Assembly (NCBI GenBank): GCA_018814045.1
Contig: JAHJAR010000288.1
Span: forward strand, 1 to 64,000
Direction: 5' to 3'
DNA from: Planctomycetota bacterium
GTDB lineage: Bacteria; Planctomycetota; Phycisphaerae; UBA1845; Fen-1342
Length of the DNA stretch: 64,000 bases
Each line of letters begins with the position of its first letter. Position 1 is the first letter of the stretch. The notes under the pieces are model-generated. The model worked only from the letters and a program-made list of their open reading frames with translations, was not told where the DNA came from and did no database searches. This document shows, one piece after another, positions 1 to 64,000 of the stretch. A program made the position numbers and the translations under genes.

Positions 1-1
1 C

Positions 2-142
2 AGAACCGGTCCCGAACTGGCCTGCATGGAAGAGCAGGGCATCGTCAGTTATCTGCCCGACAGCGGTCAAAACAGCGCGGCATTGGAAGGAGGTCGCCCC
101 GATTCTGCAAACGCTCTCGTAACCGGATCTGCGCAAAGGTAA
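2..142 (+). pseudogene. possible C-terminal scrap of a transposase (partial at left edge)
   Basis: An open frame enters from the left edge and stops at TAA 140-142. Its residues (ELACMEEQGIVSYLPDSG) resemble the part of IS1182/IS4-type transposases that follows the catalytic region, where a C-E-x-x-G-I-x-x-Y-x-P pattern is common. This is recalled family resemblance, not a search result. The frame then breaks, and a few further transposase-like residues seem to continue in another frame, which would fit a decayed element. It could also be chance. Confidence 0.25.
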
Positions 143-301
143 ATTCGGCTGTCCGGAGTCCGTATGCCTCTCGGAAAGCCGCGGCGGAAATGAGCGGGCG
201 CCTGATCGACCCAAGACCCCGCCGAGCCGAGCGGCGCAAACCGGGACCAAAAACACCTCGGCCGACCTATGTGGGCCAGGTATTCCGACAGCCTGGTAGG
301 G

Positions 302-366
302 GAGCGGTTGCGTTGCGGCGGCGCCGACCGGTTCTCGACACAACCGTTCCCTGACGGTCGCGGCTC
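302..366. repeat. palindromic repeat family A, copy 1
   Basis: A copy in reverse orientation of the interspersed palindrome described at 36421-36503. It carries the CCCTGACGGTCGCGGCTC arm and the same inner segment (GGCGCCGACCGGTTCTCGAC). It lies 23 bp beyond the sucD stop codon, where it could act as a transcript-end hairpin. Confidence 0.85.
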
Positions 367-388
367 TGAAGGAGTCGGGGGACAGGTT

Positions 389-1276
<888 letters not shown>

Positions 1277-1806
1277 CGGTTCCGGTCCCTATGTTACGCC
1301 CGGCGTCGTCTCACCAGCGGCCCGCCCCTTGGACCGGGCCACCACTGTCGTGATCCGCTTATATCGCGCCGCGGACGCGAGGGAAAGTCGGCCGAGCGAG
1401 CGTGGAACGGGCTCTCGCACGACCAGCCGGTACATAGGCCGGACGCGACGCGGTTACCGGAAGTTGGGCACGCAGCGACCGCGCGGACCCGCTCCCAGCC
1501 CCGCCTAGCCCGGATGTCTCATGAACCACAAAGACACGAAGACACAAAAGACCGGGCAGCAACGACCTGGCGCAACAAGGTCCTGCCGCTTGGGTAAACC
1601 GTGTGCAACCGTTGGAATCCCGCGCAGCCCCGTCGGTCCCCCAGGTTCTTGCTGATCTTCGTGTCTTTGTGTCTTGGTGGTGAGAAACACGGGCTGGGTT
1701 CGTTGGGCGTTGAACCCGCCCCGCCAACACGGTAAAGTGAATGGTGCGCTTGGAGTGGGAAGACCATGCCCACGAGACCCTCTGCTCCGCCAACCTGGGT
1801 GTCATC
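1277..1806. other. 530-bp intergenic region with CACAAAGACACGAAG inverted pair
   Basis: No convincing gene is visible. The region separates divergent sucD and the carboxypeptidase gene and must hold both promoters. It contains an inverted pair of a low-complexity motif (AACCACAAAGACACGAAGAC at 1523-1542, and its reverse complement with minor changes at about 1658-1684), about 110 bp apart. Open frames over this stretch on both strands are made of the repeat and of sucD shadows. Confidence 0.6.
1521..1684. repeat. inverted pair of CACAAAGACACGAAG motif
   Basis: The left arm (1521-1549) reads ACCACAAAGACACGAAGACA. The right arm (1658-1684) reads CTTCGTGTCTTTGTGTCTTG, essentially its reverse complement. 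The loop of about 110 bp has no recognised content. Motifs of this wording recur between genes in planctomycete genomes as I recall them; their role is unknown to me. Confidence 0.7.
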
Positions 1807-4434
1807 ATGAGAAGTATCCGACCGCTTGCGCTCACTATCGCAGTCCTGCTGGCCGTATCGCTGCTTCAGGCAACGGCCTGGGCCGCTGACGGCGACACCA
1901 TCCACGCGGCCGCCCGCCGCGGTGACCTGCCGCGCGTGCAAGCGTTGCTGGACGGTGCTCCCGGGCTAATCAACGCTCGCACAACGGACGGCGAGACACC
2001 CCTGCAGTACGCCATCCTCGGCCGGCAGCCGGCGGTGGTCGAGTTTCTGCTGGCGCGCGGGGCGGACGCGAATGCCTCAGACGTACACGGCAGTACCGCC
2101 TTGCACATGGCCGCGGCCGCGCGCGACGCAAAGTTGATCGGGACCCTGCTGAGTTACGGCGCCGTGGTCGAGGTCGCCAATCAGCTCGGTGACACGCCGC
2201 TGCACATCGCCGCCGCACGCGCTCACCAGGCGGCGCTGCGCGCTTTGCTCATCGCCGGCGCCGACGTCAACGCGCGCAACACCCGCGGCCAGACGCCCCG
2301 CGACGTGCTCGGTGCAGCGGTACGCCTCCGCGACGCGGAGGTTGAGGGACTCATCGACGCGCTGGCCGATCTGCTGGTCGAGAGCTGGGCCACTTCGCAA
2401 ACGCCGGCGGTCGGCGAGCCGCCGCCCACAGTGGCGGATGAGCGCGACGACGGTGTCGGACCGCTCACCGCCGACTACCGCAGCTACGCCGAGATAGCGC
2501 AGATTCTGCAGGACGCGGCCAGCGACTATCCGGACATCTGCCAGGTGCACGACCTCGGCCTGTCGTATCAGGGCCGTCACCTCTGGGCCTTGAACATCAG
2601 CGACAACGTCGGCGCCGAGGAGGACGAGCCAGAGTTCAAGTACGTCTCGACCATGCACGGCAACGAGACCGTTGGCAATGAGATGTGCCTGTTCTTCATC
2701 GATCTGCTGCTCACCAGCTATGGCGTCGATCCGGACCTCACGAGCCTGGTCGACGAGATCGACATCTGGATCGTCCCGCTGATGAACCCCGATGGCTATG
2801 AAGCGGGTACCCGCGAGAACGCCCAAGGCGTGGACCTCAACCGCGATTTTCCGGAGGGAACCAACGGCGACCCGAACACCACCGCCGGCCGCGCCCCGGA
2901 AACGGCAGTCATCATGAACTGGACGTTTGCGAGTTCCTTCACGCTGTCGGCGAACATGCACACGGGCGCCCTGGTGGCGAACTATCCGTACGACAACGAC
3001 GGGATGGGCTCCGTTTTCTCACCGACGCCCGACGAGGATCTGTTCGTCTACATCAGCGAGCAGTATTCGCAGCACAACCCGCCGATGTGGAACAGCCCCT
3101 ACTTCACGCACGGCATCACCAACGGGGCCGAGTGGTACGCCGTCGACGGCGGTATGCAGGACTGGCACTACCGCTACATGGGTGGCAACGAGGTCACACT
3201 CGAGCTGAGCAACACTTTCAGCCCGCCCTATTCGCAGATCCCGCAGTACTGGAACGAGAACCGCGACTCCATGCTCGCGTACATGGAAACTTGTCTGATC
3301 GGCGTACGTGGCCTCGTAACCGACGCCGTCACCGGTGAGCCCGTCTTCGCCACGGTCACCGTCACCGGACGCGACCACGAAGTCTACAGCGACCCGGACG
3401 TGGGTGACTATCACCGCCTGCTGCTGCCCGGCACGTACGAGTTGAGCTTCGAGGCCGACGGCTACGAGACGCTGTCCGTCTCGAACGTCACCGTCAATGG
3501 CGGCGACGCGACACGCCTCGACGTCCAGATGGCGCGCACCGTGGTCACGTACCCCAACGGCGGCGAGACGCTCTACGTGGACGTACCCACCACCGTGACC
3601 TGGGACGGCAACCCGACGGCCCAGTTTCACGTTCAGGGCACCGACAACTTCGGCGATGTGAGCGCGGTCACCGATGACTTCGAACGCACCAGCCTCGGAC
3701 CGGACTACGCCACCGGCGGCGCCGCCGACTGGTACATCACGACCGACAGCGCCCACGGCGGCACGCGCTCGGCCCGCTCCGGCGTTATCGGCAACAACGC
3801 AACGAGCTGGATGACGCGCAATGTCGGCGGCGGGACAGTGAGCTTCTGGTACCGCGTCAGCTCCGAAGACACCTACGATTTCCTCAACTTCTACATCGAC
3901 GACGAGCGCCAACTGCACCTCTCCGGCGAAATCGGCTGGACCTACTACACCACCACCCTGCCCGACGGACCGCACGAGCTGAAATGGGAGTACACTAAGG
4001 ACTATAGCTGGACGGGCGGTTCCGACCGGACTTGGATCGACGATCTGGAGATCGCCGACGACAACACCGTTTGGACCGACATCATCGCCCTGACCGATCC
4101 CGGCGCGCTGGCCACGCCCTGGACGCCGACCACCGTCAGCAGCGACTGCAAGGTCCGCGTGCGGGCCTATTATGGGGGCGGTTCGTACGGCGGCTGGGAT
4201 GAGAGCGACGCCACGTTCGAAGTCGTCGAAGGTTTACCCGGTGACCTCAACTGCGACAGCCTCATTAACGGCTTCGACATCGATCCGTTCGTGCTCGTGC
4301 TCGGCGACACCCCGCCCGATTACCCCGCGTACTACTCGCAATACCCCGACTGCGACCACATGCGCGCGGACTGCAACGGCGACGGTGACATCAACGGCTT
4401 CGACATCGAGGCGTTCCTGGAACTGCTGGACTAG
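1807..4434 (+). CDS. secreted ankyrin-repeat / M14 zinc carboxypeptidase / dockerin-like fusion
   Basis: The ATG at 1807 is preferred over the longer frame from 1741 because it begins a clear signal peptide (MRSIRPLALTIAVLLAVSLL...AWA). About residues 28-165 are four ankyrin repeats (GETPLQYAI, GSTALHMAA, GDTPLHIAA). About 220-520 form an M14 carboxypeptidase: HGNE zinc motif (H284, E287), NMHTG with the third ligand near H385, and a VTLELSNT segment holding the likely catalytic Glu. A CarboxypepD_reg-like beta domain (VTDAVTGEP), an MAM/LamG-like region and two dockerin-like loops (NCDSLINGFDID, NCNGDGDINGFDIE) end the protein. It probably trims C-terminal residues from extracellular peptides. 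Ankyrin repeats on an exported peptidase are unusual. Confidence 0.85.
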   Translation: MRSIRPLALTIAVLLAVSLLQATAWAADGDTIHAAARRGDLPRVQALLDGAPGLINARTTDGETPLQYAILGRQPAVVEFLLARGADANASDVHGSTALHMAAAARDAKLIGTLLSYGAVVEVANQLGDTPLHIAAARAHQAALRALLIAGADVNARNTRGQTPRDVLGAAVRLRDAEVEGLIDALADLLVESWATSQTPAVGEPPPTVADERDDGVGPLTADYRSYAEIAQILQDAASDYPDICQVHDLGLSYQGRHLWALNISDNVGAEEDEPEFKYVSTMHGNETVGNEMCLFFIDLLLTSYGVDPDLTSLVDEIDIWIVPLMNPDGYEAGTRENAQGVDLNRDFPEGTNGDPNTTAGRAPETAVIMNWTFASSFTLSANMHTGALVANYPYDNDGMGSVFSPTPDEDLFVYISEQYSQHNPPMWNSPYFTHGITNGAEWYAVDGGMQDWHYRYMGGNEVTLELSNTFSPPYSQIPQYWNENRDSMLAYMETCLIGVRGLVTDAVTGEPVFATVTVTGRDHEVYSDPDVGDYHRLLLPGTYELSFEADGYETLSVSNVTVNGGDATRLDVQMARTVVTYPNGGETLYVDVPTTVTWDGNPTAQFHVQGTDNFGDVSAVTDDFERTSLGPDYATGGAADWYITTDSAHGGTRSARSGVIGNNATSWMTRNVGGGTVSFWYRVSSEDTYDFLNFYIDDERQLHLSGEIGWTYYTTTLPDGPHELKWEYTKDYSWTGGSDRTWIDDLEIADDNTVWTDIIALTDPGALATPWTPTTVSSDCKVRVRAYYGGGSYGGWDESDATFEVVEGLPGDLNCDSLINGFDIDPFVLVLGDTPPDYPAYYSQYPDCDHMRADCNGDGDINGFDIEAFLELLD

Positions 4435-4466
4435 GTGACCGTGCGCCAACATGGGCGCCCCAATCA

Positions 4467-4541
4467 GAGCCCGAAGCGCAAGCGAGGTTCTCGGTCCCGC
4501 TAGCAAATCGAGCGCGGAATCCTCGCTTGCGCTTCGGGCTC
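4467..4541. repeat. inverted repeat GAGCCCGAAGCGCAAGCGAG (possible terminator)
   Basis: A 21-bp arm at 4467-4487 (GAGCCCGAAGCGCAAGCGAG plus G) has a perfect reverse complement at 4521-4541, with a 33-bp loop. It lies between the convergent carboxypeptidase and aminotransferase genes, so it could end transcription from both sides. No U-tract follows. The wording resembles planctomycete intergenic repeats. Confidence 0.8.
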
Positions 4542-4602
4542 GGTTCGTGGCGCGGCATCCTGCACGACGGGTGGCGCGGCTGTGTCAGCCGTGATCCAGT
4601 AG

Positions 4603-5787
4603 TCACACCTCGGCGATCGCGGCCTTCAATCCTGGCAGAGCTCGCCTGATAGTCTCGCGATCGACGCAGAATGCCAGGCGAATGTGCCCCGGCCGACCGA
4701 AGCCGCGCCCCGGAACCGCCAGGATGCGCTGCCGCATGAGCACGTCGCAGAACGCCGCATCGTCGGGAATCGGCGTCTTGGGAAAGGCGTACAAGGCCCC
4801 GCGTGGCATTTGCAGATCGTAGCCGTACTCGCGCAGCGCGTTGCACATCAGGTCGCGGTTCTGCTTGTAGAAGCTGACGTCGCACAACGCGTCCGCGCAG
4901 CGTCCGACGACGCGCTGCATCAACGCCGGCGCGTTCACGAACCCCAGCGTACGGTTCAGCATCGTCAGCGCCCCGAGCAGCAGCTCGCGCTCGGGCACCG
5001 TCTGTGGCACGCCGACGTAGCCCATCCGTTCACCGGCGATGCTCAGGTCCTTGGAGTAGCTGGAGACGACTATTGAGCGCGGATAGTGCCGAACCGGCGT
5101 CGGGCACCAATCCAGATCGTAAATCACCCGCCGGTAGGGATCATCCGTCACCAGGTAGATGGGGTGCTGCGGGCCGTCATGGCGGGCCAACACGTCCGCC
5201 AGACCACGGCAGACGTCGTCCGGATACACGGCACCACTCGGGTTGTTGGGCGAGTTGACGATGATGGCGCGGGTGCGCTCGGTAATGGCGGCCTCGATCG
5301 TCGCCAGATCCGGCAGGAAGTGTTCGTCGGTTTGGACGAGCACCATCCGGCCGTTGGCCTGCTCGATGTAGAAGCGGTATTCCGGGAAGAATGGCGCGAG
5401 CACGAGCACTTCGTCACCCGGATTGAGGATGGCTCGCATGACCACGTTCATGCCACCCGCGGCCCCCGTCGTCAGAATAAGCGAGGCCGCGTCAAACTCC
5501 AGGCGATACTCGCTGCTCATGAAACGCGCCAAGGCGGTCCGCGTCTCATCGAACCCAACGTTCGGCATGTAACGGTGCCGGGCCGGGCAGCGCTCCTCGG
5601 CGACCGCCGCCAAGGCCTCGAAGAAGGCGTCGGGGGGCGTCGCGTTCGGATTACCCAAGGAGAAATCCTGCACATTCTCCGCACCGAACTCGGCCTTGAG
5701 CCGACGGCCCTTCTCGAACATCTCTCGAATGAAGGACGCGGTCTGCAGGTCCGCGACGACCTTCTGCGCAACGGCAGAGCTGGCCAT
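4603..5787 (-). CDS. PLP-dependent class I/II aminotransferase
   Basis: The 394-residue protein has the fold-type I aminotransferase layout. It shows an N-terminal FSLGNPN substrate-arm segment, GAAGGMNVV at the phosphate cup, NSPNNPSG (Asn contacting PLP), a DDPYRR segment (Asp and Tyr to the pyridine ring), and SSYSKDLSIAGERMGY with the Schiff-base Lys. The C-terminal RLAFC corresponds to the carboxylate-binding Arg region. It should transfer amino groups between an amino acid and 2-oxoglutarate or pyruvate in the cytoplasm; substrate cannot be read from sequence. It is monocistronic, and an AGGGGAA Shine-Dalgarno precedes the ATG. Confidence 0.9.
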   Translation of the reverse strand: MASSAVAQKVVADLQTASFIREMFEKGRRLKAEFGAENVQDFSLGNPNATPPDAFFEALAAVAEERCPARHRYMPNVGFDETRTALARFMSSEYRLEFDAASLILTTGAAGGMNVVMRAILNPGDEVLVLAPFFPEYRFYIEQANGRMVLVQTDEHFLPDLATIEAAITERTRAIIVNSPNNPSGAVYPDDVCRGLADVLARHDGPQHPIYLVTDDPYRRVIYDLDWCPTPVRHYPRSIVVSSYSKDLSIAGERMGYVGVPQTVPERELLLGALTMLNRTLGFVNAPALMQRVVGRCADALCDVSFYKQNRDLMCNALREYGYDLQMPRGALYAFPKTPIPDDAAFCDVLMRQRILAVPGRGFGRPGHIRLAFCVDRETIRRALPGLKAAIAEV

Positions 5788-6002
5788 AGTCGTTCCCCTG
5801 GTGTCATGCTGTCCGACTACGCTGGTGTCTCACCCGCCGGACCCGCGGCGGGCCCACGCCCCCGTAGTCTAGCCGCTGTACGCGCCGCCCGACTACCCCG
5901 CGCAAACCGACGACGTTCCGTGTACCCGACCAACAGCGCGGCGCACGCGGCTACCTTTCCTTGACGTTAACGGGATTTGTGCCCGCCCGTGCCACCCGGC
6001 GA

Positions 6003-6569
6003 TTATTGGCCCGTGCGCAGCAGAGCGTAATCGATCCGAAATCCACCGACGGCATCCGGATCTGCGACGAACGTGAATATGAGTTGCGATTCGCAGCTAT
6101 AGTCGATCCCCAGCAGCTTCTCGATACCTTGCCCCGTCCCCACCGTCGGCAGCGCCGCATCCGCCGCGTCGGCCGGCGCAGAAGAGAAATGCACGACCGT
6201 CGAGAACGCGTCGGCATCGAAAGACGGCGTGTCGTTTGCGCGCACATCCAAGACCCGGTCCAGGTAGGCCTGCGTGCCGATGGCCATGTTGCGCCGGCAG
6301 GTCAGCAAGGCCACATCGCTCACCGTGTTCCCTTCCAACCGGAGCTGATAGAGTTCCGTCGCGCCCGGTGTGCGATCCAGGTCGTCCCACGTTCCGAACG
6401 AGAATGACGCCCGATAGGGCGTGTCGTTGACGAACGTCACCGCGATGTTCCCAGCCCGTTCCTCGGTCAGATAGTCCCACAACTCGGCCGTGCAGCCGCA
6501 GAGCGGCAACACCACCGCGGCAACCACCAGGAGCGAGCTGACACCTGCGACAGCGATTCTGCCCTTCAT
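6003..6569 (-). CDS. putative lipoprotein of unknown function
   Basis: This 188-residue protein has a lipoprotein signal (hydrophobic SSLLVVAAVVLPLCGC, lipobox LCGC). The mature part is beta-rich, with FVNDTPYRASFSFGTWDDLD and paired Cys (LLTCRRNM, DYSCES), which suggests a small extracytoplasmic beta domain. No family was recognised. A strong GGAGGA precedes the ATG. It is divergent from the Kelch protein gene. Confidence 0.75.
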   Translation of the reverse strand: MKGRIAVAGVSSLLVVAAVVLPLCGCTAELWDYLTEERAGNIAVTFVNDTPYRASFSFGTWDDLDRTPGATELYQLRLEGNTVSDVALLTCRRNMAIGTQAYLDRVLDVRANDTPSFDADAFSTVVHFSSAPADAADAALPTVGTGQGIEKLLGIDYSCESQLIFTFVADPDAVGGFRIDYALLRTGQ

Positions 6570-6938
6570 CCGAGTGCATCCTCCGAAGCGTCACGACACC
6601 GGCCGCCGCCGCCAACGTCTGCGACAGCGCTTACCTTATCGGCACCAGCGCGCGGTCGAATCTTAACTGCTGCCGCGTCGGCCCGCCAATCCTACCGCCA
6701 ACGGTCTCCGAGTCGCGGGCCGGCGCAGCCGGCTCCGGCCCCCGACGGGCCCGGCAAACCGCGCCCCGCGTGCCCAGCAAGGCTTGACGGAAGCTGGTTG
6801 CGCCAAATAATGCCAATGCCCGCGTACGCTTCTGCGCAGGCCGGCGTTGATCCGGTCAACGTGGCCGGCCTGACAGCCGATAGTCTTATCGGCTGTTGCT
6901 TCCAACCGCAGCGTACTGGCATACTTGCGAGGGACAGC
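6570..6938. other. intergenic region between divergent lipoprotein and Kelch genes
   Basis: These 369 bp show no gene-like frame with its own codon pattern. Open frames here are extensions of neighbours. Promoters for both divergent genes must lie here, but I could not pick one with confidence. A GCCGATAGTCTTATCGGC palindrome (about 6876-6893) is a candidate operator or small hairpin upstream of the Kelch gene. Confidence 0.5.
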
Positions 6939-9287
6939 ATGCGGACCCGATTGCTCGTCATTACAGCCCTGACCTGGCTCCTCGTCGGCGGAACCTGCCT
7001 GCCGCTGTACGACGGAACCATCGAAACGCCGCAACCCAGCACCGAGCTCGCCCTCTCGCTTCACGCCCCCTCAGTCGATCGAACCGTCCCGCAAGGCACC
7101 CTCGTGAACGTCGAGTGGAGCGGCGCCAACTACACCGGTTCACCAGCCACGGTGACGATCCTGGTCGAATCACGCCCAGGATTCGTCGAAACCGCGATCG
7201 CAGAGAACTTGACTGTCTCCGGCGTGCAGCCGAAGGCCACGCTACAGTGGGACACCACCAGCTTTGAAGCCACACAGTACGCCCTCATCGGCCGTATTGT
7301 GGCCGGCGCCAAAACCGCCAATGCCTCGGCTACCGGCAAAATCACCATCGACGGGCCACCCTCGTTCGAATTCACCGCCCCCTCTGCGGACACGACGCTC
7401 GAAGCCGGCGGGACGGTCACGATCCGTTGGCGCGGCAGCGACGTCAACGGCGGCGCCACAGTGCGCATCGGTCTCGACCCCGATACCGATCACGGCAGTG
7501 CGAACGAGGTGTTCATTCACGAGGCCGATTTGCCCACCTCGACGGAATCCGATTCCATCGACTGGGCCGGTGCGGATACGGCCGGTGGGGTCGTCGAGGC
7601 CGGAACCTACTATGTCTTCGCCCTCGTCGATGATGCCGTGAATCCCACGCAGATGGTCGACGGGCTCGCCCGGATCACGGTCGCCGAGGAGGAAGAGGAG
7701 GAAGACCCCGTTACTCTCAGCATCATCACGCCCGAGGCCGACGTCGAGTTCCTCAGCGCGGCTGATCCGCTTGCTTTCGAATTCGGCGTCAACGAGGCCG
7801 AAGACGTTCTTATCGACATCAAGATCGACACTGACGACAACCACGCCAACGGCAACGAGCAGGTCATTCTGTCCCAGCGCCTCGTCACCGCCGGAACCGA
7901 GACCGACACGTTCGACTGGGACGGCACGGATGCTTCCGGCGCCGCCCTCGCGGACGGGATCTACGCGCCCTTCCTCGTGCTGAGCCGCGGCAGCGGCCAG
8001 CCCGAGACCGCCAACGGCGGCATCCTCATCTACCGCCGGACATCCGCGAACAGCGCCCCCAGCCGCCAGACATGGGAGAACGGCGGCACTTCGTGGACCC
8101 TGGTCGAACCCGAGACGAGCCCCTCTGCCCGCAGCGGACATGCACTCGCCTTCGACAGCGCACGCAACGTGACCGTGCTGTTTGGCGGCACCGACAGCGA
8201 GGGCAGCAGCGCCCAGACTTGGGAATGGGATCGCACCGACTGGACCGAGCATGAAGTCGCCGGTCCCGACGCCCTCGTCGATCACGCCCTGGCATTCGAC
8301 GCCCAGCGTGAAGTCACTCTGCTCTTCGGCGGGTCGCGCGGCGGTGTGGCACAGAGCGAGACATGGACCTGGGATGGCACGACCTGGACCCGTCTCGACG
8401 TCGCCGGGCCATCCGCGCGCCACAGCCACGCTATGGCCTACGACTCCGAGCGAAATGTGGTCGTCCTCTTTGGTGGCACCGATGGCGTAACTCGCAACGC
8501 CGAGACCTGGGAGTGGGACGGCACCACTTGGACACAGGCAACCACGCCGACCGCCCCCTCCGCACGCGAGGCCCACGCGCTGGCCTACGACGCCGACCGG
8601 CAGGTCACTATGCTGTTCGGCGGACTGGATGCCGACGGCGTGAACGGCGAAACATGGACCTGGGACGGCAGCGAGTGGACCAGCAACAACCTCGAGGAAT
8701 CCCCTTCTGCTCGCCACGGCCACGCTCTGGCATACAACGCCAGTCGCCGGGTGGTTGTGCTTTTCGGCGGCGCTGCGGGAGGCCTGGCGAACGCCGAGAC
8801 ATGGCACTGGAACGGCACGACGTGGACACAGCAGGAGTTCGACACCAACTTCGCCGCCCGAGTGGACCACTCTATGGTCTACGATTCCGATGGGCAGCGT
8901 GTAGTGTTGTTCGGCGGTGAGTCGGGACAGCCGCTGATCGCGCTGCAAACGCCCGCCGCGATCCGGACCGTGAGCCCGGGCGACTACATCAGCATCCAGT
9001 GGCGCGACGATGACCCGACGGGTCTCGCCACGGTCCGCCTTACAGTGGACGACGACCGGACCCCCGCGGAAGCGACCGAGACCGACGGCGCTGAGATCGA
9101 GATCCTGGCGAACCGTGAGGCTGCCAAGGACGGCGTGCTGGACAGCTATTCCTGGCAGGTTCCATCCACGCTAACGCCGGGAACCTACTACTTCTTCGCC
9201 TACATCGACCGCAATGGCGCGGCCCCCTACGACCACAATTCGGTAGCACCGGCGATCATCGTGGTCGAAGACCCGACGCAGCCTTAG
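6939..9287 (+). CDS. exported Kelch-repeat (galactose-oxidase-like propeller) protein
   Basis: The ATG at 6939 is chosen because it starts an export signal (MRTRLLVITALTWLLVGGTC); the Cys may be lipidated although Thr at -1 is atypical. The mature protein has 782 residues in all. The first ~330 residues hold two or three Ig-like wrapping domains with acidic loops (DTDDNHANGNEQ, DPDTDHGSANE). Then come about six Kelch-like units of ~50 residues, each with the pattern HALAFD...VTVLFGG...TWEWDGT.W. A last Ig-like domain (YYFFAYIDRNG) ends the chain. This builds a beta-propeller probably displayed on the cell surface. Function is unknown; Kelch propellers usually bind glycans or proteins. An acidic Glu run (EEEEEED) links two domains. 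Confidence 0.8.
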   Translation: MRTRLLVITALTWLLVGGTCLPLYDGTIETPQPSTELALSLHAPSVDRTVPQGTLVNVEWSGANYTGSPATVTILVESRPGFVETAIAENLTVSGVQPKATLQWDTTSFEATQYALIGRIVAGAKTANASATGKITIDGPPSFEFTAPSADTTLEAGGTVTIRWRGSDVNGGATVRIGLDPDTDHGSANEVFIHEADLPTSTESDSIDWAGADTAGGVVEAGTYYVFALVDDAVNPTQMVDGLARITVAEEEEEEDPVTLSIITPEADVEFLSAADPLAFEFGVNEAEDVLIDIKIDTDDNHANGNEQVILSQRLVTAGTETDTFDWDGTDASGAALADGIYAPFLVLSRGSGQPETANGGILIYRRTSANSAPSRQTWENGGTSWTLVEPETSPSARSGHALAFDSARNVTVLFGGTDSEGSSAQTWEWDRTDWTEHEVAGPDALVDHALAFDAQREVTLLFGGSRGGVAQSETWTWDGTTWTRLDVAGPSARHSHAMAYDSERNVVVLFGGTDGVTRNAETWEWDGTTWTQATTPTAPSAREAHALAYDADRQVTMLFGGLDADGVNGETWTWDGSEWTSNNLEESPSARHGHALAYNASRRVVVLFGGAAGGLANAETWHWNGTTWTQQEFDTNFAARVDHSMVYDSDGQRVVLFGGESGQPLIALQTPAAIRTVSPGDYISIQWRDDDPTGLATVRLTVDDDRTPAEATETDGAEIEILANREAAKDGVLDSYSWQVPSTLTPGTYYFFAYIDRNGAAPYDHNSVAPAIIVVEDPTQP

Positions 9288-9326
9288 TGTTCTGTCTCAG
9301 AAGTCCATCGCATAAGCCCGGTCGAC

Positions 9327-9354
9327 GAGCCGCGGGCCTGAAGCCCGCGCGGCG
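9327..9354. repeat. palindromic repeat family B, copy 1 (GAGCCGCGGGC..GCCCGCGCGGC)
   Basis: GAGCCGCGGGC, a 4-base loop region, and GCCCGCGCGGC form a short near-perfect hairpin. A second copy occurs at 29012-29037. It follows the Kelch gene and could serve as its terminator stem. Confidence 0.75.
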
Positions 9355-9500
9355 CCCCGCACGTAAGGTCTTACAATTTCACGGCTTACCAGGCTCGCCG
9401 CAGCGGCTTCGAGCGTTGTAGTGTTAGGGCGCGACGCACGCCTCCACCCGCCCCGGGGAATGTGTCCACCAAGCGTCTGTTAAACAGCTAGCGAATCTGC

Positions 9501-9529
9501 TTGACACCTAAAACATTTGTGCGCATAAT
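9501..9529 (+). promoter_or_regulatory. sigma70-type promoter for feoAB
   Basis: TTGACA at 9501-9506 and CATAAT at 9524-9529 are separated by exactly 17 bp, in a locally A+T-rich stretch. This is the best housekeeping-type promoter seen in the window and lies about 70 bp upstream of the feoA start. No clear Fur or DtxR box was identified around it. Confidence 0.7.
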
Positions 9530-9601
9530 CCCGATGATTGATTAGTAAAGCAGGCGTGGAACTGATCGATGAATGCATGAAGGATCCTCGCGGAGTCCAA
9601 T

Positions 9602-9826
9602 GTGTCGCTCGCCAGCATTGCTGCAACCCAGACGGTCAGGATAACGGGCATCCGCGGCAGCGGGGCCATTTCCTACCGCCTCATGGAGATGGGCCTTATT
9701 GAGGGTGCCGAAGTCCAGGTCATCGGGCGGGCACCCCTGGGCGACCCGCTCCAGGTGCGGCTGGGCGACTACCGGCTTTCACTGCGCTGTGGCGAAGCCG
9801 AGTTGATCGAAGTATCCGAGCTGTAG
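9602..9826 (+). CDS. feoA: ferrous iron transport protein A
   Basis: This 74-residue SH3-like cytoplasmic protein supports FeoB. The FeoA core is plain: GIRGSGAISYRLMEMGLIEGAEV, the turn GRAPLGDPLQV, and RLSLRCGEAELI (the segment is quoted in parts). The start is GTG at 9602; the overlapping ATG at 9600 is out of frame. feoB follows after 121 bp, so the two are probably co-transcribed from the promoter at 9501-9529. Expression is likely iron-responsive, although no Fur box is visible. Confidence 0.93.
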   Translation: MSLASIAATQTVRITGIRGSGAISYRLMEMGLIEGAEVQVIGRAPLGDPLQVRLGDYRLSLRCGEAELIEVSEL

Positions 9827-9947
9827 GCTGACGCGGCGACGGCCTCAAACCGACACACCGCTTGCCTTCCCCTTCTGGCGCAGGAAACGACCGGTGGGCA
9901 ATTCTCTCCGCCCCAGATGGTGAGTTATCGGTCGACCAGGAAGCGCA

Positions 9948-12101
9948 ATGGGTAACACCGCCACGACCGCGGTCGTCGCCTTGGTTGGCAATCCCAATTG
10001 CGGAAAGACCACGCTCTTCAACGCCCTGACCGGCTTCAAGCGCATCGCCGCCAACTACCCCGGTGTCACCGTCGACATCGGCCGCGGTCCGATCCGCGGG
10101 ATGAGTCGGCCGGCGGAGGCGCTCGACCTGCCTGGGACTTACAGTCTGGCCGCCACTTCTCCGGATGAACTCATCGTCGCTGACACCCTCTGGGGCCGTT
10201 TGGCTGGTGCGAAACGGCCGGACCTGATTCTCGCGATCGCGGATGCCTCGAACATATCGCGCAACTTCTACCTGGTGAGTCAGCTTCTGGAACTGGGGCT
10301 CCCGGTGGTGATCGCCCTCAATATGATCGACGTAGCCCGCTCCCGCGGCTTGGAGGTTGATGTCGCTCAACTGTCTGAGCGACTCGGTGTCCCGGTGGTG
10401 CCGGTTGTGGCGACGAGGGCGGATACGATTCCGCCGCTGACCGCCGCGCTGTCATCCGCCCTCGACTGCTCAGCCCCGCCGGTCCAGACCGATCTGCCCG
10501 CCGACCTGAGGCGTGAGGCCCACGCGCTGGCCGAGCGCTCCCAGGGCCGCATCCAGCCCGCCGAAGCGGTGCGCGTCCTGCTCGACTGCGCGGGCGATGA
10601 GTGTTGTGCCGAGCGGCGTTATCTCGCGGCGGGTGGCCAGCGCGCACCGTTGCGTCAGGCGCGCGAGCGTCTCCGTGCCGCCGGCATCGACGGTCCCGCC
10701 GCCGAGGTTCGGGCGCGCTACGCGTGGATCAACCGCCTGCTGGAGCCGGTGGTCAGGCGACCGGACAAGCCGGTCACGACCTGGTCGGACCGCCTCGATC
10801 GCGTTCTCACCCATTGGCTGTGGGGCGGCTTGATCCTGTTGGGGGTGCTGGCGCTCGCGTTTCAGGCCATTTTCGCCGGCGCCGGTCCCCTGATGCACGC
10901 CATCGATGGCCTGTTTGCCTGGCTCGGCCAAGCGATCGGCGGGCTGCTGCCGACGGGTGTTGCCCGCAGCCTGCTGAGCGACGGCATCATCGCCGGCATC
11001 GGCGGCGTACTGGTTTTTCTGCCGCAGATTCTGATTCTGTTCCTCTGCGTCGCGGTGCTGGAAGACTGCGGCTACATGTCCCGCGCCGCGTACATGATCG
11101 ACCGCCCGATGCGCGCCCTGGGGCTGAGCGGCCGGGCATTCATCCCGTTGTTATCCTCCTTTGCCTGTGCGGTACCCGCCATCATGGGTACGCGCGTGAT
11201 CGCCGATCGCCGCGAACGTTTCGTGACGATCATGATCGCCCCGTTCATGAGTTGTTCGGCCCGGCTGCCCGTCTACGTGCTCATGATCGGCGCGTTCGTC
11301 CCGCGCGAGACGTACCTCGGCGGGTGGGCCGGACTTCAGGGCCTGGTGATGCTGGCCATGTACCTGGTCGGGGTTGTGGTGGCGATTCCCGTCGCCTGGC
11401 TCCTGAGAAAGACCGCCTTCGCCGGCCCGCCCACTGGCTTCATGCTGGAGTTGCCTACCTATAAGCTCCCCGGAGGCCGAGTGGTTCTTCAGCGTGTGTA
11501 CCTGGGCGGCCGCAGCTTCATCGTCCGGGCCGGCACGATCATCCTGCTGGTCAATCTCGTGGTCTGGGCGCTGGCCTATTTCCCGCACAGCGCTGCCACC
11601 GAGGCGGCGATCGAGCAAAGGGCCCGGGCCGCCGGCTGGGATGAGCGGACCGCCGCCGCCCGACTGGCCGCCGCCCATCTGCGCGAGAGCTATCTGGGCC
11701 GCATGGGCCGGGCAATCGAGCCGGCTATCAGGCCGCTGGGCTGGGACTGGCGCATCGGCGTGGGAGTCATAGCCTCGTTCCCCGCCCGCGAGGTGATCGT
11801 CGCGACGCTCGGTACCATCTATGGCCTGGGCGGTGACCAGGCCGAGGATTCCGGCTCGCTGCTGGACGCACTCAAAAGTGCGACCTGGCCCGAAACGGAT
11901 GAGCCCGTCTTTAACCTCCCCGTCGCGCTGTCGATCATGGTCTTTTTCGCGCTCTGCGCACAATGCTCGGGCACGCTGGTCGTGATGGGCCGCGAGATGG
12001 GGTCCTGGGTCTGGCCGGTCGTCTCGTTCTTGAGTATGACCACGCTCGCCTACGGAGCGGCGCTCGTCGTCGCGCTCGTCACCCGCGCCGTCGGCCTCTG
12101 A
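9948..12101 (+). CDS. feoB: ferrous iron transport protein B
   Basis: This 717-residue inner-membrane Fe(II) transporter with an N-terminal G domain has G1 (GNPNCGKTT, residues ~14-22), the Thr of NYPGVTVD (G2), DLPGTYSL (G3) and NMID (G4). A GDI-like helical linker follows. The membrane part from about residue 285 holds two Gate repeats, including the conserved FMSCSARLPVY Cys motif and PAREV. Length is usual for the family. It works with FeoA and imports ferrous iron, which suggests at least periodic low-oxygen life. RBS AGGAAG precedes the ATG. Confidence 0.96.
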   Translation: MGNTATTAVVALVGNPNCGKTTLFNALTGFKRIAANYPGVTVDIGRGPIRGMSRPAEALDLPGTYSLAATSPDELIVADTLWGRLAGAKRPDLILAIADASNISRNFYLVSQLLELGLPVVIALNMIDVARSRGLEVDVAQLSERLGVPVVPVVATRADTIPPLTAALSSALDCSAPPVQTDLPADLRREAHALAERSQGRIQPAEAVRVLLDCAGDECCAERRYLAAGGQRAPLRQARERLRAAGIDGPAAEVRARYAWINRLLEPVVRRPDKPVTTWSDRLDRVLTHWLWGGLILLGVLALAFQAIFAGAGPLMHAIDGLFAWLGQAIGGLLPTGVARSLLSDGIIAGIGGVLVFLPQILILFLCVAVLEDCGYMSRAAYMIDRPMRALGLSGRAFIPLLSSFACAVPAIMGTRVIADRRERFVTIMIAPFMSCSARLPVYVLMIGAFVPRETYLGGWAGLQGLVMLAMYLVGVVVAIPVAWLLRKTAFAGPPTGFMLELPTYKLPGGRVVLQRVYLGGRSFIVRAGTIILLVNLVVWALAYFPHSAATEAAIEQRARAAGWDERTAAARLAAAHLRESYLGRMGRAIEPAIRPLGWDWRIGVGVIASFPAREVIVATLGTIYGLGGDQAEDSGSLLDALKSATWPETDEPVFNLPVALSIMVFFALCAQCSGTLVVMGREMGSWVWPVVSFLSMTTLAYGAALVVALVTRAVGL

Positions 12102-12173
12102 TCCGCGCCGCGCCCTGCCCCACCAGCGCTACGCAACCAATTGGCAGCCGGCGGTTGCCAACGTATAAGCAGA

Positions 12174-12295
12174 GACCAGAGCGTTTCTAATTCAGACGTA
12201 GCGGCCGGTCTCCGTGCCGGCCGTAGAGTCCTCTGCACGAGACCACGTCGGGCACGGAGACCCGATGCTACACCTGATCTGAATCCGCTCTGGCC
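12174..12295. repeat. ~120-bp imperfect inverted repeat, family F copy 1
   Basis: Outer arms (CCAGAGCG...TAATTCAGA and CTGATCTGAATCCGCTCTGG) and inner arms (CGTAGCGGCCGGTCTCCGTG, and GGGCACGGAGACCCGATGCT) pair across the whole segment between feoB and the thioredoxin-fold gene. The inner CGGGTCTCCGTGCCCGACG-type motif recurs at 45666-45740. The length and outer arms recall a MITE-like element, but no target-site duplication was established. Confidence 0.65.
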
Positions 12296-12312
12296 ACACG
12301 GGAGCACCTCCG

Positions 12313-13488
12313 ATGCGAGAGCTTCTGACGTCGACGACACTATTGCTGTGCCTCGGGGCGTGCGTTGCCGACTGCGCCGACGCCGCGCCGGCCACGCCTC
12401 CGCCGCAGGATGCGCAACGCGCCGCCACGCCGCCGTCTTCGCAGCCGGCGCCGACCAGCGGTGTGCCTCGCCCGCTGGTTGTCGGCGACCAGGCGCCACC
12501 GATCACGGTCACCACCTGGCTCCAGGGTCCCGCGCTCGCCCTCGAAGCGGCTGGTGGACCGAAGGTCGTAGTCCTGCTCTTTGTGGCCACTGAATCCGAG
12601 CCCTGCCGGGCGAGTCTGGCGGAACTGGACCGGCTGCACAACGAGTACGCCGCGCGCGGCGTCGCCGTGATCGGCCTGGCTGCCGAGCCGGTCGCTCAGG
12701 TGGGCGCATTTGTGACGCGTTTCGAACCGGCGCTGCGTTGCCGCCTGGCCGCCGACCGCGCTCGGACGACCACGGCGGCTTATTGCGACGCGGTCGGCGT
12801 CGGCTTCGTGCCCTATGCGTTCGTGATCGGCCCGCAGCGGCAAGTGGCCTGGCACGGCCACCCCCAGCAACCGGAGTTGCGGCAGATTGTGACCGAACTC
12901 CTGTCCGGCACATACGACCGCGAGCGGGCAAGCCGCCTGGTATCGCGTGCGCGGAGTGTGCACGAGCTCGAGACGACGTTTCGCGACGCCTGCGCTGAAC
13001 AGGCTTGGCACGCCGCCCTGCTGGCACTTGACGCGCTGCTGGACAACGGCGCACCTCCGCGGCGTCTGCTGCGCTACAAGCTGTCGATCCTCCTGGGTGA
13101 GTTGGGACAAGTGGCCGAAGCCGAAGCTCTGGCGCGCGAGCTCCAGGAGCGCTATGCCGATGATGCCGCCTTCCTGAACAGCGTCGCGTGGGATGTCGTC
13201 AGCGATCCGCGCCTGTATGTCCGCGCTCCGGGCATCGGGTTGCGCCTGGCGCGGGTGGCCTATCGCGCCAGCGCCGGGAAGCAGGCCGCCGTCGCGGACA
13301 CGTACGCCCGGGCGCTGTACGTGGTCGGGCGAGTCGATCTGGCCGCGCAGATGCAGCGATGCGCGGTGGCGTTGTCATGGGACGAGCAGAAGGAGGCACA
13401 CCAACTCACGCTGGGCTTCTACGAGCGCTGCCTGAGCTTGCAGGCCGAAGTCGACGCGGAGCAAGCACTGCGCAAGGACCAGGACTGA
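12313..13488 (+). CDS. exported thioredoxin-fold (TlpA/AhpC-like) protein with TPR C-terminus
   Basis: The 391-residue protein starts with an export signal (TSTTLLLCLGACVADCADA; a lipobox at LGAC is plausible) and a Pro/Ala-rich linker. Residues ~55-195 form a thioredoxin fold: VGDQAPPITV, VVVLLFVATESEPCRAS, the cis-Pro region VGFVPYAFVI and VAWHGHP. Only one Cys (EPC) remains where TlpA proteins have CxxC, so disulfide exchange by the standard route is doubtful. About 220-380 is TPR-like (AEALARELQERYADDAAFLNS; VADTYARALYVVGRVDLAAQ). Such TlpA-TPR proteins are common in planctomycetes; the partner is unknown. Confidence 0.8.
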   Translation: MRELLTSTTLLLCLGACVADCADAAPATPPPQDAQRAATPPSSQPAPTSGVPRPLVVGDQAPPITVTTWLQGPALALEAAGGPKVVVLLFVATESEPCRASLAELDRLHNEYAARGVAVIGLAAEPVAQVGAFVTRFEPALRCRLAADRARTTTAAYCDAVGVGFVPYAFVIGPQRQVAWHGHPQQPELRQIVTELLSGTYDRERASRLVSRARSVHELETTFRDACAEQAWHAALLALDALLDNGAPPRRLLRYKLSILLGELGQVAEAEALARELQERYADDAAFLNSVAWDVVSDPRLYVRAPGIGLRLARVAYRASAGKQAAVADTYARALYVVGRVDLAAQMQRCAVALSWDEQKEAHQLTLGFYERCLSLQAEVDAEQALRKDQD

Positions 13489-13584
13489 GCCGCGCACGAT
13501 GATCGCCTGACGCCGTGCTGCCAAGCGGCTGTTCGCCAGCCGCGCGCCTTGCGAGTCGCCCCACCGCCGCGTAGCTTGGCCACC

Positions 13585-15036
13585 ATGAAGCCGAAAGCAC
13601 TTGCTGGCGTCCGGACGTCGTCCTCGATGCGTCCGGCACTGGTTCTGCTCGCTGCGGTCTTGCTGAGCGCCGTGGCCGCCGCCCAACTGGTTCGCCTGGC
13701 AAGCCGGCTGCCGCTGAGCCAGGCTCGCCGCCTGACGTCGGACAACATTCGCCGCGGGTTCCAGGCCGCCTCCTCCTCGCGCGAGACGCGTCAAGCCATG
13801 AGCCTCGCAAACGGCAGCAACATCTTCACCGCCGCCCTGATGAGCGCGTCGGTACCGGAGACGTTGCGCGCACAGTTGGGAGAGCTGTCGCTTCACGTCA
13901 CCGACACGCAGTTGGGACGCCTGCAACAGGCCGCTTTGGCCATGCTCGAGCTGGAACGCGGCCGACGGCCAGTGGCGGACTGGTGGCCCGCGCTGCAACC
14001 GTATTTGTCCGGGCTCGACCGGGCCACCTTTGGACACCTCCAATCCAAATACAACGCGCACGCAACCACAGTCATGCGCTCGCTGGGAATCGACCGCGGC
14101 ACCGCCGCCGAGTTGGGGCGCTTGCGGGCCGGCTACCCACACGGCCCCTTCCTCCAGTTCTTCGTCCGCCGGATGCAAGTCGTGGCCGACACGGAGCGCG
14201 CCAGCGGCAACGCGGCCGCGGCACGGACATGTGAGCACATTGTACGGAGCCTCTTGCGTCAGTGGGTGCTGGAACCGGGGCCGGCGGGCCTGGGGCTGCT
14301 GGCGGCTGATCTGCTGGCCCAACAACTGGGCGGCGACGAAGCCACCACCCGTCCCGCCGCGCTGGCCGATTTGGCCGCGCAGTTGCGCCGTTGGCGAGCG
14401 GCGTACCACCGGGCCGCACAGGAGCGACCGGTGGCATTCCTCGCACCAACCCGCGAACCGGCCCTCTGCCCCGCAGAGCACCAGCGCCTGGTGGGCTGGC
14501 TGGCCGTGACGATGTGGCTGGCTGCTACGACCTTCGGAAGCGCATTGCTATCCGTCGCCAGCGCGTGGTTTTGGTTGAAACGCCCCGCCGGCGCCGGATC
14601 GAAGAGAGGCACGCTCATTGCCGCCATGGGAGTCACGACTCTGGCGGTTGCGGTGGGCCTGGTTCTCATGCAGGCGTGGCCCGATCTGATTCGGGCCGAC
14701 CTCAAGCGCGAATGGGTTCTGGCGTCGCTGACCACCTGGCCCCGGCAGTTGCTGCTGGGCGTCGGCTTCGCCCTGGCGGTGGTCACCCTGGTCGGCCTGC
14801 TTGGGCGCGTGCCCGACGCCGGGCCGACGCGGCGCGCCCCGCGTCTGGCTGCCCGTGCCGCGGCCGCCTGGCTGATGCTGGTGCTGGTGCTGATGGTGTG
14901 TACGGCGTTCAGCGCCCGGGCGCGGGGGCAGTACGAAGCGGCCGTCGCCGCCGCGCTCGACAACGACGACTACACCGCCGTGGCCGGTCCGGCGGCCGAC
15001 GTCTTGCTGGACGCGCTGCGCGCTTGGAAACCGTGA
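13585..15036 (+). CDS. membrane protein of unknown function
   Basis: ATG 13585 is taken as the start; ATG 13627 would begin even closer to the first hydrophobic segment (ALVLLAAVLLSAVAAA). The ~330-residue loop that follows is Ala/Leu/Arg-rich and helical, probably extracytoplasmic. Four further hydrophobic segments lie in the C-terminal third (LVGWLAVTMWLAATTFGSALL; IAAMGVTTLAVAVGLVLM; LLLGVGFALAVVTLVGLL; AAAWLMLVLVLMVCTAF). No family is recognised. It follows the TlpA-like gene by ~100 bp on the same strand and may be co-transcribed. Confidence 0.7.
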   Translation: MKPKALAGVRTSSSMRPALVLLAAVLLSAVAAAQLVRLASRLPLSQARRLTSDNIRRGFQAASSSRETRQAMSLANGSNIFTAALMSASVPETLRAQLGELSLHVTDTQLGRLQQAALAMLELERGRRPVADWWPALQPYLSGLDRATFGHLQSKYNAHATTVMRSLGIDRGTAAELGRLRAGYPHGPFLQFFVRRMQVVADTERASGNAAAARTCEHIVRSLLRQWVLEPGPAGLGLLAADLLAQQLGGDEATTRPAALADLAAQLRRWRAAYHRAAQERPVAFLAPTREPALCPAEHQRLVGWLAVTMWLAATTFGSALLSVASAWFWLKRPAGAGSKRGTLIAAMGVTTLAVAVGLVLMQAWPDLIRADLKREWVLASLTTWPRQLLLGVGFALAVVTLVGLLGRVPDAGPTRRAPRLAARAAAAWLMLVLVLMVCTAFSARARGQYEAAVAAALDNDDYTAVAGPAADVLLDALRAWKP

Positions 15037-15109
15037 GCGGCCTGTGGTACAAGTTCGGCGTGGCGGCCACCTCGCGGCAAGCGCCCGGTCGAACACGAAG
15101 GATTGATCA

Positions 15110-16465
15110 ATGAAGACCATCATCGAGCCGTTTCGTATCAAAGTCGTCGAGCCGATTCGTATGACCACCGCTGAGGAGCGCGAGCGCATTCTGCACGAGG
15201 CGGGGTTCAACCTCTTCCTGGTGCATGCCGACGACGTACTGATCGATCTGCTGACCGACAGCGGAACGGGCGCGATGAGCAGCGAGCAGTGGGCAGGCAT
15301 CATGCGTGGGGACGAATCGTACGCCGGTGCCAAGAGCTGGTTCGTGCTCCAGGAGCGGGTCCAGGAGATCACTGGCTTTCCGCACGTTCTGCCCACGCAC
15401 CAGGGCCGCGCCAGCGAGCGCATCCTGTTCGAGCTGCTGGGTGGGGCCGGCAAGATCGTCCCCAACAACAACCACTTCGACACAACGCGGGCCAACATCG
15501 AACACACCGGCGCCCAGGCGGTCGACCTGGTCATCGAAGAAGGCCGGCAGCCCACCAACCGCCACCCCTTCAAGGGCAATATGGACCTCGGGCGGCTGGA
15601 GAACCTGATCAAAGAGGCCGGCCGCGACCGGATACCGGTCGTGATGATGACCATCACCAACAACAGCGGCGGCGGCCAGCCCGTCAGCCTCGAAAACCTC
15701 CGCGCCGTGCGCGAGATCTGCGATGAGCACAAGCTGCCATTTTTCCTCGACGCCTGCCGTTTCGCCGAGAATGCCTGGTTCATCAAGCAACGCGAGCCCG
15801 GTCAGCAGGATCGCGGTGTCCGCGAGATCGTGCGCGACGTGTTCAGTCTCGCCGACGGGGCAACCATCTCGGCCAAGAAAGACGGCTTGGTCAACATCGG
15901 CGGCCTGCTGCTGCTGCGCGACGAGGAACTTGTCCGCCAGGCCGACGAGCTGCTCATCCTGACCGAGGGGTTCATTACGTACGGCGGGCTTGCTGGTCGC
16001 GATCTCGAAGCTATGGCCCAAGGGCTCGAGGAGGTGGTCCACGAAGACTACCTGCAATACCGCATCCGCAGCACCGCGTATCTCGGCGAACGTTTGCTCG
16101 CCGCCGGCATACAGATCGTCGAGCCGCCCGGCGGCCACGCCATCTATGTTGACGCCAGGGCCTTCTGTCCGCACGTTCCGCCCGAGCGGTTCCCCGGGCA
16201 GGCCCTGGTGATTGCCCTTTATCGCCACGCCGGCATTCGCGCCGTCGAGATCGGCAGCGTCATGTTCGGCCAAGGCAGCAACACGCCGGCAATGGAGCTG
16301 GTCCGGCTGGCGATTCCGCGGCGGGTCTACACGCAGAGCCACATCGACTATGTGATCGAAGCGATCATCGAGGTTCATCAGCAGCGCGACCGTATCCGCG
16401 GACTGGAGATTACCTGGGAGCCGCCGTCCTTGCGGCACTTCACTGCCCGCTTCCGCGAAGCCTAG
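15110..16465 (+). CDS. tnaA: tryptophanase (tryptophan indole-lyase)
   Basis: This 451-residue PLP beta-eliminating lyase splits tryptophan to indole, pyruvate and ammonia. Visible are HVLPTHQGRASE, FLDACRFAENAWFIK, the Schiff-base motif SAKKD with Lys near 257, EGFITYGGLAGRD and the C-terminal LRHFTAR. Two positions separate it from tyrosine phenol-lyase. The HFDTTR segment has Asp (as in TnaA Asp137) where TPL has Thr124, and RAVEIGS lacks the TPL Arg381. Tryptophanase is therefore preferred. No tnaC leader or tnaB permease is adjacent. The product indole could act as a signal. Confidence 0.88.
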   Translation: MKTIIEPFRIKVVEPIRMTTAEERERILHEAGFNLFLVHADDVLIDLLTDSGTGAMSSEQWAGIMRGDESYAGAKSWFVLQERVQEITGFPHVLPTHQGRASERILFELLGGAGKIVPNNNHFDTTRANIEHTGAQAVDLVIEEGRQPTNRHPFKGNMDLGRLENLIKEAGRDRIPVVMMTITNNSGGGQPVSLENLRAVREICDEHKLPFFLDACRFAENAWFIKQREPGQQDRGVREIVRDVFSLADGATISAKKDGLVNIGGLLLLRDEELVRQADELLILTEGFITYGGLAGRDLEAMAQGLEEVVHEDYLQYRIRSTAYLGERLLAAGIQIVEPPGGHAIYVDARAFCPHVPPERFPGQALVIALYRHAGIRAVEIGSVMFGQGSNTPAMELVRLAIPRRVYTQSHIDYVIEAIIEVHQQRDRIRGLEITWEPPSLRHFTARFREA

Positions 16466-16624
16466 CCCGCGGTCCACGAATCGGCGCGGCGCGCGGAGAA
16501 CGCCGCGGCGGTTGCGACGGCCGGCGCACTGAAGTCAAATAGACGTGTGGCGCATCGGAATGCCGTCGGTCACAGCAAGCCCGTGCACCTGGTTCGGTCC
16601 CGCTCGGTTCTGTGGAGACTTGCG

Positions 16625-17266
16625 ATGACACGGATCTACATTCCCCTGCTGGCGGGCCTGCTGCTCGCCGTGCCGGGTTGCGGCCCGAGCGGCAGCGGCG
16701 TTCCAAAGACGGAATCGCGCGTGTTGCCCGCGTTCAACGAGATCGACTTCCGTGGCCTGGGGCGCATCGAGGTGAGCGTCGGAGAGGCGCAAGCGCTCGA
16801 AATCACCGCTGATGACAACCTGCTGGCGCTGATCGAGACGCGCGTTGACAATGGCCGGCTGATCGTCCAACCGTTGGATAAGCGCCTGCGTCAGAAGGTC
16901 AAGCTCAGCCTGTCCATCACCGTGACCGATCTGAAGTACTTCTGCCTCACCGGCGCAGCAAATGTGGATCTGAGCGGCATCGACAACGACAATCTGCGCA
17001 TTCAACTGGCCGGCGCGGGCGAGATCGACGCACAGGGCCGGACCAAGAAGCTCGATATAACCGTCATCGGGGCCGGCAAGGTACGCACGAGCGAACTCGT
17101 GGCGGATAACGTGCACGTGACCATCACCGGCGCCGGCGACGTCAAGGTCCACGCCGGCACCAACCTCAACGTCAACATCACCGGCAGTGGTTCGGTCACT
17201 TACGCCGGTTCGCCGCAGATCACGCAGCAAGTGGTCGGCAGCGGGAAGATCAGCCGGCAGCCCTGA
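16625..17266 (+). CDS. lipoprotein with DUF2807 (GIN) beta-helix domain
   Basis: ATG 16625 gives a lipoprotein signal (MTRIYIPLLAGLLLAVPGCG, lipobox VPGC). The mature 190 residues match the GIN/DUF2807 pattern: FNEIDFRGLGRIEVSVGEAQ, then short beta rungs repeating G-A-(A/G)-x-(V/I)-x-L (LTGAANVDLSG, LAGAGEIDAQG, VIGAGKVRTSE, ITGAGDVKVHA, ITGSGSVTYAG). This builds a right-handed beta-helix, exported and lipid-anchored. Family members are widespread and lack a settled role (putative adhesin head). Confidence 0.88.
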   Translation: MTRIYIPLLAGLLLAVPGCGPSGSGVPKTESRVLPAFNEIDFRGLGRIEVSVGEAQALEITADDNLLALIETRVDNGRLIVQPLDKRLRQKVKLSLSITVTDLKYFCLTGAANVDLSGIDNDNLRIQLAGAGEIDAQGRTKKLDITVIGAGKVRTSELVADNVHVTITGAGDVKVHAGTNLNVNITGSGSVTYAGSPQITQQVVGSGKISRQP

Positions 17267-17302
17267 TACTCCGTCACGCCGCAGTCTGCCGGTACCGCAA
17301 GA

Positions 17303-17389
17303 CGGGTGGCCCACCTCTTTGGAAGTGGGCACGCGAATTCGGTGGTCGAATTCGTGTCCCCCAAGGCTGAAGCCATGGGCCACCCACCC
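17303..17389. repeat. hairpin with GGGTGGCCCAC / GTGGGCCACCC-type arms
   Basis: Outer arms ACGGGTGGCCCACC and ATGGGCCACCCACC enclose inner CGCGAATTCGGTGG and TCGAATTCGTG complements. The structure sits in the 292-bp gap between the GIN lipoprotein gene and cmk, and could terminate the former. Confidence 0.65.
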
Positions 17390-17558
17390 TCCGGGTCCCC
17401 GTGATGCAACCCGAAACGGAGAGGCAAACCAGTGGCGCTCGGGTCGAAGAGCACCAGGCACCGCGACGCTCACGCGTCACCTTTCGCCCGGCCGATGTCA
17501 CCCCTATAATCCCGCCAACCACATGTAAACGCGCCCGGTAGCGAGCGAACAGCAGACC

Positions 17559-18251
17559 ATGATCATCACCATCGACGGACCGGCGGGATCGGGAAAGAGC
17601 ACCGCGGCACGCAAGTTGGCAGCCCGCCTGGGTATCCCCTACCTCGATACTGGCGCAATGTACCGCGTCATCACGCTAGCGGCGCTTGAGGCCGGGGTCG
17701 ATCTGGAAAGCGAGGATATGCTGACCCGCATCGCCAACGAGGCCAACTACGAGCTCGACCTGGGACCAACGCACATACGCGTCTCGCTCGGAGCGCGCGA
17801 CGTTACCGAGGCCATCCGCACCATGCGCGTCAACAACCACACGCGCTTCATCGCCGCCTCGCCCGGCGTACGCCGCGCTCTGGTGGAAAAGCAGCGGCAA
17901 CTGGGTCGCCAGCTCGGGTCTCTGGTCACCGAGGGGCGCGACCAGGGCAGCGTCGCCTTCCCCAACGCGGACATCAAGTTCTACCTGGATGCGACGGTGG
18001 AAAGACGGGCCGAACGCCGCCTGCACGATTTCCTGGCCGATGGCGAGGAGGTCACCTTCGAGGAGGTGCTGGCCAACGTGGATGTGCGCGATCGCACCGA
18101 TTCCAGCCGGATTGTGGGACCGCTGACGGTGCCCGCGGGCGCGGTGCACATCGATACCACGCCCATGACCATCGCCGAAGTCATCGAGACGCTGCTCGCG
18201 CACCTGCGCCAAGCCGGCTTGTGGCAACCAAACGGAGCGGCCAGCAAGTGA
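17559..18251 (+). CDS. cmk: cytidylate kinase
   Basis: A 230-residue (d)CMP kinase for pyrimidine nucleotide recycling in the cytoplasm. The P-loop IDGPAGSGKST is at residues 4-14. The CMP-binding segments YLDTGAMYR, VTEAIRT and RRALVEKQR are present. VTEGRDQG corresponds to the family's EGRDIG, and RDRTDSSR is the LID region. It is followed after 61 bp by plsC, a common neighbour pairing in bacteria. Confidence 0.95.
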   Translation: MIITIDGPAGSGKSTAARKLAARLGIPYLDTGAMYRVITLAALEAGVDLESEDMLTRIANEANYELDLGPTHIRVSLGARDVTEAIRTMRVNNHTRFIAASPGVRRALVEKQRQLGRQLGSLVTEGRDQGSVAFPNADIKFYLDATVERRAERRLHDFLADGEEVTFEEVLANVDVRDRTDSSRIVGPLTVPAGAVHIDTTPMTIAEVIETLLAHLRQAGLWQPNGAASK

Positions 18252-18312
18252 CCGTCACTCACGAGCGCGCGCCGGCCGCGGACATATAACTCCCGAAAGA
18301 CGCCCAACGACC

Positions 18313-18969
18313 ATGCGACTCTGGTACCGCCTCTGCCGTATCGCCTGCCAGGCGCTCTTCCTGCTGCTCTGGCGCGGGCGCGTCTTCGGGGCGCACCACG
18401 TGCCCCGCTCCGGCGGGGTGCTGCTGGTCTGCAACCACCAGAGCTTCCTCGATCCTCCGCTGGCCACGCTGGCCCTGCCACGTGAATGCCACTACATGGC
18501 CCGCCACACTCTTTTTCGTCGACCGCTCTTTCGCCGGCTGATCGAATCGCTCAACGGTTTTCCGGTCAAGCGCGGCACCGCCGACATCGGCGCCATCAAG
18601 GAGACGCTGCGGCGGCTGAAACGCGGGGCCCTGGTCACGGTCTTCCCGGAGGGAACGCGGACGACCAGCGGCCGCGTGGGAACCATGCAGCCGGGGGTCA
18701 TCCTGCTGGCCCGCAAGGCGCGCCGCCCGATCGTGCCCACGCTGATTCTGGGCGCGTTCGAAGCGTGGCCGCGCAACGCCCGTCTTCCGCGACCGGCGCC
18801 GATCGTGATCGCCTACGCCGCGCCGCTGATGCCCGAGCAGATGCGCGGCATGAGCGACGAGGAATGCGTCACGCTGGTCCGCGCGCGCATCGTGGCCCTG
18901 ATGGAACGCTACCGCCTCCCCACGTTGGTCGGCGCAGTGGGCTGCCAGCGGAAGAAACGCTGCGGTTAG
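18313..18969 (+). CDS. plsC: 1-acyl-sn-glycerol-3-phosphate acyltransferase
   Basis: A 218-residue membrane-associated acyltransferase that makes phosphatidate from lysophosphatidate. The HX4D catalytic motif (NHQSFLDP), the acceptor-binding FPEGTRT motif and the later IVPTLILGAF segment are all present in order. An N-terminal hydrophobic helix (LCRIACQALFLLLW) anchors it. It lies 61 bp after cmk on the same strand and is likely co-transcribed. Confidence 0.93.
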   Translation: MRLWYRLCRIACQALFLLLWRGRVFGAHHVPRSGGVLLVCNHQSFLDPPLATLALPRECHYMARHTLFRRPLFRRLIESLNGFPVKRGTADIGAIKETLRRLKRGALVTVFPEGTRTTSGRVGTMQPGVILLARKARRPIVPTLILGAFEAWPRNARLPRPAPIVIAYAAPLMPEQMRGMSDEECVTLVRARIVALMERYRLPTLVGAVGCQRKKRCG

Positions 18970-18996
18970 CGGGCAACCGCTCCCGACTGTCACGGT
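18965..18996. repeat. degenerate copy of palindrome family A
   Basis: GCGGGCAACCGCTCCCGACT followed by GTCACGGTTCG matches the second arm of family A with changes. It begins at the plsC stop codon. Confidence 0.4.
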
Positions 18997-19108
18997 TCGT
19001 TGCTGCCTGGGGCTCAGCAGACAACCACCGCCCCCAGGAAGCGACCACGCCCCGCAGGGTGAAGTGCAGGGCGTGGCCGGCCACAGTGGTGCGTGGTAGA
19101 TGAAGAGG

Positions 19109-21862
19109 TCAATTGCCCGCCAGCAGAGCGACGAACGAGTCGATGTCGAAGCCGTTCACAACACCGTCGTTGTTCGCATCGTTCACGGTCACGAAATCGC
19201 AGCAGCAGCCGGTAATAGCCTCCCACTCGGGCTGGCTGTTCAGGGCGGCAACAAAAGCGTCAATGTCGAAGCCGTTCACGACGCCGTCACAGTTGGAGTC
19301 GCCAGGAAGCTGGGTGAAGGTCGGCTGCGTGCAGCCCTGGTTGGCCGTGCAGATCGTCAGATCGGCCGCGTTCACCTGGCCGTCGCAGTTGAAATCGCCA
19401 TCGGCCCAGCCACCGGGCTGGCCCTGATTGGCCGTGACCGTAGCAAGGTCGCTCGCATCGACGTCACCGTCGAGGTTCGCATCGCCGAAGCAGGTGCAGA
19501 GGATCTTCTCGACGAGCTCGGTCACGTCGTCCAGATCGATGACCAGGTCACCATCCATGTCGCAGCTCAGGTCGATGGTCAGTGCGACGTTCACGTCGGA
19601 CCAGTCACCGAAGTTACCGCAGACGTAGTCGATGTCAGCGGCATCCACGACGAAATCGTAACCGTTGGGGTGCGCACCCGGGTAAGGCGTGCGGCCGCCG
19701 GCCACGTCACCGCGCGAATCGCTGGTGCGATAGGTCTTGCCAGTTGCAAGGGTGGTACCGAAGTAGTTGTTGTTGCCAGTCAGGTTGTACCACTCGAGGT
19801 CGACTGCGCTGAAGCCCTTCTTGCGGTTCAGCTTGCCGGTCGCCGGGTCGATCGCGAGGCCGTCGGCGAAGTAACGGATGTCGCGGGCATCGAAGTTGCC
19901 GTCGCCGTTGTTATCGCCGATCACTTCCGGGATCACGTGGTTCTCGACCATCGTGCCGGGGTCGCCGGGAGGGCCACCAGCGCCGTAGGAATCCCAGTCG
20001 TCGATGACGAACTGGCGCGGGTCCATGACGGCGGCCATCATGTTCGGCACGTCGTCGAGGTCACGCACGCCGTCGTAGTTGAAGTCACACTGGATCTGGT
20101 TGCGCTCGGCCAGGCGCGTGTCACCACCAGCGATCGTGAAGGCACCAGTGCGGTCGGCGTACGCGCCGGTGGTGCTGCCGTCGTTGTACCGGCCATCAAC
20201 GTAGTTGGCCGGATCTTCAGTTTCGAGATCGGTCGGCCAATCGGGGGCCGGGTTGCGAACCGGGACGCGGTTGGCGGGGCTCGGTCCACCGAACGCCGGG
20301 ACGACCAGGGTCGAGTTGTCGCGGATCCACTCCTGCAACAGCGTGTTCACGGTGTTGGCAACGAAGGTGCACGGATCGGTGGGGTCAGGCAGGCAGTCCA
20401 CCGCGTCGGGCGCGGGCCAACCCTCGTAAGCGAGCCACTCGGCCGGCATGAAGTTTGTGTCTGAGCCACCCGGCACCGCCGTAAACGCAGCCATGCTGGC
20501 GGTGATGTTGCGGATGTACAGAGCCGCGGTCTGGTTGTCCATATATTGCGGGTCGGTCGGAGTGGTGCTCTCCGGATCGCCGCGCGTCGCCATGGTCTCG
20601 TTACCACCAATCTGCCACCCGGTGTCGGGATCGCAGTTGTAGAGGACTGAGAGGATGCTCGGGCGCACGTCCTGCGTTCCGCCACGGACATCGTTGATCA
20701 GGTTCAGGATCTCGTATTTGCCGGCGTTCGCATCGGCCGCGGAACGGCTGCCACCGATCAGACCGGTGTAGCCGACTGCCAGACGGCGGTTCTGGACAGC
20801 GCTCTCCATGACGCTCGAGCCGCCGCAGTTGGTCGCCTGGTGCTCGGGGCGCAGGATCGTGAGCACCTCTGAGTCATCGTTGTTCTTGTTGCCCAGGTTG
20901 TCGCCGCGGCCCCAACTCGGGTCGACGCAGATGCAGTTCATGGCGCCGTTACGCGTACCGGAGCCGGAGTCGCGCGTGGCCGCGACCAGGTTCGCGCCAT
21001 TGGAAAGGCGGCCCGCGAGGAACAGGTACTGGAGCTCGGTAGTCTTAATGGCGCCTTCCTTGAGTCTGGGCGAAGTCACATCTTCATACAGACCCGTACC
21101 GCGGTTGGCAATGAACGTAATTGGCACCCACACGAGCGGTGTGTCATAGACGGTGTTCTCGTCGGGGTTGCCGGTGTTGGTGTTCAAGGAGACCGTCTCG
21201 CGCATCACTTCGCGCTGGAGGCTCTTGAGCGTGTTCCCTTTGCCAGTATCCCAGGAAGTGGCTGGGTTATGCCCGTAGCCGTCCTGGCCGGGGTCTTTGG
21301 TCCAATCCGCATTGACTTCATCACCGGCAACCACGAACCAGCGCGTGGGGACGTCCATGACGGCAATGTCGATACTGCTGGGACATAGCGGCGTCCAGGA
21401 ATCACAGCAGGCCGGTGGCATGCCCTGATCATCGCAACCCCACGGGTTGTCGGGTGCGCCAAGCTCCGTCCACCACGCGTGGCGGTTGATCAGGCCCAGG
21501 TCCGCCGGCGCAGCTTCCGGGATGATGCCCAGCAACTGGAAATCCACAAACTGGGCCAGCCCGTTGCCAGAGCCCTCGCCACGGTACTGGACGATCCAGG
21601 TGTACGTGCTATGTCCGACGTACAGCTCCGCCAGTTGGTCAGGCGGGCAGCAGCCATAATGGCCGTCATTGTCGGCGTAAATAAAGTCGTTGGTTGAAGC
21701 TGGAGCTTTGAAGAAGTCAGCAAAGAGCGTCGCGCCCCCGATGTTGACTTCACCTTCAAACGTATCCGGCACCGGCGTGTCGATCACCGAAGCCAACGTC
21801 GCACCGACGCACAGCACGCTAAGTGCAACGCCGATAAATGCAGTCTTTAGCAATCCTCGCAT
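19109..21862 (-). CDS. secreted PstS-like solute-binding protein with dockerin-like C-terminus
   Basis: A signal peptide (FIGVALSVLCVGATLA) leads a 917-residue exported protein. The first ~420 residues have features of PBP-like phosphate-binding proteins (PstS type): NIGGATLFADFF near the N-terminus, YRGEGSGNGL, VPITFIANRGTG, and RDSGSGTRNG matching the S-G-S-G-T-R anion-binding loop. This assignment is by pattern and uncertain. The C-terminal third has at least six calcium-loop/dockerin-like repeats (DFNYDGVRDLDD, DNNGDGNFDARD, DANLDGDVDASD, DFNCDGQVNAAD, DSNCDGVVNGFD, DANNDGVVNGFD). A GGAGGG precedes the ATG. It may bind an anion at the cell surface or be a structural surface protein. Confidence 0.7.
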   Translation of the reverse strand: MRGLLKTAFIGVALSVLCVGATLASVIDTPVPDTFEGEVNIGGATLFADFFKAPASTNDFIYADNDGHYGCCPPDQLAELYVGHSTYTWIVQYRGEGSGNGLAQFVDFQLLGIIPEAAPADLGLINRHAWWTELGAPDNPWGCDDQGMPPACCDSWTPLCPSSIDIAVMDVPTRWFVVAGDEVNADWTKDPGQDGYGHNPATSWDTGKGNTLKSLQREVMRETVSLNTNTGNPDENTVYDTPLVWVPITFIANRGTGLYEDVTSPRLKEGAIKTTELQYLFLAGRLSNGANLVAATRDSGSGTRNGAMNCICVDPSWGRGDNLGNKNNDDSEVLTILRPEHQATNCGGSSVMESAVQNRRLAVGYTGLIGGSRSAADANAGKYEILNLINDVRGGTQDVRPSILSVLYNCDPDTGWQIGGNETMATRGDPESTTPTDPQYMDNQTAALYIRNITASMAAFTAVPGGSDTNFMPAEWLAYEGWPAPDAVDCLPDPTDPCTFVANTVNTLLQEWIRDNSTLVVPAFGGPSPANRVPVRNPAPDWPTDLETEDPANYVDGRYNDGSTTGAYADRTGAFTIAGGDTRLAERNQIQCDFNYDGVRDLDDVPNMMAAVMDPRQFVIDDWDSYGAGGPPGDPGTMVENHVIPEVIGDNNGDGNFDARDIRYFADGLAIDPATGKLNRKKGFSAVDLEWYNLTGNNNYFGTTLATGKTYRTSDSRGDVAGGRTPYPGAHPNGYDFVVDAADIDYVCGNFGDWSDVNVALTIDLSCDMDGDLVIDLDDVTELVEKILCTCFGDANLDGDVDASDLATVTANQGQPGGWADGDFNCDGQVNAADLTICTANQGCTQPTFTQLPGDSNCDGVVNGFDIDAFVAALNSQPEWEAITGCCCDFVTVNDANNDGVVNGFDIDSFVALLAGN

Positions 21863-22030
21863 GCTTAATGCCCTCCGAAAGCTGTTTCATGTCACGTCAG
21901 TTTCATTCGGTAGTTGCGTAGCTAGTGTTGTCATTATCCGTGGCTCTCTGCGCCACTCTCCCTGTAGTGCCTCACCTCCTTTCCACAGATCTACAAGTGG
22001 CCATGCTGCCCGGTACCGCCTATGCATGAG
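21863..22030 (-). promoter_or_regulatory. leader of the PstS-like gene with an unplaced AAAGGAGGTGA
   Basis: On the minus strand a perfect anti-16S match (GGAAAGGAGGTGA, plus-strand 21972-21984) lies about 110 bp upstream of the gene start, without an ATG at normal spacing. A possible GTG mini-ORF of 17 codons follows at longer spacing and ends before the gene's own GGAGGG ribosome site. It may be a leader peptide or chance. Confidence 0.3.
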
Positions 22031-23101
22031 TTACTCCCAGTCCTCGACCCAGACCTCGTTCGGTCCTCTGAGGCTGTAGTAACGGTCTCCCCACTCACGT
22101 TGCTCCAAAGTCTCTAAAACAGACTTGCGTTGAACGGAACCATCGACGTACAGGAAGTTCGTGGTACCTCCCCATTCATCCCCTCCCGGATGGTGGCGTC
22201 CAATCACATTGAGTTCGATCAGAGCGTCGTCATCAATGATCCCGACGCGCTCCTTGAGGTCCTTGGCGGGCAGCAGTCCGTACGTCGGATGGCTGCCAAT
22301 ACCATAGGTGAAACCAGCCTGCTTGGTCAGTGGCGCCCGGTACTCGTCGGAACCCACCGAGAAGTGGTAAAAAGGATTCACCGGACGGTGGCTCTTACTG
22401 CGCAATCCGCCCGAGTGAGGTACGGCTGTGGCCTTCCAGCTTGTGTTCAACTCCGTCACCAAGATCGTGCCCCGCGGGCGCGTGATCTCATGCTCCTGGA
22501 CAATACGATTCAGACGGAGGGACCCTCCTCCACCTTGATGATCCTCTTGGGTGAACTTGTTGCGTGGGATGATCGCCGCGTTCGCGGTAAACGCCATCCG
22601 CGGGGCCTGCTTGTCAACCGGTGCGTAAGGCCTGGCCGGCAGCCCCGGCAGCCCCCCATCGTCCCGCTGGTTGTCTTGCGTCTCCCAGTTGGAGGGGTCT
22701 GGCCCCGGATTAGTCCGTGGCGTGCCGCCATGCGGATGCTCAGGGCACTCGAAGGCGTTGGTATCGACGCGGCCCCCGCTGTAGAGGAACCACGACCAGT
22801 GCACGTAGCCATACTTCTTGTCATGTGACTGATTCATGAAGTCCGCTTCACCGTTCGGCCCGCTGGGATAGAAGTATGAGGGCGGATACGCTGCATTCAT
22901 TTCGGACAGGTACGTTGACATGGCCATGCTGACGTGGTGCAAGTTTGTGCCGCACGCGCTGGCTCGCGCCGAGCGGCGCGCCATCTGAAGACTTGGCATC
23001 AGGATGGCCATCAGCATTGCGACAATCGCCACAACCACCAGCAACTCGATGAGAGTAAACCCCCTACAGGCAAAGACTCTACGCGTTCCACCGTTGGACA
23101 T
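22031..23101 (-). CDS. type II secretion-like pseudopilin (prepilin N-methylation motif)
   Basis: Start ATG 23101 puts the prepilin cleavage motif 13 residues in: [20 protein letters not shown], cut after Gly by a prepilin peptidase, with Glu at +5. A hydrophobic helix is followed by ARRSARASACGTNLHHVSMA, the usual planctomycete continuation, and a ~280-residue soluble head that ends with a FLYVDGSV motif typical of this group (H/D-G variant of DUF1559-like proteins). Expected role: a subunit of a type II secretion or type IV pilus-like filament. The peptidase candidate at 57098-58599 is frameshifted. Confidence 0.88.
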   Translation of the reverse strand: MSNGGTRRVFACRGFTLIELLVVVAIVAMLMAILMPSLQMARRSARASACGTNLHHVSMAMSTYLSEMNAAYPPSYFYPSGPNGEADFMNQSHDKKYGYVHWSWFLYSGGRVDTNAFECPEHPHGGTPRTNPGPDPSNWETQDNQRDDGGLPGLPARPYAPVDKQAPRMAFTANAAIIPRNKFTQEDHQGGGGSLRLNRIVQEHEITRPRGTILVTELNTSWKATAVPHSGGLRSKSHRPVNPFYHFSVGSDEYRAPLTKQAGFTYGIGSHPTYGLLPAKDLKERVGIIDDDALIELNVIGRHHPGGDEWGGTTNFLYVDGSVQRKSVLETLEQREWGDRYYSLRGPNEVWVEDWE

Positions 23102-23158
23102 GGCTAAGGCCTCCCATAGTGCAGCCCCACACAGTCGTAACCCAGACCGCTTGGCCAT

Positions 23159-23530
23159 TGAACGTCAGGCCGGTGCCTCTTCACCACCGGGCTGGAAGTC
23201 TAGCGCCGCACCGTTAGAGGCACGCACAGGGTTCATGAATATCAGGTGATGTTTGTGGTAACCGAGCTGTCTGACCGGCTTCGACCGTAACCGCGAACGC
23301 ACACTGGCGGGGCGAGTCGGCAGGAGCTCTTCCTGCCGGGTTCCCGACCACGTGCAGGTCAAAGTGGGACGCAGCTCACCCAGTCCGACGCCACTAGAGC
23401 CGAGTTTCTCACTGACGTTTCCACACACCGAACACGTGCCCGACTGACCAGCGTAGGTACGATTACCCTTCCCCAGGTGCTTCAGTGTGCTCGGGGCTTG
23501 GCGCGCGGAGCGCTTTGCACCTAGCTACGC
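23159..23530. other. intergenic region; one weak open frame on the minus strand
   Basis: These 372 bp lie upstream of the pseudopilin and contain no recognised gene. A minus-strand frame (23165-23428) has a CSVCG just upstream of its ATG and a Cys-poor basic remainder, with no family match that I know. No riboswitch fold was recognised. Confidence 0.4.
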
Positions 23531-23935
23531 TTGGCGGTACGGCTTGGCTCGCTGCGGCTTTGGCAAGCCACCCCACGGGCAGGAGCAGGCGTCGTGCGCG
23601 TTTTAGCCGTCTTGTTAGTCGTTTCCACGTGTACCGCTGCGTGCGCCGCCGATTTCGACCCCTGGACCCAGTCCGCACGTTACGAGCTTGAGTATTCTGT
23701 CGATCTGACTGCCCTGCTTGCCGGCGGCAACGGTGCGCTGCGGCTTTGGCTGCCGCTCCCGGTCAACAACGGCGCCCAGCGGCTCGTTTCCACGGTGGTC
23801 CAATCCCCGTGGGAGCACCGCGAGGCACGCGATCGTCTCGGAAATCGCTTTGTCTACGTTGAGCCGATGCCCCTTGCAGCCGGAAATGGTGAACCGCAAA
23901 TCGTGCTGCGCCCGACCGTCCAGTCTTCGCTCTGC
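23531..23935 (+). pseudogene. truncated N-terminus of a transglutaminase-like exported protein
   Basis: After an export signal (VVRVLAVLLVVSTCTAACA) the frame shows YELEYSVDLTAL...LRLWLPLP...QRLV...RDRLGNRFVYVEPM. This is the N-terminal beta domain that precedes the catalytic domain in exported transglutaminase-like proteins. The match stops near residue 125, long before any Cys-His-Asp triad. The remaining codons read antisense through an RHS fragment and the frame ends at 23974. It is a broken gene rather than a small functional one. The signal-peptide start is uncertain (ATG 23531 or a later GTG). Confidence 0.6.
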
Positions 23936-24063
23936 CAGGTCGAGACCACCTTCTCGACCCGCCGACCCTGGTGATCATACGCGAATTCGACCTTCAGGTT
24001 GCCCTTTTCCGGCGTCTCGGCAAGCTCAATCTTGGTCAACCGGTTTCCTGCCATGTTCCTGGC
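23925..24063 (-). pseudogene. RHS/YD-repeat fragment
   Basis: On the minus strand NRLTKIELAE...KVEFAYDHQGRRVEKVV, then STWQSEDWTV, is a clear piece of an RHS-repeat protein (YD-repeat followed by the R-R-V-x-K segment). About 45 codons survive and neither end continues in any frame. It directly abuts the truncated transglutaminase-like gene on the opposite strand, so a recombination breakpoint lies near 23925-23935. Confidence 0.6.
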
Positions 24064-24215
24064 GACGGGATGAACGTAGCGGCACTGACTACAACACCAA
24101 TGAGGGCTCAGACGATGGCACTCGCGAGACAACGAATGCAAATTGTGATCCTGTGGAACGTGCTTGTTGTTCTCGCCGGGTACACGTGTGCATTCGGACT
24201 GGAAAAACTCGGTCG

Positions 24216-24248
24216 CGCGGGCAACCGTTCCCTGACGGTCGCGGCACC
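24216..24248. repeat. palindrome family A, half copy
   Basis: GGGCAACCGTTCCCTGACGG then TCGCGGC matches one arm of family A. It is 36 bp beyond the nuoD stop codon. Confidence 0.7.
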
Positions 24249-24283
24249 GATCATATGCGTCGCAGTCACAGCGCGGTTCGAGA

Positions 24284-25486
24284 CTAGCGGTCGACCTCGC
24301 CCATCACGATATCGATGCTCCCGATGATGGCCGGCATGTCGGCTACCAGCAGGCCGCGCGCGACTTCGTCGTAGATGGAGAGGTTGCAGAAGCTCGGGCC
24401 GCGGGCCTTGACGCGGTAGGGGATCTTGGAGCCGTCGCCCTCGACGTAGAAGCCGAGCTGGCCGCGCGGGTTCTCACCCTCGAAGTAGATACTGCCCTTC
24501 GGGAGCTTCGCGTTCTTGGCCCCCTTGGCCATGATCGGGCCGTCGCTGGGCATCTGGTCGAGCGCCTGGCGGATGATTCGCACACACTGTTTCATCTCGA
24601 GCATGCGCATGAAGTAGCGGTTCCACGAATCGCCGAGGACCACCTCGTCGGGGATACCGTCCGAGCCGCCCTCGACGCCCACGGGGATCTCGAAGTCAAA
24701 GCGCTCGTAGACATCGTACGGGCACACCCTGCGCAGGTCCCATTTGGGCCCCGAGGCGCGCAGCAACGGCCCACTCAGGCCGTACGCGATGGCCCGTTCA
24801 CCCGTAACCACGCCCACATTGGCGGTGCGGTTGACGAAGATGTGGTTGAAGCTCAGCAGGTTGTTGTACTCGTCGATCTTGGGCTCGAAGTAGTCGAGGA
24901 ACTCGCGGCAGGTCTGCTCGAGCCCCTCGGGCAGGTCGTGCGTCACGCCGCCGGGCATGATGTAAGAGTAGGTCAGTCGGGCGCCGCAGATGGCCTCGAA
25001 CATGTCGAGGATGTACTCGCGCTCGCGGAAGGCGTACAGGAAGCACGTCCAGGCCCCCATGTCCATCCCATAGCAGCCGAAGCTGGTCAGGTGCGACGCG
25101 ATGCGGTTCAGTTCCGCCGCGATCACGCGGAGATACTGAGCCCGCTCGGGCACTTCGATCCCGCACAGGCGTTCGACGGCGATCGCGAAGGCCTGGTTGT
25201 TGTTCATCGCGGCCAGGTAGTCCAGTCGGTCGGTCTTCGGTATCCACTGATATGGCTGGAGGTTCTCGCCGATCTTCTCCGCGCAGCGGTGCAGGTAGCC
25301 GATGTAGGGCGTCGCCTCCATGACGACTTCGCCGTCGGTGCGCAGGACGAGCCGCAGCACGCCGTGCGTAGCCGGGTGTTGTGGCCCCATGTTGATGAGC
25401 ATCTCCTCGGTCGCGAGGTCGCCCATCTCTTCGCGGCGCAGGTCGAAATTCAAATCGGGTTGGATCTCGAGGACCTTCTCAGCCAT
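24284..25486 (-). CDS. nuoD: NADH-quinone oxidoreductase subunit D
   Basis: This 400-residue 49-kDa-type subunit of complex I forms, with NuoB, the quinone-reducing site in the peripheral arm. The NMGPQHPATHGVLRL motif near the N-terminus contains the quinone-site His; IGYLHRCAEK, TDRLDYLA, RASGPKWDLR and the C-terminal DPVMGEVDR-type ending (here DIVMGEVDR) are all present. ATG 25486 is preferred over the GTG three bases upstream. It follows nuoC by ~65 bp. No other nuo gene is adjacent on either side. Confidence 0.95.
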   Translation of the reverse strand: MAEKVLEIQPDLNFDLRREEMGDLATEEMLINMGPQHPATHGVLRLVLRTDGEVVMEATPYIGYLHRCAEKIGENLQPYQWIPKTDRLDYLAAMNNNQAFAIAVERLCGIEVPERAQYLRVIAAELNRIASHLTSFGCYGMDMGAWTCFLYAFREREYILDMFEAICGARLTYSYIMPGGVTHDLPEGLEQTCREFLDYFEPKIDEYNNLLSFNHIFVNRTANVGVVTGERAIAYGLSGPLLRASGPKWDLRRVCPYDVYERFDFEIPVGVEGGSDGIPDEVVLGDSWNRYFMRMLEMKQCVRIIRQALDQMPSDGPIMAKGAKNAKLPKGSIYFEGENPRGQLGFYVEGDGSKIPYRVKARGPSFCNLSIYDEVARGLLVADMPAIIGSIDIVMGEVDR

Positions 25487-25554
25487 CACGTCTTACTCGC
25501 TTATGCTCCAGACCGCCGCTGGGCGGTGCCGTCTTCATTAGAGCGCCGCCGCCG

Positions 25555-26091
25555 TCAATGCTGCGTCCGGACCTGCTCGTATTCCGTCACGGCCGGGATG
25601 CCGTGATACTCCAGCGGGAACTCGTAGTCCTTGCGCAGCGGGTGGCCGACCCAATCGTCGCAGCAGAGGATGCGGCGCAGATCGGGGTGACCGTCAAAGA
25701 TGATCCCGAGCAGGTCGTAGGCCTCGCGCTCGTGCCAGTTCGCGGTCGGCCAGATGTCCGACACAGTGTGCAAATGCGGGTTGTCGCGATCGATGTGAAT
25801 CTTGATCGCGATCTCGGCGTGCGCGGTCCACAGGTCGTCCGGCTTCTGGCCCGGCTGGGTCGCGTGCAGGTCGAACACGGCCGTCAGTTGGTTGTCCTCG
25901 ATGTGATCCACGCCACTCAGGCAGCGCAGCCAGTCGAAGTGCAGCCGCTCGTCGTCACGCAGGAACTGGGCCACATCGTGCCAGTGATCCGGCGTGATAA
26001 CCGCGTGCGGGTGCGGGCGATCCGCGCTCACTTCGACGACGTCATCCGGAAACTGCTGCTTCAATATCTCGAGTACCGCTTCGGGGGCCAT
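25555..26091 (-). CDS. nuoC: NADH-quinone oxidoreductase subunit C
   Basis: This 178-residue 30-kDa-type subunit of complex I has the family signature [24 protein letters not shown] (read in two parts) and the ending [10 protein letters not shown]. The N-terminal region includes WLRCLSGVD and the beta-rich VFDLHAT segment. It is the first gene of a two-gene nuoCD unit. nuoA and nuoB usually precede nuoC, but the 360 bp upstream hold no gene. Confidence 0.94.
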
Positions 26092-26450
26092 CCTGTCCTT
26101 CCCGTCTGTCTATGCGCCACACTTCCGCGGACACCGCGGCACACGCACGGCAACCCGCGACGCGAAGCGGCGCCCGCCGGCCGCGGCGAGACGGCCAACA
26201 ACTCGCCACCGCCACACGTGTCGGGCGCGCTCCTGGAATCGCGTAGACTATCATGGTTCGCCCGCCGAACCAAGCCCGCTGATCGGCCGAATCGCCCCCC
26301 CGGCTGCTCCAGCCCGGACGCGCGGGGACCGAATGCTCTCCGACGGGGCCACGTCCGAGACAGCGCTCGGCCGCCACATGCGCAGCCGAGGCTCTCCCGC
26401 ATGGCGACACACCTGAGCCGTGTTCGCTCGGGGTGCGTCGAATGCGCTGA
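26092..26450. other. intergenic region upstream of nuoC
   Basis: These 359 bp show no convincing coding. Frames here are Arg/Pro/Ala-rich with no family features. The region should contain the nuoCD promoter, but no clear -35/-10 pair was found. Confidence 0.5.
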
Positions 26451-27227
26451 TCACGGCGCGATCGGGTCGGCGCGCAAGGCCAGCAGCTCCAGGAGCTCGG
26501 ATCCGGGGCGCACGATGAGGGCGAAGAGCGGTCCGATATCGTCGTCGGTCACTACGCCGTCGAGATTGGCGTCGGCCGCGTTGCGTTCCTCTGCCGACGC
26601 GCTGGGCGGATCGGCCAGCACTGCGAAGAACGCCGGTACGTCAAACCGATTGACCACGCCGTCGAGATTCACGTCGCCGGGCTTGGACTGGAGCTCGGCG
26701 TTCATGAAGTAGACCGTGAACGGTTCTGAGGTCGCGTAGCCGGTTGTGCCGTTGTCGATGAGGATGAATGTCCCGCGCCAGAGCGTGCGCAGCTCGTCGA
26801 ACGCCGGGTCGGTGTCGTCAATGTGCCACGTCAGATGCACGTGTAGGTAGTCGTCGCCGAGCCGCGTGTTCTTGCCGGGCTCGTCGAGGATCTGGAAACC
26901 GTTGTCGATGACGCGAAACGCCGGATCGAGTTCCACCACTTCGAGCCATATCTCCGCACCGGCGTCCAGCGGGTACAGATCGTCTTCCGGTACCGGCGTG
27001 GTGACGTGGTCGAAACCCGGGTTGTTGTCCGCCCAGCCGTGCAGGATCCCACTGGTTGGCGGCAGGACGACCCGTTTCTCCGCCACGGGAAAGCCGCCGA
27101 TCGTCAACTGTCCGCCGGAAGTGCGACCGACCCAGATATCACCTTCGTGCTGTGCGTACGACACTTGAGCGGTGAGAACACCGACTAGAACAAGTACCAA
27201 AGGCCAAATCGGCCGAAGTGCAGTCAT
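26451..27227 (-). CDS. secreted His-motif domain protein with dockerin-like tail
   Basis: A signal peptide (WPLVLVLVGVLTAQVSYA) precedes a ~155-residue beta domain and a dockerin-like tail (GDVNLDGVVNRFDVPAFF, DANLDGVVTDDDI). The domain is paralogous to the product of 27346-27984. Shared landmarks are GRTxGGQL, GWA-D--PG, a DPAF-V segment, GDxxLHxHxxWHID and GTTGY. The His cluster suggests metal binding. GAAGGAGAAC precedes the ATG. The domain resembles, from memory, the all3515-type PEP-CTERM family reported as Zur-repressed; that link is inference. Confidence 0.75.
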   Translation of the reverse strand: MTALRPIWPLVLVLVGVLTAQVSYAQHEGDIWVGRTSGGQLTIGGFPVAEKRVVLPPTSGILHGWADNNPGFDHVTTPVPEDDLYPLDAGAEIWLEVVELDPAFRVIDNGFQILDEPGKNTRLGDDYLHVHLTWHIDDTDPAFDELRTLWRGTFILIDNGTTGYATSEPFTVYFMNAELQSKPGDVNLDGVVNRFDVPAFFAVLADPPSASAEERNAADANLDGVVTDDDIGPLFALIVRPGSELLELLALRADPIAP

Positions 27228-27336
27228 TGTTGTTCTCCTTCTTCAGAGAGTATTCAAGATCCCGTGTCGTCAGCCGCAGGAGCGCCGGCCAGATGGATGG
27301 GGAGCCGTGGCACTGCGGGCAAATGGACCGAGTTTG

Positions 27337-27360
27337 CACCGGCTATTAGCCGGTACCACA
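27337..27360. repeat. short palindrome family C, copy 1 (ACCGGCTATTAGCCGGTACC)
   Basis: GCACCGGCTATTAGCCGGTA is a near-perfect hairpin overlapping the last codons of the PEP-CTERM gene. Related wording occurs at 31612-31652. Confidence 0.6.
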
Positions 27361-27984
27361 CCTCCAAAGTTGGTTGTGACACGACTTCCGGCAACGGAGC
27401 AGCGCTAGGAACCCCCAACCTATCAGAAACGCCGTGGTCGGCTCTGGAACCGGCGTGAACGTCAGCGTGTACGTGTCCGACGGTGTGTAGCCCGTCGTGC
27501 CGACGTCCAGGAAGCGGAACTCAGCGTGCCAAACAGTCTGCTGCGGATCGTAATCAGGATCCTCAGAGTCGATGTGCCACGCCTGCGGGTGCTTGTGCAA
27601 CTCGTGGTCGCCCACGAGCCAGCGATCACCGGGATCGTCCAGAACGTCGGCGAAGCCGGGCGTATGGACCTTGAATGCCGGGTCGAAGGACATGACCTCG
27701 AAGACAATCTGGGCGCCGGGCTCGAGCGTGAAAAAGTCCTCGCCCGGTTCGTCCACATCCAAGGCCGCCAGGCCCGGATGGTCAGCGGCCCAACCCTCGA
27801 TCAGGCCGGATACGGGATCGAGCCCGTGAGCCTCGTCCCAATGTCCAAACTCGACCTTCAGTTGGCCGCCACCCGTGCGGCCGATGATCAAATCTTCGTG
27901 ATCGTGCTGCGCCAGGGCGGGAACGGTGCTCGCCACCGCCAACAGAATCGCCAGGACGCCCATCGTCGTACTCATGCGCTTCAT
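27346..27984 (-). CDS. PEP-CTERM protein, paralogue of the dockerin-tailed neighbour
   Basis: A signal peptide (MGVLAILLAVASTVPALA) is followed by QHDHEDLIIGRTGGGQL and the same beta domain as its neighbour, including GDHELHKHPQAWHID and GTTGYTPSD. The C-terminus is a PEP-CTERM sorting signal: VPEPTT, a hydrophobic helix (AFLIGWGFLALL) and basic CRKS, meaning probable exosortase processing at the membrane. The last codons run into a short palindrome. Strong GGAGGA before ATG. It is probably co-transcribed with the other minus-strand genes of this cluster; the many His residues suggest a zinc or other metal link. Confidence 0.85.
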   Translation of the reverse strand: MKRMSTTMGVLAILLAVASTVPALAQHDHEDLIIGRTGGGQLKVEFGHWDEAHGLDPVSGLIEGWAADHPGLAALDVDEPGEDFFTLEPGAQIVFEVMSFDPAFKVHTPGFADVLDDPGDRWLVGDHELHKHPQAWHIDSEDPDYDPQQTVWHAEFRFLDVGTTGYTPSDTYTLTFTPVPEPTTAFLIGWGFLALLRCRKSCHNQLWRCGTG

Positions 27985-28107
27985 CAGTCATCCTCCGGAA
28001 AGTATGTCGTATGCCGTCATTTGCTAGTGAGAGCTGGCCGCCATGACGCTGTAGAGTCGCCAGCCGACACGCGCTTCAGACGAAAAGCTATCCCAAAACT
28101 CCTTCCG

Positions 28108-28150
28108 AGCCGCGACCGTAAGGGAGCGGTTGCCGAAAAACCGCTTGCTT
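28108..28150. repeat. palindrome family A, copy
   Basis: GAGCCGCGACCGTAAGGGAG followed by CGGTTGCCGAAAAACCGCTT; only the first arm is intact. It lies 31 bp past the pseudopilin stop. Confidence 0.8.
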
Positions 28151-28180
28151 ACACGCGCCGCTCGGTTCAGATACAGCGCC

Positions 28181-28927
28181 TCAGCGGGCGATGTCCGGGT
28201 CGTACTTGTTTTGAAAAAACTCCGGCGGCAGCCCGCTCCCTGATACGATCGAGTACGTGCGCTCGAACACGAGCGGCTCGACGTGTCCATCCAACAGCGC
28301 GTAGTTGGCCTTGTTCTGATGCCGTTCGAGCTCGAGCTCCCGCCCGGCCAGTCGGCGTGAATCCCCAAACCACCAAGTCTCGGGGTGCACGTGGTCCGCC
28401 GCTGGAAAGCCAAGCCCCTCTACGTCTTCCTCGACCAGTTCGACCCAGAAGACCGTCGTGGCCGGTCGGCGGATCAGTGCCACGTGGTCGAAAGGCTCGC
28501 GCTCACCGATCGGGTAGACCATGTAGGAGTTGCTGGCGAAGCTCGTGCGACGGAAGCGGTCACCGGTGAGCGGCTGCGCCCAGTAGGGGCTGTCGTCTGA
28601 CGGACAGCGCACGATATCCGCCTGCCGCCCGTACTCCTCCGCCAGTTGCCGCACCCAGGTGCGTTCTTCGTCATCACTCTGGCCACCGTGGTACAGACCC
28701 GCGGTCGGAAACGTGTCGCAATGCTCATCGGTATAGAGCAACACGGCCGTCATCAGGGTGCGCATATTGCTCAGGCACACCGAAGCCCGGCCGCGTTCGC
28801 GCGCCTGCTTCAGGGCCGGCAACAGGATCGCCATCAGCACGGCCACGATTGCGATCACCACCAGCAGCTCAATCAACGTGAAGGCGCGACGCCGCGCAAT
28901 CGCGCGCCGTACGCAAGCGCAAGACAT
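28181..28927 (-). CDS. type II secretion-like pseudopilin
   Basis: The 248-residue protein opens with a prepilin motif after a 14-residue basic leader ([20 protein letters not shown]). The residue before FTLIE is Ala rather than Gly, which peptidases tolerate less often. [15 protein letters not shown] follows the helix, then a soluble head and a late [11 protein letters not shown] motif, both typical for planctomycete pseudopilins. It stands between the PEP-CTERM gene and the His/Cys-rich membrane protein gene on the same strand and may belong to their regulon. Confidence 0.87.
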
Positions 28928-29011
28928 GGCGCATCTCCGTCAGAGAATCTAGGTCAATAAGCCAGTTGCCCGCTGAGACTGAATCAGCGCGCGCGATTCG
29001 GGGACAACAGA

Positions 29012-29037
29012 GAGCCGCGGGCTTCAGCCCGCGCGGC
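29012..29037. repeat. palindromic repeat family B, copy 2
   Basis: GAGCCGCGGGCTTCAGCCCG then CGCGGC forms a compact hairpin between two minus-strand genes. It matches the copy at 9327-9354. Confidence 0.75.
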
Positions 29038-29077
29038 CACAGGTTCAATGGACTGTCGCAAGCTCGCGCACGCTGAT

Positions 29078-29515
29078 TTAGACCGCCGAGTAGGTCAGCG
29101 GCGGACCACGGGGATTGATCGGTAGAGGTGCAGTATGGGCGAACTCGATCACCACCCCCGCCACTACGGCCAAAACTGGCACATCATCAACCGGCGGGGC
29201 TTCGACCGGCGGCTCGATCGAGATGAGACTCGCGGTGACACACAGCGGACAGCTCTTGGCCAAAACGCCCCCAACGCGGTACGGCGACTCCGCCACGCAT
29301 ACGCCGTCTTCATGATCCTGGTAATCAGATGCGGGCTCGAGGCGGCAGGGACTCTTGCGGCAGTGTGAGTGGTGGTGCCACTTCGGAACGGGAACGAGCA
29401 GTGTCGGACCGATCGCGATCAGGGCGGCTAGCGCTACCAGCCGTCGGCGCGGGGCCAAGCACCACCCCCCACCACTCCCCAACACGTAATCGGCGATACT
29501 TCTGACCACTGGCAC
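29078..29515 (-). CDS. small His/Cys-rich membrane or exported protein (DUF2946-like pattern)
   Basis: This 145-residue product has an N-terminal hydrophobic segment (LVALAALIAIGPTLLV) and then WHHHSHCRKSPC, CPLC and a second hydrophobic stretch ending PRGPPL. The CPLC and terminal R-G-P-P resemble the DUF2946 family, small proteins often found with metal-transport genes. The assignment is tentative. The start is GTG. About 56 bp upstream a direct repeat GGTATTA-CAG-GGTATTA (29571-29587) is a possible regulator site. It is first in a minus-strand row with pseudopilin and PEP-CTERM genes. Confidence 0.55.
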   Translation of the reverse strand: MPVVRSIADYVLGSGGGWCLAPRRRLVALAALIAIGPTLLVPVPKWHHHSHCRKSPCRLEPASDYQDHEDGVCVAESPYRVGGVLAKSCPLCVTASLISIEPPVEAPPVDDVPVLAVVAGVVIEFAHTAPLPINPRGPPLTYSAV

Positions 29516-29570
29516 GATCGGCCCCTTCGATTCACCCGCCGCCAGGCGCTGCTGCTCGTCGCGGCAAGCC

Positions 29571-29587
29571 GGTATTACAGGGTATTA
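29571..29587 (-). promoter_or_regulatory. direct repeat GGTATTA-N3-GGTATTA, possible operator or -10 region
   Basis: Two identical heptamers separated by 3 bp lie upstream of the His/Cys-rich gene. On the minus strand they read TAATACC twice, and either could form part of a -10 element. They stand out as A+T-rich in a G+C-rich stretch. Regulation is inferred only. Confidence 0.3.
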
Positions 29588-29785
29588 TCGCACGGCCCAG
29601 TCGCCTGTCAAGGGTCGCTTCCCCTGGGGTGGCAAGAACCCGCTGCTCCACGGTTGCCCGCTCTACTCATCTGTCGTACGGCCGAGTTGGTCAGCACAAC
29701 CCCGCTTGTCCCGTCGGCGGCTCGGCGATAGATTCACCATTCGGATAACCGGCAAGTCACGAGGCGACCGCTAGGAGCTTGGAAA

Positions 29786-30754
29786 ATGAAACTCGGAGTG
29801 ATGGGCGCAGGACTCGGCGGCATGGAGTGGGAAAAGGCTCTCGATTATTGCCAAAAGGTCGGCCTGGAAGCGATCGAGCTGCCCGCCGGGGCCTATCCCG
29901 GGAAGCCGTTCTTCGACCCGGAAGAAGTCCTCAAAGACGCGAAGAAACAGAAGAAAATCGTCGAGGACTGCAAGAAGCGCGGCTTGGAGATCATCGGCCT
30001 AGCCACGCACGGTAATCCCGTCAGCCCCAACCCCGAAATGCGCGCCCAGCACGAGCGCGATCACGACGTCGCCGTCAGGCTGGCCCCCAAGCTGGGCACC
30101 GACGTCGTGATCAACTTCTCTGGCTGCCCCGGCGGCGCACCCGGCGACAAGCTGCCCAACTGGGTTACCTGCGCCTGGCCGCCGGAGTACGGCGAGATTC
30201 TCAAGTACCAGTGGGACGACGTGCTGATCCCCTTCTGGACCAAGAAAAACCAGGAGGCCGCCAACGAGGGCGTCAAGATCGCCTTCGAGGCCCACCCCGG
30301 CTTCTGCGTTTACAACACCGAGACCATCCTTCGGTTGCGTGAAGCCTGCGGGCCGCAGCTCGGCGCCAACCTCGACCCGTCGCATTTCTTCTGGCAGGGC
30401 ATCGACCCGGTCGAGTCCGCCCGCGTGCTCGGCGACGCCGGCTGCATCTTCCACGTCCACGGCAAGGACACCGCCATCGACCCGCACAACACCAAGATCA
30501 ACGGCGTGCTCGACACCGGCAGCTACGCCGACCTCGGCAAACGAAGCTGGGTCTTTCGCACCTGCGGCTACGGCCACGGCGACGAATTCTGGAAGCCGTT
30601 CATCAGCATGTTGAAAATGAAAGGCTACGACGGCGTCATCAGCATCGAACACGAAGACTCGCTCATGAGCGTCCAGGAGGGCTTCGAAAAAGCCGTCGCG
30701 TATCTGCGCGGCGTCCTGATCAAAGAGAAGGCCGGCGAGGCGTGGTGGTTTTAG
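29786..30754 (+). CDS. sugar phosphate isomerase/epimerase (xylose isomerase-like TIM barrel)
   Basis: The 322-residue AP endonuclease 2 / xylose-isomerase-like TIM barrel shows MKLGVMGAGLGG, GLEAIELPAG, IAFEAHPGFCVYN (metal Glu), LGANLDPSHFFWQGID (Asp/His ligands), FHVHGKD and the C-terminal VISIEHEDSL (last metal Glu). It should isomerise or epimerise a sugar in the cytoplasm with a divalent metal; substrate unknown. A TAGGAGC Shine-Dalgarno precedes the ATG. The last ~180 bp are repeated at 31415-31607, beyond the PIN-domain pair. Confidence 0.9.
   Translation: MKLGVMGAGLGGMEWEKALDYCQKVGLEAIELPAGAYPGKPFFDPEEVLKDAKKQKKIVEDCKKRGLEIIGLATHGNPVSPNPEMRAQHERDHDVAVRLAPKLGTDVVINFSGCPGGAPGDKLPNWVTCAWPPEYGEILKYQWDDVLIPFWTKKNQEAANEGVKIAFEAHPGFCVYNTETILRLREACGPQLGANLDPSHFFWQGIDPVESARVLGDAGCIFHVHGKDTAIDPHNTKINGVLDTGSYADLGKRSWVFRTCGYGHGDEFWKPFISMLKMKGYDGVISIEHEDSLMSVQEGFEKAVAYLRGVLIKEKAGEAWWF
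30571..30754 (+). repeat. direct repeat, copy 1: 3' end of the isomerase gene
   Basis: This segment encodes GHGDEFWKPFISMLKMKG to the stop codon. Copy 2 at 31418-31607 matches it with about 20 differences over ~172 aligned bases (hand count) plus a 9-bp insertion near the start of copy 2. Confidence 0.92.
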
Positions 30755-30757
30755 CCG

Positions 30758-31204
30758 ATGCGGGTCTGTTTGGACGTCTGTTGCCTGAATCGGCCCTTCG
30801 ACGATCAGTCGCAGGAACGAATCAGGCTGGAAAGCGAGGCCGTCAAGCTCGTCTTCGATCTGGTCGCCAAGGGTTTGCACGCGTGGATCAGCAGCGAAGC
30901 AGTCGAGTTCGAGATCTCCCGGCATCCCGACGACCAGCAGCGCTTGAGCCTTCAGGTTCTTATCTCGCTAGCCAACGAGCGGCTTATCGTGGACAGCCAA
31001 GCGGCGACCCGAGCGGCGCAGTTGGAATCCGCGGGAATCCCGGCGATGGACGCCGTCCATCTCGCCGTTGCGGAACAACACGGTTGTGACGTGTTTCTGA
31101 CGACTGACGATACGCTGATGCGCCGTGTGGCGCGTCTTGGCAAAAAGCTTCAACTTCGGGTCGCAAACCCGGTACAATGGATTGCGGAGGTTTTGGAACC
31201 GTGA
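30758..31204 (+). CDS. PIN-domain ribonuclease, probable VapC-like toxin
   Basis: This 148-residue PIN domain has acidic residues at the expected places: D6 (CLDVCCLNRPFDD), E50 region, D98 (PAMDAVHLAVAEQHG) and D117 (CDVFLTTDD). PIN domains of this sort cut RNA with Mg2+. The start lies 3 bp after the isomerase stop. The gene overlaps the next start by 4 bp (GTGA), so the two are translationally coupled, in toxin-first order. Whether the pair is an active toxin-antitoxin module is inference. Confidence 0.85.
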   Translation: MRVCLDVCCLNRPFDDQSQERIRLESEAVKLVFDLVAKGLHAWISSEAVEFEISRHPDDQQRLSLQVLISLANERLIVDSQAATRAAQLESAGIPAMDAVHLAVAEQHGCDVFLTTDDTLMRRVARLGKKLQLRVANPVQWIAEVLEP

Positions 31205-31413
31205 CTGAGAAGACGCTCACAATTCCCGAGCTTCGGGCCGAAGGATTGAAGGCCCTGCGCGACCGGCTCGGCCCGGCTGGCACCCTCCGCTTCCTACAGC
31301 TCTTCGACCCCGGCAAGGGTGACTACACCGCCGACCGTGAACAGTGGCTCAAGGATCTGACGGTGGACGAGATCACGCGCCAAATCGAGGCCCGGCGCGA
31401 CGGAGCCGAATAG
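31201..31413 (+). CDS. small protein paired with the PIN domain, putative antitoxin
   Basis: Start GTG 31201 overlaps the PIN stop (GTGA); a longer frame from ATG 31177 exists but would overlap more. The 70-residue product has TLTIPELRAEGLKALRDRLG, then FLQLFDPGKGDYTADREQWL and a helical acidic end. I recall similar small proteins beside PIN genes, without a named family. No DNA-binding motif is obvious. Function as antitoxin rests on gene pairing. Confidence 0.65.
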   Translation: MTEKTLTIPELRAEGLKALRDRLGPAGTLRFLQLFDPGKGDYTADREQWLKDLTVDEITRQIEARRDGAE

Positions 31414-31417
31414 CTGG

Positions 31418-31607
31418 TCACGGCGACCGCGACGACGAGTTCTGGAAGCCGTTCATCAGCATGCTGAAAATGAAAGGCTGCAACGGCGTCATCAGCATCG
31501 AGCACGAAGACTCGCTCGTGAGCATCCAGGAAGGCTTCGAAAAAGCCGTCGCCTACCTCCGCTCGGTCCTGATCAAGGAAAAAGCCGGCGACGCGTGGTG
31601 GTTCTAA
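31418..31607 (+). pseudogene. direct repeat, copy 2: orphan 3' end of an isomerase gene
   Basis: The segment encodes GHGDRDDEFWKPFISMLKMK to a final DAWWF stop, homologous to the last ~60 residues of the isomerase at 29786-30754. It has no start or upstream domain and follows the putative antitoxin gene after 4 bp. Many differences are synonymous third-position changes, so the copies diverged under selection or came from a related genome rather than by a fresh duplication. Confidence 0.9.
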
Positions 31608-31611
31608 TCCT

Positions 31612-31652
31612 GTGGTACCGGTTTTCAACCGGTCAGTCTGTGTGGCACCGGC
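31612..31652. repeat. family C repeat, TGTGGTACCGGTTTTCAACCGG-like
   Basis: TGTGGTACCGGTTTTCAACC and then GTGTGGCACCGGCTAG are a hairpin followed by a second half copy. They lie between the orphan isomerase tail and the next minus-strand gene. Confidence 0.6.
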
Positions 31653-32287
31653 TAGTCGACGTGCTCGGAGCGCGGCGCAACGCCAAGTTGCTTCATGAGC
31701 TGCTGCCACTGCATGAATGCCTTGAAGACAAACTTGACGGCATCGCCCTTTGAGCCGACGCCACGCTTACGAGCAACGAGAATGTCAGTGCGGAATGGAA
31801 TACCGACGGGTCGGGAGACCCAGAAGCGATGTGACTTGGTCTTGCCGTTGTAGGCAAACTCGACGACGCCGTTATTCCGCAGGTCAGACTCAATCACACT
31901 GTACATGGGCTTGTCGTCGCTCAGAATACCGAGTTGCGGCGCGAGACCGGAGCGACCTTTGAGCCGCTTCAACGTGGCGTGTTTTTTCTCGTTTGCGAGG
32001 TCGGAGCAAATGAGAAGGCCAAGCTTCGAGGCCGCGTAATCCTCAACGCGTTTCCGCTTGCCGCTGGCGTCGATGAGATAGTCTTTGAAATGCCAGACGC
32101 TCTGAGCGAGGTTGAGAATGGCATCGCCTATGCCTTCATGCGGAAATGCAAAGCGAGATCCTCGGCCAACCCGTAGGCCGCGCGGCTCGGCGAGTGGGTC
32201 CAGTATCTCGAATTGCGAAATGGGCTGGGACAGCGCGAGATGCTGGCGCCGAATGCTGCGGGTTTCACGCTCAATCTTCTCGGTCAT
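31652..32287 (-). CDS. hypothetical protein, accessory region
   Basis: The 211-residue soluble protein has no signal peptide. Landmarks are FEILDPLAEP, AILNLAQSVWHFKDYLID, LLICSDLANEKKHATLKR and a beta C-terminal part (GVVEFAYNG...RPVGIPFR). The DLANEKKH segment resembles a motif in uncharacterised proteins from accessory regions; no name is known to me. G+C is visibly lower than in flanking housekeeping genes. It is divergent from the zinc-ribbon/nuclease operon. Confidence 0.65.
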   Translation of the reverse strand: MTEKIERETRSIRRQHLALSQPISQFEILDPLAEPRGLRVGRGSRFAFPHEGIGDAILNLAQSVWHFKDYLIDASGKRKRVEDYAASKLGLLICSDLANEKKHATLKRLKGRSGLAPQLGILSDDKPMYSVIESDLRNNGVVEFAYNGKTKSHRFWVSRPVGIPFRTDILVARKRGVGSKGDAVKFVFKAFMQWQQLMKQLGVAPRSEHVD

Positions 32288-32454
32288 GACGCCACAGAAT
32301 ACGCCACGACCGGATGAACCGCAAGTGGCTCAGACGGTAGCGTGCGTTACGGGACGCACCCAACGTGACTCGACAATCTTTGCAGACAGTCTAGACTGTT
32401 CAATTGCGGGTTTGGATTTGTGGGCAGGTCCAAGAAAGGGGCTTGAATTTGGCG

Positions 32455-33129
32455 ATGAAAAAGGCGGAAATGCAGGAGCACCGCGACGCATATAAAGACC
32501 GTATGACCCGTGCGTTTGCTGCCGAGAGAGACGGGGCATTCCATGAGGCAATCGAACTGGCACTTTCCTCATGGGATCATATCGACGGGATGATGCAGTA
32601 CGAACGCAAGTACGAAGACAGGGAATTTGACAGCGTTCAGGCCATCGACCTGATTCTCGAGTACGCTCCCTTCCTGCTTGATTTTCACACACTCGATAAG
32701 CTAGCAATACTGCTCAAGGACTACCGCCGGATCGAGAGACACACTTCAGATAGCTATGCTGAGAAGCTCGCCGAGGCCCGGTTGATAATGTGGGAGGCAC
32801 ATCGCCTTTGGGACTACCTAGAGTTCCATCCGGATGCGAGGCAGGATGAACTCCGAGCGAACCTGGGGGGCGACCAAGGCCAATGGCGCTCGGTGGCAAC
32901 CCTCTGGGAGAAGATGGGCTTACTTCGACGCACCCCTGAGGGGCGCTCCTACCGGTTAACCCTCTGCACGCGAATGGGAAAGGTGGTCCCAGCAAAATGC
33001 CCGTCGTGCGGTGCCGTCACTGAAGCTCCGAAGGCCATGTTTTTGGAGGACATCCGCTGTCCCGAATGCCGGGCTGTGGCGAGTTTCGTCTTTCATGCAG
33101 AGGAAACCACTGGCGACTTAAGGGAGTGA
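32455..33129 (+). CDS. helical / winged-helix / zinc-ribbon protein, partner of the DUF4041 nuclease
   Basis: ATG 32455 is preferred over a TTG at 32404. The 224-residue product starts with a TPR-like helical half (residues ~10-125; FHEAIELALSSWDHIDGMMQ). A winged-helix-like segment follows (~130-170: DELRANLGG...TLWEKMGLLRRTPEG). A C4 zinc ribbon ends it, with Cys182/185 (CPSC) and Cys202/205 (CPEC). No family was recognised. It ends 3 bp before the nuclease start, so the two are almost certainly one operon. It could be a regulator, sensor or substrate adaptor of the nuclease. Base composition is lower in G+C than surroundings. Confidence 0.75.
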   Translation: MKKAEMQEHRDAYKDRMTRAFAAERDGAFHEAIELALSSWDHIDGMMQYERKYEDREFDSVQAIDLILEYAPFLLDFHTLDKLAILLKDYRRIERHTSDSYAEKLAEARLIMWEAHRLWDYLEFHPDARQDELRANLGGDQGQWRSVATLWEKMGLLRRTPEGRSYRLTLCTRMGKVVPAKCPSCGAVTEAPKAMFLEDIRCPECRAVASFVFHAEETTGDLRE

Positions 33130-33132
33130 CCC

Positions 33133-34368
33133 ATGTTGTACGTCGTCGCGTTCCTAGTTGGATTGCTTCTCGGAGCAGGTGCCTTGATTGCTCTCTTGAT
33201 TGAGAAGCAAAGCAGGCTGCGGAGTGAGAAAAACAGGTTGGCAGAGGAAGACGAGAGGCTGAAACGGTTTCGCACAGAGATTGAGCGAGGGCGTAAAACG
33301 CTCACTCACGAGGCGGAACAAGTGAAAGTGGAGCGCCGGGAGTTTGACGCACGCGTAATCTCCTACAAGGAACTGCACGCCGAAAACCTGATCCTCAAAC
33401 GTGACCTCCAGAACATCGACGTCGATTTGCGAAAGCTCCAACTCGACCGTGAACTTCAGCGCGAGAGCCAAGCCAAGCTCGACGAGCGAACGAAGGAACT
33501 GGGGGGTCGCTACTTGAAGGAGAATGTGAAGTGGATCGGGTCCTCACTCACCGCCAACAACTTTGCCGCCTGCAAGAAACGCCTTCTGACCGTGATCGAG
33601 CGTTGCCGAGGAATCGGTTTCGACGTCACACCGGACGAGGAAGCCACGCTGTTGGCTGATCTGAAGACTGAATTCGAGAAGGCCGTGCGTGCCGCCTTGG
33701 AACGCGAGGAACAGGCCCGGATTAAGGCCCAGATCCGCGAAGAGCAGCAGCTTGAGAAAGAGATCGAGCGTGAACTTAAGCAGCTTGAGCGCGAGCAAGC
33801 TGCCATTCAGGCTGCGCTCGAGAAGGCCCTCGCGGAAGCCAAGGACGAACACAGCGAAGAGGTCGAGCGTCTCAAGGCGAGGCTGGCCGACGCAGAACAA
33901 AGAGCCGAGCGCACGAAATCGCGTGCGGAAATGACCAAGTCCGGCCATGTTTATGTCATTTCCAACATCGGCTCCTTCGGTGAAGCGGTTTTGAAAATTG
34001 GCATGACGCGCCGCCTCGAACCAAACGATCGAGTTCGAGAATTGGGCGACGCCTCCGTTCCGTTCCCTTTCGACGTGCACATGATGGTGTCGTCAGACGA
34101 CGCACCAAAGCTGGAGAACTCGCTACATAAGGCACTTCACGGAGTGCGCGTGAACAAGGTGAATCCTCGCAAAGAGTTCTTCAAGACAGACATCGAAACC
34201 GTACGTCAGCTCATCGAAGAGAACCACGGTGAAGTGGACTACGTCGTCGACGCTGAGGCGCTTGAGTATCGCCAGAGCCTTGAGATTTCGGACGACGATG
34301 AGGAGTACATCGAAAGGGTGTACGGCACGTTGAGCGATGATGACGAGATCAGTGCCGATGACGATTGA
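33133..34368 (+). CDS. membrane-anchored DUF4041 / Mug113 GIY-YIG nuclease (SNIPE-like)
   Basis: Residues 2-23 are a transmembrane helix (VVAFLVGLLLGAGALIALLI). Residues 25-120 are coiled coil. About 125-265 matches DUF4041 (VTPDEEATLLADLKTEFEKA; REEQARIKAQIREEQ). Residues 271-350 are a Mug113/T5orf172 GIY-YIG nuclease: HVYVISN (273-278), LKIGMTRR (287-294), RVRELGDASVPF, LENSLHKALH with Glu328, and RKEFF. An acidic tail (DDDEISADDD) ends the 411-residue chain. This domain order is that of SNIPE, described as a membrane-tethered nuclease cutting phage DNA during entry; the family identity is strong, function here is inferred. It sits 3 bp after the zinc-ribbon gene, in lower-G+C DNA. Confidence 0.88.
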   Translation: MLYVVAFLVGLLLGAGALIALLIEKQSRLRSEKNRLAEEDERLKRFRTEIERGRKTLTHEAEQVKVERREFDARVISYKELHAENLILKRDLQNIDVDLRKLQLDRELQRESQAKLDERTKELGGRYLKENVKWIGSSLTANNFAACKKRLLTVIERCRGIGFDVTPDEEATLLADLKTEFEKAVRAALEREEQARIKAQIREEQQLEKEIERELKQLEREQAAIQAALEKALAEAKDEHSEEVERLKARLADAEQRAERTKSRAEMTKSGHVYVISNIGSFGEAVLKIGMTRRLEPNDRVRELGDASVPFPFDVHMMVSSDDAPKLENSLHKALHGVRVNKVNPRKEFFKTDIETVRQLIEENHGEVDYVVDAEALEYRQSLEISDDDEEYIERVYGTLSDDDEISADDD

Positions 34369-34692
34369 CTCTGCCTCCTCGGACGGCTGGCATACTTTCG
34401 CCGAGAGGCGTAAGCATGTCGGCGGGCGGGAGAGGCGAACATGCCCCTGGAAACACGGCGACACGCCGTGCGAGACGCCATGGCACCCGAGCCCTCGGGC
34501 ACGGAGAGCGCATGCCTGAAGGGGACTTGCACCCCTCCGATCGAGCACACTCTCAGGCGCACTAGCGTCCGGGCCGCGACCGTGAGGAGCGGTTGTTGCG
34601 CACGAGGGGCACAGCTCCCTCACGGTCGCGGCTCGGTTCTGCTCTTGGACGCTCAGCACGGCAGTGGTCAGCCGTAACGCGGTTCGTTCGGT
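34369..34692. other. intergenic region between convergent genes, repeat-rich
   Basis: These 324 bp separate the nuclease gene from the DUF5010-like gene. They hold a GCACCCGAGCCCTCGGGC hairpin near 34487-34504 and a family A palindrome (34571-34636). Open frames here are made of the repeats. Confidence 0.6.
34571..34636. repeat. palindrome family A, full copy
   Basis: GGGCCGCGACCGTGAGGAGC and AGCTCCCTCACGGTCGCGGC are inverted arms around a ~25-bp loop. It lies between convergent genes. Confidence 0.85.
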
Positions 34693-36327
34693 CTACTCCG
34701 CGTACCCCTCCGGCAGCTTGCTGATCTCAACACTCGTGACGGCGATGTCCTGGCCGAGCGAGGCCAGGCGGAAATCCGCGCCGCCGTTCTGACGGTTGGC
34801 GCAGCGAGCCCCGGACAGTGTCAGCGTGGCGGTCTTCCAAGTCTTGCTGTCGGTCCGGCGGATGCGTTGCGGATGCTCTTTGTAACGGTCGGCGATGTCC
34901 CCGGACTCATCCGTCGAATCGTACTGCACGATGATCTCGCCCTGGCCTTCGTCGAAGTAGGTGAAACACACCCGCAGTGCGCCGCGGTGGTCGTAGTAGT
35001 ACGGGTCGGCGATGTCGAAGTACAAGTAGCGGTGCTCGGTGATGCCGCGCTTACTTCGCACGCAGTCGACCCTGGTGATCTGCACCACCTCGAACATCCC
35101 ATCCGCGAGGCCGCGACACATCGACAGACCCTGCTCGACCAGTTGGCCATCTTCGGCGTGCATCTTCAGCGCAATCCGCCCGGCGAATTCGCGCCCGGCG
35201 CTGCTGGACGACGAGGCATGCAGCAGTGCCCGCACGGCGGCGGCCCAGTCGGACTGGCCGGGTTGCCGGCCGGCCTTGAAGATGTCGCTGTATTGCCGGG
35301 TCAGGTCGATGTACATCCGGCCGTCTTCGAGTGTCTCACAGATGCCGGTGCCTTCGTGCAGCTCGCTCCAGGTCTCGATGATGACCAGCCGCGGTCGGGC
35401 TTGCAGCGCCAGCAGCCACGAAGCCTGGTAGAAGCCGCCGTCCAGCCGGTCGCGTGTCGGCGTGCCCCGGCCCGGCACGGGCGAATCGTCATAGCCCGGC
35501 CCGATCTGTGCCACGCCGTCGCCCAGAATCGGCCCGCCCAGAGCCGCACCCCAACCAACGCGGGCATCGGCCTGCACGTGCCACGACGGGCCGCTGATGA
35601 TGAACGGTCGCCGACCGGCGAAGTCCGCGCCGAAGCGCTCGTAGACATAGTCGATCACGCTCTGATCGTGCCCCGCCGCGAAGGCCGAGTTGTAAAGCTG
35701 CACAATCGGGCGCCCGTCGAGACACGCCCAGTGTCGCGGCGGTACCAGGCAGAAGAAGTCGCGAATCGTGCGGTAGAAGATGTCCCGGCCCGCAGCGGTG
35801 CGCAGATCGACGTTGCCCCGGCCTTTCTCGACAAACGCGTGCCCCGCCAGCAGCGTCGATGTGTCATAGAACATGCCGATTCGCAGGACCCGGCCGCGCT
35901 GCGCCGACTCGTCCAGGGCCTGTACCAGCGGCGGCAGGCCGTGAATCGAGAAGCGTACCCCGCCCGCTTCGTAGTCGTTCGGCGCGCCCCAGTAGACCGG
36001 CAGAGCGACGTCGATGCCCGCGGCGAGCAGGTCCTCAACCTGCCGGCGGTGCCAGTCCGCCGATTCATAATCCACGGCGTGATCATCGGGGAAGTGGTGC
36101 CGTAGGATGCTGTGCTTGTGATTTGCGCCGTCGAAGAAGTGCTCGTTCGGCCAGCGGTACCAGTAGAAGTAATGTGTCGCGACTACGTGCTCGTCCGGCC
36201 CGAAGCTCGGCGCGGCCGCGATGGCCGCGTGACTCGGTAGCCCGGGAATCTCCAGGTCGTCACCGACCGCCAACCGCGGAGCAAAACAGATGCTCGCGAA
36301 CAGTAGCCCAAAACAAACCTGTCTCAC
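34693..36327 (-). CDS. exported DUF5010-type glycoside-hydrolase-like protein
   Basis: The start is GTG 36327: CGGAGG lies 8 bp upstream and a signal peptide follows (VRQVCFGLLFASICFAPRLA). The open frame continues upstream to 36531, but only through repeat DNA. The mature ~520 residues show VVATHYFYWYRWPNEHF, DWHRRQVEDLLAAGIDVALPV, RPIVQLYNS, LVIIETWSELHEGTGI with acidic residues at barrel strand ends, and a beta C-terminal domain (WKTATLTLSGARCANRQNGG). This fits DUF5010, related to GH99-like barrels acting on polysaccharides outside the cell. Catalysis is inferred from the fold only. Confidence 0.75.
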   Translation of the reverse strand: MRQVCFGLLFASICFAPRLAVGDDLEIPGLPSHAAIAAAPSFGPDEHVVATHYFYWYRWPNEHFFDGANHKHSILRHHFPDDHAVDYESADWHRRQVEDLLAAGIDVALPVYWGAPNDYEAGGVRFSIHGLPPLVQALDESAQRGRVLRIGMFYDTSTLLAGHAFVEKGRGNVDLRTAAGRDIFYRTIRDFFCLVPPRHWACLDGRPIVQLYNSAFAAGHDQSVIDYVYERFGADFAGRRPFIISGPSWHVQADARVGWGAALGGPILGDGVAQIGPGYDDSPVPGRGTPTRDRLDGGFYQASWLLALQARPRLVIIETWSELHEGTGICETLEDGRMYIDLTRQYSDIFKAGRQPGQSDWAAAVRALLHASSSSSAGREFAGRIALKMHAEDGQLVEQGLSMCRGLADGMFEVVQITRVDCVRSKRGITEHRYLYFDIADPYYYDHRGALRVCFTYFDEGQGEIIVQYDSTDESGDIADRYKEHPQRIRRTDSKTWKTATLTLSGARCANRQNGGADFRLASLGQDIAVTSVEISKLPEGYAE

Positions 36328-36420
36328 GCCTGTACCTCCGTCCGCTTGCGCCCCCTCAGTTACCGAAGAATCCTGGGAGCTATTCCACTGATGCAGTGTT
36401 TCGCAGTTGCAAGGTCTTTC

Positions 36421-36503
36421 CGAGCCGCGACCGTCAGGGAGCGGTTGTGTCGAGAACCGGTCGGCGCCGCTGGCAACCGCTCCCTCACGGTCGCGGCTCG
36501 GGT
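36421..36503. repeat. palindrome family A, reference full copy
   Basis: The left arm starts GAGCCGCGACCGTCAGGGAG and the right arm is its complement, ending CTCACGGTCGCGGCTCG. The arms are ~25 bp around a ~30-bp loop that includes GAGAACCGGTCGGCGCCGC. The copy at 302-366 shares the loop too, so the whole element, not only the arms, was copied. Confidence 0.9.
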
Positions 36504-36530
36504 TGTTTGCGCTGCCACAATTGCGAGACA

Positions 36531-37478
36531 CTACGTTAGCTCATCCGGCAGCGGTCCGAAGTTCGCCGCGCCACAGTTGTCGCGCACCTGCTCGGGCGTC
36601 TTGGCGCCGGGAATCACAGTATGGCACGCCGGATGCGTGATGCAGAAGCGCAGGCCGACCTGGGCCGGAGATTGGTCCGGACACTGATGGTACAACGGAC
36701 GCAGCGCCTCCATTCGGCTTAGGTAGCTTTCCAGCCGCTCGGGCGACAGGTTCATGTGGCGATGGTCGTCCATGCCAAACGTGCTTTCCCGAGTGAATTT
36801 GCCGGTCAGCAGTCCGAACAGCAGTGGGATGCGCACGATCACGCCGATGCCGTACTCCTGGGCCTTGGGCAGCAGCACCTTCTCCGCTTCCCGCTCGAGC
36901 AGGTTGTAGCGCACCTGGATGCAATCCAGCCGCTCGTGGTGACGATCCAGCAGGTGCGCCTGCGCTGTTTCCTGAAAAGACTGGATGCTAAGCCCGGCGT
37001 GGAGGATTTTGCCCTGCTGCTTGAGCGTCTCGAGCGCTTCCCACGGATCATCGCGCTCCAGTTGATCCAGGTCCGGACTGTGAAGCTGGAGGATGTCGAG
37101 CGCGTCCAGGCCCAGTCGCTTGAGGCTCTGCTCGGTGGCGAAGATCAGGTACTGCTTGTCGTAGTTCTGCCTGATCGGCCCGTAACCTTCGTCATCCTTG
37201 TCGGTGGCATGGTAGAAGTCGTTGCCGGCCTTGGTAGCGATGATGACCTCCCCTTTGCCACGTTCCTTCAGCACACCGGCGATCAACGTTTCGGAGTGTC
37301 CGAAGCCGTAGACGTCGGCCGTGTCAATCAGTGTCACGCCTTGATCGAGGGCGGCGTGCAGGGCCCGCCGCGAAACCGCGTCGTCGGTCTTGCCCCAGTT
37401 CGTCCCGCCAATGGCCCAAGCCCCGAGGCCGACGGTCGAAATCTGAGGGCCGCGCTGGCCAAGCTGTGTGTATTGCAC
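36531..37478 (-). CDS. aldo/keto reductase
   Basis: GTG 37478 is chosen because AAAGGGA precedes it and the product begins with the family N-terminus (VQYTQLGQRGPQISTVGLGA). The 315-residue NADPH-dependent TIM barrel keeps the tetrad: Asp and Tyr in LIDTADVYGFGHSE, Lys in IIATKAG, His in LQLHSPD. VIPGAKTPEQV is the cofactor-binding end. It probably reduces a sugar-derived carbonyl. It is on the same strand as the FAD oxidase gene upstream, with a 45-bp gap. Confidence 0.92.
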   Translation of the reverse strand: MQYTQLGQRGPQISTVGLGAWAIGGTNWGKTDDAVSRRALHAALDQGVTLIDTADVYGFGHSETLIAGVLKERGKGEVIIATKAGNDFYHATDKDDEGYGPIRQNYDKQYLIFATEQSLKRLGLDALDILQLHSPDLDQLERDDPWEALETLKQQGKILHAGLSIQSFQETAQAHLLDRHHERLDCIQVRYNLLEREAEKVLLPKAQEYGIGVIVRIPLLFGLLTGKFTRESTFGMDDHRHMNLSPERLESYLSRMEALRPLYHQCPDQSPAQVGLRFCITHPACHTVIPGAKTPEQVRDNCGAANFGPLPDELT

Positions 37479-37522
37479 GCTAAGTCCCTTTCTGACGCGC
37501 CGATAAACGCGCGCGGCGCCGG

Positions 37523-40459
37523 CTAGTCGGCCAGGGCCGCCGCCACGTACTCGATCACGTGCTGCGGCCAGGCGTCCGTGTGATGCGCAATATGATGGCG
37601 ACAACTGAAGCCGGTGACGGCGATCTCGGCCGCCCCTCGGTCGCGCACCGCCGGGAACAGCCGCTGCTCGCCGACCGCCTTGGCGACATCGTAGTGTTCG
37701 ACTTCGTGCCCGAACGCCCCCGCCATACCACAGCAGCCGCTGTTGATCTCGCTGGCCGCCCCACCGGTGCAGGTTGAAAGCACGCTCAGCGCCGCGGCGG
37801 TGCCGGTCAGCGCCTTCTGATGACAGTGGCCGTGCAGAAGCACGGGCGCCTGCCCGTCCTTGAAGCGCAGCGCATCCGGCTTCTCAGCCAGAACCTGGGC
37901 CACGAATGACTCGACCGGCTGGGCCAGCGCGGCGATGCGGCGGGCCGCGTCGGTGCGCACAAACTGCGGCAGCTCGTCGGTCAGCACCGAAACACAACTC
38001 GCCTCGGTGCCCAGGATCGGCACCCCCCGCTCGGCGAATGGTCCCAGGATCTCGACGTTGTCCACGGCCAGCGCCCGTGCCTCGTCGAGCAGTCCCTTGC
38101 TTATCAACGGCCGCCCGCAGCAGACCGTGGGCGGGACGATCACCTCGTAGCCGAGCGCTTCCAGCACTTTGACGGTGGCCTGACCCACCTGCGGGATATA
38201 GTAGTTGACCCAGGTGTCAACGAAGTAGACCACCTGACGCCCGTTCTGGCCAGGGCCGGGCCTGCTCTTCCCACCGCGCCGCGCAAACCACTTGCGGAAC
38301 GGTGTGCTGGCGAAGCGTGGCGGCGGGACGCGGCGATCCAGCCCATACAGGTGCTCCATGAAGACGCGGACGACCTTCGACTGCATGAACCAGTTACTCA
38401 GCGGGGCGAACCGTGTGCCCCAGACCGCCAACTCGATCGAGCGCGCTATCAGGCGGCTGCGTTTCGGTACGCCCAGGCGCTGATTGCGCCGGTGGAGCCA
38501 CTCGGACTTGAGCTTGGTGATGTCCGTGCCGGTGGGGCACTCCGTCTTGCACGCCTTACAGGCCAGGCACAGGTCGAATACCTCATCCAGTGCGGGATCG
38601 GCGAGACCGTCGAGCAGGTCGCGGTTGGACAGCGCCACGCGCAGCGCGTTGGCCCGGGCGCGGGTGGTGTTGGTTTCGTCTCCGGTGGCCATGTAGGACG
38701 GGCACATCGTGCCCACGAGGCGCTTGCGACACTCGCCGATCCCGCTGCACATTTCCGCCTGGCCCGCCATGCCACCGTGGCGGGAGAAGTCGAGCACGGT
38801 CTCCGGTGTCTGCGAAGCGTAGCCCGCACCGTAGCGCAGATTCACGTCCATCGGCTGCGGATCGACGATCTTGCCGGGGTTGAAGAGGCCCTGCGGGTCG
38901 AAGACCGTCTTCACTCGCCGAAAAGCCGCGAGCATCCGCGGCCCGAACATGCGCTCGATCCACTCCGAGCGCACGAGCCCCTCGCCATGCTCTCCCGTCA
39001 GTGCCCCTTCGAATTCGCGCACCAGGTGGCTGACGCGGTCGGATATGTGGCGGAGCTTCTCGACGCCGGCCTGGGTCTTCAGGTTCAACGCCGGGCGCAC
39101 GTGCAGCAGACCGACGCTGGCGTGGGCGTAGTAGCCGGTGCGCTCGATACCCTCGTCTGCCAGGATGTCGTGCAGACGTGCGATATAGTCGTGCAGCCGG
39201 GACGGATCGACCGCGCAATCATCGACAAAATCGTACGGCTGCGTATCGCCCGGGCGCGACATGAGCAGCCCGGTGCCGGCCTTGCGAACCTCCCACACGT
39301 CGGCCTGTTGCTGCGGCTCGATCAGCACCGGCCACGCGTATCCCAGCGCTTGCGCCTCCAGAGCGCCGGCCAACTCGCGCAGCCGACGAGCGGCGTCGCC
39401 CTGCTCGTCGCCGAAGAACTCGACGATCAGGATCGCGGCCGGCTCACCCACGAGGAAGCCGCGCCGCCGCGCCATGGCCGGGTTGTCCTTGGTTCCGTCC
39501 AGAATGAGCTGGTCGACCAACTCGATCGCCGCCGGTCCGTGCTTCAGAATCTCGGGGACTGATTTGAGCGAAGCCAGCAGGTCGTGGTAGTGCACCACGC
39601 AGAGCCCCTGGCACTTTGGCAGCGGTAAGAGGTTCAACGTCGCCCCGACCACGATGCCCAGCGTCCCCTCTCCGCCGACGAGCACCTGCTCGGTGTTGAT
39701 CTGTCCGCCATCGACGCGCAGGCGGTCCAGCGCGTAGCCGCCATTGCGGCGAAAGACCTTCGGGAACCGAGCCTCGATTTCGTCTGCATTCTCGCGCACA
39801 ACGGCCTTGAGCGTCTCGTCGATACGCTGGCGCAAGGACCCGGCCCCGGCCCGCTCCGCCCCCTGGCCCGCGTTGCTACCGCGGGCCGCCTGTCCCCACG
39901 ACGCCAGCGAGCCGTCCGCGAGCACCACGTCCACACCCAGCACGTGGTCACTCGTGCGACCGACCACGATCGAATGCGCCCCGGCAGAGTTGTTGCCGAT
40001 CATGCCGCCGATCGTCGCGCGGCTGGCGGTCGCCACATCGGGTGAGAATTGCAGCCCGCGTGGCCGGAGCGCGGCGTTCAACTCATCGAGCACGACGCCC
40101 GGCTGCACGTATGCCGTACGCGCCGCAGGGTCCATCGCGAGAATGCCGTTCAGGTGGCGCGAGCAATCAAGCTGGATGCCGCGATTAACGCACCCGCCGG
40201 ACAACCCCGTGCCCGCCCCACGGGGTGTGATCGGCACGCTGTGTTTGGCACATGAGCGCACCGCAGCCTGAACGTCTTCGACCGAGCGCGGGAAAACGAC
40301 GGCATCGGGGACTATCTCGTAGATGCTGGCGTCCGTAGCGTAGAGCGCCCGAGCCAGGCGATCGGAACGGACTTCGTTTGAGCTGTCTGACAGCAACTCG
40401 TCCAACACGGCCGCCACGGGACCAGCGGCCGTCGAACTCCTACCGAGCGCGTTCTTCAT
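37523..40459 (-). CDS. FAD-linked oxidase / iron-sulfur fusion (GlcD-GlcF type, D-lactate or glycolate dehydrogenase-like)
   Basis: This 978-residue fusion oxidises a 2-hydroxy acid and passes electrons through FeS clusters toward quinone. About residues 40-260 form the PCMH FAD domain (VPITPRGAGTGLSGG, IGGMIGNNSAG). The FAD-oxidase C domain follows (YYAHASVGLLHVRP; LTGEHGEGL). Next come the ferredoxin-like clusters (CSGIGECRKRLVGTMCP; CLACKACKTECP), then two CCG-type domains (VCCGRPLISKG, GHCHQKAL, SGCCGMAGAFG). Fused GlcD-GlcF proteins of this length are known. It is likely peripheral at the inner membrane. Confidence 0.9.
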   Translation of the reverse strand: MKNALGRSSTAAGPVAAVLDELLSDSSNEVRSDRLARALYATDASIYEIVPDAVVFPRSVEDVQAAVRSCAKHSVPITPRGAGTGLSGGCVNRGIQLDCSRHLNGILAMDPAARTAYVQPGVVLDELNAALRPRGLQFSPDVATASRATIGGMIGNNSAGAHSIVVGRTSDHVLGVDVVLADGSLASWGQAARGSNAGQGAERAGAGSLRQRIDETLKAVVRENADEIEARFPKVFRRNGGYALDRLRVDGGQINTEQVLVGGEGTLGIVVGATLNLLPLPKCQGLCVVHYHDLLASLKSVPEILKHGPAAIELVDQLILDGTKDNPAMARRRGFLVGEPAAILIVEFFGDEQGDAARRLRELAGALEAQALGYAWPVLIEPQQQADVWEVRKAGTGLLMSRPGDTQPYDFVDDCAVDPSRLHDYIARLHDILADEGIERTGYYAHASVGLLHVRPALNLKTQAGVEKLRHISDRVSHLVREFEGALTGEHGEGLVRSEWIERMFGPRMLAAFRRVKTVFDPQGLFNPGKIVDPQPMDVNLRYGAGYASQTPETVLDFSRHGGMAGQAEMCSGIGECRKRLVGTMCPSYMATGDETNTTRARANALRVALSNRDLLDGLADPALDEVFDLCLACKACKTECPTGTDITKLKSEWLHRRNQRLGVPKRSRLIARSIELAVWGTRFAPLSNWFMQSKVVRVFMEHLYGLDRRVPPPRFASTPFRKWFARRGGKSRPGPGQNGRQVVYFVDTWVNYYIPQVGQATVKVLEALGYEVIVPPTVCCGRPLISKGLLDEARALAVDNVEILGPFAERGVPILGTEASCVSVLTDELPQFVRTDAARRIAALAQPVESFVAQVLAEKPDALRFKDGQAPVLLHGHCHQKALTGTAAALSVLSTCTGGAASEINSGCCGMAGAFGHEVEHYDVAKAVGEQRLFPAVRDRGAAEIAVTGFSCRHHIAHHTDAWPQHVIEYVAAALAD

Positions 40460-40585
40460 CGACTAATCCAATCCAAACCCACACCCCCGCCAGCGCAGCG
40501 AACGCTATAGTAAGGCCGACTCGCCGTGCCGGCCACGTAGGAAGTGCGGCCGGAGCGTGGTATGTTTGCGTAGAGGGCAGGCATC

Positions 40586-42364
40586 ATGCACTATTCAGAC
40601 CGTTGCATTCGGGAACAGCCTCAGACCACGTCGTGGGGCGGTTGCACGGGCCCAACTCCAGCCCCGCCGACGCTCGGACAGCGTCGCTGCTCGTTCGCGC
40701 TCGGGCAGGTTGCAGTGCTTCTGCTGGTGTGTTGCGGGGTTCCGTCGGCGGCGAGTGACGAAGCGGGACCGTGGATCCGGGCCAGCCAGATCGGTTACTT
40801 GCCCGACGATCCCAAGATCGCTGTGCTGTCGAGCGCGCGACCGTTGGCGGGCAGCTTCAGTGTGGACGCGTTCGCCGCCGATATCGGACCCGATGCCGGA
40901 GCCTGGGGGCCGTTCCAGCACAACTACCGGCTGGATTTCTCGGCTCTGCGTAAGCCGGGCCGCTATGTTATTGAGTTCGGACAAACGCGCTCGCGGCCGT
41001 TTGAGATCGGTGCGCACGTCTACCGGCGAGTCACGCCCAGACTACTCGAGTTCATGCGGCTACAGCGCTGCGGCGACAACCCCGTGACCGGCCAGCGTTG
41101 TCACCAGCAAGACGCGATCGACGTCGTCACGGGTGAACGGTTGGACCTGACCGGCGGTTGGCACGACGCCGGCGATCGCATCAAGCACATGATCACGACG
41201 TCGTACTGCGTGGCGGCGTTGTCTCTGGCGGATGGGCTGAGTGCAGATAGCGGGTCGGCCCTGAAAGAGGAAGCGCGGCACGGGGCGGCACTACTCGCCC
41301 GGATTCACCCGGACCCGAACACCATCTACGTTCAAATCGGCGACGACCGCGACCACCTCCCACCGGAGACACTTTGGCACGACGACCAGAGCGACTACGG
41401 CTGGGGGCCGGGCGGGCCGCGCTCGGCCTGGCCTGCCACCGGCCAGCCGCAGGGCCCCAAGCACAAAAACAAGTCCACCGGTCTGGCCAGTCTGGCCGGG
41501 CGCACCGCGGCCGCGATGGTTCTTCTCGGCGACATGACAAAGGCCGAGTCGCTGTATCGCCTGGCGCAGGCCAACCCCGGCTGCGCGATGTCCGTCCCGG
41601 TGCGGGCCCCCTACTACTACGGCGAGAGCACGTTCTACGATGACCTCGAATGGGCCGCCACCGAGTTGTACATCGCCACGCGTGACAAGGCGTACCTGAA
41701 GCAGGCCATCGAGTACGCGCAGCAGGCCGGCGAAAGCAAGTGGATGGGCCAGCGGCGGCACGGGCACTACGAGTTCTTCCCATACGTCAATCTCGCCCAC
41801 TGGCGGCTCTATCCGCACGTCGACGATCAAACGCGCCAGCAACTTGCCGGCTATTACCGCGCCGGGTTGGAACGCGTCCGCGAGTTGGCCGAGCAGAACC
41901 CATATCGCCTCGGCACGCCGCTGGTCTGGTGTTCGACCAACGATGTGATCGCCTGCGCCACGCAGGCCGTGCTCTACGAACGTATGACCGGCGACCGTCA
42001 GTTTCGGCCGTTGGCCGCAGAAGCCCGCGACTGGATCTTCGGCCGCAATCCATGGGGCGTCTCGTTTGTGATCGGCGTGCCGGCCGACGGCGACGCGGCG
42101 CGCCGGCCTCATCATCTGTTCTACAAGCTCGAGGACCATCTGCCCGTGGGGGGGCTGGTCGACGGGCCGGTGTACAAAGACATCAACGACGGGCTGAAAT
42201 TCGCGGATTTCGGGGCGGATCGGCTGGCCCGATTTCAGTCCGAAGGCGGCGTATACCACGACGCGTTCGCCGACTTCTCAACCAACGAGCCGATCATCGA
42301 TGGGACGGTCTCGTTGTTGCTGCTCCTGCAGGTGTGGGACTCGCCGGCGCCGGGTGGCTTGTAG
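40586..42364 (+). CDS. glycoside hydrolase family 9 (endoglucanase-like) with N-terminal Ig domain
   Basis: An export signal (LGQVAVLLLVCCGVPSAASD) is preceded by ~35 extra residues, so the start may be later. About residues 60-145 are a CelD_N Ig-like domain (IRASQIGYLPDDPKIAVL; YVIEFGQTRSRPFEI). The (alpha/alpha)6 catalytic domain begins with GGWHDAGDRIKHM, containing the GH9 DAGD catalytic Asp pair. IFGRNPWGVSFV and the late TNEPIIDGT with the acid Glu follow. It should cut beta-1,4-glucans or related polysaccharides outside the cell. Its 3' end overlaps the convergent deacetylase-like gene by 71 bp. Confidence 0.9.
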   Translation: MHYSDRCIREQPQTTSWGGCTGPTPAPPTLGQRRCSFALGQVAVLLLVCCGVPSAASDEAGPWIRASQIGYLPDDPKIAVLSSARPLAGSFSVDAFAADIGPDAGAWGPFQHNYRLDFSALRKPGRYVIEFGQTRSRPFEIGAHVYRRVTPRLLEFMRLQRCGDNPVTGQRCHQQDAIDVVTGERLDLTGGWHDAGDRIKHMITTSYCVAALSLADGLSADSGSALKEEARHGAALLARIHPDPNTIYVQIGDDRDHLPPETLWHDDQSDYGWGPGGPRSAWPATGQPQGPKHKNKSTGLASLAGRTAAAMVLLGDMTKAESLYRLAQANPGCAMSVPVRAPYYYGESTFYDDLEWAATELYIATRDKAYLKQAIEYAQQAGESKWMGQRRHGHYEFFPYVNLAHWRLYPHVDDQTRQQLAGYYRAGLERVRELAEQNPYRLGTPLVWCSTNDVIACATQAVLYERMTGDRQFRPLAAEARDWIFGRNPWGVSFVIGVPADGDAARRPHHLFYKLEDHLPVGGLVDGPVYKDINDGLKFADFGADRLARFQSEGGVYHDAFADFSTNEPIIDGTVSLLLLLQVWDSPAPGGL

Positions 42365-43238
42365 TCTGGTTGAGCAACTCGTCGACGCGCACAAACTCAT
42401 AGCCGCGCGCTTGGAGTTCTGCTAGCAGAGGGCCTAACTGCAAATGCATCTTGTCCGCCCGCTGCGAGCCGAGATGCAGCAGGAGCAGGAACCCGTTGAG
42501 GCCGGCCCGCTGCGTCCGCTCATAGTCGAGGATGTCACGCCGAATCTCGGCCGATGGAACGAAGCCCCGCTGCCCCTCCGGAATCCAGTCACGATTGGAG
42601 CCGCTGCCGGGCGTGAAGTTGAACAAAACCACGCTCAGTTCCCGTGCCCAACGAACCTGGTCCGTGTTGTACCACTCGTAGGGCGGAATGAAGAAAATCG
42701 GCCGCCGGTCGGGCAGGGCGCCGAATCGTCGTAGCTCGGCGATATTCTTGCGCAAATCGCGGCGGAAGAACCGCGCATCGACAAGTGTGTTGCTGCGGTC
42801 CTCCCAGGCGCAGTAGAGCGGGTGGGCATCGGAGTGCGGGCCGAGATAGTGGCCAGCCGCGATCAGGCGGCGTAGCAGTGGGTGGTATTCGTCCTTTGCC
42901 AGATAGTCGCCCGTTACGAAAAACGAGGCCGGCACACCAGCCGCGTGCAGCGTATCGAGGATGTGCGCCGTTCCTTCACCGTGTTCGCCGCCCGTGAAAA
43001 TCAGGGCGAGGCGCTTGCCGCCTACGTCGCCGCGGATGATGCCGCCGTGGTCGTACGTCCAGCGCGCGTTCGGCTGGACGCTGCCGGCTCGGCGCGCGGC
43101 ACCCGCCGCACAACCCAGCATCAACAGACACCCGGCGCTCAGGCAGACCAGTCCGGCCGCAATAGAGATCGTGGCACTCGCGAAACGTGCGGGCGGGCAT
43201 TGCCGCCGCTTGCACGGTTTTATGAGGACCGAATTCAT
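42294..43238 (-). CDS. exported NodB-like polysaccharide deacetylase homologue, altered motif 1
   Basis: ATG 43238 is preferred to the TTG 12 bp upstream. A lipoprotein-type signal (LVCLSAGCLLMLGCAAG) leads a ~270-residue NodB fold: ASFFVTGDYL, LGPHSDAHPLYC (zinc HxxxH motif 2), FFIPPYEWYN and FLLLLHLGS. Motif 1, normally TFDDG, reads IFTGGEHGEG, so the catalytic base Asp is missing or replaced by Glu. Activity on chitin-like or xylan-like esters is uncertain. The C-terminus is Pro/Thr-rich and overlaps the GH9 gene. Confidence 0.83.
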   Translation of the reverse strand: MNSVLIKPCKRRQCPPARFASATISIAAGLVCLSAGCLLMLGCAAGAARRAGSVQPNARWTYDHGGIIRGDVGGKRLALIFTGGEHGEGTAHILDTLHAAGVPASFFVTGDYLAKDEYHPLLRRLIAAGHYLGPHSDAHPLYCAWEDRSNTLVDARFFRRDLRKNIAELRRFGALPDRRPIFFIPPYEWYNTDQVRWARELSVVLFNFTPGSGSNRDWIPEGQRGFVPSAEIRRDILDYERTQRAGLNGFLLLLHLGSQRADKMHLQLGPLLAELQARGYEFVRVDELLNQTTSHPAPASPTPAGAATTRPSHR

Positions 43239-43300
43239 GCTGGTTCCCAACGATCGTCACGATTCTGGATGTAGTTGCTCACGCTGCTTGCATCTTATCC

Positions 43301-43373
43301 GAGGCGCGACCGTAAGGGAGCTGTGCCCCTCGTGCGCAACAGCCCCTTCCTTATGGGCGCGGCTCGGTTCGGA
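43301..43373. repeat. palindrome family A, diverged full copy
   Basis: GAGGCGCGACCGTAAGGGAG and CCTTATGGGCGCGGCTCGG are imperfect inverted arms. The copy sits between two divergent starts (43238 and 43456), so here it cannot be a simple terminator. Confidence 0.75.
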
Positions 43374-43455
43374 AATGACGCTCCACCTTATAACCAACTG
43401 CACGTATGATGTACGCTAACACCGTACCCGGTTGGGGGTCCGCGGAGAAGTGACG

Positions 43456-45639
43456 ATGCTGTGCAGAGTGTTGTGGTTACTTATGCTGTTGGGGTCGCCG
43501 GCGGCGACGGACGAGCCGGGCCAGCCACCGATCGAAGACTTCACCCTGGTGCAGATCAGTGACATGCACATCAACCCCCACCTGGCGCGCACCGGACAGC
43601 CGGGGCCGCTGCGCGGCGCCGCAACGGTGAAGTGGATCTGCGGGGAAGTCGCGCGCGGGGCGGCGGCAACGCCCTTTGGCGCTGACTGTCCACCTCCGGC
43701 GTTTGCGCTGGCGACGGGCGACGTCACCGAGTACGGCGTTATCGACGACACGTGGGACCTCTTCGAGCGTGCCTTCGAACCGTTGCCTTGCCCGCTGTAC
43801 GTTCTGCCCGGCAACCACGATAACACTTGGGTCGCGATGTACGCGATCATGCGGCAGCGGCACGGCGGCGAGAACTACTCGTTCGACCAGTTCGGCTGCC
43901 ATTTCGCCTGCATCTGCTCGGCCTCGCCGCAGGAACCGGTGCCGACGCTCGACGCCCGCACGCGCACCTGGCTGAAGCGCGATCTGGCTGGCGTCCCGGC
44001 CGGTGCGCCCGTCTTTCTGGCTCTGCACCACCCGCCCAAAGGCAGCGAATTCGCCCCGGCCGAGTATGACACGCTTATCGATCTGCTGCGTGATTACAAC
44101 GTCGTGCTGATGCTGTACGGTCACGGGCATGACGTCGAGCACCGCAACATGGACGGGATCGACGGTGTCATGGGCGGGAGCACCTTCGGCAAGAACGCCG
44201 GCTACGGCCTCATCGGCGTGCGCGACGGTCGCTTGCTCGTGCACTACCGTTATCACAAGGCCCCGAAGGGCTTGGATGTCGCGGCCGACGGCTCGGCGTG
44301 GCAGCCGGTGCTGGATAAGCCGCTGCCGCGCGCGGCGCCCGCGCGTCTTTTCCACATCGCCGAACCCGGCGGCCGCGTCGGAACCCCCGTCTTCCGCAAG
44401 CCGTTCGGCCTGGCGCTGGCGCTGGCGCCTGGGCACGAGCCGGGTGATTTGGCCGAGACACACGCGCGCATCGACGGCACAGAGATCGAACTGCGGCGTT
44501 TATCAGCAGCGGCGCGCCCCACATTTCGCGCCGAACTCGACCAGCTAACGCCCGGATATCACCTGTTGTCCGTCCGCGTCAAGCTTGCCGATGGCGCTTC
44601 CGATCTGCGTACGCAGGTGTTCATGACCGAGGATGCGGCCGACCGCTGCCCCGCGCAGATGGTGTTCGAGGCCGCGGTGAAGGCCGGTCCAGTGATCGTG
44701 AACGACCGACTCTACGTGGCGCTGACCAGCGGCGTGGTCGCGGCGTTCGCACGGGACTCCGGTGAGAAGTTGTGGCAGTATGGCACAGGCGGGGAGATCC
44801 TGGGGACCCCGGCTTGGTCCGGCGAGTTGCTCGTCTTTGGCTCGGGCGATGGAAAGGTGTACGCGCTCGACGATTCCGGCCGGCTGCGTTGGTCGTTCAA
44901 CGCCGGCCTGCCAGTGTACGGCGTGCCGCTGATCGACGGGGATTCGGTCTACCTGGGTGACAACGGCGGCCGGATGCACGCGTTGAGCCTGACCGACGGC
45001 AAACCACGCTGGACGTATGCGCGGGCCGACTACTCCGTCGAGTGCCAGGCTCACATCTGGGGCGATTTGCTCGTCTTCGGCGCCTGGGACGGCTTCCTGT
45101 ACGCGCTGGATCGCACCACCGGTGAGCTCCGGTGGAAAACGCCCGGCCCGAAATCGAGCGAGGGCAAGGCCGCCCGGTACTATGCCCCGGCCGACTGCGG
45201 CCCGGTCGCGCTGGGTGATACGCTGTTTGTTTGCGACCGCGGCTACCTGCTCGCCACGTATGACCGCGCCGGCAAACTAGGCCGGCGGCTGGATACGGGA
45301 ACGTCCGCGATCGCCGCCGGCCCGACCGGCCGCTACCTCTACTGCCGCACACTGGACAACCGCGTCTGCAAGCTCAACGCGGCGGGTGAGAAGCTGTGGG
45401 AGACAGCGGTACCGGCCGGCCGCTTTCCGATCCCGCCGACATGTGACGAGGATTCGGTGTACGTCTGCTCAAACACGGGGCTGCTTAGCGTGCTGGCCGC
45501 TACTGATGGTCGCGTGCGCTCGACGTACCAGGTCACGCCGGGGTTTTACGTGATGGCCCCGGTCGCCGTCGCTGACGATGGTTGGTGCTACGTCGCAGGT
45601 ATGGACGGGACGGTTACGGCGCTCCGTGCGGCACAATAG
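43456..45639 (+). CDS. exported metallophosphoesterase fused to a PQQ-type beta-propeller
   Basis: ATG 43456 follows CGGAGAAG and begins a short signal (VLWLLMLLGSPAA). About residues 30-260 form a calcineurin-like phosphoesterase with all blocks: VQISDMHIN, ATGDVTEYG, PGNHDN, LALHHPPKG and YGHGHDVEH. A beta domain follows. Residues ~400-725 are PQQ/YVTN-like repeats (GEKLWQYGTG, GKVYALDDSG, TDGKPRWTY, TTGELRWKT, AAGEKLWET), an 8-blade propeller pattern. It probably hydrolyses phosphoesters outside the cytoplasm while the propeller binds a partner or surface. Such fusions occur in planctomycetes as I recall them. Confidence 0.88.
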   Translation: MLCRVLWLLMLLGSPAATDEPGQPPIEDFTLVQISDMHINPHLARTGQPGPLRGAATVKWICGEVARGAAATPFGADCPPPAFALATGDVTEYGVIDDTWDLFERAFEPLPCPLYVLPGNHDNTWVAMYAIMRQRHGGENYSFDQFGCHFACICSASPQEPVPTLDARTRTWLKRDLAGVPAGAPVFLALHHPPKGSEFAPAEYDTLIDLLRDYNVVLMLYGHGHDVEHRNMDGIDGVMGGSTFGKNAGYGLIGVRDGRLLVHYRYHKAPKGLDVAADGSAWQPVLDKPLPRAAPARLFHIAEPGGRVGTPVFRKPFGLALALAPGHEPGDLAETHARIDGTEIELRRLSAAARPTFRAELDQLTPGYHLLSVRVKLADGASDLRTQVFMTEDAADRCPAQMVFEAAVKAGPVIVNDRLYVALTSGVVAAFARDSGEKLWQYGTGGEILGTPAWSGELLVFGSGDGKVYALDDSGRLRWSFNAGLPVYGVPLIDGDSVYLGDNGGRMHALSLTDGKPRWTYARADYSVECQAHIWGDLLVFGAWDGFLYALDRTTGELRWKTPGPKSSEGKAARYYAPADCGPVALGDTLFVCDRGYLLATYDRAGKLGRRLDTGTSAIAAGPTGRYLYCRTLDNRVCKLNAAGEKLWETAVPAGRFPIPPTCDEDSVYVCSNTGLLSVLAATDGRVRSTYQVTPGFYVMAPVAVADDGWCYVAGMDGTVTALRAAQ

Positions 45640-45665
45640 CCGCGCTGGAGCGTATACGATCTTGA

Positions 45666-45740
45666 TGTAGCGTCGGGTCTCCGTGCCCGACGTCGGAGAC
45701 GAGTTGTACTACGACGGCCGAGACAGAGCTCGGCCGCTAC
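45666..45740. repeat. family F repeat, copy 2
   Basis: TGTAGCGTCGGGTCTCCGTG then CCCGACG form a hairpin, followed by ACGGCCGAGACAGAGCTCGG then CCGCTACG. Related wording occurs at 12197-12271 and a degenerate form at 40513-40545. It lies between convergent genes. Confidence 0.7.
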
Positions 45741-45772
45741 GTTTGAATGCAAGGCGCCTTGGCCGGTGTTGA

Positions 45773-46600
45773 TCAGGGCTGGGCCGCGGCTTCCCGGACG
45801 AGCAACAGCGCATTGGCGACGGGCCGCTCGCTTCCGTCGGACGGTACGTTGCGCACCGCGCCGTCCACGACCATCGTTGCCGAGCCGCCGCCGTCCAGGT
45901 TGAGGGCCTGCTCGGCGTGCAACTCGTCAATCAGGAAGCGGGCCAACTCCGCGAAAGTCATGCCCGCGCTCTCCGCCGACCGCCCATCCACAACCATCAG
46001 AAACCAACACCTGTCGTTCCAGGCCAACACCGTCCGCGGATGCCGAACCTCGTCAAACTTGTACTGCTCCCAGTTGACGGTGTTTGGCTGGCCGTTGCGC
46101 ACCAGCCAGCCCACGCCGGTGATCGCCATGTCAACATCAACGAGCGCAGCGCTCTCCGGTTCGAGACGCGCTACTATTGTGGCCGTTCCGTCGGTGCGAA
46201 TGATCGCCGTCTCGTACCTGCGATCGGGTTGCTGCAACAGCTCGCCGTCGGACGCCGTTGCACCGGTGATCTCCGGCGGCTGGTCGAAAAAGGAAGCGTT
46301 GACCGCCGCGACGACGTCGGTGGCGGACGGCTTGTCATAGAGGGCGGCGATCGCGCTGGTGGGCATGCGCTGTGCGAAATCGCGTTGGCCCTGCGCCCAG
46401 CCGACGTCCAGATCGTATCCGGCGCACGCTCGTTCGACCGTCAGCACGTACACGCGGTTTGGATCGTCCAGGTTGTAAGTCGCGAACGTGACGCCCGGAG
46501 CGACACGTTCGCTTCGCAAGTTCGATGCGCATCCAGCGACCCACGCGCACAGAACGCAGACAAGCAGCGTCTGGCACCATGTGTTGGCCGTGCGTTTCAA
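45773..46600 (-). CDS. lipoprotein of the phosphodiester glycosidase (NAGPA-like) family
   Basis: The start appears to be TTG 46600 (GGGAG seven bases upstream). A lipoprotein signal (LLVCVLCAWVAGC, lipobox VAGC) is followed by ~250 residues of the phosphodiester glycosidase domain: VAAVNASFF near the middle, GWLVRNG, RTVLAWNDRCWFLMVVDG and the diagnostic ALNLDGGGSATMVV. In this family the domain removes sugar phosphodiesters, as in the mammalian uncovering enzyme; in bacteria the substrate is mostly unknown. It is probably anchored outside the cytoplasm. Confidence 0.88.
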   Translation of the reverse strand: MKRTANTWCQTLLVCVLCAWVAGCASNLRSERVAPGVTFATYNLDDPNRVYVLTVERACAGYDLDVGWAQGQRDFAQRMPTSAIAALYDKPSATDVVAAVNASFFDQPPEITGATASDGELLQQPDRRYETAIIRTDGTATIVARLEPESAALVDVDMAITGVGWLVRNGQPNTVNWEQYKFDEVRHPRTVLAWNDRCWFLMVVDGRSAESAGMTFAELARFLIDELHAEQALNLDGGGSATMVVDGAVRNVPSDGSERPVANALLLVREAAAQP

Positions 46601-46632
46601 AGGACAACTCCCTTCGATGAGGACTCAGCCTT

Positions 46633-46755
46633 GGTGCCCCGCCCTTTCCAAGGGCGGGGGACTGATTCGATCGTCTGGTGCTGATCGGCTTTCAAGTCCG
46701 TCCCCCGCCCCGTTCATCCGCCGCTGGCGGCGGCCGAAACGGGACGGGGCACCCG
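46633..46755. repeat. ~120-bp inverted repeat overlapping the 3' end of lysA
   Basis: Outer arms GGTGCCCCGCCC and GGGACGGGGCACCC pair across the segment. Inner GGCGGGGGACT and AGTCCGTCCCCCGCC also pair. The lysA stop codon (46692) lies inside the element. It resembles other intergenic palindromes of the window in plan, not in wording. Confidence 0.7.
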
Positions 46756-48035
46756 GACTCAAGCTCCTCAGGTGCCAGCAAGTCCGCATACGTCTCGCGC
46801 CGCCGAATGAGCCGCGTCGCAGCGCCGTGCACGAGCACCTCCGCGGCACGCAGCCGCGAGTTGTACTGGCTGGCCATCGTCATGGCGTAAGCCCCCGCGC
46901 CGAAGACGGCCAGCAGATCGCCGCGGCGCAGCGTCGGCAGCGGCCGCGCCTGCGCCAGAAAATCGCTGCTCTCGCACACGGGCCCCACGACGTCGCACTC
47001 CACAAGCCCGTCAAACGGCTGCTCCGGCACGCGCGTCGGTGGCACGCATTCGCCGGCGACGACCGGCCACACAAAGTGATAGGCCCCATACAACGCCGGC
47101 CGCAACAACTCGGTCATCGCAGCATCCACGATCACGAAGCGTTTTCGTCCCGACTGTTTCACGTGCAGCACACGCGTCAGAATTATGCCGGCGTTGGCCG
47201 CTATGGACCGACCGGGCTCGAGGATGACCCGCAGTCCGCGGCCTCGCAGCAGCGGCACGATGACACCGGCGTAGTCCGCGGCGGTCGGCGCATCACCGCC
47301 GCGGTAGTGCGCTCCGTACCCGCCGCCCACGTCAATCGTGTCCACCTCGAAGCCATCCCGCCGCAGTTGTTCCAGCAATTCCACGCCGCGTTCGATGCTC
47401 GTCCGATAGGGCTCCAGCTCGTGCACGGGCGAGCCGATATGCAGATGAATGCCGCGCAGTCGCACGGGTCGGCAGTCTGCATGACGGCGGAATATGCCCG
47501 CGGCCTGCTCGAGATCCACGCCGAACTTCGTCTCCTTCTTTCCGGTCGTGGTGTACTTGTGCGTTCTGGGATCGACGTCCGGATTGACGCGCAGGGCAGC
47601 GTCCACAGGCGCCTGCCGCGCCCGCGCCATCTCGACGAAGACCTCCAGCTCGGATTCAGACTCGATGTTGAACAGCCCGATCCGCGCTTCGAAAGCCTCG
47701 CGCAGCTCCCGATCTGTTTTGCCCACGCCGGCAAACACGATCTTCGCCGGATCGGCCCCGGCGCGTAGCGCACGATAGAGCTCGCCGCCGCTGACCACGT
47801 CGAACCCGCTGCCCAGGCTGTGCAACACGCGGCAGATGTGCACATTCTGGCAACTCTTGATCGAGAAGCAGAACAGTGGATTCAATTCGGCGAACGCCGC
47901 ACGCATGCGCTGAAAATGATCGGTGAACGTCTGCTGCGAGTAGACGTAGAGCGGCGTGCCGTAGCGGGCGGCCAGCTCATCCGCCGCCGTCTCTTCGCAG
48001 CGCAGCTTGCCGTCGTGATACTCGAAGTAGTCCAT
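46692..48035 (-). CDS. lysA: diaminopimelate decarboxylase
   Basis: The 447-residue PLP enzyme makes L-lysine from meso-diaminopimelate in the last step of lysine synthesis. It is a fold-type III barrel: FSIKSCQNVHI with the Schiff-base Lys, GFDVVSGGEL, FAGVGKTDREL, GIHLHIGSPV, DVGGGYG and LEPGRSI (phosphate binding), then the second domain with GPVCESSDFLA (catalytic Cys of the partner site) and GAYAMTMASQYN. The last ~20 residues (Pro/Arg/Gly-rich) are encoded by a palindromic repeat and are unlike the family. The upstream region holds another repeat copy. Confidence 0.95.
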   Translation of the reverse strand: MDYFEYHDGKLRCEETAADELAARYGTPLYVYSQQTFTDHFQRMRAAFAELNPLFCFSIKSCQNVHICRVLHSLGSGFDVVSGGELYRALRAGADPAKIVFAGVGKTDRELREAFEARIGLFNIESESELEVFVEMARARQAPVDAALRVNPDVDPRTHKYTTTGKKETKFGVDLEQAAGIFRRHADCRPVRLRGIHLHIGSPVHELEPYRTSIERGVELLEQLRRDGFEVDTIDVGGGYGAHYRGGDAPTAADYAGVIVPLLRGRGLRVILEPGRSIAANAGIILTRVLHVKQSGRKRFVIVDAAMTELLRPALYGAYHFVWPVVAGECVPPTRVPEQPFDGLVECDVVGPVCESSDFLAQARPLPTLRRGDLLAVFGAGAYAMTMASQYNSRLRAAEVLVHGAATRLIRRRETYADLLAPEELESGCPVPFRPPPAADERGGGRT

Positions 48036-48429
48036 GCGGATCGCCGATGACTTAGGGCACCCAACAGAACCGAGCCGCGACCGTCAGATAACCCGCGCCG
48101 CGACCGGGAGGGAGCGGTCTTCGAAGCAAGCCCACCCGCTCGCGCAGGCCTGCGGCTCCGCTCTGGCCAACGTCCTGCCAGGCGCTCTTATAAGCCAGTT
48201 GCCAACCGACCGTCCAGTCGCGCCGGCGATGAAACGCGACCCGCGCCGACGGCCAACGCGGCGGCACCGCTGCCATCCCGGTCGCCGCCGACCTTGCACT
48301 TTGTACCTCGTGCCGTTACTCGCTACGATGGGAGCAACTACCGCAGCGCTCGGTCGAAGACGCTGTTGAGTCACCCTTTGCCGGCCGCGTGTGCAACACG
48401 CCCGGCACCTTGTTCCCAGGAGTGAAGCT
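48036..48429. other. intergenic region between divergent lysA and lipoprotein genes
   Basis: These 394 bp contain a family A repeat (48070-48125) and otherwise no recognised gene. No lysine riboswitch was recognised upstream of lysA. The frames seen are short and lack domain features. Confidence 0.55.
48070..48125. repeat. palindrome family A, tandem half copies
   Basis: GAGCCGCGACCGTCAG is followed at once by CGCGCCGCGACCGGGAGGGA with CGGTCTT, that is two direct left-arm copies without right arms. Confidence 0.75.
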
Positions 48430-50112
48430 ATGTTCACCCTCGCCAGCCGTACCCGCACCATCGGAATCTGCCTCGTCGTGGCCGCCGTGCTCGCCGGCTG
48501 TCCCGGTGATCCGCTGGCCCCCGGACCATCAGGCGGTGCGGGCAATTTCAACTGGTCCACCGAGCAGCCGCTCGCGGCTGTCATGATGCTGTACGGCGAC
48601 GAGAACGCCGCCGCTGCCATGAAGTTCGCCGGCGACTCGATGAGCGGCGTGCGCGGCGTGATCCCCGAGTTGTTTCCACATCTGTTCGAGCTGATAGCGC
48701 GCGACGCCGAGGTCGCCGAAGAGATGTTGAAGCTGTTCGACGGGCAGCCGCCTGTCGAGGAGGACTCCGCCCTGGTGCTGATGGCGTACGCGCTGGAACA
48801 GATGGGCTACACACCCGGTCGCGACCGGCTCGTCAGCTTCCTCCAGGGAAACATCACCGGTGACGTGCCCATGACGCTGGCGGCCGTCACCCACGCCGTG
48901 CGCGGAATGCTCGACCTGCCGCAGAAGGAGAGCGCTTGGTATCTGGCGTCGGAGATCGAGGAGACCATCGCGGCCGCCACGGGCACGCTAACCGCGCGGG
49001 GCCGGACCAAGCTGGCCGGCGAGAAGAAATCGTGCTGGCGCGAGTTTGTGCTGCTGGGCGACGACGGCCAGCCCCTGGTCTATCCCGCCGGACACGCCCT
49101 GGCGGGTCAGCCCATCACCGTCGGCGGACGCATCCAGCCCAGCGATGCCGAGGTGCCCGATAAGCAGGCCGGCGACGAGCGCTACCGCGTCGAGCATGGC
49201 GAGGGAACCTACGTCGCCTACACCGACCCGGAATCCGGCGTCACCTACGAAGGTGCTCCCAGCCGGCTCTTCAACTGCGCCGGGTTTGCGTTCCGTTACT
49301 TCAACGATGGCATGAAATGGACCGCCGACCCGGCCGAGTGGTTCGACGCCCTGAACTCGGCCGGGGCGCTGGAGAAGGTGAGCTCGAACTGGAGTGCCAG
49401 CGCCGGCAACTTCGTGTTCTATTACGGCGATGGGAACTTGCCGGCACATGTCGCCGTCGTCGACAGCAACCCGCCCACGGGCCGGATGACGGTCATCAAC
49501 GCCGACCGCTGGTCCGGGCTCTTCACCGCGCCGGTCAACGCCGCCTACTTTTTCGGCAACTGGGGCCAGAGCTTCGGCTACGGCCTGGAGAAACGCTACG
49601 ACCACTACGAAGTCTGGCGTTGGAAGAACGGCCAGCCCCCGCGTTTCACGCCTTTCATCCAGCGCGAGAAGCAGAACAGTTGCCACGGCGAGGATCAGAA
49701 CGGCGACGGCTTCCCCGAGCTGTCCTACTGCCTCTCAGCCACCGCCAAGTGCATCGACCCGGAATTTGCCGGCGGGGACGCGGGCGGCAGCGAACCCGAG
49801 CCGGGCTATCGCGTCTACCTGCTGCCGCAGATCGGCCGCGGCCAGTTGGAGGTCCGGGAGGAGGGCTCCGAGAGCCAGGACATTCCGCTCTGCCAGTTCT
49901 CCGGCGGCGGCCTCGACTGCACGGTGATGGCCGTATTGCAGCCGATCACCGAAGCGTTCCCGTCCGCCGAGGAGGCCGTGCTGAGCATCTGTGACCGCGT
50001 CACCAACCTGGCGTATCTGCCGCTGGGAATTGGGCCGGCGGGCGACCTGGACGGCACGTCGCGCTATCTGAGCGGGTACGTGTACGGCCTCCTGCAAACC
50101 TGCGGGCCGTAG
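48430..50112 (+). CDS. lipoprotein with a possible NlpC/CHAP-like cysteine domain
   Basis: ATG 48430 has AGGAG seven bases upstream and begins a lipoprotein signal (TIGICLVVAAVLAGC). The 560-residue product has a helical N-terminal half. Between residues ~265 and 385 NCAGFAFRYFN, NFVFYYGDG and HVAVVDSNP are laid out like the Cys and His motifs of NlpC/P60 or CHAP peptidases, which cut peptidoglycan peptides. The match is by pattern only. The rest (YEVWRWKNGQPP; Cys-rich YCLSATAKC) is unassigned. It is exported and probably outer-membrane anchored. Confidence 0.6.
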   Translation: MFTLASRTRTIGICLVVAAVLAGCPGDPLAPGPSGGAGNFNWSTEQPLAAVMMLYGDENAAAAMKFAGDSMSGVRGVIPELFPHLFELIARDAEVAEEMLKLFDGQPPVEEDSALVLMAYALEQMGYTPGRDRLVSFLQGNITGDVPMTLAAVTHAVRGMLDLPQKESAWYLASEIEETIAAATGTLTARGRTKLAGEKKSCWREFVLLGDDGQPLVYPAGHALAGQPITVGGRIQPSDAEVPDKQAGDERYRVEHGEGTYVAYTDPESGVTYEGAPSRLFNCAGFAFRYFNDGMKWTADPAEWFDALNSAGALEKVSSNWSASAGNFVFYYGDGNLPAHVAVVDSNPPTGRMTVINADRWSGLFTAPVNAAYFFGNWGQSFGYGLEKRYDHYEVWRWKNGQPPRFTPFIQREKQNSCHGEDQNGDGFPELSYCLSATAKCIDPEFAGGDAGGSEPEPGYRVYLLPQIGRGQLEVREEGSESQDIPLCQFSGGGLDCTVMAVLQPITEAFPSAEEAVLSICDRVTNLAYLPLGIGPAGDLDGTSRYLSGYVYGLLQTCGP

Positions 50113-50143
50113 CCACGCGCCGGCGCGGCCCGTGAACAAGAAG

Positions 50144-50245
50144 CGAGCCGCGCCCGTGAGAACCGAGCCGCGACCGTGAGGGAGCGGTTGCGTAGAGAAA
50201 CGCCCGCCTATGTCGGCAACCCTCCCTTGCCGCTCGTGCCCGGGA
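50144..50245. repeat. palindrome family A, compound copy
   Basis: GAGCCGCGCCCGTGAGAACC precedes GAGCCGCGACCGTGAGGGAG and a diverged right arm (CCTCCCTTGCCGCTCGTGCC). It separates two convergent genes. Confidence 0.8.
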
Positions 50246-50278
50246 TTCAATACGACGGTCCGTTTGCGAGACAGCACG

Positions 50279-53447
<3,169 letters not shown>

Positions 53448-53546
53448 GGGCAGGTTCTCCGTATCGGTTGAAACGCATTGAATCACCAAGCTGCCGCCGC
53501 GGCAAGACGCCCGGAACTACGCGGGCGGACTTCTCCGCGCGCCGGG

Positions 53547-54308
53547 TTACGTCGCCTGCCACGCCGCCAGCAGCGCGAAATGTCCGCACCCCGGCCCCTC
53601 GCGACGATAGGAATGGAACAGATCGTTGCGGCACATCGTGCAGATGCCGGCCACGGCGATGTTCTCCCGGTGGACGCCGGCCTGGTGCAACTGTGCGACG
53701 TTGGCCTGCCAGAGATCGAAGTAGATGCGCTGCGAGCGGGTCTGGAAGAGCCGGTCATGCTCGGGCAGCTCCGCGGCGGCGGCGCACACATCCTCCCGCA
53801 CCTCGTAGCAACACGGTCCCGCCCCCGGCCCGACACCCGCCAGCATTCGGGCCGCGACACAGCCCAGCCGCGAACACATCGTGGCGATCAGACGCTCCGT
53901 CAGCCGGGCGACCGTGCAGCGCCAGCTCGCATGAGCCAGCCCGACCACCTGTCGCTCCGGGTCCACAGCGAGAATCAGGGGGCAATCGGCGGAGAAGGTC
54001 ATCAGCGCCACGCCCGGCAGCCCGGTGATGACGGCGTCGGTCGCCTCGAGTGGACTAGCAGTACGGGGCGTGTCGACGACGGTCAGCCCGGTTCCGTGGA
54101 CCTGCCGGCAGAAGCAGAGTTGCTCCGGCACCAGGCCCAGATCACGCAGCATGCGTTCCCGGTCAGCGGTTGCGTCGGCTTGCTGCCGGTCATCGCGGGC
54201 GGAGATGTTTTCCGGTCTGGTGGAAAAGGCGTGGATCAGCCCGGGCAGGTTGAGCAGGTGCGCGAAGCGAGCGTAGCGTCGGCCATGCACGTGTTCAAAG
54301 AGCATCAT
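53547..54308 (-). CDS. pgeF: YfiH/PgeF-type polyphenol oxidase / purine nucleoside hydrolase-phosphorylase
   Basis: ATG 54308 is used, overlapping the stop of the alcohol dehydrogenase gene; the frame extends far upstream as an antisense-type shadow. The 253-residue cytoplasmic enzyme has the family's metal/active-site set: CRQVHGTGLTVV, FSADCPLILAVD, GLAHASWRCT (usual GWRG is SWRC here) and GPGAGPCCYEV. Family members act on purine nucleosides, and one has been assigned editing of peptidoglycan precursors. The HASWRC variation is worth noting. Confidence 0.88.
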   Translation of the reverse strand: MMLFEHVHGRRYARFAHLLNLPGLIHAFSTRPENISARDDRQQADATADRERMLRDLGLVPEQLCFCRQVHGTGLTVVDTPRTASPLEATDAVITGLPGVALMTFSADCPLILAVDPERQVVGLAHASWRCTVARLTERLIATMCSRLGCVAARMLAGVGPGAGPCCYEVREDVCAAAAELPEHDRLFQTRSQRIYFDLWQANVAQLHQAGVHRENIAVAGICTMCRNDLFHSYRREGPGCGHFALLAAWQAT

Positions 54309-55276
54309 GGTCTGTCGGGTTGTAAGAGAATCTTGATGTTCCCAGGCTCTGCCGCCGCCGCGAACGCTTCCGGACCGCGGCGCAGCGCGTACGTGCCCGC
54401 TATCATGTCTTCGACCTGGATTTTTCCAGCGCACAGCAGCCGCAGCGCCGGCGGGAACGGACCGCAGCGGTTGCCCACCACACGTACCTCGTTGACGACC
54501 AGCGGCGCGAGATTGCGATCGCCCGGCAGCGCATACGTGCTCTTGAGCACGATTGTGCCACGGGGGCGAACCAACTCTAATGCGAGCCGGAGGCCATCCG
54601 GTCTGCCGGTGCATTCCACTACGACGTCGAAGTCGGCCGCCGGCTTGACGTCCGCGAGCGCCTGACCTGCCACGCCCAGCCGCTCGCACATGGCGACTGC
54701 CGCCGGAGCGCGGTCGATGGCGGTCAGCCGGCACTTGCGCAGCGCCAGCACCTGCGCGACCAACAGCCCCAGACGTCCCACGCCCAGCACCGCCACGCGC
54801 ATCGTCCGGTCGATGCGCTGCTGCGTCGCCACATGCACCGCCGCCGCCAGCGGCTCCACAAACACCGCCCGCGCGTCATCGAGCGCCCGCGGCACAACAT
54901 GACAGTTGCGGGCCGGGACGCTTATGAACTGGGCGAAAGCCCCGTCGCGTCCGGAGATCCCCAGCACGGTCCGTCGCCGGCAGTGACTCGTCAATCCGCG
55001 GCGGCACATGTCACAGGTCCGGCAAACGCAGTTGATCTCAGCCACGACGCGTTTACCCTTCAGGTCGCGCGAGCCGGCCACCACTGTTCCGACGAACTCG
55101 TGCCCGGGTACGCCTGCAAAGCCCATGTAACCCCGCACGAGCTCCAGGTCGGTCGCGCAGATGCCGGCCAGATGAACGCGCACCAAGACCTCGCCGCGCC
55201 GCCGCTGGGGCTCAGGATGGTCAGCCACGAAGGCGACGTGACCTGGTTGGCGCGGATCGAACAGCAGGGCGTCCAT
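54305..55276 (-). CDS. zinc-dependent MDR alcohol dehydrogenase-like protein
   Basis: The 323-residue medium-chain dehydrogenase has catalytic zinc ligands in GICATDLELV and PGHEFVG, a structural zinc quartet (CVCRTCDMCRRGLTSHC) and a cofactor fold beginning VAVLGVGRLGLLVAQ. Its Asp (AIDRAP) points to NAD+. FVEPLAAAVHV is the third-ligand region. It oxidises an alcohol or polyol; substrate unknown. GGGAGC precedes the ATG. It is translationally linked to the pgeF-like gene. Confidence 0.9.
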   Translation of the reverse strand: MDALLFDPRQPGHVAFVADHPEPQRRRGEVLVRVHLAGICATDLELVRGYMGFAGVPGHEFVGTVVAGSRDLKGKRVVAEINCVCRTCDMCRRGLTSHCRRRTVLGISGRDGAFAQFISVPARNCHVVPRALDDARAVFVEPLAAAVHVATQQRIDRTMRVAVLGVGRLGLLVAQVLALRKCRLTAIDRAPAAVAMCERLGVAGQALADVKPAADFDVVVECTGRPDGLRLALELVRPRGTIVLKSTYALPGDRNLAPLVVNEVRVVGNRCGPFPPALRLLCAGKIQVEDMIAGTYALRRGPEAFAAAAEPGNIKILLQPDRP

Positions 55277-55321
55277 CCAAGCTCCCTTGGGTGCCCCCTG
55301 CGCCGGCGAATGTCCGCCGGG

Positions 55322-56251
55322 CTACTGCTCTTTCTTGGCCGGCACGAGCCAGCGGAAGACCTGCTTGGTGTCGTAGGCGAATTTGCCCAGCCGGCTATTG
55401 TAAGGCGGACGGCGTGACTCGGGGATTTCGCCGGCGCGGGCGAACAGGTTGTCGCGGTTGGCCTCGAACCAACTATTCCAGGCAGTGACGTCGCAGTCGT
55501 GTGTGCATCCGGTCAGGCGCACCAGCGCCAACTCGCATTCGCGGGTGACCGCGAAGTCGCTGTCACGCAACGCCTCGATCAACACCTGGACTGACGCTGC
55601 ATCGGGGTAGTAGCTCAAGCCGCGCGCCGCGGCTATGCGCGCGTGCCGCTCCGTGTCCAGTCGTAAACGATTGCCGAGCGTCTGCTGGGCCGCCGCCCTC
55701 AGTTCCACGGGCACAGCGCCCGCCGCCGAAAGCTGCGCCAGCGCCTCGGCGGCATCCCACCGACACAGGTCGTCCGGCGGCCGGACATCGGCGGGTGGGT
55801 GGTCGCGGTGGTTGAGGATTTTCAAGATTGTTTCGACCGCCCGCGGATCCTCCGTCCGGGCCAGGGCCCGGATTGCCACACAGCGGGCCTGCGAATCGCT
55901 TTCCAGCAGCGCGATCGCAATGAATCCCTTGACCGCCCAATTCCGTTTGTATTGCTTGCTCTTGGCGACCCGGGCCACCGCGCTGCGGCGCATGTCCGGG
56001 TCTTCGTCGGAAACGGCGATCAGCATGTACTGCTGCGCCGAGCGGCGGGGAGAGAGAACGCGCTTGAACGTCTGATCGATGCGGGCATCGCTACAGCCCG
56101 TGGATGATGCCAGCAAGGCTATCAGCAGACCCGCCGGCAGCGCGCCCAGATAGCGCGGGAACCGACCGCCGGGAGCGGTCTCGGCACCTTCAGCAGATGT
56201 CAGTTGCGAGCTGCAGGGGTGTGGCATAGCGCTCGGGAGCCACCAACTCAA
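55322..56251 (-). CDS. lipoprotein with HEAT-like repeats
   Basis: A signal with lipobox (LPAGLLIALLASSTGC) is reached after ~35 residues, so the true start may be ATG 56227 or later. Both options overlap the murI end. About six HEAT/PBS-lyase-like units follow (PDMRRSAVARVAKS, SQARCVAIRALARTEDPRAV, RWDAAEALAQL, RHARIAAARGLSYYPDAASV, FAVTRECELALVRLTG). These build an alpha-solenoid for protein contacts on the outer side of the membrane. Partner unknown. Confidence 0.8.
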   Translation of the reverse strand: MSWWLPSAMPHPCSSQLTSAEGAETAPGGRFPRYLGALPAGLLIALLASSTGCSDARIDQTFKRVLSPRRSAQQYMLIAVSDEDPDMRRSAVARVAKSKQYKRNWAVKGFIAIALLESDSQARCVAIRALARTEDPRAVETILKILNHRDHPPADVRPPDDLCRWDAAEALAQLSAAGAVPVELRAAAQQTLGNRLRLDTERHARIAAARGLSYYPDAASVQVLIEALRDSDFAVTRECELALVRLTGCTHDCDVTAWNSWFEANRDNLFARAGEIPESRRPPYNSRLGKFAYDTKQVFRWLVPAKKEQ

Positions 56252-57032
56252 CCTGATCCACGTCCTCGTTCAGAAAACGTGAGCCCACCTGCCGGAATCG
56301 ATCCGGATTGTCGCTCACGTAACACCGCATGCTACCCGGCCGACCGGTGCGGCACAAGCCGGCGTGCTTCGCCAGCAACTGCTGGATCGCCAGCGAGGTT
56401 TCGCGGCCGCTGTCGACGATATGGACGTCCGGCCCCAGGCTGCGCTCGATCGCTGCCCGCAGCAGCGGGTAGTGTGTGCAACCCAGCACCGCCACGCGCA
56501 CGCCACGTTCCCGCAGCGGTGTCAGATACGTGTCCGCCACCAACTGTACAATCGGGTCGTCGCAGCCACGTCCCTCTTCCACCAGTGGGACGAACAGCGG
56601 GCAGGCCTGAGACACGACTTCCAGGTCCGGCACGAGAGCGTGCAGGGCGGCCGGGTATGAGCCGCTCGCGCTCGTGGCTTCAGTCCCCAGGACGACGACC
56701 GCACCGCCCTCGGCCAACCGCGCGGCCGCCCGTGCGCCCGGTTCCACGACCCCCAGCACCGGCACTGGCAGTGCCTGCTCCAGCTCGTGCAGCGCCAGCG
56801 CGCTCGCCGTATTGCAGGCCACGACGATAAGCTTGGGCTCGAACTGGAGCAGGAAGCGCGCGTCCTCAAGGGCGAAGCGGACGACGGTCTGGCGCGACTT
56901 CGTGCCGTACGGCACGCGGGCCGTGTCGCCGAAATATACGACGGCCTCGTTCGGCAGCAGGCGGCGCAAGTGGCGCACGACCGAGAGGCCGCCGAGCCCC
57001 GAGTCAAAAACTGCAATAGGATTGGTGTTCAC
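56190..57032 (-). CDS. murI: glutamate racemase
   Basis: The 280-residue enzyme makes D-glutamate for peptidoglycan. FDSGLGGLSVV starts the chain; VACNTASALA and LGCTHYPLLR carry the two catalytic Cys (near residues 73 and 185). YFGDTARVPYG and SATSASGSY-like segments (TEATSASGSY) are also typical. The start is GTG 57032 with GGAGG just upstream. The presence of murI implies a peptidoglycan wall. Confidence 0.95.
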   Translation of the reverse strand: MNTNPIAVFDSGLGGLSVVRHLRRLLPNEAVVYFGDTARVPYGTKSRQTVVRFALEDARFLLQFEPKLIVVACNTASALALHELEQALPVPVLGVVEPGARAAARLAEGGAVVVLGTEATSASGSYPAALHALVPDLEVVSQACPLFVPLVEEGRGCDDPIVQLVADTYLTPLRERGVRVAVLGCTHYPLLRAAIERSLGPDVHIVDSGRETSLAIQQLLAKHAGLCRTGRPGSMRCYVSDNPDRFRQVGSRFLNEDVDQVELVAPERYATPLQLATDIC

Positions 57033-57097
57033 GAGGTCCTCCGTGACCTACTAAGCGTGGTAGTCCATAATAGCGAGGCGACCTCCGCGGTGCCAGT

Positions 57098-58599
57098 TCA
57101 GCTCATGCGGGCCTCGATTCGGCGCCGGATCAAACGTGCCAGAAACAGCCCCGCACCACCCCCCACGAGAATCAGTCCGCCGCCGATCATCAGTAAGTCG
57201 GGCCGATAGTCCCAGGCCGCCTGAATGTTCTCCCAATAGCGCTGGGCCAGCGCCACCGCCGGGTGATTGAGCCACAAGGCGGCGAGGAAGCCGATCGCAA
57301 GCCAGGGGCCAAACGGGATCATCATGCTGCTCTTGAGCAGCAGGCCGAGCAACCAGCCCGCGAGCGCCAGCCCGACCGAAAGTAGCAACCCCGCCAGGGC
57401 AATGTCCCACCCGGCCGTCGCGCCGGCCGCGGCCAGGATGTAAATGTCGCCCAGGCCGAAGGCTTCGCGCCCAGCAGAAGCGTGAATACGATCCGTAACA
57501 CCCAGCCGGCCGTCGCCGCGATCATGGCCCCATAAATGGCGAACACCGCGCCGCCGAGCGGCGCGAAACCTGCATCTTTCGGCCATCGGACCGCGCTGCC
57601 CCAGGCGTCTCCCACCGTTGGCACAACAGCCACAAGGCTGTAGGCGCCGATGGCCGCCGCGACTGCCGGGCTGAGCCACAGCAGCTCGCGCAGCGCGACG
57701 CGCCGAGCCAGCGGTCCCTCTTCCGCGAGGGCCTCGGCCAACTCCTCATCGGCCACCCGCCGTTGCCCGCCGGCCACCACGGTCGCAACGAACATCGCCA
57801 GCAACCCCACACCCGCTGCCACTGGCGGGCCCTGGCTCTGCCGCGCGCCACCACTTGCGGCCAGCAACCACAGCGTTAGACCAACGAAGACCACGATGGC
57901 CAGCCGGCCAACCCAGGGAGAGAGCTGGCTCGCTTGGGGCGAGCGAGCTGCCTGGTTCGCGCCTGCTGCCGACTGCCCCTCATCAGTTTCCCTGGCGTCG
58001 CTGGCCGAATCCGGCCGCCACACCGTCCGCCAAAGCAACAAACCGCTCACGACGAACGCCGCCAGTGCCGCCGCGCCCAGCGGTGATTCGGCTCGACCGG
58101 CCAGGATAGCCTGGCGTGGCCACAGAGCGTGCAGCACGATTCCGGCCCCGATCGCCAAGTCAGTGATCCGCGTGTCCACCAGGTACGAGACGACGTCCAT
58201 GGCAGCGCACGCCATCAGCACGCCGACGAGCACCAGCCAGGCGGCCAGCAGGGGGATGTCGCTTCCCAGACTCGGATCGCCCACAACGACGCGCGTGCGG
58301 GCCACGAACACGAGGTAGTAAACCAGCACGAAGGCGAAGCCGGTGACTGCCTCCACCAGCGGGTATTGGGGCGAAATCGGTGTCTGACAATGCCGGCAGC
58401 GCCCCCGCAGCAACAGCCAGCTCAGCACCGGAACGTTGTCGTACCAGGCGATTCCCGCCTTACAACTGGGGCAGAATGAGCGCGCCGGCTTGCGAATCGA
58501 CAGCCCGATCGGCAGCCGATACACGACCACGTTCAGAAAGCTGCCGACGCACAGCCCCAGCAACCAGATGAAAACGCCGATCACCACGTGCAAGATCAT
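57098..58599 (-). CDS. prepilin peptidase (A24), interrupted by a one-base frameshift
   Basis: This inner-membrane peptidase trims and may methylate prepilins. Frame 1 (from ATG 58599) has the N-terminal domain with two CxxC pairs (CPSCKAG, CRHCQTP), the first catalytic Asp in [14 protein letters not shown], and an extra ~160-residue segment. Near 57470-57472 the frame shifts: only in frame 2 does [16 protein letters not shown] (the GxGD Asp) and the last helices (to 57098) appear. Adding one G to the GGG run restores [12 protein letters not shown]. As read, frame 1 ends at 57322 without GxGD. It is a sequencing error or a dead or switchable gene. It should serve the pseudopilins at 22031 and 28181. 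Confidence 0.85.
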
Positions 58600-58650
58600 G
58601 CTGCTTCCGCGGGCATCCGCACGACCCTCGGGGGCACGAGACCGCCCCGG

Positions 58651-59244
58651 TCAAACGGGTCGGCTGTTTGGGTCAGTCTCGGGTCTTTCCGGCTCTGCCG
58701 AGGCCCACGCCGCCAGCAGCGCGACTACCGCCTCGACCACCTGCTCAACGCTCTGGCCGGCCGTGTCCACGGTCTGGTCGGCCAAGGCAGCGTACAGCGG
58801 ATTGCGCATCCGCAGCAAGCGCCTGATTTCAGCGAGCCCACCCGCGGCGGTCAGTGCCGGCCGCAGCGCGGGGGTGCGAGGATCGGCCTGCAACCGGCGA
58901 TGCAGCTCCTCAGCCGGGGCAGTCAACCAGACGCACCATCCGGCCTTGCTCAGCAGGAAGCGGTTCCGCTCCGCTAGCACGGCTCCACCACCAACGCTTA
59001 TCACCTGCTGCCGGGCGCGGGTAACGCGCTCGATGGCCTGTGTCTCACGGCGGCGGAATGCTTCTTCGCCCGCGCGGGCGAAGATTTCGCGCACGCTGCA
59101 CCCGGCAGCCTGCTCGATCAGATCATCGGTATCCCGGAATTTCCAACCTACGCGCGCCGCGACTGCGCGCCCCACATGGGTTTTTCCACAGCCCCGGGGT
59201 CCGATCAGGATCAGGTTGTTCAGCGCGGGCGGATCAGCACTCAC
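58651..59244 (-). CDS. aroK: shikimate kinase
   Basis: The 197-residue P-loop kinase phosphorylates shikimate in the route to aromatic amino acids. LIGPRGCGKTHVG is the Walker A; WKFRDTDDLIE binds shikimate (Asp pair); FRRRETQAIE, VISVGGGAVL and RTPALRP complete the site. The start is GTG 59244, overlapping the stop of the upstream phosphoesterase by 4 bp (GTGA), so the pair is co-translated. Confidence 0.93.
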   Translation of the reverse strand: MSADPPALNNLILIGPRGCGKTHVGRAVAARVGWKFRDTDDLIEQAAGCSVREIFARAGEEAFRRRETQAIERVTRARQQVISVGGGAVLAERNRFLLSKAGWCVWLTAPAEELHRRLQADPRTPALRPALTAAGGLAEIRRLLRMRNPLYAALADQTVDTAGQSVEQVVEAVVALLAAWASAEPERPETDPNSRPV

Positions 59245-60080
59245 GCCAACTCCGTGTGCCGCAGCGTCTCGGCGGGATGTTCCGTGTCAAAGAGGACGGC
59301 GTGCAGTCTCTCGTGTGTCTGCCCCGGGTTGATGCACAGCGTCCGGCCGATCTGCTCCACGTACCCGCCTGTCACCGCCGGCGACTCGTGCACGTGCCCG
59401 TGCAGAGCACACAATGGCTGACGCTGCTCTATGAAGGCGCGCACGGCGTGCGAGCCGATCGGGTATTCGATGTGTGGCAGGCGATCCAGCTTCGTATCAA
59501 ACGGTGGGGCGTGACAGACGAATATCCACGGGTCATCCAGCTCCGGGGCGGCCGCCAGATCTTCGGCCAGCGACGCGTGATTGTCGAAGTGTTCCTCCGG
59601 AAGCGCCTTCCGCGCCGCCCGAGATTCCGCATCCCAAACCGCGCCGCCCGTATCCGGAATCGGGTCCCCGGCACGATCCAGGCGCTCAAAATCTTTCACC
59701 CAATACGGCGTTGGCGGCGTCTTGGAGTAGCCCAGGAACCTCACCCCGCTCCGCTGCCACGGACGCTGATGGTTGAGCAGCACCAGGTGCCCGGCGGCGT
59801 GGTGGACCTGGAGCGCCGTCTCCGCACAGAGCCAATCGTGGTTGCCGACGATGCACGCAACCTCCAGGCCCGGCACAGCGCCGCGCCATGCTCGAACGCG
59901 CGGCACGAACGTCTGCTCGATATAAGCGACCTGCGACGCAACCGGGTCGTCCAGCTCGCCGTCGCGGAACAGATCACCGCCCAGAATCAGCAAATCGGGC
60001 TTCTCGGCCGACACTAGTCGATCGAGCTGGCGGTAGAGCTCCGACCGACCGTGGAGGTCACTCGTGTAACAGATACGCAT
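59241..60080 (-). CDS. cytoplasmic metallophosphoesterase
   Basis: A 279-residue calcineurin-like phosphoesterase without a signal peptide. All five metal blocks are present: YTSDLHGRSE, LILGGDLFRDGE, IVGNHDWLC, VCHAPPFDT and ALHGHVHES. The substrate is not evident; relatives hydrolyse cyclic nucleotides, nucleotides or phosphoproteins. It is first in a two-gene unit with aroK. Confidence 0.92.
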   Translation of the reverse strand: MRICYTSDLHGRSELYRQLDRLVSAEKPDLLILGGDLFRDGELDDPVASQVAYIEQTFVPRVRAWRGAVPGLEVACIVGNHDWLCAETALQVHHAAGHLVLLNHQRPWQRSGVRFLGYSKTPPTPYWVKDFERLDRAGDPIPDTGGAVWDAESRAARKALPEEHFDNHASLAEDLAAAPELDDPWIFVCHAPPFDTKLDRLPHIEYPIGSHAVRAFIEQRQPLCALHGHVHESPAVTGGYVEQIGRTLCINPGQTHERLHAVLFDTEHPAETLRHTELA

Positions 60081-60412
60081 GGTTGGTTAGTCGCCGGCGT
60101 ACCGGCGGGCAATTCGCTCTGCTGACTATCGGGTTCTTCAACGCCGTCGCAGGAACGCCGGGCCTACACCCAGCCGTCCGCCCGGCCTGCGATGGTTGCG
60201 ACGACCGCGATTACACTCCAGGGGCGCCCGCGCCGCAACCGGCGGCGACTCCATGGAGGATCATATTTCTCCGACAGCGCCGTTTCCACCTTGACGTCCT
60301 CCTGGCAGGCCGTCGGTCGAATACCCGGGGCAGCACATTTGCCGCCGCGCCCCACTTGCAGGCACCCGAATCACCGAATACCATCAAAACTTGGCAGTAG
60401 TTACGATTACGG
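60081..60412. other. intergenic region between divergent phosphoesterase and membrane-protein genes
   Basis: No gene or repeat family was recognised in these 332 bp. It should contain two divergent promoters; none was clear enough to annotate. Confidence 0.5.
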
Positions 60413-60430
60413 GTGGACCGAGCGTCGCCG

Positions 60431-60913
60431 ATGGCGCACGAACGCAGGCCGACATCGATCAGTACCCCGCCGCACCAGACCGTGCATTGGGTAATCGTGG
60501 TCCTGTTGGCCGTAATCGCCGCAGGGCTTTGGTTCAGACCACCCGGACAACCAGGCGTGGCGGCATTCGCCCAAAACCCGCCGCTGGCCGGTGCACGTGG
60601 TGTCTATGCGTTCACCGGTCCGCTCGGCGCCAACCGCTACGGCCTGTTTATGTTGGACGTAGACCAGGGTACGATCTGGTGCTACGAGATTGACTCAGTC
60701 GGCGGAACACGCAAGCTGCGCCTAATCGCGGCTCGCACATGGATTTACGATCGCTACCTGCAGGACTTCAACTGCGCGCCGCCTGACTTTAGGATGGTAC
60801 AGGAGCTAGTGGCCCAGCAGCGGCAACCCGCTGACACAACAGACCGCCCCCGCAGCGATCTTGAGAACGAGCAGGGCGGTACGTCCGGCGCGGGTTCACC
60901 AAACAAACCATAA
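60431..60913 (+). CDS. small single-pass membrane protein of unknown function
   Basis: ATG 60431 is used, although GTG 60413 is also possible. After ~25 residues a single transmembrane helix (VHWVIVVLLAVIAAGLWF) leads a ~110-residue outer domain with GVYAFTGPLGANRYGLFMLD, TIWCYEID and LRLIAARTWIYDRYLQDFN. Similar short proteins with a Y-D-R-Y-L-x-x-(F/Y)-N ending occur in planctomycetes, from memory. It is followed closely by the HTH membrane protein gene. Confidence 0.7.
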   Translation: MAHERRPTSISTPPHQTVHWVIVVLLAVIAAGLWFRPPGQPGVAAFAQNPPLAGARGVYAFTGPLGANRYGLFMLDVDQGTIWCYEIDSVGGTRKLRLIAARTWIYDRYLQDFNCAPPDFRMVQELVAQQRQPADTTDRPRSDLENEQGGTSGAGSPNKP

Positions 60914-60938
60914 CCCGGCATGGGAACGGGAGTGCACC

Positions 60939-61811
60939 ATGGCCAAGCCGTTTTACTCGATGGACGAAGTTTGCCAACTGCTCGGCAAGAGCGCGGACGA
61001 GATCCGTGAGTTGGTGCGCCATGGAACTCTGCGCGAATTCCGCGATGCCGGAAAAGTCTTCTTCAAGGCCGAAGACGTAGACAAGATGGCTGGCGAAGCC
61101 CAGGCCGACACCGGTGACATCGTCCTGGAACCGGCCGACGACGAGCTGCCGACACTCGCCGATAGCGGCAGCGGCAGCTCCATCGGCCTCGAACCGATGG
61201 CCGAAGAAGTGGAAGAGGGCCCCAAGGAAGACACGGTCATCACCGCCAGCGGCATCGGTGTCTTCGACGACGATGAGCTCGAGATCGACGTTGACCCGAT
61301 GGCCAAGACCCAGATCACCACCGGGACGATTGGCGATCAGGTCTCGCTCGAAGGTGCCGGAAGCGGGTCGGGCCTGCTCGATCTGTCGCGCGAAGCCGAC
61401 GACACCTCCCTCGGCGCCGAGCTGCTCGACGAGATCTACCCCGGCGAGGAAGAGGCCACCGAAGCCGAGGCGGAACCTGCCGCCGCCGAGGCCGAAGAGG
61501 AGGCCGAGGAAGAGGCCGACGAATCCGAGCTCGAAGGAGTCGGCGCCGGCGAAGTGCTCGCGCCCGTCATGGCCGTTACCGGCGACCCGGCCGAAGGCCT
61601 GTTCTCCGGCCTGCTGGTCGGCGCACTGATTCTGCTGGGCGTCGCCGGCAGCGTCGCCGCCAGTGTCTTCCAAGGCTATCTGCCGGACTACGCCCGTTTC
61701 TTGACCGAGAACTTCTACTTCTTACTCGGCGGCGCCGCGCTGGTTGTGGTCCTGTCGCTGATCATCGGGTGGTTCCTCGGGCGCGCCACGAACCGCCCGC
61801 GCCGCGGCTGA
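60939..61811 (+). CDS. HTH (excisionase/MerR-type) protein with acidic linker and two TM helices
   Basis: ATG 60939 gives a start directly at the DNA-binding-like motif: residues 5-50 read YSMDEVCQLLGKSADEIREL...GTLREFRDAGKVFFKAEDVD, a helix-turn-helix_17/MerR-like fold. A ~150-residue acidic, Glu/Ala-rich linker (EEEATEAEAEPAAAEAEEEA) leads to two TM helices (SGLLVGALILLGVAGSVAAS; FYFLLGGAALVVVLSLIIGW) and a basic end. A DNA-binding-like head tied to the membrane is a recurring planctomycete design; its job is unknown. Confidence 0.82.
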   Translation: MAKPFYSMDEVCQLLGKSADEIRELVRHGTLREFRDAGKVFFKAEDVDKMAGEAQADTGDIVLEPADDELPTLADSGSGSSIGLEPMAEEVEEGPKEDTVITASGIGVFDDDELEIDVDPMAKTQITTGTIGDQVSLEGAGSGSGLLDLSREADDTSLGAELLDEIYPGEEEATEAEAEPAAAEAEEEAEEEADESELEGVGAGEVLAPVMAVTGDPAEGLFSGLLVGALILLGVAGSVAASVFQGYLPDYARFLTENFYFLLGGAALVVVLSLIIGWFLGRATNRPRRG

Positions 61812-61875
61812 TCGCCAGGACCGCCGCCCGCTGGCAAAGACCGCGCAGAATCCCACTACCACGTGGAGAACAGAC

Positions 61876-62691
61876 ATGCGCGCTGCCTGGTCCCTGATCC
61901 CCTGCTTCTCCGTCATTCTAACTGCTGGCTGCGTGCCGGCCGATCAGCATCGGGAAGTGCAGTTCCGTTTGCAGCAAGTCACCGGCGAGCGCGATGCCCT
62001 GCGGCAGGCGTTGGACGATGAGCGCGCCCGGACTGCGGCGCTGGAGGTGCGCGTGGCCGAGAAGACACGCGCGTGTGATACGGCCCAGGCCGAAACCAGT
62101 ACGCTCAAAGCCCACGGGCAGCGGCTTGCGCAGAGCAACGCCGAGCTGCTGAAGATCATCGAGCAGCGCAGCCAGCGGTCCCTCGAACGTCCCGAGGTTC
62201 CCGCCTCGCCGCTGCCGCCGCGCGTCGATCAAGCCCTGCAGGCCCTGGCAGCCAAGTACGCCGGGCGCATTTGGTACGATCGCGGCCGCGGGGCCATCAG
62301 TCTAGCGAACGATCGGCTGTTCGATCCCGCCAGTGACACGGTGCGCCAGGAAGCCCACGCCCTGCTCGGCGAACTGGCCGGCATCGCCGCACTGACACCG
62401 GGCGACGAGTTTGAAGTGCTTGTGGTTGGGCATTCGGACAGCAGCCCGATCACGAAGCCCGAGACGTTGGCCCGCTTTCCGTCGAATTGGCATCTCTCGA
62501 CGTGCCGCGCGATCGCGGTGAAGAGCATCCTCGTGGCCGCAGGGTTGCCGGAAAAACGCATGGGAGTGATGGGCTACGGCCCCTACCGTCCGCTCGGCCA
62601 GGACCAGGCCCACAATCGGCGGGTCGAGGTGTTCCTAGCCCCCAAGGGCGCCGCACGCCCGCTGGCCCCGGTCAAGCCCGACCCCGGCTAG
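61876..62691 (+). CDS. OmpA-family peptidoglycan-binding lipoprotein
   Basis: Lipobox at LTAGC (residues ~15-19), then ~75 residues of coiled coil (RDALRQALDDERARTAALEV). A C-terminal OmpA-like domain (~115-260) has FDPASDTVRQEA, VLVVGHSDSSPI, LSTCRAIAVKSILVAAG, RMGVMGYG and HNRRVEVFL. This set binds diaminopimelate in the wall and ties the outer membrane to it. It follows the HTH membrane gene by 64 bp. Confidence 0.9.
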   Translation: MRAAWSLIPCFSVILTAGCVPADQHREVQFRLQQVTGERDALRQALDDERARTAALEVRVAEKTRACDTAQAETSTLKAHGQRLAQSNAELLKIIEQRSQRSLERPEVPASPLPPRVDQALQALAAKYAGRIWYDRGRGAISLANDRLFDPASDTVRQEAHALLGELAGIAALTPGDEFEVLVVGHSDSSPITKPETLARFPSNWHLSTCRAIAVKSILVAAGLPEKRMGVMGYGPYRPLGQDQAHNRRVEVFLAPKGAARPLAPVKPDPG

Positions 62692-62779
62692 TCGCGGCCC
62701 GCCCCCCCATTCGACCACCCGCTGTGCCCCGGGTGACGGCTGTGGCGTCAGTCTGCCGCGACCGCCTGAATCCGATAGC

Positions 62780-63757
62780 ATGGTAGTCACCGAAGCAGCC
62801 GACGCCGGACCCGCGCGTGGCGTCAGGAGAATGACACGGGTCGCTAGTATGCCCCGCGACGTTGCCATTATCGTGAATCCCGTCGCCGGCAGCGGCAAAC
62901 GCGGGCAGGTGATCGAACAATTTCGCGCGCGCCTGTTGGCGGAAGGTCACAGGTGCACGATGGCACTGACGAGCGGACCGGCCGACCTCACGAACCTCGT
63001 GCGCCAGAAGGCCGTCGACGAAACCTGTATAGTCATCGCGGGGGGTGATGGTACGATTCGCGGCGCGCTCGCGGGGCTGATGGGCCGGTCGAATCCAGTG
63101 CTGATCCTGCCGCTCGGCACTGAGAACATCCTCGCCAAGCAGCTCGGCATCGCTCCCACCTTTGCGTCGCTCTGGCGCGCGTTCAGCAGCGGTCAGGTCA
63201 CGGCCTTCGACCTGGGCACCGTTAACGGGCAGCCGTTTCTGACCATCGTCGGAGCGGGTTTCGATGCGGAGGTCGTTGCCCGTCTCAGCCAGCGCCGCCG
63301 CGGGCACATCACTCATTTCGACTACTTCTGGCCGGTCTGGCGCACGCTCTGCAAATACCGCTTTCCGCCCATCCGTGTGCTGGCGGATGGGGAGGAGGTC
63401 TGCAACGAGCCGGCCCTCGTGTTCGCCGGCAACATCCCGCGCTATGCCGCGGGACTGCGAATCCTGCGTGATGCGCGCTGGAACGACGGGCTCCTGGACC
63501 TGTGCATCTTCCGCTGTCGGCACCAGGCGCGCCTGATGGAGCACGCCTTCTGGACTTGGCTGAACTGGCACATCGAGCACCCGCTGGTCAGCTATCATCA
63601 GGTAAAACACGTGCGCATCGAGTCCGAGACAGCGCTGCCGTTGCAAAGCGACGGCGATCCGGCCGGTGAGTTGCCCGCCGAGGTCGAGGTCGTTCCCGCG
63701 GCACTGAATCTCCTGGTTCCGCCGCGCGCTGGCCAAAGCCGTTTGGCAGATCGCTGA
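62780..63757 (+). CDS. diacylglycerol kinase / YegS-like lipid kinase
   Basis: The kinase begins at PRDVAIIVNPVAGSGKRG, so the true start may be ATG 62849 rather than 62780. The family signature IVIAGGDGTIRGAL and the loop ILPLGTENILAKQLGI identify the DAGK catalytic domain. The second domain has IVGAGFDAEVV and a final LPAEVEVVPAALNLLVP. It phosphorylates diacylglycerol or a related lipid with ATP and Mg2+. In the motif GTENILA, the usual GTxND is altered at the last position, as in some YegS-like enzymes. Confidence 0.88.
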   Translation: MVVTEAADAGPARGVRRMTRVASMPRDVAIIVNPVAGSGKRGQVIEQFRARLLAEGHRCTMALTSGPADLTNLVRQKAVDETCIVIAGGDGTIRGALAGLMGRSNPVLILPLGTENILAKQLGIAPTFASLWRAFSSGQVTAFDLGTVNGQPFLTIVGAGFDAEVVARLSQRRRGHITHFDYFWPVWRTLCKYRFPPIRVLADGEEVCNEPALVFAGNIPRYAAGLRILRDARWNDGLLDLCIFRCRHQARLMEHAFWTWLNWHIEHPLVSYHQVKHVRIESETALPLQSDGDPAGELPAEVEVVPAALNLLVPPRAGQSRLADR

Positions 63758-63877
63758 GCCGTCTCCCACCAGCGGCTGCATCGTCAGGAGTCCAGCGAAT
63801 GTCGCGCCCGAGCGGGCGCGGCGTGATTGGCGTGGTTGCGAGGGCCTATGCTGCGCGAAAGCTGGCCCACTCGCGCC

Positions 63878-64000
63878 TCACTCGTCGGCGTCGGACAGCA
63901 GTGCGGACAACGCGGCCAGCTTCTGTTCCGCCGCGGACATGGTTTGCTGATTGGCCGGGCGCGGCTGGGGGGGGAGCGGGGGGGGCAGCGCCGCCTCCGG
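63878..64000 (-). CDS. C-terminus of an unidentified protein (partial at right edge)
   Basis: The minus-strand frame running in from the right edge reads a Pro-rich stretch (PPPLPPQPRP), then AEQKLAALSALLSDADE and stop at 63878-63880. Codon use fits a real gene. Only 40 residues are present, so the function cannot be judged. Confidence 0.55.
   Translation of the reverse strand, partial: PEAALPPPLPPQPRPANQQTMSAAEQKLAALSALLSDADE

Follow-up and report, generated by a model that had tools for sequence, protein, structure and literature searches.

Prophage e14 (phage 21) at icd in Escherichia coli, like other elements that exchange the 3′ end of a gene, brings its own gene end. When icd and icdC around e14 in E. 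coli K-12 were compared, the two copies matched over 165 nt with 92.7% identity, their differences were distributed as 1/0/11 over the first, second and third codon positions, and the match ended at the stop codon. The locus described here resembles this arrangement in that the element would supply the 3′ end, the gene is intact, an orphan tail lies at the far side and the divergence is coding-like. However, e14 is a 15-kb element with intE, whereas the pairs of gene ends around cassettes described here, which we refer to as brackets, mostly enclose 0.5–2 kb and lie at many unrelated genes. In contrast to e14, no integrase was detected in or beside the element on the bracket contigs that were searched.

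Insertion with long target duplication has been described for restriction-modification (R-M) units in Helicobacter pylori (Nobusato et al. 2000, as summarized in PMC1643837 and PMC3874152), and long, variable target duplications of ~100 bp have been reported for R-M systems (PMC3874152; PMC1643837). These cases share with ours small selfish or defence modules, direct repeats on the order of 100 bp and no known recombinase. Here, in contrast, the repeats are 3′ gene ends that have diverged as coding sequence, which fits an imported allele and not a copy arising upon insertion, the cargo is mostly toxin-antitoxin-like, and multi-tail arrays occur. Homology-facilitated illegitimate recombination (PMC2884548) has been proposed for T6SS immunity arrays (PMC5361080). 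Orphan arrays of the T6SS/Rhs/CDI type likewise have a conserved homology anchor, and successive insertions push older modules into an array, but their host locus is a toxin-immunity locus with a variable end, whereas ordinary metabolic genes form the anchor here and the conserved end is kept. Integron arrays are similar in that small cassettes, often of the toxin-antitoxin type, alternate with a repeated element; here, however, the 3′ end of the neighbouring gene itself forms the repeat, and no tyrosine recombinase was found on the contigs searched.

As far as seen, what is new relative to the known entries behind genes is that no recombinase was seen, that the cargo is toxin-antitoxin- or defence-like and that the arrays are punctuated by gene ends. 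A literature search, which left most subscription journals uncovered, returned no earlier description of gene ends bracketing toxin-antitoxin cassettes. On balance, we lean slightly toward the explanation that homologous recombination anchored in a conserved gene end placed a tail-bearing cassette behind the gene.

The duplicated isomerase end and its cargo

The window analysed here covers 64 kb at the start of a contig of 127 kb (G000:C149), which belongs to a metagenome bin that is 94.8% complete and 7.35% contaminated. The last 183 bases of an isomerase-like gene in this window recur 853 bases downstream, in the same direction and in frame. A repeat search and a script identified this as a gap-free direct repeat (30571–30753 versus 31424–31606; 183 nt, 88% identity, E ~1e-61). 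Among direct repeats within 6 kb in the window it has the best E-value, and no other was detected at a gene end there by the repeat scan. With a 9-bp insertion allowed, the match reaches GG(C/T)CACGGCGAC, so that the gene copy spans 30572–30754 and the orphan copy 31416–31607. The bracket has the following parts:

29786..30754, + strand: host gene, intact, for a 322-aa xylose-isomerase-like TIM-barrel protein (ORF; Pfam AP_endonuc_2, 1.4e-29)
30571..30754, + strand: left repeat: the functional copy of the 3′ end, with the stop codon as right edge (repeat alignment)
30758..31204, + strand: PIN-domain protein, toxin-like, 148 aa (PF01850, 1e-9), 3 nt after the host stop codon
31201..31413, + strand: 70-aa partner, candidate antitoxin, with a GTG start at 31201 and a 4-nt overlap with the PIN stop codon
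31416..31607, + strand: orphan isomerase 3′ end, 88% identical and in frame, 2 nt past the partner stop codon and with its own stop codon
31428..31436, + strand: 9-bp in-frame insertion CGCGACGAC in the orphan copy (read from the sequence, start of the gene tail versus start of the orphan)

The orphan tail translates in frame as GHGD(RDD)EFWKPF...DAWWF-stop and remains open to its own stop codon. The two tails differ at ~20 coding positions, ~13 of which are third codon positions in a recount by hand. The tally over tail pairs gives 11/21 third positions for this pair, which on its own is not significant and counts against recombination in the gene end. A preliminary description of the locus had placed the bracket at 30571–31607, and the repeat search showed these coordinates to be correct; the repeat alignment also reproduced the duplicated 3′ end, the ~20 differences with their third-position share and the 9-bp insertion that had been listed there.

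The enclosed genes show the layout of a VapC-like type II toxin-antitoxin system, with a PF01850 PIN gene and an adjacent small partner in one operon, the PIN gene being first. The 70-aa partner had no match among the Pfam, NCBIfam or PADLOC models; it belongs to a family that is conserved in Phycisphaerae and adjoins the PIN gene in 23 of 30 PIN loci. The pair would presumably have toxin-antitoxin activity. At two M20 peptidase loci (L186 and L191, in G068 and G084), the partner adjoins a DUF2806 protein and the PIN gene is absent. Since the DUF2806 protein replaces the PIN protein beside the partner at these loci, the partner may be a modular antitoxin. Shortly downstream of the bracket, at 33133–34365 of the window, lies a gene for a protein with a C-terminal T5orf172/MUG113 domain, and its neighbours are two genes without a Pfam match.

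Full-length orthologs of the isomerase with 72–86% identity were found in ~20 related genomes, one in each, and the ortholog search detected no second protein-level tail in these genomes. This bears on a tandem duplication of the whole gene, in which only the last 190 bases of the second copy would have survived decay once cassettes had landed in it. Such a history would likewise leave a gene followed by a remnant of its 3′ end in the same direction. However, two full adjacent isomerases, the arrangement that had been named beforehand as speaking against an imported gene end, were not seen, and a single full-length isomerase was present in each relative that has a close ortholog. In addition, the remnants begin abruptly beside a cassette gene, several of them retain an open frame, and up to three orphan tails occur per gene, all of which makes tandem duplication very improbable. 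Among 80 isomerase loci, with flanks of up to 6 kb on each side, none shared gene synteny with the window, and an empty site in the strict sense could therefore not be drawn for it.

Further copies of the isomerase end were detected at two places. At one of these 80 loci, in another genus, a decayed copy in the same orientation (L068:3268–3340; JACRLV010000133.1, G019:C3) lies 1.4 kb downstream of the isomerase and starts at nearly the same position of the gene as the orphan in the window. It follows two unrelated small genes, with no PIN gene there, and is apparently an independent event at the same host gene. A third isomerase tail, frameshifted and 79% identical over 62 nt, is located elsewhere in the bin of the window (G000:C351:2194–2256; L033, L363), where it overlaps the end of a hemerythrin-like gene.

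Gene ends around other cassettes in Phycisphaerae

A search for PIN pairs with duplicated gene ends elsewhere did find them, but at other host genes. Within Phycisphaerae, brackets of 3′ gene ends were present at 7 of 40 loci of the PIN/partner family, the window included, with the following hosts:

Isomerase: the bracket in the window (G000)
Carboxyltransferase: bracket in G018
M20 peptidase: brackets in G068 and G084, where the partner occurs with the DUF2806 protein
Acyl-CoA dehydrogenase: bracket in G068
sucC: bracket in G379
Eco57I-type methylase: bracket in G021

The direct repeats at the brackets measure ~98–280 nt, and the DNA that they enclose is mostly 0.5–2 kb long. Brackets at the acyl-CoA dehydrogenase gene were seen in G068, G084 and G065, and two further genes are bracketed in G084. 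In G065, which belongs to another genus, the same dehydrogenase end brackets an AbiEii-like AAA ATPase and a DUF3226 protein. One acyl-CoA dehydrogenase end thus carries different cargo in two genera, which counts in favour of recombination in the gene end.

At three loci, several tails alternate with toxin-antitoxin-like or other small cassettes. The dehydrogenase array of G068 (L178/L278, G068:C7) contains three extra tails with 98% (over 48 nt), 92% and 87% identity, and a BrnT-type toxin, a PIN pair and other small modules lie between them. Tail identity drops with distance in this array, as if new cassettes enter beside the gene. In G021 the order is methylase, DUF6602-like gene, tail, DUF4258/DUF2283 pair, tail, PIN pair, tail, and the M20 peptidase of G084 is followed by two orphan tails.

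Repeat scans revealed four brackets of gene 3′ ends in 380 kb of G084 and at most one candidate in 800 kb, i.e. 400 kb each of G015 and G036; bracket density is therefore lineage-dependent. The bracket in the window was the only one in the 344 kb of its own genome that were scanned. These results also concern an assembly artefact, a chimera of two strains in the metagenome bin, with which two tail alleles on one contig and the contamination of 7.35% would be compatible. However, six other bins show this pattern as well, a single 380-kb contig has it several times, and the joints between cassettes and tails sit in non-homologous sequence. We regard such an artefact as the least probable of the explanations considered.

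Several candidates were rejected as 3′-end brackets. The repeats of L047 and L185 are non-coding or transposon-like, those of L038 and L196 represent a dispersed repeat and recurring zinc-ribbon ends, those of L064 are transposase-like, L143 contains a dispersed non-coding repeat, and L180 contains YgiT-type antitoxin paralogs. The case of L063 (G084:C4), which resembles the brackets but involves a 5′ end, was excluded from the bracket counts. There, two copies of the carB 5′ end with 92% identity, both cut off at the start codon (934–1072 and 2998–3137), surround an AbrB-like/PIN pair, from another PIN family, and an FRG-like protein matching the PADLOC PDC-S15 models. This is possibly a mirror-image bracket at a gene start. 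On another contig of the same genome (G084:C7), the acyl-CoA dehydrogenase (303829–305103) and other proteins contain in-frame SRDRKGA-like repeat insertions, apparently a dispersed element inside coding genes; similar sequence also abuts two peptidase orphan tails.

Divergence and edges of the tails

Across 15 tail pairs, the differences at codon positions 1, 2 and 3 numbered 44, 46 and 162, and position 3 was the maximum in 14 of these pairs. The third-position share of 64% (162/252) compares with ~46%, our own estimate for a local copy in decay beside a gene with silent changes only (p = 4e-9, to be taken as a guide only as sites and loci are not fully independent). In genus g34, six orphans agree with their own gene alone at 14 sites, whereas at 40 sites they match one or both congeners and not their own gene; these tails are not closer to the gene that they follow than to the genes of relatives. 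The third-position-biased divergence together with the congener matches suggests that the two tails are two formerly functional alleles. Judged from the sequences, each tail would thus appear to have once been a functional allele, the cassette having come with its own gene end.

The preliminary description had proposed a cassette that carries its own copy of the end of a protein gene and regenerates the reading frame, similar to elements that target tRNA genes. The proposal gained support from the recurrence at other host genes, the third-position bias (162/252), the g34 orphans, for which the own gene is not the closest match, and the same signature in the known icd/e14 case. The single peptidase 3′ end of the g34 congener G037 also speaks for recombination in the gene end. 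Several observations speak against it: the closest match of one orphan (G068 o2) is its own gene, the gene tails in g34 look no more foreign than the gene bodies, the dehydrogenase tail tree has mostly weak support, and the flanks beyond the orphans did not align, even within g34.

At the right edges of the tails, gene and orphan cease to align at the stop codon or no more than 7 nt from it in 14 of 17 cases. Orthologs whose flanks differ lose their alignment at the stop codon too, which is in favour of recombination in the gene end. The edges and the divergence together bear on an insertion with long target duplication, in which the resident's own gene end would have been copied at insertion and the copies would have diverged later. 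The kind of cargo is similar to that of the R-M cases, the repeats are of the same order of length (PMC3874152, PMC1643837), and some orphans are indeed nearest their own gene. Yet the excess at third positions (162/252), the orphans that match the genes of congeners as well as their own, and copies that stop at the stop codon, with downstream sequence excluded, make this explanation distinctly unlikely.

The left edges cluster per gene, at −140 to −159 in five acyl-CoA dehydrogenase orphans and at about −184/−191 for the isomerase in two genera. This clustering may reflect a preferred site instead of random joints, and argues against recombination in the gene end. Alternatively, a recombinase that acts in trans or has since been lost could insert cassettes within the 3′ part of the host gene, and the tail on the cassette would restore the frame, as happens at icd with phage 21/e14. 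Left edges that are alike within one host gene across genomes are in agreement with this idea, as are the same signature at E. coli icd/icdC and the alternation of cassettes and tails, which resembles integron arrays. However, the host genes are unrelated, no shared motif or microhomology was evident by eye at the left edges, and the peptidase site has two different left edges. Moreover, neither the tyrosine recombinase domain PF00589 nor the serine recombinase (resolvase) domain PF00239 was detected on the bracket contigs of G000, G068, G084, G018, G019 and G065, and the resolvase domain search found no PF00239 on those of G021 and G379. The lack of such domains on the contigs searched also counts in favour of recombination in the gene end. 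We consider such site-specific integration fairly unlikely.

A proposed route for cassettes behind conserved genes

Under homologous recombination in the gene end, the PIN/partner pair would arrive with the 3′ end of a related bacterium's isomerase allele attached, and recombination within the conserved end would join the incoming tail and cassette to the resident gene. The host gene would remain whole with one tail, and the other tail would become the orphan behind the cassette. A cassette between two tails would have a homology arm on each side and could move into every genome with the gene, irrespective of the synteny of the flanks; repeated events would yield arrays of cassettes separated by tails. 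An illegitimate joint would be needed only once, at the point where a cassette acquires a second tail, probably as in homology-facilitated illegitimate recombination. The right edges follow gene homology, and the left joints are without microhomology evident by eye. The recombination would presumably be of the RecA type and would involve uptake of DNA from relatives; a ComEC-type gene was present in 8 of 9 genomes, a common gene and as such a weak pointer to competence.

It has long been asked how toxin-antitoxin and small defence modules move without mobility genes. Gene ends, should they act as homology arms, would offer a simple route and would account for modules located right behind housekeeping genes. 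Small toxin and defence cassettes may spread by riding on conserved gene ends while the host genes stay unbroken, as the recurrence of the arrangement behind other genes in related bacteria suggests. The signature is cheap to scan for in genomes: direct repeats of 100–280 bp around 0.5–2 kb, with a stop codon at their end and differences at third positions. Somewhat short of an even chance, in our estimate, is the wider proposal that the Phycisphaerae own a recombinase-free cassette system in which the 3′ end of any conserved gene may serve as a portable homology arm, giving integron-like toxin-antitoxin and defence arrays behind core genes in which successive functional tails part the modules and each tail records one transfer between related species. 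If this is true, the orphan tails would be a countable fossil record of each transfer and its donor.

Follow-up and report, generated by a model that had tools for sequence, protein, structure and literature searches.

A conserved two-gene relative of the membrane nuclease SNIPE in planctomycetes, with a winged-helix/zinc-ribbon partner and no intact DUF4041

The stretch of DNA analysed here (the window) comprises 64 kb from a planctomycete genome of 5.5 Mb in 365 contigs (94.8% complete, 7.4% contamination). It carries a pair of genes, hereafter gene 1 and gene 2, for which a preliminary description made from the sequence had proposed a two-gene layout with the genes 3 bp apart. Both open reading frames were verified on the forward strand, as were the 3-bp gap between the gene 1 stop (33129) and the gene 2 ATG (33133) and the SD-like motif at the junction. 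The pair and its parts are as follows:

32455..33129, + strand: gene 1, the partner protein, 224 aa (start possibly TTG 32449)
Gene 1 residues 1-110, + strand: helical part (AF2, helices up to about residue 110)
Gene 1 residues 111-173, + strand: winged helix (AF2 and VIA-align)
Gene 1 residues 177-213, + strand: C4 zinc ribbon (AF2 and cysteine conservation)
33117..33136, + strand: junction, with SD-like AAGGGAG in the final gene 1 codons, the 3-bp gap and the gene 2 ATG
33133..34368, + strand: gene 2, a predicted membrane-anchored GIY-YIG nuclease, 411 aa; SNIPE/PD-Lambda-1 relative without an intact DUF4041
33145..33204, + strand: gene 2 transmembrane helix, about residues 5-24 (hydropathy; AF2 helix from residue 2)
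33352..33471, + strand: gene 2 'coil b', residues 74-113, conserved in partnered nucleases; candidate gene 1 docking site
33487..33732, + strand: gene 2 remnant of the DUF4041 C-terminal half ('KW module'), residues 119-200 (hhalign)
33919..34287, + strand: gene 2 GIY-YIG nuclease domain, residues 263-385; catalytic E328, equivalent to SNIPE E414

Because relatives begin with MAMKKAEM, gene 1 may in fact start at TTG 32449, which gives that sequence, instead of ATG 32455. Most relatives share the junction layout, with the SD motif lying within the 3′ end of gene 1 (e.g., AAGGAG-TGA...ATG), and this recurrence is consistent with translational coupling of the pair.

Gene 2 resembles SNIPE/PD-Lambda-1 (Saxton et al., 2026, PMC13190303; Vassallo et al., 2022, PMC9519451) in its N-terminal transmembrane anchor, coiled coil and GIY-YIG nuclease. 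The relationship to SNIPE put forward in the preliminary description was borne out by a match to the PADLOC PD-Lambda-1 model PDLC03976 (1.7e-83), restricted to profile positions 253-478 of 491, and by E328, which is invariant across 15 homologues and aligns with E414 of a 500-aa phage-encoded protein annotated PD-lambda-1 (L021). In SNIPE itself, defence is lost when E414 is mutated (PMC13190303). Gene 2 also matched PHROG 1847 (3e-84), and the nuclease, described beforehand as a GIY-YIG domain of the Mug113 type, was recovered by Pfam as both T5orf172 and MUG113 (1.4e-17 each). The transmembrane helix and long coiled coil that had been proposed were likewise found: the best 19-residue hydropathy is 2.78, at residue 5, a similar segment is present in every gene 2 relative examined, and the AF2 model (pLDDT 75) contains a helix at residues 2-137, a short helix at 144-161 and a long helix at 167-235. 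We infer membrane anchoring and topology from these sequence features. A fold search with gene 2 returned no significant match.

The claim of an intact DUF4041 did not stand. PF13250 had no match in gene 2 or the rest of the genome, while all seven canonical SNIPE-type proteins from phages and plasmids used as positive controls (7/7) matched it at 2e-11 to 3e-25. By hhalign, residues 119-204 of gene 2 align to DUF4041's C-terminal half plus the next helix (95.7%, E 1e-8), the remnant core taken alone giving a weak match (17%). The corresponding region of the AF2 model is a helix-turn-helix junction without a globular domain, and one relative (L020) retains a trace PF13250 score of 0.019. Given the absence of PF13250, the partial hhalign match and the non-globular model, this region is, on profile and model evidence, a diverged half-domain whose DUF4041 core is missing or degraded. 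Searched against plasmids and phages, gene 2 aligned only from about residue 240 onward, and BLAST alignment with canonical SNIPE failed before about the same residue; the N-terminal part as query found nothing in plasmids and nothing in viral contigs. The SNIPE domain order that had been suggested therefore holds for the transmembrane helix, coiled coil and nuclease and fails for the DUF4041 core. The preliminary description had staked its reading on a profile search finding DUF4041 and Mug113; the search found the latter and not the former. As DUF4041 was not detected, we file the pair as a SNIPE-related two-gene variant and not as SNIPE proper.

Gene 1 had been described as partly winged-helix-like, with a C4 zinc ribbon and no family that could be named, and each of these points was upheld. 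In the AF2 model (pLDDT 89, 11 homologues) the winged helix resembles Zalpha, MarR and PerR domains over about 60 residues (VIA-align, Z about 10, rmsd 1.3 Å), a likeness of fold at an identity of only about 10-23%, from which function is not transferable. Cys182, Cys185, Cys202 and Cys205 are invariant across 15 homologues, as are D44-G45-M46 in the same 15 sequences. No family in Pfam, NCBIfam, PADLOC or PHROG matched above threshold. Foldseek gave no match for gene 1 in the PDB at E < 0.001 and no convincing structural match for its helical part, which is not proof of a new fold; neither a fold search in viral models nor a PDB sequence search gave a significant match. Gene 1 was not found in plasmids or in viral contigs. 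Weak matches elsewhere in the phylum (L004-L010, L059-L072) were rejected as relatives, nearly all reflecting zinc-ribbon composition; L006, with a weak N-terminal match (residues 7-139), looks like an unrelated protein.

The association of the two genes was traced across genomes. A scan of the gene 1 alignment over 84,980 species genomes returned ten loci, all titled planctomycetes, and gene 2 lies directly downstream at every one, the contig of L015 ending inside it. A class sample added five gene 1 loci, all paired with gene 2, so that, with the window included, 16/16 gene 1-bearing planctomycete genomes have gene 2 directly downstream. Among 298 class genomes, profiles of gene 1 and of the gene 2 N-region matched the identical 12 genomes (12/12 reciprocal), with no orphan of either, and gene 1 was single-copy in each of eight carrier genomes searched. 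No flanking genes were common to different loci; since the flanks differ at every locus, gene 1 and gene 2 constitute the conserved unit. The coupling proposed in the preliminary description is thus strict, clearly the opposite of a partner never conserved beside such nucleases, which it had said would count against it. Whereas SNIPE/PD-Lambda-1 is a single gene with DUF4041, gene 2 lacks an intact DUF4041 and is accompanied by an obligate partner gene in 16/16 genomes. In an even sample of the phylum, a SNIPE-like nuclease was present in 25/392 genomes. Two of these nucleases were fragments and, besides those of the window and two partnered genomes, every classifiable one has DUF4041 except the two ribbon-fused forms described below.

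Nucleases of this family that lack DUF4041 are not confined to the pair. They are common in viral contigs, where they are usually about 410 aa, with a transmembrane helix and no adjacent upstream gene:

L073, L074-L099, L125, L132, L135, L145, L148, L150: viral-contig DUF4041-less PD-Lambda-1-like proteins, no gene 1-like partner

PADLOC models label one of them (L076) as PD-Lambda-1. These proteins resemble gene 2 in having a transmembrane helix and coiled coil, in lacking DUF4041 and in belonging to the same group of the nuclease tree, but they have no gene 1 neighbour, a different coil and no conserved coil b. Their existence indicates that losing DUF4041 does not in itself create a need for a partner, and we abandoned the proposition that a zinc-ribbon partner is required whenever a SNIPE lacks DUF4041. 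These partner-free forms also weaken a reading of gene 1 as a plain substitute for DUF4041. A tree built on the nuclease region groups the DUF4041-less forms with modest support (94/63; 22/52 inner branches open), and a single DUF-positive row on a long branch (L038) falls among them. Nested inside this group are both the planctomycete proteins that have a partner and the ribbon-fused pair, from which it appears that DUF4041 loss probably preceded acquisition of the partner.

The ribbon-fused forms come from two planctomycete genomes:

L029, 991-2445: zinc-ribbon-fused DUF4041-less nuclease
L030, 1444-2871: zinc-ribbon-fused DUF4041-less nuclease

In both, an N-terminal C4 zinc ribbon is followed by two predicted transmembrane helices and fused to the nuclease. 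They have the DUF4041 remnant module in common with gene 2, at >100 bits in a local KW model that was built including L029 and L030. Like gene 1 they contain a C4 zinc ribbon, but without a winged helix or a separate gene. Homology of the L029 fused ribbon to that of gene 1 was rejected, as only the cysteine pattern is shared, and the fused ribbons possibly represent independent recruitment.

Three further arrangements were seen among SNIPE-type proteins. In one planctomycete genome, two SNIPE-like genes stand in tandem with stop and start nearly touching (L050/L055, G351:C96). In L049 and L052, a Pro/Trp-rich N-terminus (NPPPGWP..PP..W.PDP.W) replaces the obvious transmembrane start. Marinitoga phage MPV1 encodes a 371-aa protein (L024, 1910-3025) with DUF4041 and nuclease and, as annotated, no N-terminal transmembrane helix or coil.

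The co-divergence of the two genes points to a particular segment of gene 2. In the 15 pairs compared, gene 1 distances track those of gene 2 residues 74-200, the coil b/remnant region (r = 0.83, Mantel p = 0.0003), compared with r = 0.36 for the nuclease and r = 0.23 for the variable coil at residues 25-73. The correlation with coil b/remnant persists when the nuclease is controlled for (partial r 0.81, p = 0.0003), and there is no co-divergence with the linker helix. Within coil b, residues E84, N85, K89, D91, K101, L104 and D105 are invariant across 15 partnered nucleases, and the segment is unmatched in the non-partnered, ribbon-fused relatives. Residues 74-200 are therefore likely to be the region contacted by gene 1, although co-divergence is not proof of contact and shared inheritance without contact could give it too.

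The block is, as the preliminary description had stated, lower in G+C than its neighbours. The lowest-G+C 2-kb windows of the 64 kb fall at 31.5-34.5 kb (0.56 vs 0.65), and GC3, 81-86% in neighbouring genes, drops to 65-68% here. The pair also lies 5-9 G+C points below its flanks in 7/7 other loci checked; coiled-coil codon usage may account for part of the low G+C. Its presence is patchy (2/27 genomes of the family), and this, with the lower G+C in the window and the seven other loci, makes horizontal spread likely. Among the neighbours scanned there were no defence or shared genes beyond a weak CorA-like match, and no recognisable defence island.

Upstream of the pair, the window contains a 183-bp direct repeat, 88% identical (30571-30753 and 31424-31606). 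It consists of the 3′-terminal part of a xylose-isomerase-like TIM-barrel gene; the second copy lies beyond a small ORF and a PIN-domain gene (30758-31204, Pfam 1e-9), an arrangement that looks as though a duplication had inserted these two. Divergent from gene 1 is a 211-aa ORF (31652-32287, - strand) with no above-threshold family in the same four libraries and absent at the other loci.

An anti-phage function of the pair is suggested by homology, SNIPE homologues of distant bacteria giving phage protection (PMC13190303; PMC12322248). We consider it about an even chance that the pair is a two-gene, DUF4041-less SNIPE variant, with gene 1 docking on the coil to supply recognition or restraint. 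As in SNIPE, a single transmembrane helix would hold gene 2 at the inner membrane, with the coiled-coil stalk and nuclease in the cytoplasm, and the nuclease would most likely cut phage DNA during entry. DUF4041, with which SNIPE recognises DNA and the tape-measure protein, would be reduced in gene 2 to its helical remnant; that SNIPE loses defence when DUF4041 is deleted (PMC13190303) speaks against this reading, as does the absence of a recognisable defence island. Gene 1, translated just before gene 2, would bind the coil b/remnant segment, and its winged helix and zinc ribbon would make up for the missing half-domain by providing recognition or restraint. The complex may then recognise entering DNA or injection proteins, or gene 1 may keep it inactive until that point. 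Both the physical binding and the role of gene 1 are here inferred; a recognition or adaptor role, to which we give roughly equal chances of being right or wrong, ranks before those of an inhibitor and of a pure regulator. More tentative still, and on balance doubtful, is a split SNIPE, in which the phage or DNA recognition of DUF4041 has moved to a separate, obligate winged-helix/zinc-ribbon subunit docked on the coiled-coil stalk.

The best-surviving alternative, which we nevertheless regard as unlikely, is that gene 1 is a dedicated inhibitor, an antitoxin-like restraint that binds the coil and silences the nuclease until infection, with phage recognition residing elsewhere. Such a role would accord with the position of gene 1 at the head of a tightly coupled operon compatible with a toxin-antitoxin module, with the strict pairing and with the localised co-divergence; moreover, SNIPE without its transmembrane helix is toxic and cuts host DNA (PMC13190303), so that the nuclease needs restraint. 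However, the membrane anchor and auto-inhibition keep canonical SNIPE in check with no partner (PMC13190303), gene 2 retains its transmembrane helix, and the viral-contig DUF4041-less relatives have no partner at all.

Less probable again is that gene 1 acts solely as a transcriptional autoregulator, its winged helix on the promoter, with the nuclease working alone like SNIPE. Besides the winged-helix fold, this reading can draw on a perfect 14-bp palindrome, ACAGTCTAGACTGT (32386-32399), which lies ahead of gene 1 and overlaps a predicted -10 box; a spacerless palindrome this long occurs in 0.6% of mononucleotide shuffles. Yet no comparable palindrome or shared operator was present in 15 other gene 1 upstream regions, and if gene 1 were purely a regulator, its co-divergence with a short stretch of the nuclease's coiled coil would be unexpected.

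GIY-YIG nucleases serve mobile elements too, which, with the lack of defence-gene neighbours and the patchy distribution among differing flanks, would fit a non-defence job for the pair, such as homing-type mobility or the handling of incoming plasmid or natural-transformation DNA. We consider this the most improbable of the alternatives in view of the strong PD-Lambda-1/SNIPE homology, the conserved membrane anchor and catalytic residue, the phage protection by distant SNIPE homologues noted above (PMC13190303; PMC12322248) and the observation that SNIPE does not block plasmid transformation (PMC13190303).

The literature searched contains no description of a two-gene SNIPE. SNIPE, reported in 2026, represents a new principle of immunity in which phage DNA is cut at its point of entry, and DUF4041 is essential in the published protein. 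A lineage largely depleted of DUF4041, with anchor and catalytic site retained and invariably tied to a new partner, raises the question of how phage and self are distinguished by a membrane nuclease that lacks this domain. The wider DUF4041-less branch, in planctomycetes and viral contigs, is currently labelled simply PD-Lambda-1 by models. The partner-bound, co-diverging pair suggests that a defence system hitherto known as a single protein also exists in a two-part form, and it offers a tractable two-gene system in which coil b/remnant (residues 74-200) is a defined candidate for the interface. Were the split SNIPE reading true, it would be the partner protein that sets the specificity of the membrane nuclease.
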